NCBI GenBank assembly: GCA_009702245.1
Contig: WLIL01000004.1
Span: 1 to 32,853, forward strand
Origin: Actinomycetota bacterium
GTDB lineage: Bacteria > Actinomycetota > Actinomycetes > Nanopelagicales > Nanopelagicaceae
Reading direction: 5' to 3'
DNA: 32,853 bases
Part shown: piece after piece, positions 1 to 32,853 of the stretch
Layout: each line of letters opens with the position of its first letter
Position numbering within the stretch: position 1 is the first letter of the stretch
Notes under the pieces: generated by a model
The model's database searches: none
The model's input: the letters and a program-made list of their open reading frames with translations, nothing else
What the model was told of the DNA's origin: nothing
Position numbers and translations under genes: made by a program

Positions 1-401
1 GCCTTCAACGTATGGGCGAAGTCCTCGGCTCAGCTGAGCCGCTCTCAACCTCAAAGAATTATCACGAGTTCTTGATGCGCACCATCGTTGGCGAAGATAA
101 AGCCCCGGCCTGGAATTGGGTGAAGAACGCAGTAGCTGCAGAGTATGACGAGACGCTGGCGCACCTCATGAGCGGCATTTGGAGTGATCGCGCTGAAGAG
201 ATTGGCAAAATGTTAGAAAGTGCCAAATCTTCTGGAAAACTCCGCAGTGATTCCGATGTCTTTGCCATGAAAGAGATTGCGCTTGCTTTCTACTACGGCA
301 TGGCTGTTATTACGCACACACGTGATATTGATGAAGCCGCAGCCGAACGCATCGTTGCCAGTTGGCAAGAGATGTGGAGCACCTTCGAAACCAAGAAGTA
401 A
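1..401 (+). CDS. C-terminal part of a probable TetR-family transcriptional regulator (5' end outside the window)
   Basis: ORF 12..401 stays open upstream to the window edge (frame LQRMGEVL...); helical, ligand-domain-like C-terminus; no HTH visible in the window, so the family call is tentative. Confidence 0.5.
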   Translation, partial: LQRMGEVLGSAEPLSTSKNYHEFLMRTIVGEDKAPAWNWVKNAVAAEYDETLAHLMSGIWSDRAEEIGKMLESAKSSGKLRSDSDVFAMKEIALAFYYGMAVITHTRDIDEAAAERIVASWQEMWSTFETKK

Positions 402-430
402 CGCCTTCGTCTTCTCTTTACTAGAGAGCC

Positions 431-527
431 AACGGGCGCGAATCTGCCACCTTCTTTTTAGGATGGAGTAAACGGGCGCGAATCTGCCACCTTCTTTTTA
501 GGAGGGAGTAAACGGGCGCGAATCTGC
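431..527. repeat. 40-bp tandem repeat, about 2.4 copies (aacgggcgcgaatctgccaccttctttttaggatggagta)
   Basis: Units at 431-470 and 471-510 differ by 1 base; third partial copy 511-527. Lies 30 bp after the stop codon at 399-401. Confidence 0.95.
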
Positions 528-531
528 ATTT

Positions 532-1101
532 TTAGTGCTCAGGTATATGGGCTGCTTTATCCATGACTAGTCGCTTGTCGGCCACGTAATCCATGATGGC
601 AAAAATGAGCCCGGAGACGACGAATGTAAGGTGAATCGCAATCCGGTATTTGATGACTTGAGGATTGAGATCATGCGATGCCTCTACGAAGTCCTTGAGG
701 AGTTCAATGACCGAAATTGCTACGAGCGAGCCGATCAACTTCATCTTCAAACCTGAGTAGTCGACTTTACCCATCCAGGCAGGTCGGTCTTCGGAGTGCT
801 TCGCTACGTTGATCTTCGATACGAAATTCTCGTATCCGGCAAAGATCATCAGCACGATGAGGTTGCCGAGCAGTGTGGTGTCGAGGAGCCCCAAGACTCC
901 AAGTGCGATGTTCTGTGACGATTCGCTCCAAATGACGCTTGCGAGGTCGATGAAGTCGTGGATGAAGCGCACGAGTAAGACCGCGAGGCTGAGAAGCAGA
1001 CCCAGGTACATGGGTGCCATCAGCCACCGCCCTCCGAAGAGCACGCGCTCGAGGAGATTCTCCATGGGTGAGAAACGGTTCTTGGAAGGGTTCGAATTCA
1101 T
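532..1101 (-). CDS. YqhA/UPF0114 family membrane protein
   Basis: ORF 532..1119; likely start MNSNPSKNRF at 1101. Several hydrophobic helices, 'LERVLFGGRWLMAPMYLGLLLSLAVLL' and 'LLDTTLLGNLIVLMIFAGYENFVSK' typical of UPF0114. Confidence 0.85.
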   Translation of the reverse strand: MNSNPSKNRFSPMENLLERVLFGGRWLMAPMYLGLLLSLAVLLVRFIHDFIDLASVIWSESSQNIALGVLGLLDTTLLGNLIVLMIFAGYENFVSKINVAKHSEDRPAWMGKVDYSGLKMKLIGSLVAISVIELLKDFVEASHDLNPQVIKYRIAIHLTFVVSGLIFAIMDYVADKRLVMDKAAHIPEH

Positions 1102-1271
1102 GTGGCAAAAGTACCTCATCTGGGTACTTCAGGCAGGATTAAGGCGGCGATTGGCTCTCCTGACCAGGCGGTAGAATGAGAGAAACTACATAGTGACGGA
1201 ATTTAGCTTTCCGTCCCCATGGCTCGCGTTTCCTCCTTCCACTGTGGAGTAGGCAACGGGTCGCTTGTACT

Positions 1272-1643
1272 GGGGGTGAACGGTCTCGACTACGGATGTT
1301 GAGGCAGGGGAAGCGGGCCGAGGAAGCCGGGATGATCTCGTAAACCAATAACCCGTGCAAAAAAATAAGTGCCAATAAAACGGCCACTGATTTCGCCCTC
1401 GCTGCATAAGCGAGCCTTCGAAATCCGTTAGCCCAGGGTCGCTCTCGACCTGGAATCTAGCGTCGCTAGAGAGCTCTACCTGCCAGGGGTGCATCGAACT
1501 CTGTTGGGGAAATCTTTTCGATGATGAGTCCGGCGATCACTTGTGCGCGTGTGGATCGGGACTGAGAAACCGCTTAGCGTAATACGCCCGTAGAAGACCT
1601 GGTTTAATGCCGAAGGACGCGGGTTCGATTCCCGCCACCTCCA
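1272..1643 (+). ncRNA. ssrA: tmRNA (transfer-messenger RNA)
   Basis: 5' GGGGGTGAACGGTCTCGAC and 3' GGACGCGGGTTCGATTCCCGCCACCTCCA; acceptor stem GGGGGTG (1272-1278) pairs with CACCTCC (1636-1642). Internal tag ORF at 1371-1409 reads ANKTATDFALAA-stop, preceded by ATAAGTGCC, similar to mycobacterial ATAAGCGCC. CCA not encoded. Confidence 0.95.
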
Positions 1644-1662
1644 CTGATATGCGAGCCGCATT

Positions 1663-1706
1663 GTTCCACTCAGAGGAATTCTTCGTTCCTTTGAGTGGAA
1701 CTTTCT
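1663..1706 (+). terminator. Probable intrinsic terminator of tmRNA
   Basis: Inverted repeat gttccactcagaggaa-ttcttcg-ttcctttgagtggaac (one G.U) followed by TTT, 20 bp after the tmRNA 3' end. Confidence 0.8.
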
Positions 1707-1833
1707 GGTTTATTGGCTGATGAGTTTCAGGCGCAGCACGATTGCATCACAATTCCCCATTTCGCCTGGCTCCCTGTGCTTGAATTCCATTCATGATTCC
1801 ACTGCGCAGGTGGATATCGATACGGGAGGGCTC

Positions 1834-3084
1834 ATGTCTACTTCTCAGGGCGAGATAATTGAAGCTGATATTGCCATCGTAGGTGGCGGTGTGGCTGGAT
1901 CAGCGTTGGCAGCAGCTCTGCGCAACTCTGAATATAAAATTGTGGTGATCGATAAGCGCACCGCGCCACTCGACTCGTCTCGTGGGGATAATTTCACTCC
2001 CGCCAACGCTGAGATCTTTTCGCAGTGGGGCGTTCTGGATGAGTTCATCAAACGTGGGGCTACTAAGCGTGTGGGCGCTGAGTTTCGCACCTCTGCAGGG
2101 GAAGTCCTCCTCACCTCTTCATATAGCGAAATAGATATTCCAGAGCCGTACTTCTTGGTCTATCACCACGATTTAATGGCTGAGACTTTTCAAGAGATTG
2201 CATCTGAAAATCCAAATTACCAACTCTTGCAACCTTACTCGGTAAAGGGATTTGAGATTGAAGCTGGAAGCATCAAGAGCATTACCGCAACTTCAAATGA
2301 AGGTAAGCAGATCGAGGTGCGCGCACCACTCGTCATTGCTTCTGATGGCTCATCCTCGAACGTTCGTACTGCATTGGGGTTTCCGACTTTCGAGCATCCC
2401 TATCAGCACAATCTAGTTTCTATTTTTGCGCCATATCCGAAAGAGCTCACGCCACAGAATTATTTCTATAGATACTCCGACCCTTCAGGCCACGTCATCA
2501 TTCAGCATCGAAATAACGGCACGGCTAAAGTAATTCTTGCCGTTGGCGAAGAAGGTATGCCTTGGTGGAAGGGCGCAACACCGGAACAGCGAGCTGAATT
2601 TTTGGCGCGTCGTGCACCGATCCTTGAAGGAATTGAAACGGAGATGGCTGGTTTCTACCCTGCACGCATGATTCACGCACTCCAGTACGTCTCGGGTAAC
2701 ACAGTTCTCATTGGAGACGCCGCGCACACAATCCATCCAGCTCGTGGCCAAGGGCTCAATATGGGTATATCCGCGCTTCCAAACTTGTTGGCGAAATTAC
2801 CAACTGCTGCTGAGTTGAAAGACCCCAATAAGGTTCGAGAAGCGCTACTTGCATTTGAAGCAATTCAAAAGCCTTTGTACGAGCGCTCGATTGCCCGCAA
2901 CCACGTCGCTGCTATGGATATGGAAGCTGCGGCCGGGGAGAACCATGAGTTCGTCATCAAGCGGCAGGATGAGGCGCTTCGAAAGGTAGCGGCGACCCCA
3001 GCCATCAGACGTCGGTACCTGCATGAGAGCACCGGGTACCCACTGCCAAGTTCGCCGGTGACAAACGCGCAGTACCAGGTCTAA
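1834..3084 (+). CDS. FAD-dependent monooxygenase (FAD_binding_3 / UbiH-like aromatic hydroxylase), copy 1
   Basis: ORF 1720..3084; preferred start ATG 1834 after 'gggaggg'. DIAIVGGGVAGSALAAALR (GxGxxG), 'LVIASDGSSSNVR', 'VLIGDAAHTIHPARGQGLNMGI' (GD motif). Confidence 0.9.
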   Translation: MSTSQGEIIEADIAIVGGGVAGSALAAALRNSEYKIVVIDKRTAPLDSSRGDNFTPANAEIFSQWGVLDEFIKRGATKRVGAEFRTSAGEVLLTSSYSEIDIPEPYFLVYHHDLMAETFQEIASENPNYQLLQPYSVKGFEIEAGSIKSITATSNEGKQIEVRAPLVIASDGSSSNVRTALGFPTFEHPYQHNLVSIFAPYPKELTPQNYFYRYSDPSGHVIIQHRNNGTAKVILAVGEEGMPWWKGATPEQRAEFLARRAPILEGIETEMAGFYPARMIHALQYVSGNTVLIGDAAHTIHPARGQGLNMGISALPNLLAKLPTAAELKDPNKVREALLAFEAIQKPLYERSIARNHVAAMDMEAAAGENHEFVIKRQDEALRKVAATPAIRRRYLHESTGYPLPSSPVTNAQYQV

Positions 3085-3153
3085 TCGGCCTCTCAGGTAT
3101 ATGGTCTCGCCGACCTGTGAGGTATCAGATTTAGCGGATCTGTAAGGTATCAA
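3079..3153. repeat. 25-bp degenerate tandem repeat, 3 copies, first overlapping the stop codon of the upstream CDS
   Basis: gtctaatcggcctctcaggtatatg / gtctcgccgacctgtgaggtatcag / atttagcggatctgtaaggtatcaa; GGTAT anchors at 3096, 3121, 3146 (period 25). Confidence 0.75.
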
Positions 3154-3313
3154 ATTTGATCGTTTTTTAAGCAAGTTTTGTTGAAGTTTTGTTGCGCCTA
3201 GTGGAACTTTGAAAAAGAAAATTATCTTCTTGCTTGCCTACTTCTAGATAGTTCGGGAGCAAACTATCTTGTAGACGCATCCCTTTGGGTCCGTCTTGGT
3301 GAGCGAGGAATAG

Positions 3314-4555
3314 ATGAGTGAAATAGGCGAAATTATCGATACAGATATTGTCATCGTCGGAGGGGGAGTTGCTGGTTCCGCTCTTGCTGCTGCGCTTCGA
3401 AATTCCGGCCACCGGCTCGTCGTGATTGACCAACGCACTGGACCAATCGATACCTCACGTGGCGATCATTTCTCACCCGTCAACGTGGAGGCCTTCGCTG
3501 ATTGGGGGATCCTCGATGGATTCTTTGCCAAAGGTGCCACCAAGCGCATCGGTCACGAATTTCGCACTTCAAGCGGCGAAGTTTTGGTTTCAGCGGAGTA
3601 CGCCGAGCTCGGCATCAAGTACCCATATTTTTTGGTCTATCACCATGACTTGATGGCAGAAACGTTCCAGGAATTCGCTGCCGAAAGTAAAAACTATCAA
3701 CTGTTCCAGCCATACGCGGCGAAGAGTTTTGATATTGAAGATGGAACCATCAAAAGTGTGACAGCCGTTAGTCCTGAGGGAAAGTGCATTACGGTACGAG
3801 CACATCTCGTCATTGCTTCTGATGGCGCGGCTTCGCCGATTCGTGCGGCCCTGCGCTTTCCCACCTTCGAGCACCCTTATCGACGTACGATGGTGGCATT
3901 CTTTGCGATGCGTCCAAATGATCTATCTCCACAAGAATACTTCTTTCGCTACTCCGATCCATCAGGTGTGCTGGTAATTCAACAACGCAATGATGGCCAG
4001 ATAAAAATCACCATGCCGATCGGTGATGAGGGCGTTCCGTGGTGGAAAGTTTCTTCGCAAGAACAGCGCGCCGAAGTATTGGGGGAGCGCGCACACATTC
4101 TGCGGGGTGTAGATACCGAACTGGGTGGTTTCTATCCCGTGCGGATGATTCATGCTCTGCAATACGTTTCTGGAAATACAGTCTTGGTGGGAGATGCCGC
4201 GCATGCCATTCACCCCGCACGTGGTCAGGGGCTCAATATGGGAATTGGCGCACTCTCCGAGTTGTTGAAGCACATTCCTTCACCTTCAGACATCTCCAAC
4301 CCCGCAAAAGTTGCGGCCGGATTACTTGCGTATGAGGCAGTGCAGAAGCCGAAATATGAGCGCGTGATGGCGCGTAATCACGCGGCCGCGATGGATATGG
4401 AACTTTCGGCTGACGATAACCATGAGTTCTTCCTCAAGCGTCAGGATGAAGCTATTCGAAAGATGGCATTGATCCCAGAGGCGCGCAGGCTCCATTTGTT
4501 AGAAGGGACCGGTTACCACTTCGGAGTGCCAGGGGTTGACGAAGTCGAATTCTAA
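3314..4555 (+). CDS. FAD-dependent monooxygenase, copy 2 (paralogue of 1834..3084)
   Basis: DIVIVGGGVAGSALAAALRNSGHRLVVIDQRT; 'VLVGDAAHAIHPARGQGLNMGI'; alignable with copy 1 along the whole length. Confidence 0.9.
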   Translation: MSEIGEIIDTDIVIVGGGVAGSALAAALRNSGHRLVVIDQRTGPIDTSRGDHFSPVNVEAFADWGILDGFFAKGATKRIGHEFRTSSGEVLVSAEYAELGIKYPYFLVYHHDLMAETFQEFAAESKNYQLFQPYAAKSFDIEDGTIKSVTAVSPEGKCITVRAHLVIASDGAASPIRAALRFPTFEHPYRRTMVAFFAMRPNDLSPQEYFFRYSDPSGVLVIQQRNDGQIKITMPIGDEGVPWWKVSSQEQRAEVLGERAHILRGVDTELGGFYPVRMIHALQYVSGNTVLVGDAAHAIHPARGQGLNMGIGALSELLKHIPSPSDISNPAKVAAGLLAYEAVQKPKYERVMARNHAAAMDMELSADDNHEFFLKRQDEAIRKMALIPEARRLHLLEGTGYHFGVPGVDEVEF

Positions 4556-4709
4556 GGAACGGAGAATCGACTACTTCACAGAGTCGAATTCTAAGAAACG
4601 GAGAATCGACTACTTCACAGAGTCGAATTCTAAGGAAAGGAGAATCGACTACTTCACAGAGTCAAATTCTAAGGAACGGAGAATCGACTACTTCACAGAG
4701 TCGAATTCT
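4543..4709. repeat. 39-bp tandem repeat, about 4.3 copies, first copy containing the stop codon of the upstream CDS
   Basis: agtcgaattctaaggaacggagaatcgactacttcacag starting at 4543, 4582, 4621, 4660, 4699. Each unit contains the inverted repeat GTCGAATTCT...AGAATCGAC. Confidence 0.97.
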
Positions 4710-4769
4710 CGAGAGTTCAACAGGGGTAGGACGGTTGAGATGGACCAGAGGTGGTCGATCTTGATCTGG

Positions 4770-4818
4770 AATGGCGATGGATGCACGTTTGACGTGTATC
4801 CATCGCCATTTCTCGTTA
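4770..4818 (+). terminator. Hairpin, candidate transcription terminator or leader hairpin just before the MFS gene
   Basis: aatggcgatggatgcacg-tttga-cgtgtatccatcgccatt (one G.T) followed by tctcgtt; 18-bp stem. Confidence 0.55.
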
Positions 4819-4828
4819 GGCTCGCGAG

Positions 4829-6052
4829 GTGAGTGATTCTTCAGTGGCTATCGTGCGCAGGCGCACGATTCAGACTCTCTCAGCAGCACAAGTCTTCTCT
4901 GGAATAGGTGTGGCAGGAGCCGTGCCTGCAGGGGGCCTCCTGGTCTTGGAAGTCTCTGGGAGCGAATCACTTTCCGGGCTGGCGCAAACTTTTAGTGTGC
5001 TCGGTGCCGCATTGATGGCAATACCGTTGGCCTCACTCACTGTTCGTGGTGGCCGGCGTCTGGCTCTCTCCACCGGATATATCGTCGGCGCGATGGGGGC
5101 GGCAGCGGCAGTCATCGGTGGGAGTATGAGCTTTCTTCCGCTCATCCTCTTCGGGACGATGATGGTCGGAGGTGCATCAGCGGCGGGATACCAAACTCGA
5201 TTTGCGGCGGTTGATCTCTCTAGCGAAGAACATCGCGCTCGCGATCTCTCACTGGTTGTGTGGGCCGGAACTGTAGGCGCAGTGGCGGGTCCAAACCTGC
5301 TTGAATTCTCTGGCTCGATTGCCACCTCACTTGGTATGCGCGAATTGGTCGGCCCGTATCTCTTCGCCGGCTCGATGTTGCTAGTGGGAGTAGCAATTAT
5401 CTGGACGCGGCTACGACCTGATCCCTATCTCTTCTCACGCCGTGATGCGAGCGATCCGGTGAAACGTGAACGCGGAACAACGAAGCGAGCGTTCGTCACT
5501 ATTCGCGCCTCCCGCCCTGCCACAATCGCGCTAGCGGCAATTGTCGTGGGCCACATCGCAATGGTGAGCATCATGGTGATGACGCCAGTCCATATGCGTC
5601 ACGTCGATGTTTCACTGCAGGTGATTGGCTTAGTCATTAGCGTTCACATTTTGGGCATGTACGCGCTCTCGCCGGTGATGGGTTGGCTCACCGATCGTTA
5701 CGGACGTTATGCGGTCATTCGGTTAGGCGTTCTACTACTACTCCTTTCAGCGCTGGTGGCTGGTACCGCTGCGGCCGACGACGCTATTTCACTCGGCATC
5801 GGACTCTTTCTCCTCGGCTTAGGTTGGTCGGCCACCATCGTTGCGGGATCCACGCTCCTCGCTGAGTCTCTCGATTCAGCAGACCGCCCTGCGGCACAAG
5901 GCGCGTCAGATCTGATGATGAATGGTGCAGGTGCGCTCGGTGGAGTGATGGCCGGCATCATCATTGCTACCGCTAACTACGGTGTGCTCTGCGCCGTAGC
6001 AGCTATTCCGATCGTATTACTTGGGTTAGCCACAGTAAGGCGCGCGAAGTAA
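4829..6052 (+). CDS. MFS transporter
   Basis: GTG start; multiple TM segments; 'VMGWLTDRYGRYAVIRLGVLLLL' typical MFS loop motif. Confidence 0.9.
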   Translation: MSDSSVAIVRRRTIQTLSAAQVFSGIGVAGAVPAGGLLVLEVSGSESLSGLAQTFSVLGAALMAIPLASLTVRGGRRLALSTGYIVGAMGAAAAVIGGSMSFLPLILFGTMMVGGASAAGYQTRFAAVDLSSEEHRARDLSLVVWAGTVGAVAGPNLLEFSGSIATSLGMRELVGPYLFAGSMLLVGVAIIWTRLRPDPYLFSRRDASDPVKRERGTTKRAFVTIRASRPATIALAAIVVGHIAMVSIMVMTPVHMRHVDVSLQVIGLVISVHILGMYALSPVMGWLTDRYGRYAVIRLGVLLLLLSALVAGTAAADDAISLGIGLFLLGLGWSATIVAGSTLLAESLDSADRPAAQGASDLMMNGAGALGGVMAGIIIATANYGVLCAVAAIPIVLLGLATVRRAK

Positions 6053-6056
6053 GAAG

Positions 6057-7526
6057 TTAGGCAGCGAGATCGTTAGGTGGAGCACTTCTCCCCGTGAAAG
6101 TGCGAGCGGGCACGTGGTAGCGATGACCGCTCGGCGCTGTCCAGGTACACGAACCATCTTCATTACTCATCAGAGTCCAACCATCGTGAGTCTTAAGTCG
6201 ATGATGCCTTCGACAGAGGAGACCAAGGTTGGCCCGATTCGTCGCACCTCCTTCGCCCCACGCAATAGCGTGATCGAGATCTGATTTACTCGGGGGTTGT
6301 GCGCAACCGGGGAATCGGCAACTCCCATCCCGAGCAATGATTAATTCTCGCAGGGCAGCAGTCGGCGTATAACTACCCCGGCCGATATCGATGAGATGCC
6401 CGTTCTGCGGATCGGTGATAAATCGACGCCACTTTCCACTCATCGCTAATTCGCGAGCAACAGATGCTGGAATGGCTCCGTATCCGCGTAATTCGCCAGG
6501 CGTATCGGCCAGGCCGAGCAAAGAGGGAAGGCCGATGGTGACATTAATCTGCGCATTATTGCTCTCTTCGCTCACCCGTCCTGCAGGGCTTCTACTCAGT
6601 AATTCGCCATCACTACCAGAGAGTTGCATTAATCGGTGGGCGGAATCTTCGACGAGGAGGATGAAGGCATCTGCCCGCCGAGTCTCTAGCAGATCCGTCC
6701 GTCGCATGAATTGTTGAATCTCTGCAGACGTCGGCGACTTTGAATCCTCCGTTGGCGACGATGAATCTTTCGATACTCTTTGGGGATCCTCCGAGATTCT
6801 TCGGCGCGCACTCTTTCGGGCGCTCCTTTCGTCGTCCTGTGCACGCACGATGCGATTGATGGCATTCATCACGCGTTGTGCGGCTTCTACTGGCAGCAGG
6901 GCAAGAATGGTTGCCATGCCATCGGGCTCTGGATAGCAAATGACGCGACGAGTTCCGCGCGCAGCCGCGTGAACAATCTCGGCCTCCATCGGCGCTACAT
7001 TAACGATTTCGCTTCGCATGTGGCGGGCAAGTTGGGCAGGCGTGTGAAGCTCGGAGTATGCAATGGCTCGTTCCGTGAGTGCGTTGACGCGGGCGCGATC
7101 AATCCCAAGGCGGCGCAGCTCAGTACTTTCGTCGATGATGATGCGCGCATGAGTACGAGAGAGATCCCCAGACTCGAGAGCTCGTTGCAGAGCTGGCATA
7201 TCAACATGGAGCGCGCGGGCAATATCTATTTCGCGTTGCGCACTCCCGCTACTGAGACGAAGAGCGGCAGAAATCTCTTCGCGAGGAGCCTCATCTACCC
7301 CTTGTATCTCTCGGGGTAGATCTTCATCTGCCCGATGTGGTTCTGCGCCAGCGATGGCGAGCACGGCTCGTGATATGAGACTCTCCATCCAACTGTTGCA
7401 CCGACGGAGGAGCGCTAAGTAGTCGACTCTTTCAGCGCGCGAAATCTCGAGCGGATCAATCTGGGCAAGGGCGGCGATCATCTTGGGACCAGGCTCCGAA
7501 GTGAGGAGTTCACTCAATCTGTTCAT
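6057..7526 (-). CDS. HNH endonuclease with DUF222 (13E12-repeat family) N-terminal domain
   Basis: C-terminal 'ARDGSCRFPGCAQPPSKSDLDHAIAWGEGGATNRANLGLLCRRHHRLKTHDGW' HNH motif; N-terminal DUF222-like helical region. Confidence 0.92.
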   Translation of the reverse strand: MNRLSELLTSEPGPKMIAALAQIDPLEISRAERVDYLALLRRCNSWMESLISRAVLAIAGAEPHRADEDLPREIQGVDEAPREEISAALRLSSGSAQREIDIARALHVDMPALQRALESGDLSRTHARIIIDESTELRRLGIDRARVNALTERAIAYSELHTPAQLARHMRSEIVNVAPMEAEIVHAAARGTRRVICYPEPDGMATILALLPVEAAQRVMNAINRIVRAQDDERSARKSARRRISEDPQRVSKDSSSPTEDSKSPTSAEIQQFMRRTDLLETRRADAFILLVEDSAHRLMQLSGSDGELLSRSPAGRVSEESNNAQINVTIGLPSLLGLADTPGELRGYGAIPASVARELAMSGKWRRFITDPQNGHLIDIGRGSYTPTAALRELIIARDGSCRFPGCAQPPSKSDLDHAIAWGEGGATNRANLGLLCRRHHRLKTHDGWTLMSNEDGSCTWTAPSGHRYHVPARTFTGRSAPPNDLAA

Positions 7527-7641
7527 GGCTCAATTTTCTCGAACACCACTGACATTTACTGGATCAAGAAGACTTTGAGTCATCACCTTCATCACGCCTT
7601 TAACGGAAAGTTATAAAACCTAGAAAAACTCCTGCATCATC

Positions 7642-7684
7642 GCGATTGTGGAGAGTTCGAAGCGATTGTGGAGAGTTCGAAGCG
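7642..7684. repeat. 20-bp perfect tandem duplication (gcgattgtggagagttcgaa x2)
   Basis: 7642-7661 and 7662-7681 identical; ends 6 bp from the stop codon (7688-7690) of the minus-strand pirin CDS. Confidence 0.95.
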
Positions 7685-7687
7685 TAC

Positions 7688-8698
7688 TTAATTCTCACGA
7701 ACGGTCGTAGGAGCACCGGTATGCACTGTGGAATGCTCTGCGGGTTTCACACCCAGGCGTCCCTTTTGATAATCCTCAAAAGCTTGCAGCACTTCGGCTT
7801 TGGTATTCATCACGAAGGGTCCCATCCATGCAATGGTCTCCTGGATGGGTGCGCCACCGAGAATCACAAAGTCCACTTCTTTCGCGCGTGACTCTTGAAG
7901 CGATTGCGCGCCAAGTGTGATGGAGTCGCCGGCACCGAAGAGCGCGAGTTGACCCATCTGGATTGGACGCTTCTCGTTTCCCGCCACTCCGCGACCATTC
8001 ATCGTGTAGGCGAGCGCATTAAAATCTGGGCGCCACGGAAGTGTCACCTCTGCGCCGGCAGTAAGTGTCACGTGCAAAATAGTGATCGGCGTATATGTAC
8101 TTCCTGGCCCGTTGATCGGACCGTGTTCGCTCTCGAGTGATCCCGCAATAACCCGAATGAGTGCGCCGCCATCGCTTGAAGTGAGTAGACCCACATCGGT
8201 GGCGCGTAGATCTTGATAGCGCGGCGCTGCCCACTTCTGATTACGTGGCAGATTGACCCAGAGTTGGAATCCATGAAAGAGACCGCCGGAAACTACCAAG
8301 GCCTCTGGTGGAGTCTCAATGTGGAGAATTCCTCCGCCAGCGGTCATCCATTGCGTATCACCATTGGTGATAGTGCCTCCACCACCGTGCGAATCGCGAT
8401 GATCAAATGCGCCATCGATGATGTAAGTAACGGTTTCAAAACCACGATGCGGATGCCATGGTGTTCCCTTCGGTTCACCTGGTGCGTACTCCACCTCGCC
8501 CATCTGATCCATCATGATGAACGGGTCAGCATCTTCAAGTGCGATGCCGGCAAACGCGCGGCGTACTGGGAAACCTTCGCCTTCAAAACCTTGCGGCGCG
8601 GTAGTAATACTGCGAAGCGGCCGCGAAACGGAGGTAAGCGGATTGACTGTGCCCACACGAGGGAGCACAGTCAAATCTGCAACAGTAATCGCTGGCAA
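7688..8698 (-). CDS. Pirin family protein
   Basis: 'DPFIMMDQMGEVEYAPGEPKGTPWHPHRGFETVTYIIDGAFDHRDSHGGGGTITNGDTQWMTAGGGILHIE' pirin cupin motifs. TTG start at 8698; the N-terminus is uncertain. Confidence 0.93.
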   Translation of the reverse strand: MPAITVADLTVLPRVGTVNPLTSVSRPLRSITTAPQGFEGEGFPVRRAFAGIALEDADPFIMMDQMGEVEYAPGEPKGTPWHPHRGFETVTYIIDGAFDHRDSHGGGGTITNGDTQWMTAGGGILHIETPPEALVVSGGLFHGFQLWVNLPRNQKWAAPRYQDLRATDVGLLTSSDGGALIRVIAGSLESEHGPINGPGSTYTPITILHVTLTAGAEVTLPWRPDFNALAYTMNGRGVAGNEKRPIQMGQLALFGAGDSITLGAQSLQESRAKEVDFVILGGAPIQETIAWMGPFVMNTKAEVLQAFEDYQKGRLGVKPAEHSTVHTGAPTTVREN

Positions 8699-10087
8699 TT
8701 AAAACACCTTCAGTGCGCTCACTACTTTGGTGAGTGAATCTTTTGCATCACCAAAGAGCAGAGTCGTACGAGGGTCGTAGAGAAGTTCGTTCTCGATGCC
8801 AGCAAAACCTGGACGCATCGAACGCTTGAGGAAGATGACGTTCGTTGCTTGATCAACGTCAAGGATGGGCATGCCGTAGATGGGGCAACCAGGCGTGGTC
8901 TTTGCTGCCGGATTCACCACATCGTTAGCGCCAACTACGAGGGCGACGTCGGTCTGGGAGAACGTCGGGTTCACTTCTTCCATCTCCTTGAGTTGCTCGT
9001 AAGGCACGTTGGCCTCGGCAAGGAGAACGTTCATATGCCCTGGCATTCTCCCCGCAACCGGGTGAATACCGTAGGCAACTTCCACGCCCTTAGCGGTGAG
9101 CAAATCTGCCAGCTCCCGCACGGTGTGCTGGGCCTGGGCCACCGCAAGGCCAAAGCCCGGCACGATGACTACGCGGCGAGCATATGCGAGCAGGATGGCG
9201 ACGTCGTCGGGGGAGCCAGACTTCACGGGGCGAGCATCTGCAGCGCTGAGGGCCGCCTGAGGCGTTGCAGTGAAGGCTCCAAAGAGGATGCCAAGGATGG
9301 GGCGACCCATCGCAGATGCCATGAGGCGAGTGAGGATAGTTCCGCTGGCGCCGACCAATGTTCCAGCGACCAGGAGGAGGGTGGAGTCAAGTACGTAGCC
9401 GGTAGCTGCCACCGTGAGGCCGGTAAAGGCATTAAGGAGAGAGATCACGATCGGCACATCTGCACCGCCTACGGGAAGCACGAAGAGGATGCCGAAAGCC
9501 AGGGATAAAACCGTGAGAACTAAGAGCGAAGTTGAACCCTTATCGACGCCCACCCAACCAGCTGCTCCGAGTACTGCCAACAAAACGAGCGCAATAACGG
9601 CGCGACCACCAGGGAAGACCACTGGACGTGTCGTCATGAGTTCTTGGAGCTTTAAGAAGGTGAGTATTGAGCCAGTGAATGAGATGCAACCGACGAGAAC
9701 AGTGAAAACTGTTGCGCCCACTTCGCCGCCCGACGCTTGATCTCCGAGGTGCAAGTATTCGACGATGGCTACGAGAGCAGCTGCGCCACCACCCACACCG
9801 TTAAAGAGTGCAACAAGTTGTGGCATCGCAGTCATTTGAACTTTGCGAGCAGCTGGTACGCCAACGATAACGCCTACAACAATGGCGATCAGGATGAGCG
9901 GAAGATTCTTTAGCCCACCTTCCGCAGGATCGTTATAGAAGAAGACCACCACTGTTGCGATGGTGGCACCAATGGCACCGATGATATTTCCACGACGTGC
10001 ACCCTTAGGTGAGGAGAGACCCTTGAGGGCGAGAATAAAGCATACGGCGGCGATAAGGCCGATGAGCGAATAGAGATTGTTATTCAT
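8699..10087 (-). CDS. pntB: NAD(P) transhydrogenase subunit beta
   Basis: Membrane domain plus 'VVIVPGFGLAVAQAQHTVRELADLL...YGIHPVAGRMPGHMNVLLAEANVPY' dIII NADP-binding signature. Confidence 0.97.
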   Translation of the reverse strand: MNNNLYSLIGLIAAVCFILALKGLSSPKGARRGNIIGAIGATIATVVVFFYNDPAEGGLKNLPLILIAIVVGVIVGVPAARKVQMTAMPQLVALFNGVGGGAAALVAIVEYLHLGDQASGGEVGATVFTVLVGCISFTGSILTFLKLQELMTTRPVVFPGGRAVIALVLLAVLGAAGWVGVDKGSTSLLVLTVLSLAFGILFVLPVGGADVPIVISLLNAFTGLTVAATGYVLDSTLLLVAGTLVGASGTILTRLMASAMGRPILGILFGAFTATPQAALSAADARPVKSGSPDDVAILLAYARRVVIVPGFGLAVAQAQHTVRELADLLTAKGVEVAYGIHPVAGRMPGHMNVLLAEANVPYEQLKEMEEVNPTFSQTDVALVVGANDVVNPAAKTTPGCPIYGMPILDVDQATNVIFLKRSMRPGFAGIENELLYDPRTTLLFGDAKDSLTKVVSALKVF

Positions 10088-10389
10088 TACTTTGCCTCCT
10101 TCGCTGCTGGCTTTTTATTACCTTTAAACATTTCTAACATGCGATCGGTCACCACGAAGCCGCCGACCATATTGATGGTGGCTAGCACGACGGCGATGAG
10201 GGAAAGCGTGAGTGGAAACGCGGAGTCGCTATGTCCCGCGACAATGATGGCGCCGACGAGAATGACGCCGTGAATTGCGTTAGCACCACTCATGAGCGGT
10301 GTGTGCAATGTGGTGGAAACTTTGGAGACCACTTCGAATCCAACGAAGACTGCTAGGACGAAGATCGAAAGGAGTGCGATGACGCTCAT
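10087..10389 (-). CDS. pntAB: NAD(P) transhydrogenase subunit alpha, membrane part (alpha-2)
   Basis: Three TM helices; 'TPLMSGANAIHGVILVGAI' signature. Confidence 0.95.
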   Translation of the reverse strand: MSVIALLSIFVLAVFVGFEVVSKVSTTLHTPLMSGANAIHGVILVGAIIVAGHSDSAFPLTLSLIAVVLATINMVGGFVVTDRMLEMFKGNKKPAAKEAK

Positions 10390-11513
10390 GCTTGGCCTCC
10401 TGCAGCCGGTGGCTTAGGTAATCGTTGGGTTCCGTTATGTGTTGCGGCTGATGCGTCAACAATTTCGTCTTCAAAATCAGGCGTGACCACGCCTTCCTTT
10501 GTCATGAGGAGCAAGAGATTGACGATGTTTCGGGAGAGGAGTTGGCTGGCGTGATACGGGAGTTGGCTGGGTACATCTTTGCCACCCCAGATCGTGACGC
10601 CGGCGGGTGTCTTAATGGTTTCCCCGGCCACTGAACCTTCGACATTGCCACCACTTTCAGAGGCGAGATCGACGATGACTGACCCTTCCTTCATGCCGGT
10701 CATCATCTCTTTAGTAATCAGTCGAGGAGCCGTACGACCGGGAACAGCAGCAGTGGTGATCACTACATCGGCAGCTGCAATATGAGGAGCGAGAAGATCG
10801 CGTTGGCGCTGGGCGCGGGCTTCATCCATTTCGCGTGCATAACCACCGGCGCCTTCGAGTGCTTCCAATTCCAATTCGATGAAGGTGGCGCCCATTGAGC
10901 GCACTTCATCTGCAGATGAGGAGCGCACGTCGTAGGCCGAAACGACACCGCCAAGCCTGCGGGCGGTCGCGATGGCTTGCAAACCAGCGACACCGGCACC
11001 GAGTACGAGCACTTGAGCGGGAGTGACGGTGCCCGCGGCGGTCATCAGAAGCGGAAAAAAGCGCGGTGATAATTCTGCGCCGACGAGTGCGCACCGATAT
11101 CCAGCGCAGAGGGCTTGCGACGTCAGCGCGTCCATTGATTGCGCACGCGAGATACGAGGGATCGCTTCAAGTGAGAAGGAAGTTGCCTTAGCCGCCACTG
11201 ATGCCGCGATGCTCTCGGTTGCCGAATGAATAGGCAAGAAAGAAATCGTGATGGTGCCTGGTCGCAGCTGACCGAATTGTTCGTTTGTTATCGGCACGAC
11301 GCTGGCTACTACATCGCCCTCGGCGAAAGCTGCAGTAGGGGAGATCGTGGCACCAGCAGTGCGGTAGAGCTCATCACCGAAACCGGCAGATGTGCCTGCG
11401 CCGCTTTCGATGGTGACATCTAAGCCGTTTTGCTTGAGACGACCAATAACATCTGGGGTGATGGCGACCCGGCGCTCGCCCGTACGGGACTCTTTTGGTA
11501 CAAAAATTCTCAT
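10386..11513 (-). CDS. pntAA: NAD(P) transhydrogenase subunit alpha, NAD-binding part (alpha-1)
   Basis: 'MRIFVPKESRTGERRVAITPDVIGRLKQNGLDVTIESGAG', 'VLVLGAGVAGLQAIATARRLGGVVSAYDVR'; overlaps the next gene by 4 bp. Confidence 0.96.
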   Translation of the reverse strand: MRIFVPKESRTGERRVAITPDVIGRLKQNGLDVTIESGAGTSAGFGDELYRTAGATISPTAAFAEGDVVASVVPITNEQFGQLRPGTITISFLPIHSATESIAASVAAKATSFSLEAIPRISRAQSMDALTSQALCAGYRCALVGAELSPRFFPLLMTAAGTVTPAQVLVLGAGVAGLQAIATARRLGGVVSAYDVRSSSADEVRSMGATFIELELEALEGAGGYAREMDEARAQRQRDLLAPHIAAADVVITTAAVPGRTAPRLITKEMMTGMKEGSVIVDLASESGGNVEGSVAGETIKTPAGVTIWGGKDVPSQLPYHASQLLSRNIVNLLLLMTKEGVVTPDFEDEIVDASAATHNGTQRLPKPPAAGGQA

Positions 11514-11604
11514 GTTCAGACGCTACTTCCAAATAGGCATTTGAGAGGTAAGTCTAGAGGTGATCTTCGCCCTACGCAGAGCGAATTTTAGGCGAATAGA
11601 AGAA

Positions 11605-12450
11605 TTATGAGGTGATGTCTTTCCGGGCAAACTTGGCGGTCGCGGCTCCGACACAGAGCGCGAAGGCGATGAGCGAGTAGGACGCTCCGCGCACCATAGC
11701 GCTCCAGTCGATCTCTGTAGCCAAGGCATCAAGCCATGCATAGGCGTAATGGGTAGGAAGCCAATTGCGCAGTGACCCGAGTGCGCTAATAGCGTTAAGA
11801 ATATTACTTATGATAACTATGCCTACTGCCGCCCCCACTGCGCCGAGGGGAGCATCGGTCGTTACGCTCATAAGAAAAGCTAGACCTGCGCAGAAGAGTA
11901 GCGAGAGCGCCAGAAATGCGGTCATAATCGCGATGCGTTGGATTCCGACGCCTTGCGAAAACGTGGCACCGAGTGGAGTTTGCAGGCCACCAAAGCCAAA
12001 AGTAATTCCGCCGATGATGTAAGAAGCGATAGGCAATAAAAGAACAGCGCCACCGGAAAGCGTAAGACCCACGAATAGTTTCTGGCGAAGTAAACGCGCC
12101 CGCGGAACTGGCGAGGCGAGCAAGTAACGAAGTGTGGACCAGGATGCTTCACTGGCTACCGTATCTCCACAGAAAATTGCTACAACGGTAATCAAAACAA
12201 ATCCGGTAGCGAAGTAGAACATCGTTGCAGTGAAGTTCGCCGCGCTATGAGTTGCCAGACCGATCAGATCGAGTCCGCCGCCGCCGAATTCATCGCCACC
12301 ACCGTCGCTCGACGGACCGAACTTCACAGCTCCCGCCACAATAAGAGGCAATGCGACGATAAATAGGTAGGCGATCAACGTGCGTTTGCGCCTAACCTGA
12401 CGAATAAGTTCCACCCGGAAGGGAAGCGTGTGAGCCGCTTGATAACTCAT
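11605..12450 (-). CDS. ABC transporter permease (ABC-2 type)
   Basis: Six or so TM segments; start codon shares a base with the stop codon of the upstream hydrolase-ABC fusion gene (TAATG-type junction). Confidence 0.85.
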   Translation of the reverse strand: MSYQAAHTLPFRVELIRQVRRKRTLIAYLFIVALPLIVAGAVKFGPSSDGGGDEFGGGGLDLIGLATHSAANFTATMFYFATGFVLITVVAIFCGDTVASEASWSTLRYLLASPVPRARLLRQKLFVGLTLSGGAVLLLPIASYIIGGITFGFGGLQTPLGATFSQGVGIQRIAIMTAFLALSLLFCAGLAFLMSVTTDAPLGAVGAAVGIVIISNILNAISALGSLRNWLPTHYAYAWLDALATEIDWSAMVRGASYSLIAFALCVGAATAKFARKDITS

Positions 12451-14933
12451 TAGATTCCAATCTCCGTATCTTCGCCGACTAGATCCATAAATATCTCTTC
12501 CAGATGCTGTGCTCTTTTGCCATTTCGGTTGAGAATCTCATCGATGGTTCCTGATGCAATCAATAGACCCCTATGCATCACAACTACATGAGAGCAGGTC
12601 TGTTCGACTTCAGAGAGTAAGTGTGATGAAACAATGACGGTACGGCCGCTCTCCGCATAATTCTTGAGGATAGAACGCATCGCTTTGATTTGTGTGGGGT
12701 CAAGCCCATTCGTGGGCTCATCGAGTACGAGCAACTCTGGTTTACCGAGCATTGCTTGTGCGATTGCTAGCCGTTGGCGCATGCCTTGGCTATAAGTACG
12801 CACCTTTTTATTGACTGCAGTGCCTAAGCCGGATATTTCAAGCGCATCAGCGATTTCTGGGTCGTCGCTGCGACCAGTCGATCGCCAGTAGAGGTCGAGG
12901 TTTTCACTTCCAGTGAGATGAGGAAGAAATCCAGGCCCTTCAACAAAACTTCCGAGCCCAGAAAGGGCGCGCGATCCGGGGAAGACTGGTACTCCAGAAA
13001 TCTCGATCTCACCCGAAGTCGGGAAGATCAATCCCATCAACATGCGCAAGGTGGTGGTCTTTCCCGCACCGTTTGGTCCCAGCAGACCGACTACTTGTCC
13101 ATGTTCTACCGTGAAGGAGAGATCCGTGACTGCTTTATACCCATCGTCGTACTGCTTATTAAGAGCTCGCACAGAGACTAAGGGCGCATCGCTTTGGGGC
13201 TCTTTCATTGCAGGATGGCGAGGGCGCCTGATGAATACCCAGAGAAGTGAAAGACCGAAAGCCCCAACCGCAATCAACGGCCACAGGTATAGCGGAGTAT
13301 TACTTGGTGCATTCTTAAGCGTCATGGTTGAAACAAAGAGCGGTGATAGTGGGGTGATCGAATAAACCCGACCGTCTTGTGGCATTGCGTATCCAAGATC
13401 CGTAGTGGAAACAGCCAGTGCAATGCGATCTCCCGGAGTCGCGTTTGTGACTATTGCCGGCAGCTCTACATCTATATCAATTCCGTTGGCGGGAATGCCT
13501 AGAAGTCGCACGGGCGCAACAAGGCCATTTGGTTGAGTGGTGCGCCCGCTCTCACTCTTTACGATCAAGGAGAAGAAGAGGGTGGCATCTCCCGTTGTAC
13601 TGGCCACGCGTACTTTTACACTCGAAGCACCAATGATGGGGAGTTGCGCGGTGAGCGGTGCAGATTCGAAGAACGCGCTTTGGCCAGGGAGGAAGGCGCC
13701 GAGTCCGCCCGCCAGACTCAATGCGCTACCGAATCCGGGGAGTGCTGACACGGCTGATGGCGCAGCGCCGGCAGGTGCGAGGAGGACTTTGCTTTTGCTA
13801 GTAATGGCAAGGGCTACGGAAGTGGTGGCGAGGGGGAGCGAAGTTCCTATTTGTACTCGTGCTTCAGGGGCGGAATCTTGCGAGGAGATTGCGGCGGCAC
13901 TCTGGGTTAATTGAAAAGTGGGAAATGAGTGTGCTTTTTTGGCGAGGTAAATATCAAACCAATTCGCCACCTGTCCTTGCAGGCGCTTACTTTCATCTTG
14001 TCCACCGTCGTGTCCGCCGCTATGCCAAATCATTGCTAGTGGTGTTGCAGGATGTGCGTCGCGGATTGATTTCGCAGTTCGTGTGCTCTCTGTGAGAGGA
14101 AAGAGCGAATCGGCTTCGCCTTGCATAAGCAGTGTGGGTGCCACAATGTCTTGTGCGTAGGTAGTTGGTGAAACCGCCTTCATGAGCGTAGTGATTGCTG
14201 GGCTCGGAGCGTTTTGGGCAACGCTCATTTGATACGCGGCACACCACTCGGGTGCGAATCGGCCGCAGAGAAGAGTCTGTGGGGTAGGCGTTGTTGTAGC
14301 ACTCCTCATGCCTAACGATCCAATGGAAAAGAATGTTCCAGTCCAGACGCGTTTAAAGGGACCAGGTTCAGCAATGCCTAGTGCACTTTGTGGAAAGAGT
14401 GCGCCTTCAAGGTTATTCCAGGTGATATCTGCGGCGATCGCATCGATGCGCTGATCTCGCGCGCCTGCAAGTAATGAGATGGCGCCACCATATGATCGGC
14501 CAGTGATTCCCACGCGGGGGTCATTTTTCTTATCCTGAATTACTTCTTTACGATTACCCAGATAGTCGATGAGTTTTGCGACATCCACCACTTCGCGATC
14601 TGGTGAGTTCATAGAAATTGATCCGGTGGAATTCCCAAATCCGCGAGCACTCCATGCCAAGACCACAAATCCGCGCGCCTGCAGCGCTTTTGCTTCCTCG
14701 GTTACTGAATCTTTGCTGCCCCCAAATCCGTGTGCCAGTAGAACTGCGGGCGCGGGAGAGTTGGCCGGAAGATAAATCTCCCCGTCGATTTTGATCGGGG
14801 TTGCATCGCTCGATGAAGTAGGGCCGCCGGATACGGTGATTGAACTCGTAGATGTAGCGGCGAGTGCAAGCGGTGCGCCAAACGGTGCGACGGCAAGGAT
14901 GAGCGCGGTAAGAAGGATTAAACGTGTGCGCAT
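12450..14933 (-). CDS. Fusion protein: secreted alpha/beta hydrolase (CocE/X-Pro dipeptidyl-peptidase-like) + TM helix + ABC transporter ATP-binding domain
   Basis: ORF 12450..15026; preferred start MRTRLILLTALILAVAPFGAPLALAA at 14933 (signal peptide). Hydrolase: 'GRSYGG' nucleophile elbow, 'MQGEADSLFP', 'HSGGHDGG'. TM 'LYLWPLIAVGAFGLSLLWVFIRRPRH' about 13230-13305. NBD: GPNGAGKTT, YSQGMRQRLAIAQAM, LLVLDEPTNGLD. Confidence 0.93.
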   Translation of the reverse strand: MRTRLILLTALILAVAPFGAPLALAATSTSSITVSGGPTSSSDATPIKIDGEIYLPANSPAPAVLLAHGFGGSKDSVTEEAKALQARGFVVLAWSARGFGNSTGSISMNSPDREVVDVAKLIDYLGNRKEVIQDKKNDPRVGITGRSYGGAISLLAGARDQRIDAIAADITWNNLEGALFPQSALGIAEPGPFKRVWTGTFFSIGSLGMRSATTTPTPQTLLCGRFAPEWCAAYQMSVAQNAPSPAITTLMKAVSPTTYAQDIVAPTLLMQGEADSLFPLTESTRTAKSIRDAHPATPLAMIWHSGGHDGGQDESKRLQGQVANWFDIYLAKKAHSFPTFQLTQSAAAISSQDSAPEARVQIGTSLPLATTSVALAITSKSKVLLAPAGAAPSAVSALPGFGSALSLAGGLGAFLPGQSAFFESAPLTAQLPIIGASSVKVRVASTTGDATLFFSLIVKSESGRTTQPNGLVAPVRLLGIPANGIDIDVELPAIVTNATPGDRIALAVSTTDLGYAMPQDGRVYSITPLSPLFVSTMTLKNAPSNTPLYLWPLIAVGAFGLSLLWVFIRRPRHPAMKEPQSDAPLVSVRALNKQYDDGYKAVTDLSFTVEHGQVVGLLGPNGAGKTTTLRMLMGLIFPTSGEIEISGVPVFPGSRALSGLGSFVEGPGFLPHLTGSENLDLYWRSTGRSDDPEIADALEISGLGTAVNKKVRTYSQGMRQRLAIAQAMLGKPELLVLDEPTNGLDPTQIKAMRSILKNYAESGRTVIVSSHLLSEVEQTCSHVVVMHRGLLIASGTIDEILNRNGKRAQHLEEIFMDLVGEDTEIGI

Positions 14934-14938
14934 GGTGA

Positions 14939-15883
14939 TTACGCTAGCCGCCCCTTGATGTCTCCGCGAATTAAGTGAAAGAGGGCAGATTGAATGGTGG
15001 TGCGGCGATGGTAGGCCTCGCGCCATACGACCGATCGCGGACCGTCGATCACGCCGGCGCTTACTTCTTCCCCACGATGTGCCGGGAGGCAGTGCATGAA
15101 AATACCATCGGATGATGCGCTTGCCATGAGTGCATCAGTGACTGCGAATTCACCAAGAGCGGTAAATTTTTCAGCACGATCCGCCTCGGAATCTCCCATC
15201 GACATCCATACGTCGGTGTAGATAACGCTCGCATCGCGGCAAGCACTCTTCACATCGTGTGTGACTTCGATGGTGCCTCCGGTGGTGCGAGCCAATTCTT
15301 CAGTGCGGGCGACGACGGAGGCATTAGGCGCCCACTTACCGGAGGGGGTGGCCACCACAACGTGCGCGCCAAGTACCGCACCCATTTCGAGCCAGGTGTG
15401 TGCCATGTTGTTTCCATCGCCGACGTAGGTGAATTTACGATTACTGAAATCATTTCCAAAATTCTCTCGGATGGTTAACCAATCGGCGAGCGCCTGAGTG
15501 GGATGGTCATCATCGGTGAGTGCATTGATCACTGGAATTGAGGCGTTGCTAGCTAATTCCTCTACATCGCTCTGAGCAAAAGTGCGAATGATCATCGCTT
15601 TCGCATAGCCACTGATGATGCGCGCGGTGTCTGCAATGGTTTCCCCACGACCGAGTTGAAGTTCATCGGCGCGTACAAATATTGGTGTTCCGCCCAGATG
15701 TGCCACGGCAGTCTCGGATGCAAGACGTGTACGAGTAGAGGGTTTAGTCATATGGATGACAACCGTCTCGCCAGCGATGAAGGAGCGCTCTGCAAGAGGT
15801 GTTTTAGCAAAGCGGGTCGCGGTATCGAGGAGTAACTCCACGTCTTCGCGCAATAAATGATCGGTACGAATGAGATCCTTCAT
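14939..15883 (-). CDS. argF: Ornithine carbamoyltransferase
   Basis: 'KPSTRTR' carbamoyl-phosphate motif and 'HCLPAHRGEEV' ornithine-binding motif. Confidence 0.95.
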   Translation of the reverse strand: MKDLIRTDHLLREDVELLLDTATRFAKTPLAERSFIAGETVVIHMTKPSTRTRLASETAVAHLGGTPIFVRADELQLGRGETIADTARIISGYAKAMIIRTFAQSDVEELASNASIPVINALTDDDHPTQALADWLTIRENFGNDFSNRKFTYVGDGNNMAHTWLEMGAVLGAHVVVATPSGKWAPNASVVARTEELARTTGGTIEVTHDVKSACRDASVIYTDVWMSMGDSEADRAEKFTALGEFAVTDALMASASSDGIFMHCLPAHRGEEVSAGVIDGPRSVVWREAYHRRTTIQSALFHLIRGDIKGRLA

Positions 15884-15995
15884 TTCCCCTCCTTGCCTCT
15901 ATGGGTTCGCGAATATCTGTAAGGGTCAAGGGTACGGCCCCCTATTGGCTATCCGTAAATCGCATAAATGCGTCCCGGCTGGATACTCTTTACTC

Positions 15996-16256
15996 ATGGC
16001 TTGGTTTAAGCGTGATGAAGGCACCCTCCTCGAGCAGGTCCCTCAGCTCTCCCATGGGGATGGCGACCACGAGCGCTTCTCCCATTACGTGCGAAAAGAG
16101 AAGATTCTGGAATCTGCCCTCAGTGGCGATCCGGTGAAGGCGCTCTGCGGGAAGATCTGGGTGCCTACCCGTGATCCCGAGAAGTTTCCGGTCTGCCCCA
16201 CGTGCAAAGAGATCCACGCGAACATGAAGCCGGGGCCTGAAGGGCCAAGTCAATAA
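15996..16256 (+). CDS. DUF3039-family small actinobacterial protein
   Basis: MAWFKRDEGTLLEQVPQLSHGDGDHERFSHYVRKEKILESALSGDPVKALCGKIWVPTRDPEKFPVCPTCKEIH; ATG at 15996 within ORF 15870..16256. Confidence 0.88.
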   Translation: MAWFKRDEGTLLEQVPQLSHGDGDHERFSHYVRKEKILESALSGDPVKALCGKIWVPTRDPEKFPVCPTCKEIHANMKPGPEGPSQ

Positions 16257-16288
16257 CTCTGCCCGAAAGAGCCAAGTCAATAACTCTG
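16244..16288. repeat. 27-bp-period tandem duplication spanning the stop codon (gccaagtcaataactctg twice)
   Basis: Exact 18-bp copies at 16244-16261 and 16271-16288; the first contains the TAA of the DUF3039 CDS. Partial similarity extends upstream to about 16234. Confidence 0.93.
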
Positions 16289-16415
16289 GGGTAATTACTT
16301 CTCTGGCTCGCTGAGTGCTGTGTAAGCGAAGGCTGTGAGCGTGGCAGAAAACACTGACGATGCTCTGCTGTGAAACACAGAAAAAGGCAAAGATCACCCG
16401 GTAACCTCGCCTGAT

Positions 16416-18179
16416 ATGAGTAGAAGAGCGTGGATTGCAGGCAGCGCCGTTGTGACGATGCTCTGCTCTTTGCTTATCGTGGGTGGGCGGGCACTGCCTG
16501 CCCAGGCCGCTAATGATGATCCACCTCGAAAGATTGTTACTGGGTGGATGCCTTATTGGAATACCAAGGGCGGGATGGCCACCATCATGGCTAATGCGGA
16601 TCTCTTCCCAGAGGTGATGCCCTTTTGGTTTTCGGTGAAGAGCCAAACAAATGTCTTAGATCAATATGACCCAGCAAATGCCGCACCAATGGCAGATCAA
16701 GTGAAGGCGCTCCAGGCCGCTGGAATAAAAGTCGTTCCCTCACTGACCGACGGCACAGGAAAATTGGCGATGCAAAAAATTTTGGGTGATGCCACCAAAC
16801 GTGCACAGTTGGTAAAGACCTTGGCAGACCTTGCAGTCAAAAATGGATTCGATGGTTTGGATTTAGACTGGGAGGGCTTTGCTTTCACAGATGGCACGGC
16901 ATCATGGGCGGTAACGTCGCCGCTCTGGACAACATTCGTCAAAGAGCTTGCCATCAAGCTGCATGCACAGGGAGATATTCTTTCGGTGACGACCCCCGAT
17001 GTGCGCGACCCAGCGTCTGGAAAAAAGGGTTACTGGGTTTATAACTGGCCGGAAATCGGGCCGGTAATTGATCGCCTCCGCATCATGACCTATGACTACT
17101 CGGTTGCTAATCCGGGACCAATCGGTCCGCTCTCCTGGGTGGATCAAGTTACCAAGTACGCAGCCACACTCATGGCGCCGTCCAAGATTTGGGTTGGCGT
17201 ACCTACCTATGGGCGGGATTGGGTTATCGCAGTGGACGGAAGATGCCCGGATGGCGTAGATCTCAAGGCTCCCAAAGGTGCAACTGCTGGTACAAAAGCA
17301 GTAGTTAATTCCAGGGATGCTGCGGCGCTTGCCGCAAGTTATCAAGCCACACCGGTATGGACTGAGTCGTATGGGGAGTACTCCTTTAATTACACCAAGG
17401 TCTATGCGCCTGCAGACGGCGCGGCTGAAAAGACTTGTGTTGTTACCCGGACCGTGTGGTATCAAGATGCTCGCTCGGTAGCCGCACGCGCTGCTCTTGT
17501 TGCGAAATATAAAATTGGTGGAGTCGCCTTTTGGAGTTTGGGAATCGAAGATCCACTCACTTGGCCTTCAGTTCGACTTTATGCAAAGACGATTGCTCCT
17601 GATGTTGTTCTAGGAAGCATTGATGCGCCATCAACTCCGGTAGATTTTGCAACGCCGGTCACCCTTACAGCAACTTTCAAAGTTTCTGATTCGCGCCCAG
17701 TCGCTGGAGCGCCCATTTCATTTCAGATTATGCGAAATAGCGATACTGATTGGCGCGAAATTGCTACAGCAACAACTTCAGTAACTGGGGTGGCCCAAAT
17801 CAAATTAGTGGCTTCGCAATACGTGCAAGTGCGCGCAGTGGCGGCAGGAACCTGGGAGAGGCTGACCGGAACCTCGCCGGCAAAGAACATCGCGGTACAG
17901 CGACTCATTGGTTCACTTGGGGTGAACGCGCCACGCCTTGGTTCCAAGGTCGTTGTGAAAGCCCAACTCTTGCCCGCCCAGGGCGTTGATGTCGTCCTAG
18001 AAGAGTGGATAGACGGAACTTGGGTCGCAGTTTCATCAGGGGCCAGTGGAAATGATGGCGCTATTTTGCTCACCGCCACTGTGCGCCAAGCTGGATTCCA
18101 CACTTATCGCGTAAGCGCACGCTCAGATAGCTACTTCGAAACCGTGTTAAGCCAAGCTATCTCCACAATCGTTAGATAA
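16416..18179 (+). CDS. Secreted glycoside hydrolase family 18 protein with C-terminal beta-sandwich/Ig-like domain(s)
   Basis: Signal peptide MSRRAWIAGSAVVTMLCSLLIVGGRALPAQAA; GH18 motif 'FDGLDLDWEGF'; 'RLRIMTYDYS'; C-terminal 'TPVTLTATFKVSDSRPVAGAPISFQI' Ig-like stretch. Confidence 0.9.
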   Translation: MSRRAWIAGSAVVTMLCSLLIVGGRALPAQAANDDPPRKIVTGWMPYWNTKGGMATIMANADLFPEVMPFWFSVKSQTNVLDQYDPANAAPMADQVKALQAAGIKVVPSLTDGTGKLAMQKILGDATKRAQLVKTLADLAVKNGFDGLDLDWEGFAFTDGTASWAVTSPLWTTFVKELAIKLHAQGDILSVTTPDVRDPASGKKGYWVYNWPEIGPVIDRLRIMTYDYSVANPGPIGPLSWVDQVTKYAATLMAPSKIWVGVPTYGRDWVIAVDGRCPDGVDLKAPKGATAGTKAVVNSRDAAALAASYQATPVWTESYGEYSFNYTKVYAPADGAAEKTCVVTRTVWYQDARSVAARAALVAKYKIGGVAFWSLGIEDPLTWPSVRLYAKTIAPDVVLGSIDAPSTPVDFATPVTLTATFKVSDSRPVAGAPISFQIMRNSDTDWREIATATTSVTGVAQIKLVASQYVQVRAVAAGTWERLTGTSPAKNIAVQRLIGSLGVNAPRLGSKVVVKAQLLPAQGVDVVLEEWIDGTWVAVSSGASGNDGAILLTATVRQAGFHTYRVSARSDSYFETVLSQAISTIVR

Positions 18180-18186
18180 TTACTCC

Positions 18187-18477
18187 ATGGGTAGCACTTC
18201 CACGATTGTGGCCGAGCCGGAGGTTGACCTTCAGAATGCTCTTGCGCGGCCATGGAACATCATCGTCTGGAACGATCCGATCAATCTCATGACCTATGTA
18301 ACAAGGGTATTCATGATGGTCTTTGGTTACTCCAAGGAGAAATCTGAACGTCTCATGATGGAAGTGCATAGCGATGGTAAATCATTGGTAGCAAGTGGCG
18401 CACGGGAAGCGATGGAGCAGGCCGTTACGCAATTGCATGAATATGGTTTGTGGGCCACCTTGGAGCAGGCATCGTGA
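18187..18477 (+). CDS. clpS: ATP-dependent Clp protease adaptor ClpS
   Basis: 'PWNIIVWNDPINLMTYVTRVFMMVFGYSKEKSERLMMEVHSDGKSLVASGAREAMEQAVTQLHEYGLWATLE'. Confidence 0.97.
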   Translation: MGSTSTIVAEPEVDLQNALARPWNIIVWNDPINLMTYVTRVFMMVFGYSKEKSERLMMEVHSDGKSLVASGAREAMEQAVTQLHEYGLWATLEQAS

Positions 18478-18935
18478 AGGTGTCCAAGATCCGTGGTGGT
18501 ATCAACCTTGAGCTGCTCGAAGGAGAGCGCGACGTACTGTTGCAATTGATTGACGACTTCCGTGAGTTTGTCATGAGCGAAGATATATCTGATCCGGCGG
18601 TCGCCCGGCTCTTCCCAGATGCCTACGAAGGCAACGAGGAGAGTGCTGAATTTAGAAAGTATTCAGAACCGGCACTGAGGGAAAAGAAGAATCGCGATAG
18701 CGCCTACATTCGTTCCTGCCTCGGAGTAGCTGGTGTAATCAGCATCAAAGAGATCGAAGTAGATTCTTGGCTCCGTGGGATCAACGATTTGCGACTCACG
18801 TTGGGCACTCGCTTGGAGGTCACGGGTGATGAATACGGTGGAGAAATCCCCGAGGATGACCCGCGTTCTTTTCTCTACTCGCTTTACGGTTGGCTCGGTT
18901 GGCTTCAGGGCTCATTGCTCGAGGTAGAGTTCTAA
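18474..18935 (+). CDS. DUF2017 family protein
   Basis: GTG start overlapping the clpS stop (GTGA); sequence and position match the actinobacterial gene between clpS and mec. Confidence 0.88.
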   Translation: MKVSKIRGGINLELLEGERDVLLQLIDDFREFVMSEDISDPAVARLFPDAYEGNEESAEFRKYSEPALREKKNRDSAYIRSCLGVAGVISIKEIEVDSWLRGINDLRLTLGTRLEVTGDEYGGEIPEDDPRSFLYSLYGWLGWLQGSLLEVEF

Positions 18936-18936
18936 C

Positions 18937-19347
18937 GTGCTTTCGATTTCACAAGAATTTGTTGACGCTATCTACGCGCATGCTCGAGCAGATCACCCCG
19001 ATGAGGCGTGCGGCGTAATCGTAGGACCGGCAGGCACGGGTATACCTACGCGCCACATACCGATGCGAAATGCGGCCATGTCACCGACTTTTTATGAATT
19101 TGATTCCATTGAGATGCTCAAGCTCTATCGAGACCTGGACGATCGCGATGAAGTCCTTGTTGTTATCTATCACTCGCACACATCGACGCAGGCCCACCCG
19201 TCGCGAACCGATATCGCCTATGCCTCTGAGCCGGAGGCCCATTACGTGCTGGTATCTACCCGCGAAGAACTTGCAGGAGCGAATGAGTTCCGGTCTTTCC
19301 GCATTGTCGACGGGGTGGCGACCGAGGAGCCCGTTCAAATTCGCTAA
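18937..19347 (+). CDS. mec: M67 (JAMM/Mov34) family metallopeptidase, Mec-like
   Basis: JAMM motif 'VIYHSHTSTQAHPSRTDI'; 'ADHPDEACGVIVGP'; located directly upstream of a CysO-like gene. Confidence 0.93.
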   Translation: MLSISQEFVDAIYAHARADHPDEACGVIVGPAGTGIPTRHIPMRNAAMSPTFYEFDSIEMLKLYRDLDDRDEVLVVIYHSHTSTQAHPSRTDIAYASEPEAHYVLVSTREELAGANEFRSFRIVDGVATEEPVQIR

Positions 19348-19368
19348 TTAGAGCGCACCCTTTAGGCT

Positions 19369-20614
<1,246 letters not shown>

Positions 20615-20623
20615 GCTAGGCCC

Positions 20624-21418
20624 ATGACTTCCGCGCCCATCGGCATCTTCGACTCCGGCGTGGGAGGGCTCACCGTGGCTCGGGCTATTCTTGATCAGCT
20701 GCCACATGAATCCATCATTTACGTGGGGGATACCGCGCGTGGTCCGTACGGGCCACGGCCACTTGCCGAGGTACGTGAATTCTCACTTGAGATCATGGAC
20801 CGGCTCGTTGCCGAAGGCGTAAAGGCCTTAGTGATTGCCTGCAACAGCGCAAGCGCGGCAGTTTTGCGTGATGCGCGTGAACGTTACGAAGTTCCAGTGA
20901 TCGAAGTAATCCAACCAGCTGTGCGTCGAGCGGTCTCAGCGACACGTAATGGTCGTATTGGTGTCATAGGTACGCGCGCCACTATCGATTCACGCGCCTA
21001 TAACGATGCGTTTGCCGCTGCACCACAGTTGGAGATTATTTCAACGTCTTGTCCACTCTTTGTCGATTACGTAGAGCGAGGCGAAACATCGGGTGGTGAA
21101 ATCCTCACAATTGCTCGCGAATATCTTGCACCGATGCTAGCTGAAGAGATCGACACACTCGTTCTCGGATGTACGCACTATCCACTTTTGACCGGTGTGC
21201 TCTCGTACGTTGCTGGAAACGGTGTCACACTGGTTTCTAGTGCGGAAGAAACTGCTAAAGATGTTTACCGCACTCTGCTCGATCACAACATGCTCAGCGA
21301 AAGCGGTGAACCGACGCATCAATTCCGAGCAACTGGCGAACCTGCCCCCTTTGCACATTTGGCAAGGAGGTTCCTCGGTCCTGAAGTGGGAAGTGTTACT
21401 CATCTTGATTTGAACTAA
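20624..21418 (+). CDS. murI: Glutamate racemase
   Basis: '[17 protein letters not shown]', '[12 protein letters not shown]', '[11 protein letters not shown]'. Confidence 0.97.
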
Positions 21419-21478
21419 TCGACTAAATTCTCTCTTCCCCGCCATCAAGATTGGTCCACGACTAGATAGGGTTGCCAC

Positions 21479-22198
21479 ATGACAACGAGACTCGACGGCC
21501 GCGCAAATAACCAACTCCGCGAAGTGAAGTTCACCCGCAATTGGTCAAACCATCCTGAGGGCAGCGTCCTCGTGGAATTTGGTGAGACGCGCGTGCTCTG
21601 CACCGCCTCCTTTACGGCAGGGGTACCGCGTTGGCTCAAGGGCACTGGCAAAGGTTGGGTCACCTCTGAATACTCAATGCTTCCACGCGCCACGCACACT
21701 CGCTCTGACCGCGAGAGCGTCAAGGGCAAACTGGGCGGTCGCACTCAAGAGATTTCTCGCCTTATTGGTCGCTCACTCCGTTCCATCATCGACATGAACG
21801 CGCTTGGGGAGAACACCATCGTCCTTGATTGCGATGTATTGCAGGCAGACGGCGGAACTCGCACTGCAGCTATCACAGGCGCATACGTTGCCCTCGCCGA
21901 TGCCATTGAGTGGGCCATCAAGGAAGGGCACATAAAGAAGTCACCGCTGCATTCCACTGTGGCCGCGATCAGCGTGGGAATTATCGACGGAGTGCCACGT
22001 TTGGATCTTTGCTACGAAGAAGACGTGCGCGCGGAGACCGATATGAATGTGGTCTGCACGGGAGATGGCACTTTCGTTGAGGTGCAAGGAACTGCTGAGG
22101 GAGCTCCTTTTAATCGCGATTTGCTCAATGGTTTGCTCGATCTGGCAGTTGCTGGATGTGCAGATCTCACGAGACTCCAAGCCGCTGCGCTCGCCTAA
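21479..22198 (+). CDS. rph: Ribonuclease PH
   Basis: '[48 protein letters not shown]', '[23 protein letters not shown]'. Confidence 0.97.
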
Positions 22199-22202
22199 TC
22201 CG

Positions 22203-22820
22203 ATGACGGATCGTCGAGTTCTCTTAGCCACTAAGAATCAAGGAAAGCTCAAAGAATTTCTGCGCATCATCATGGAACTTCATGGTGAGAACTCGTTGGA
22301 GTTGCTCTCGGCCGATGATTTCCCTGATCTTGGTGATATTGAAGAGACCGGCGCAACATTTATTGAGAATGCACTTCTGAAGGCGCGCGAAAGTTGTCGC
22401 ATCACTGGGGTCGCGGCGATCGCCGACGACAGTGGAATTTGTGTTGATGCACTGAACGGCATGCCAGGGATTTATTCGGCGCGATGGGCCGGTACTCATG
22501 GAAATGACAAAGCAAATCTAGAACTACTTCTCGCTCAGCTCGATCACATCCCGGCTGATCGTCGTACTGGCTCTTTTCGTTGCGCAGTCGCACTGGTATT
22601 TCCTGATGGTCGCGAGCTAGTCGAGGAGGGCGTGATGCCCGGATACATCATTGATCAGCCCCGTGGCAATGGCGGATTCGGTTACGATCCCATTTTTGTT
22701 GCCGAAGGATACGAATTAACGACGGCGGAGTTATCTCCTAGCGAAAAAGATGCGATCAGTCATCGCGGTAAGGCCTTTCGGGCTCTAGCCCCAAAACTCT
22801 TAGAAATGTTGAACGCATAA
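22203..22820 (+). CDS. rdgB: XTP/dITP diphosphatase (RdgB/HAM1 family)
   Basis: Start MTDRRVLLATKNQGKLKEF at 22203; 'ADDSGICVDALNGMPGIYSARWAG', 'GNGGFGYDPIFV'. Confidence 0.96.
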   Translation: MTDRRVLLATKNQGKLKEFLRIIMELHGENSLELLSADDFPDLGDIEETGATFIENALLKARESCRITGVAAIADDSGICVDALNGMPGIYSARWAGTHGNDKANLELLLAQLDHIPADRRTGSFRCAVALVFPDGRELVEEGVMPGYIIDQPRGNGGFGYDPIFVAEGYELTTAELSPSEKDAISHRGKAFRALAPKLLEMLNA

Positions 22821-22838
22821 GCATTAAGTAAAGAATGT

Positions 22839-22922
22839 TGGTGCGGGAGGCGGGACTTGAACCCGCACGTCCGAAGACACAGGTTCCTAAGACCTGCGTG
22901 TCTGCCATTTCACCACTCCCGC
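22839..22922 (-). tRNA. tRNA-Leu (anticodon UAG), CCA encoded
   Basis: Reverse complement GCGGGAGTGGTGAAATGGCAGACACGCAGGTCTTAGGAACCTGTGTCTTCGGACGTGCGGGTTCAAGTCCCGCCTCCCGCACCA: 7-bp acceptor stem, anticodon loop CTTAGGA, long variable arm, T-loop GGTTCAAGTCC. Confidence 0.96.
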
Positions 22923-22985
22923 AAACGTTCCCGAAGGAGCGCAATAAATCACTCCATCCTATCGCGTGGGGTAGCCTCTGATCAC

Positions 22986-23330
22986 ATGAGCGATGCGCCG
23001 GAAAACCCTCTCCCTATCAAGATGCTTCACGACCGGGTGATGGTCGAAACCGATGGCGTAGAAGGCGAGCGACGCTCCCTCAGCGGCATTCTCATCCCGG
23101 CAACAGCCTCGGTCGGCAAGCGCCTCGCCTGGGCTGTTGTAGTGGCCACTGGGCCGAATGTGCGCTCCCTGGAGGTGGGGGATCGGGTGCTTTATGACCC
23201 GGAGGATCCCAACGGTCAGGGTGAGGTCGAAGTCCGTGGCCAGTCCTACACACTTCTCCGGGAACGAGATATTCATGCCATGGCCTCGCCTCGCTTGAGT
23301 GACAGCGGGGGAACCGGGCTCTACCTTTAG
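22986..23330 (+). CDS. GroES-like co-chaperone family protein
   Basis: 'IKMLHDRVMVETDGVEGERRSLSGILIPATASVGKRLAWAVVVATGPNVRSLEVGDRVLYDPED' GroES fold signature; ATG at 22986. Confidence 0.85.
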   Translation: MSDAPENPLPIKMLHDRVMVETDGVEGERRSLSGILIPATASVGKRLAWAVVVATGPNVRSLEVGDRVLYDPEDPNGQGEVEVRGQSYTLLRERDIHAMASPRLSDSGGTGLYL

Positions 23331-23333
23331 CAC

Positions 23334-24164
23334 ATGACTTTAGCCTCGAAGAAGAACCCTGCGCTCCAGATCATCTCTGGAATCTTGCTCTCGATCACTC
23401 TCTCGTTATCAATCATTTCTGTGGGGCTTTGGTGGACGCTCTTGCGAGGTGGCGCCGCGGGCGAAATTTCCCAGTCGGCGATGGCTGATGTAGACGTTCA
23501 GCGTGGGTTGGCAATTGAGTTTCTCAATAAGTTTGCTGAAGGTGCTGATCCAGAAACTGCTGCCGTAATTGCGGAGAAGCGTTTTTACCTGGAGGCGGCA
23601 CTCGATAAAGTGCTTGCAGATCCTGCAACAGCAGAAAAAATAAGTGCGATCGCAAACTCCGTGGCCGACGCACTCGCCTCGGACAGAGGAACCGTCACTG
23701 TGGATGTGCGACCGATATTGACATCGGCACTCAATGCGTTGAACAGTGAACTCGGTGACGCCACGGTGCCTGTGAGCGATATCGCAGATATGGAGCCGAT
23801 TGTGCTGGGCGAAGATTCTCCATTACCAAACCTCAGCGCCACCAAAACTAAAGCGACCACCGGAGCAATCGTAAGTGCGCTCCTCGCTTTAGGTTTTGGA
23901 TTCCTCTACTTCCTATTCACTCGCCGCCGCTCTTTGAGCCTTGGCATCATGGCACTTGCCCATGGCGGATTCTTCTTACTCATTTCTTTGCTCATACCCA
24001 AGGTGGCTAACTCACAAGTGGAGGAGGGGCTGGCTAATTCAATCGCTGGGGTGGTTGTTTCTAAAGTCTTCTCAGGCCCGTTAACACTTTCGATCGTTTC
24101 CCTCGTGGCCGGCGCATTGTTGATCGCGCTCCACATCGTCAAAACACGCAAGGCAGCAGCATGA
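23334..24164 (+). CDS. Membrane protein of unknown function (N-terminal TM, extracytoplasmic segment, 3 C-terminal TM helices)
   Basis: Hydrophobic segments at residues about 12-36, 175-195, 203-222 and 245-268; stop overlaps the next start (ATGA). Confidence 0.8.
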   Translation: MTLASKKNPALQIISGILLSITLSLSIISVGLWWTLLRGGAAGEISQSAMADVDVQRGLAIEFLNKFAEGADPETAAVIAEKRFYLEAALDKVLADPATAEKISAIANSVADALASDRGTVTVDVRPILTSALNALNSELGDATVPVSDIADMEPIVLGEDSPLPNLSATKTKATTGAIVSALLALGFGFLYFLFTRRRSLSLGIMALAHGGFFLLISLLIPKVANSQVEEGLANSIAGVVVSKVFSGPLTLSIVSLVAGALLIALHIVKTRKAAA

Positions 24165-25114
24165 GGGCTATTCAAATCTCCGAATTTGGCGGACCGGAAG
24201 TATTAAAGCTTGTTGATATTCCAGCCCCCACTGGGCACGCAGGTGAAGTCCTTATTGAAGTAAGCGCTTGTGGTATCAATTACGCCGACTCGCATCAAGC
24301 GGAGAACTCTTATCTTTCGCCGCAAACTCTGCCACTTATTCCAGGTGCCGAAGTGGTCGGGCGTGATGCGAGTGGGCAACGCGTGGTGGCCTTAGTCCCT
24401 GGCGGCGGGTATGCAGAAGTTGTTTCAGCTCCAGAGGCGCTTACTTTTCCAATTCCAGATGGAGTAAGCGATGGAGCGGCGCTCGCAGCCATTTTGCAAG
24501 GGACCACTGCAGTGCATCTGCTCCGCACCAGTGCGCACCTTCAAAGCGGCGAGAGCGTGCTGGTTCATGCCGCCGCCGGTGGCGTTGGCACCATCGCAGT
24601 GCAGTTGGCAAAACTCTGGGGTGCGAAAGTTATCGGAAGTGCATCCTCTGCCGATAAACGCGAACTCGTTACATCTCTTGGGGCGGACGCCGTCCTTGAT
24701 CCTGCAGAAGCAGATCTCACCGCAGCGATTGTGGCTGCTAACGGAGGAAAGAAAGTTAATATCGTTCTTGAGATGACCGGTGGCAAGGTCTTCGATCAAA
24801 GTTTGCAGGCGCTTGCTCCTTTCGGTCGGCTTGTCACTTTCGGAATGGCCTCGCGCTCGGCACCCGAACCTATTCAAGCTGGCGCGCTCATGGGAACTTC
24901 GCGTGCGGTGATCGGTTTTTGGCTGGTGCATTGCATGGCTCGCCCCGATCGCATGATTGCTCCACAACTCGCTGAACTCTTTGAATTGATGGAGTCGGGC
25001 AAGGTAAAGGCAGTAATCGGTGGAAGTTATCCACTTTCGGAAGCAAAACGTGCGCATGAGGATCTCAGGGCCCGCAAGACCACCGGAAAAGTTTTTCTCG
25101 ACCCAAAGAAATAG
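24161..25114 (+). CDS. Quinone oxidoreductase / zinc-type MDR family NADPH-dependent reductase
   Basis: 'SACGINYADSHQAENSYL', 'VLVHAAAGGVGTIAVQLAKLWGAKVIGSASSADK'. Confidence 0.92.
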   Translation: MRAIQISEFGGPEVLKLVDIPAPTGHAGEVLIEVSACGINYADSHQAENSYLSPQTLPLIPGAEVVGRDASGQRVVALVPGGGYAEVVSAPEALTFPIPDGVSDGAALAAILQGTTAVHLLRTSAHLQSGESVLVHAAAGGVGTIAVQLAKLWGAKVIGSASSADKRELVTSLGADAVLDPAEADLTAAIVAANGGKKVNIVLEMTGGKVFDQSLQALAPFGRLVTFGMASRSAPEPIQAGALMGTSRAVIGFWLVHCMARPDRMIAPQLAELFELMESGKVKAVIGGSYPLSEAKRAHEDLRARKTTGKVFLDPKK

Positions 25115-25118
25115 AAAC

Positions 25119-25145
25119 GGTGGTCAGGGATTAACCCCAACCACC
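25119..25145. terminator. Hairpin between convergent genes, candidate bidirectional terminator
   Basis: ggtggtcagggattaaccccaaccacc: GGTGGT/ACCACC plus GGG/CCC between the ends of 24161..25114(+) and 25171..25935(-). Confidence 0.5.
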
Positions 25146-25170
25146 GCCCCTACAAATTAAGCCAGCGAAT

Positions 25171-25935
25171 TTATAGCGGAGTGACGTACGCTCCAGAAAT
25201 TCCGCCATCAACCAAGAAGTTCGAAGATGTGATGAAGGACGAGTCATCACTTGCCAGGAATGCCACCGCTGCCGCAATTTCTTCTGGTTGTGCAAAGCGA
25301 CCCATAGGAATGTGCACGAGTCGGCGAGCCGCACGCTCTTTATCTTTAGCGAAAAGCTCTTGAAGTAGCGGAGTGTTCACAGGTCCGGGTGAGAGTGCGT
25401 TTACACGGATTCCTTCACGAGCAAATTGCACGCCGAGCTCACGGCTCATTGCAAGCACGCCACCCTTGGAGGCGGTGTAGGAAATCTGCGAGGTGGCAGC
25501 GCCCATAGTCGCTACGAACGAAGCGGTGTTGATGATCGAACCCTTGCCGCCCTTTTGCATGTATGGGAGCACGTACTTGCAACAGAGATAGACGCTAGTG
25601 AGGTTGACTTCCTGCACGCGACGCCAAGCATCGATGCCAGTAGTGAGGATGGAGTCATCGTCGGGTGGTGAGATACCGGCGTTGTTGAAGGCAATATCGA
25701 TGCGACCGTATGTATCAAATGCGGTCTTGTACATCGCTTGAACTTGCTCTTCATTGGTAACGTCGGCCGCAACGAAGATTCCGCCCACTTCTTTGGCAAC
25801 TGCGTTGCCAGTCTCTGGGTTCATATCTACTACAACAACTTTGGCGCCTTCATCTGCAAAGCGCTTAGCAGTGGCATATCCGATACCACTACCTGCGCCA
25901 GTGATGACTGCTACACGTCCTTCTAACCGCTTCAT
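25171..25935 (-). CDS. SDR family oxidoreductase (3-oxoacyl-ACP reductase-like)
   Basis: 'AVITGAGSGIGYATAKRFADEGA' TGxxxGxG, 'NNAG', 'YTASKGG' catalytic YxxxK. Confidence 0.94.
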   Translation of the reverse strand: MKRLEGRVAVITGAGSGIGYATAKRFADEGAKVVVVDMNPETGNAVAKEVGGIFVAADVTNEEQVQAMYKTAFDTYGRIDIAFNNAGISPPDDDSILTTGIDAWRRVQEVNLTSVYLCCKYVLPYMQKGGKGSIINTASFVATMGAATSQISYTASKGGVLAMSRELGVQFAREGIRVNALSPGPVNTPLLQELFAKDKERAARRLVHIPMGRFAQPEEIAAAVAFLASDDSSFITSSNFLVDGGISGAYVTPL

Positions 25936-25944
25936 GCGTCCTCG

Positions 25945-27306
25945 CTATTCTGCACTTGAAATAAATACGTTCTTCACTTCTGTGAAGGCGTCCACTGCAT
26001 CGGGCCCTAACTCGCGACCCAAACCTGATTGCTTAAAGCCACCGAACGGAGTCCAGTAGCGCACCGATGAGTTGCTATTTACCGAAAGATTTCCGGTTTC
26101 AATTCCCCTCGAGACCCGAAGTGCGCGACCAGTATCGCGCGTCCAAATGGAACCGGAGAGGCCAAACTCTGTGTCATTTGCCTTAGCGATGGCATCTGCT
26201 TCATTGTCGAAAGGCATCACGGAAACTACTGGGCCGAAGATTTCTTCATTCCAGGCGCGATCTTTCGTGTTCTTTGGTGTGAGAACGGTGGGGGCCATCC
26301 AATATCCCTTGCCCTCTGGCTTTGATCCGGTGAAGGCCACATTCTCGCCGAGATACTCGGAAACGCTATCGAATTGCTTCTTCGAGATGAGTGGCCCCAT
26401 GTCGGCAGTTGAAAGTCGTGGATCCTCCACGCGGAATGCCTTCACGGCAGTTTCGAAGTGCGTCATGAATTTATCGAAGACGCTCTTTTCGACCAGGATG
26501 CGCGAACGGGCACAGCAATCTTGGCCGGCATTATCAAAGACCGCGCCTGGTGCAGATGCGGCGGCTTTCTCTACGTCAGCATCAGCGAAAATAACGTTGG
26601 CGCTCTTGCCGCCGAGCTCGAGAGTGACACGCTTTACTTGATCAGCGCAGCCACGCATGATGCCCTTACCCACTTCGGTCGAGCCAGTGAAAACAACTTT
26701 GCGCACTGACGGGTGGGTGACAAAGCGATTGCCCACCACGGAACCGCGCCCTGGCAGTACTTGGAAGACGTGTTCAGGGATGCCCGCTTCAAGTGCGAGT
26801 TCTCCCAACCGGACAGCCGAAAGTGGCGTGAGCTCTGCTGGTTTTAATACGACCGTGTTGCCAGCCGCTAGTGCGGGCGCAAAACCCCAACTAGCGATCG
26901 GCATCGGGAAGTTCCAGGGCACGATGACGCCGACCACACCTAGTGGTTCTTTGATGGTGAAGTCGATGCCGCCGGGAACTGGAATTTGTCGACCGAAGAG
27001 GCGCTCGGGCGCTGCGGAGTAGTAATTCAAGACGTTGGCGACGTTATCGGCTTCCCAGAGTGCATTGCCGAGAGTGTGTCCCGAGTTGGCAATTTCAATC
27101 TGTGCGAGTTCCTCGCGGTGTTCGCTGACTTTGGCGGCAAAAGCGCGGAGCATTTTAGCTCGGTCACCAGGTGCAACTTCGCGCCAAGTAGTGAATGCCT
27201 TCGCGCCGTGGGCGATGGCAGCATCCGTTTGTTCGAGATCTAATTGCCCGATAGTGGTGTGGAGTTCTTCAGTAGCAGGATTGATGACGTCATACGTGGC
27301 AGACAT
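25945..27306 (-). CDS. NAD(P)-dependent aldehyde dehydrogenase
   Basis: 'GVVGVIVPWNFPMPIASWGFAPALAAGNTVVLKPAELTPLSA', 'FTGSTEVGKGI', 'ELGGKSANVIF', 'GQDCCARSRILV' catalytic Cys. Confidence 0.95.
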   Translation of the reverse strand: MSATYDVINPATEELHTTIGQLDLEQTDAAIAHGAKAFTTWREVAPGDRAKMLRAFAAKVSEHREELAQIEIANSGHTLGNALWEADNVANVLNYYSAAPERLFGRQIPVPGGIDFTIKEPLGVVGVIVPWNFPMPIASWGFAPALAAGNTVVLKPAELTPLSAVRLGELALEAGIPEHVFQVLPGRGSVVGNRFVTHPSVRKVVFTGSTEVGKGIMRGCADQVKRVTLELGGKSANVIFADADVEKAAASAPGAVFDNAGQDCCARSRILVEKSVFDKFMTHFETAVKAFRVEDPRLSTADMGPLISKKQFDSVSEYLGENVAFTGSKPEGKGYWMAPTVLTPKNTKDRAWNEEIFGPVVSVMPFDNEADAIAKANDTEFGLSGSIWTRDTGRALRVSRGIETGNLSVNSNSSVRYWTPFGGFKQSGLGRELGPDAVDAFTEVKNVFISSAE

Positions 27307-28661
27307 TAGAACCTTTCGAAGTTACGGACGCGCTCCCAGTCGGTGATGGCTTTGCCAAAGGCTGCCAACTCCACCTGGGCCATGTTGGTGTAGTGATCTT
27401 GTACATCTTTGCCGAAAGTTTCGGCAATCCACGAGCTTTCGCTCCAGAGCGTAAGTGCTTGGGTCATATTTGATGGCACTCGAGGTGAGTCAGATTCATA
27501 GGCATTGCCAGTAAAGACTGGCTCCAGTTTCATTTTCTTCTCGATGCCATCAATGCCCGCGGCGATCATGCCGGCAACTGCGAGATAAGGATTTACATCC
27601 CCGCCAGGAACGCGGTTCTCTAAACGAAGTGAGGGGCCGTGGCCGACGAGGCGGAAGGCGCAGGTGCGGTTATCGCGTCCCCAACGGATTGAGGTCGGCG
27701 CAAAGGAACCTGGAACATAGCGCTTATACGAGTTGATGTTGGGTGCGTAAAGAAGCGTGAGTTCCTTCATATGGGCGATCTGGCCGGCGATAAAGGCCTC
27801 ACCGAGAGTGCTCATGCCTTCAACTCCATCGCCCGCCATCACATAACTGTCGTCAAGGCCACGGAAAGAGAGATGGATGTGGCAGGAGTTGCCTTCGCGC
27901 TCGTTGAACTTCGCCATGAAGGTGAGTGATTTACCTTGTTGGGCGGCAATATCTTTGGAGCCCATTTTGTAGATCACATGGTTATCGCACGTGCCTAATG
28001 CGTCGCGATATTTGAAAGCGATTTCGTGTTGACCTAAGTTGCACTCACCCTTAGCGGATTCGACCACCATGCCAGCTTCGTACATGGCATTGCGAATTTC
28101 ACGCACGAGTGGTTCCACGCGGGAGGATCCAAGGACCGAGTAGTCGACGTTGTACTGGTTTCCGGGGTTGAGGTCCTTGTATCCCTTATTCCAGGCCTCT
28201 TCAAAAGAATCTTCAAAGATGATGAATTCCAATTCTGTGCCAACGAGGGCTTGCATGCCGAGTGCATTGAGACGCTCGATTTGCTTGCGCAGGATTTGAC
28301 GAGGTGATGCGGTGACGGGGGAGTGATCAAGTTTCAATACGTCTGCAAGCACGATGACAGTCTTTTCACGCCACGGCATAATGCGCATCGTGTCGAGATC
28401 GGGTTGCATGGCGAAGTCGCCGTAACCGCTCTCCCAAGAAGACATCTCGTACCCATCAACGGTATTCATATCTACATCCACGGCCATTAGGTAATTGCAA
28501 CCTTCTGCTCCGTGTGTGAGGCACTCGTCGACGAAAAATTGCGCGTGAATGAATTTCCCTTGAAGGCGCCCCTGCATATCGGTGATCGCCAGAATCACGG
28601 TGTCGATTTCATTATTGGAGACGGCTTTACGAAGTGCATCAGCGGTCAGTGGCGCGTTCAT
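27306..28661 (-). CDS. Glutamine synthetase family protein (PuuA/GlnA3-4-like gamma-glutamyl-amine ligase)
   Basis: 'GTELEFIIFEDSFEEAW', 'NSCHIHLSF', 'SYKRYVPGSFAPTSIRWGRDNRTCAFRLVGHGPSLRLENRVPGGDVNPYLAVAGMIAAG'; operonic with ALDH and SDR. Confidence 0.92.
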   Translation of the reverse strand: MNAPLTADALRKAVSNNEIDTVILAITDMQGRLQGKFIHAQFFVDECLTHGAEGCNYLMAVDVDMNTVDGYEMSSWESGYGDFAMQPDLDTMRIMPWREKTVIVLADVLKLDHSPVTASPRQILRKQIERLNALGMQALVGTELEFIIFEDSFEEAWNKGYKDLNPGNQYNVDYSVLGSSRVEPLVREIRNAMYEAGMVVESAKGECNLGQHEIAFKYRDALGTCDNHVIYKMGSKDIAAQQGKSLTFMAKFNEREGNSCHIHLSFRGLDDSYVMAGDGVEGMSTLGEAFIAGQIAHMKELTLLYAPNINSYKRYVPGSFAPTSIRWGRDNRTCAFRLVGHGPSLRLENRVPGGDVNPYLAVAGMIAAGIDGIEKKMKLEPVFTGNAYESDSPRVPSNMTQALTLWSESSWIAETFGKDVQDHYTNMAQVELAAFGKAITDWERVRNFERF

Positions 28662-28678
28662 CAGTCCCCCAGGATGTG

Positions 28679-28693
28679 TCCGGTATGTCCGGA
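28679..28693. promoter_or_regulatory. Candidate operator TCCGG-TATGT-CCGGA in the divergent intergenic region
   Basis: Perfect 5-bp inverted repeat with 5-nt spacer, embedded in direct repeats TGTCCGG at 28677-28683 and 28686-28692, 18 bp upstream of the GS-like start codon. Confidence 0.35.
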
Positions 28694-28764
28694 TCTAGGT
28701 ATGTTCTTAGCCTACGTGGTGTTATCAGCCCTCACAAGGCGACCTCTTCTGTAAGGATAGGGCA

Positions 28765-29010
28765 ATGGCTACCTATCAACTCCGCCTCGCACTGCCCGAC
28801 CGTCCCGGCTCCCTCGGCATGGTCGCTTCGGCCATCGGATTCGCCGGGTGCAATATCCGCAGCCTTGCGGTGGTCGAGAACTCAGATGGCCGAGCGCTCG
28901 ATGACTTTGTAGTCAACATCCCAGGTAGCGACCCTGGCGACCTGATTACCGTCTTGAGTGATATTTCTGGCGTAGAGATTCTTAGTGCTTTCCCCGTTGA
29001 GGGTGAGTAG
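28765..29010 (+). CDS. ACT domain-containing protein
   Basis: 'YQLRLALPDRPGSLGMVASAIGFAGCNIRSLAVVENSDGRALDDFVVNIP'. Confidence 0.9.
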   Translation: MATYQLRLALPDRPGSLGMVASAIGFAGCNIRSLAVVENSDGRALDDFVVNIPGSDPGDLITVLSDISGVEILSAFPVEGE

Positions 29011-29038
29011 TTTCGTTCGTGGCGTGTGGGTGGGGTAA

Positions 29039-30682
29039 ATGAATTTTTATTCCCGCGAATCTGTTGTAGAGAAATTAGCTTCTGCAGAATTTGACGTACT
29101 CGTGATCGGCGGTGGCGTTACTGGGGTAGGTGCGGCTTTAGATGCAGCCACTCGGGGTCTAAGGGTCGCCCTCATCGAAGCAAATGATTTTGCATGCGGT
29201 ACTTCAAGTCGTTCTAGTAAATTAATCCACGGCGGTCTTCGTTATCTTGAGCAGTACGACTTTAAATTAGTTCGTGAGGCGCTCAAGGAACGTGAATTGA
29301 TGGTCGGGCATACTGCCCCGCACTTAGTCTCTCCGGTTTCATTTCTTTTCCCGTTACACGAGGGTCTGAAAGAGCGATGGTATGTGGGCGCGGGTCTCGC
29401 GCTCTATGACGCACTACGTGGCAAGGAGCGGATTCTTCCGGCGCACCGACACATTTCCCCTCGAAAAATGCGCGAAGTTGCGCCTGCTTTGCGGAGCGAC
29501 ATTCTTAAAGGTGGCATTCTCTACTACGACGCTCAAGTTGATGACGCGAGGCACACCGTCACGATTGCTCGCACTGCAGAACGTTACGGGGCTTTGATTG
29601 CCAATCAAGTGGAAGCGATCGCATTGATACGAGAAGGCGGCCGCGTCGTTGGGGTCAAAGTCTGTGATCGAGAAAGTGGCCAGGAGTTTGAAATCAAGAG
29701 CGCTACGACAGTGCTCGCAGCGGGAATCTGGAATAGCAAGATCCAAGAAGCCGCTGGGGTTAATCATGGCTACGACATCGCGATGAGTAAGGGAGTGCAC
29801 ATCGTGCTCCCCAAGAGCGCCATCTCCTTAAAAACCGGTGTGATTCTCAAAACTGCACTGAGCGTGCTCTTCGTGATCCCGTGGAAAGAGTTTTGGATTG
29901 TCGGCACCACCGATACGCCGTGGATCGGAAGTAAGGAGGAGCCGCTCGCAAACCGCGCAGATATTGATTACATCATCGAGCAGGCGAATCAAGTTCTTCG
30001 TCATCCGCTTAGACATACTGACGTTATTTCTGTTTACGCCGGAATCCGGCCGTTAGTTGCACCTACGGAGGCGAGTAGCACAACGAAAATTTCACGAGAA
30101 CATGTAGTGGATCACCCACTTGAAGGATTGATCAGTGTGGCTGGTGGAAAGTACACGACTTATCGCATCATGGCGCGAGACGCTATCGACGCAGCTGCAA
30201 GTGACTTGTTGAGGATCGTCCCTGAATCGTGTACAGAGGAGATTGCTCTACTTGGAGCAGACGGATACTCGGCTCTACTTAATAGGGTGGAGGCATTGGC
30301 GGTGGCCAATTCTCTCTCACGTGAAGTAATCACACATCTACTTTCGCGCTATGGCTCAATCTTTGAGGAAGTTCTAGAGCCAGCAAAACTCGATGCATCA
30401 CTTCTTGAACAGATTGATCCGAACTTGCCCTACCTTCGAGCAGAGATTCATTATGCGGTGACACACGAAAAAGCCCTCCACGTGAGCGATGTGTTGATGC
30501 GGCGCACCCGCATTGCACTTGAAGTGAGTGATCGCGGTGTGGCTGCAGCCCGCGTCGTGGCTCAAGTGATGGCCCCGATCCTGGGCTGGGAGAGCGCTAG
30601 ATCTGATCGAGAGATTTCTGAGTATGACGCTTTGGTGGCCAGGGAGTTCGACTCTGAGACCTTGATCGTCGGAGCTGCCTAA
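29039..30682 (+). CDS. glpD: FAD-dependent glycerol-3-phosphate dehydrogenase
   Basis: 'FDVLVIGGGVTGVGAALDAATRGLRVALIEANDFACGTSSRSSKLIHGGLRYLEQYDFKLVREALKER', 'GTTDTPW', 'GKYTTYRIMA'. Confidence 0.95.
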   Translation: MNFYSRESVVEKLASAEFDVLVIGGGVTGVGAALDAATRGLRVALIEANDFACGTSSRSSKLIHGGLRYLEQYDFKLVREALKERELMVGHTAPHLVSPVSFLFPLHEGLKERWYVGAGLALYDALRGKERILPAHRHISPRKMREVAPALRSDILKGGILYYDAQVDDARHTVTIARTAERYGALIANQVEAIALIREGGRVVGVKVCDRESGQEFEIKSATTVLAAGIWNSKIQEAAGVNHGYDIAMSKGVHIVLPKSAISLKTGVILKTALSVLFVIPWKEFWIVGTTDTPWIGSKEEPLANRADIDYIIEQANQVLRHPLRHTDVISVYAGIRPLVAPTEASSTTKISREHVVDHPLEGLISVAGGKYTTYRIMARDAIDAAASDLLRIVPESCTEEIALLGADGYSALLNRVEALAVANSLSREVITHLLSRYGSIFEEVLEPAKLDASLLEQIDPNLPYLRAEIHYAVTHEKALHVSDVLMRRTRIALEVSDRGVAAARVVAQVMAPILGWESARSDREISEYDALVAREFDSETLIVGAA

Positions 30683-30792
30683 GCGGTAATTTCTGGCGAT
30701 AGGCGCATCGAATTCGGGCGTGCTCGCCGAGGGAGCAAGGGCGCGTTTAATTTGTGCGAGCGGATGCTGAACTCTCCGCCTAAAGTAAGGGA

Positions 30793-32322
30793 ATGCGAAA
30801 TCGCACCCTCCCAGGGGCTCTCCTGCTAGCCATGCTGGGTAGCCTCGTTTCGCTCACCGGAAGTAATGCTGCGGTTAAAGCCGAGAGCCCTCTTCCTGGA
30901 CTCACTGCGGGCTGGTTTGAAACCATGAATTGGTACCGGACCGCTTCTGGAGTGAAGCCGGTCACCAAGGATGTCTCCCTCTCTAAGGCGCTCGACGCCC
31001 ATCTGGATTACTTGATTAACACCGACAAGGTGCTTCGAGTGGGTGGATTCTCAAGTCCACACACTGAGAATCCCGCCAGCCCTCATTACACAACGGAAGG
31101 TGAAGGCGCCGGGAAAGCGAGCAATATTATTTCCGATGCACGGGCCGAGGAGAGTGAGGCCGGCGCGATGGACGCGTGGATGACCGCACCTTTTCATGCA
31201 ATTGGAATATTGCGTGAGGGACTAAAGAGCAGCGCGTTGGCGACAGCTAAGGCCGACACGGGACGTACTTTTTGGGGTCTCAATGTTGTTGCTGGTTTAA
31301 CACCAGGCGCGACACGTACTAAGAACATTTTCTTTCCCGGTGACGGCTCTACGGTGCGCCTCTCTCGTTTCGCAGGTGAGTCTCCTGAACCACGAGAAGG
31401 TTGCCCTGGGGATTATAAAAATTACACAGGGCTGCCTATATTCGCATCGCTGCTTAAAGATCCAACGAAAGATGTCTCGGTAGAGCTCACTGGCGTGAAG
31501 GGTGAATTGATCCCAGAGGACGATCTCTGTGTGCAAACGCAGTACACATTCAAATCAACTGATGCGGTGATGGGTCCCGCGGGTGCGAAATCATTTACGG
31601 GCGAGAACTTGGTCATCATCATTCCAAGGGATCCTCTTGTGAGAGGAACTTATAAGGTAAAAATAAAGCAGGGCGGAGTGCCAGATATAGGTTGGAGTTT
31701 TGGCGTGGAGCCAGCGCCAGTGGAAGGCATCGCCAGCGGCATTCCTGAGCAGAAGTTCCCCGTGCGCAGAGCGCTGCAGTGGTCGCTCGGTAGTGCGGTA
31801 AGCGACTATTCACTCACCTCTCAGCGGGTGCGAATATGGGATTGCCCGGAGAATAAATGCACCACCAAGACGGTTATTTATGATCGCACATTACCGACTG
31901 CGCAAAAGTCTATTGATATTTCTACTTTTAAAGATGCGTTTTATTTTGTTTGTATTGAACCCATCAACGCAAGTGGAGTGGGTAAATGTACTTATCAAAT
32001 AATTCGAGTGGTGAACTCCTGTGATACCACGACTTGTTTTGTCGGGAGCACATGGGGCGGCCCAGAATCAAGGTGCTGGCAAACTTCTAGCACGGGGATA
32101 CTCGAAGAGTTGCGCGGAAAGAGCTGGGTAAAAGTTGCTCAGACGAACGCACTCAAAGGCAAATGCACAAATCCAAAATACCCCTACTCCTATGTAGCTA
32201 AATATCCAGTCAAATCTGTGGGTGAAAAAACTTTTAGATGGCGGATCCTCGCTAATGGCAAAGTCTTAGGTTTAACGTTGCCGCCAGATACGGCGCAATT
32301 CCTCCCCAAATCGGGAGTTTAG
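30793..32322 (+). CDS. Secreted CAP (SCP/PR-1-like) domain protein
   Basis: Signal-like N-terminus MRNRTLPGALLLAMLGSLVSLTGSNAAVKA; 'MNWYRTASGVKPVTKDVSLSKALDAHLDYLINTDKV...HTENP...GEGAGKASNIIS' CAP-like; Cys-containing C-terminal half. Confidence 0.75.
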   Translation: MRNRTLPGALLLAMLGSLVSLTGSNAAVKAESPLPGLTAGWFETMNWYRTASGVKPVTKDVSLSKALDAHLDYLINTDKVLRVGGFSSPHTENPASPHYTTEGEGAGKASNIISDARAEESEAGAMDAWMTAPFHAIGILREGLKSSALATAKADTGRTFWGLNVVAGLTPGATRTKNIFFPGDGSTVRLSRFAGESPEPREGCPGDYKNYTGLPIFASLLKDPTKDVSVELTGVKGELIPEDDLCVQTQYTFKSTDAVMGPAGAKSFTGENLVIIIPRDPLVRGTYKVKIKQGGVPDIGWSFGVEPAPVEGIASGIPEQKFPVRRALQWSLGSAVSDYSLTSQRVRIWDCPENKCTTKTVIYDRTLPTAQKSIDISTFKDAFYFVCIEPINASGVGKCTYQIIRVVNSCDTTTCFVGSTWGGPESRCWQTSSTGILEELRGKSWVKVAQTNALKGKCTNPKYPYSYVAKYPVKSVGEKTFRWRILANGKVLGLTLPPDTAQFLPKSGV

Positions 32323-32328
32323 GGAGTT

Positions 32329-32354
32329 ATTCGCCAGACTCTTCTGGTGAATTT
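32329..32354 (+). terminator. Short hairpin after the CAP gene, candidate terminator
   Basis: attcgccaga-ctct-tctggtgaat with one G.U, followed by TT; starts 7 bp after the stop codon. Confidence 0.45.
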
Positions 32355-32459
32355 CCTGGGGATAGCAGTTTTCGGCGATGCGCGTGGTGACGGATTTGAG
32401 TACCGGGGCTATATTACTTCAGATAGATTGGACAAATCGCTCATTAAGGCAGGTCAGCC

Positions 32460-32853
<394 letters not shown>

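Follow-up and report, generated by a model that had tools for sequence, protein, structure and literature searches.

A widespread actinobacterial fusion of an alpha/beta hydrolase with an ABC ATPase, paired with an ABC-2 permease, as a candidate exporter with a built-in outer hydrolase

Related enzymes and transporters

The lipase PaL (8yzn, 8yzo), CocE and the NonD hydrolases combine a hydrolase domain with a PepX_C-like beta-sandwich. The outer part of the fusion protein described here shares both domains and the order of the catalytic triad with them, and a profile spans both domains; PaL, CocE and NonD, however, are free enzymes without a transmembrane (TM) helix or an ATPase, at about 20% identity to the outer part. 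PaL was the best match in both profile and Foldseek searches (TM 0.75 on target), followed in Foldseek by CocE (TM about 0.6 on target), X-Pro dipeptidyl peptidase and amino acid ester hydrolases. Because the nearest folds are PaL and CocE and not PepX, the outer part was not assigned as an X-Pro dipeptidyl peptidase proper. No publication on the PaL structure was found.

The DRA-type ABC-2 exporters, of the DrrAB, BcrAB and LanFEG kind, share the two-gene unit and the ABC-2 permease with this locus, and the subfamilies to which the ATPase is closest by score are those of exporters or of drug and lantibiotic resistance, namely lantibiotic protection and DrrA. In contrast to the fusion, these exporters have no hydrolase, and all the scores of the ATPase lie below the curated cut-offs (TIGR03740, 187 bits against 310; TIGR01188, 179 bits against 312). 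By fold the ATPase is nearest to 1vpl and NosF, and by sequence to ABCA-type ATPases, 1vpl and NosF. NosDFY also resembles the locus in that NosY is the nearest solved fold of the permease and an outer functional partner is present, but NosD is a separate, non-enzymatic protein, the system has no hydrolase, and identity to NosY is about 16%; no nosD-like gene or other common neighbour was found across the fusion loci. PADLOC matched the ATPase part only and gave no match for the permease, and assignment to a known anti-phage defence system was rejected.

The best described case of a comparable plan is in Streptococcus agalactiae, where a membrane-anchored outer serine protease, NSR, and an efflux ABC transporter, NsrFP, act against nisin (PMC5786555). 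The likeness is an analogy of plan only, in that a protease fixed to the outer side accompanies an ABC transporter for efflux, whereas NSR and NsrFP are separate proteins of other protease and transporter families, and their system includes a two-component system. A search of open-access text found no study of a hydrolase-ABC ATPase fusion.

Architecture of the fusion gene

The window, by which we mean the whole analysed stretch of 32,853 nucleotides, carries the fusion gene on its reverse strand, with the following features.

12450..14933, minus strand: hydrolase-ABC ATPase fusion gene, an 827-aa stop-free open frame with Pfam domains, one frame in the 105 retrieved sequences
14859..14933, minus strand: predicted signal peptide, residues 1-25 (MRTRLILLTALILAVAPFGAPLALA), read off the sequence; relatives have an N-terminal hydrophobic segment
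13929..14849, minus strand: predicted exoplasmic alpha/beta hydrolase domain, residues 29-335; Peptidase_S15 E 1e-17; AF2 model matched by Foldseek to PaL 8yzo and CocE
14493..14495, minus strand: catalytic Ser147 (GRSYGG), invariant in 105/105
14265..14267, minus strand: Cys223, proposed disulfide with Cys231; pair present in 103 and absent in 2 of 105
14241..14243, minus strand: Cys231, proposed disulfide with Cys223; pair present in 103 and absent in 2 of 105
14109..14111, minus strand: catalytic Asp275 (EADSLFP), invariant in 105/105
14010..14012, minus strand: catalytic His308, the second His of HSGGHDGG, invariant in 105/105
13314..13856, minus strand: PepX_C-like beta-sandwich domain, residues 360-540; PepX_C E 5e-8; beta-rich in the model
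13227..13286, minus strand: single TM helix followed by RRPRH, residues 550-569; helix in the model, hydrophobic with a positive flank in relatives
12477..13178, minus strand: ABC ATPase domain, residues 586-819; ABC_tran E 4e-30; nearest solved folds 1vpl and NosF
13056..13079, minus strand: Walker A, GPNGAGKT; Lys625 in 105/105
12774..12791, minus strand: ABC signature SQGMRQ; S..GM conserved
12717..12734, minus strand: Walker B, ending in Asp738-Glu739; invariant where sequence is present

The initial annotation had read this region as a single uninterrupted ORF, and the 827 codons indeed run without a stop. An ATG at 15026 would extend the same frame upstream to 858 aa, but it would fall within argF and is an unlikely start; a start at the ATG at 14933, 5 bases past the argF stop codon, yields a clean signal peptide. 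The Pfam search proposed with that annotation placed Peptidase_S15 at residues 48-308, PepX_C at 418-519 and ABC_tran at 603-742 of the fusion, and ABC2_membrane_2 and ABC2_membrane_4 on the permease, each above its curated cut-off. In the AF2 model of the fusion (mean pLDDT 83, pTM 0.65), the hydrolase, the beta-sandwich, helix 550-569 and the ATPase are separate units, with a stretch of low confidence at residues 569-576.

The permease and the neighbourhood

11605..12450, minus strand: ABC-2 permease, 281 aa, with ABC2_membrane_2 and ABC2_membrane_4; on the same strand after the fusion in relatives; fold nearest NosY

The ATG of the permease shares one base with the TAA stop codon of the fusion (TAATG). 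Among relatives the permease lies next to the fusion on the same strand at every locus with enough contig, which bears out the earlier proposal of a dedicated downstream permease. The two genes mostly overlap or lie within about 100 bases of each other, and at three Lentzea loci they are separated by a few hundred bases on a crude measure. ABC2_membrane_2/4 domains were present in 18/18 permeases checked, so that an ABC-2 permease adjoins the ATPase; permeases of this type are chiefly exporters. The permease model (pLDDT 82, pTM 0.80) has NosY as its best match, a remote one (about 16% identity, E 5e-5), followed by PmtCD and ABCG transporters.

Upstream of the fusion, at a distance of 5 bases, lies argF for ornithine carbamoyltransferase (14939-15883, minus strand), a link seen within the genus only, and the permease is followed by a pntA-like transhydrogenase gene (10386-11513, minus strand). 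Across loci no neighbour gene is conserved outside the fusion-permease pair, and the pair has no accompanying regulator or biosynthetic cluster. Many Streptomyces fusions have inositol catabolism-like genes, iolB-like by eye, 5-8 kb upstream (for example L148, 3415-4239), and this synteny is read as position only. In a few Nanopelagicales, relatives of the window's order, a gene of a copper type II monooxygenase family neighbours the fusion (L094, L096, L097, L098); a secreted, PHM-like member is divergent to the fusion at L061:5711-6814 and L097:6716-7816, and a link of this neighbour to peptide modification is possible. The window also encodes, at 16416-18179 on the plus strand, a secreted protein of 587 aa that has the look of a GH18-type glycosidase by eye and recurs within the genus.

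Distribution across Actinomycetota

A sample of 298 genomes of the phylum gave the fusion in 19, the window's own genome not counted, and it also occurs in 7 of 23 relatives of the same genus or family, one of which ends at a contig edge before the ATPase. Among the best 80 loci in a survey of named genomes, hydrolase and ATPase lie in one frame in 76, and a contig edge cuts the frame in the other 4; some of these matches are closely related species or one genome reached twice, so that the loci cannot be counted as independent events. Among the hosts are Streptomyces, Kitasatospora, Actinomadura, Lentzea, Pseudonocardia, Geodermatophilus, Rhodococcoides, Williamsia and Nocardioides, as well as many freshwater actinobacterial metagenome-assembled genomes (MAGs), and a copy is carried on a Tsukamurella plasmid. 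No fusion outside Actinomycetota was seen among the best 80 loci or the plasmid matches listed. An artefact, a chance joining or a fusion created by sequencing error or frameshift was rejected, as dozens of independent genomes carry this fusion. The fusion with its permease gene is an old, well conserved arrangement across actinobacteria.

Three MAG records (L099, L101, L102) are titled Bifidobacterium breve, and their fusions are closest to freshwater actinobacterial ones (L102 in the tree); the titles are probably wrong. At two loci (L086:6134-11218 and L091:2820-7208), frames of 1694 and 1462 aa with provisional starts encode an S15-type hydrolase without the ATPase.

The initial annotation noted that similar fusions are auto-annotated in actinobacteria, and one such case is WP_232066410.1 of Tsukamurella tyrosinosolvens, the same fusion with a 4-base overlap to the next gene, 'ABC transporter permease'. 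Its RefSeq product name, 'alpha/beta fold hydrolase', omits the ATPase half; product names drawn from one half of the fusion hide the other. The domains are known, while their architecture is conserved but uncharacterised.

Active sites and sidedness

Conservation was counted over 105 fusion sequences. Ser147, Asp275, His308 and Lys625 are unchanged in all 105, and the residues of the ABC signature, Walker B and H-loop (His771) are unchanged wherever sequence is present. The hydrolase motifs named earlier from the sequence are present, their triad is confirmed by conservation, and the nucleotide-binding domain called complete in that reading holds its Walker A, SQGMRQ and Walker B motifs along with the H-loop, as in ABC ATPases. 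PF02129 was found in 24/24 aligned members, which together with the invariant Ser-Asp-His triad places the outer part with Peptidase S15/CocE-like enzymes, and PF08530, the PepX_C beta-sandwich, follows the catalytic domain in 24/24.

An N-terminal hydrophobic segment is present in 98/103 fusion sequences, and a TM segment ahead of the ATPase in 104/105, with a mean net charge of +2.7 after it and 0 before it. Furthermore, the outer part has exactly two Cys in 103/105 and none in 2/105, never a third, the pattern predicted for a disulfide bond in an oxidising compartment outside the cell. The predicted topology with the hydrolase outside and the ATPase inside, already put forward in the initial annotation, is strongly supported by the signal peptide, the TM segment with its positive inside flank and the all-or-none Cys pair.

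Origin of the fusion

Whether the hydrolase or the permease is the query, one set of genomes emerges, comprising the window's own and 19 of the 298 sampled. In the phylum-wide permease search, fusion loci fill the first 20 places (E 8e-111 or better), and after a drop in score the first unfused match follows at 3e-88; 20 permeases of this second tier were examined, and they adjoin ATPases without a hydrolase. Streptomyces genomes can carry both the fused and the unfused kind.

A joint ATPase and permease tree of 73 units, of a quick kind and with one unfused pair as outgroup, puts the fused units on one side of a single branch (SH-aLRT 89). Two unfused pairs are sister to the fused clade, and the other unfused pairs fall outside. 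The tree needs 1 change of the fused state against a shuffled mean of 16.2, and 0 of 500 shuffles were as low. One ancient origin of the fusion is suggested because the fused units form one clade among unfused ATPase and permease relatives. Most simply, the hydrolase would have been gained once and then retained; an early loss would also be compatible with the tree.

A proposed exporter with an outer hydrolase

A model is proposed, with a probability of about 0.5, in which the locus encodes an ABC-2 exporter whose built-in exoplasmic esterase or peptidase acts on the cargo at its exit. The two genes would form one exporter, (hydrolase-TM-ATPase)2(permease)2, in which two permeases would make the channel, and two fusions would supply two ATPases and two outer hydrolases, each ATPase being linked by one additional TM helix to a serine hydrolase of its own at the outer face. 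The cargo would most likely be an amphiphilic molecule containing an ester or peptide bond, exported or extracted from the membrane. Cleavage by the outer hydrolase at the exit would prevent its return, giving one-way removal, and export could in this way be coupled to inactivation or maturation.

This exporter model draws on the invariant triad, the intact ATPase motifs, the sidedness, the pairing with the permease, the in-step divergence of hydrolase and ATPase and the single fused clade, as well as on the esterase and peptidase kin of the outer part, the exporter-like scores of the ATPase and the likeness of the permease to PmtCD and ABCG. Against it, no conserved neighbour, regulator or biosynthetic cluster hints at a substrate, and a fusion by itself is no proof that transport and hydrolysis share one molecule. 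Nor is the system of NosY, the best fold match of the permease, known as a classical drug exporter. The hydrolase may well process what this transporter carries, as was suggested at the outset. A stronger form, in which the covalently attached serine hydrolase would be an obligate element of the transport cycle, coupled to ATP and cutting the cargo while it leaves, and which would define a distinct class of ABC exporter, is tentative and rather doubtful.

The hydrolase might instead be merely tethered, digesting esters or peptides outside on its own, with the fusion only determining where and in what amount it sits next to an unrelated exporter. The single TM link and the low-confidence linker near residue 575 would suit such an anchor, and relatives of both halves function alone in other proteins. 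However, the fusion has one origin and is retained across classes of Actinomycetota with both active sites intact and always with the same permease; the divergence of the hydrolase also tracks that of the ATPase (rank correlation 0.79, Mantel p 0.001), although common descent by itself would produce a correlation as well. Tethering is considered unlikely.

It is more improbable still that the ATPase acts on the outer domain and not on cargo, with ATP cycles opening or regulating the hydrolase through the permease and the extra TM helix in the manner of NosDFY or FtsEX. The folds nearest to the permease and near the ATPase, NosY and NosF, do belong to a complex that works with the outer partner NosD, but the NosY match is remote and the exporters PmtCD and ABCG come next. 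Nutrient uptake, by which the hydrolase would free a product outside for import, has very little probability: a secreted hydrolase adjoining a transporter is a common uptake arrangement, but there is no substrate-binding protein and the permease is of the chiefly exporting ABC-2 type.

Significance

If the exporter model is right, one chain would tie an outer enzyme to an inner ATP motor in bacteria from Streptomyces, Lentzea, Actinomadura, the Rhodococcus relatives and Tsukamurella to the freshwater Nanopelagicales. The pair would allow a clean test of whether transport is coupled to hydrolysis, and may perhaps represent a new route of resistance or of export with maturation.
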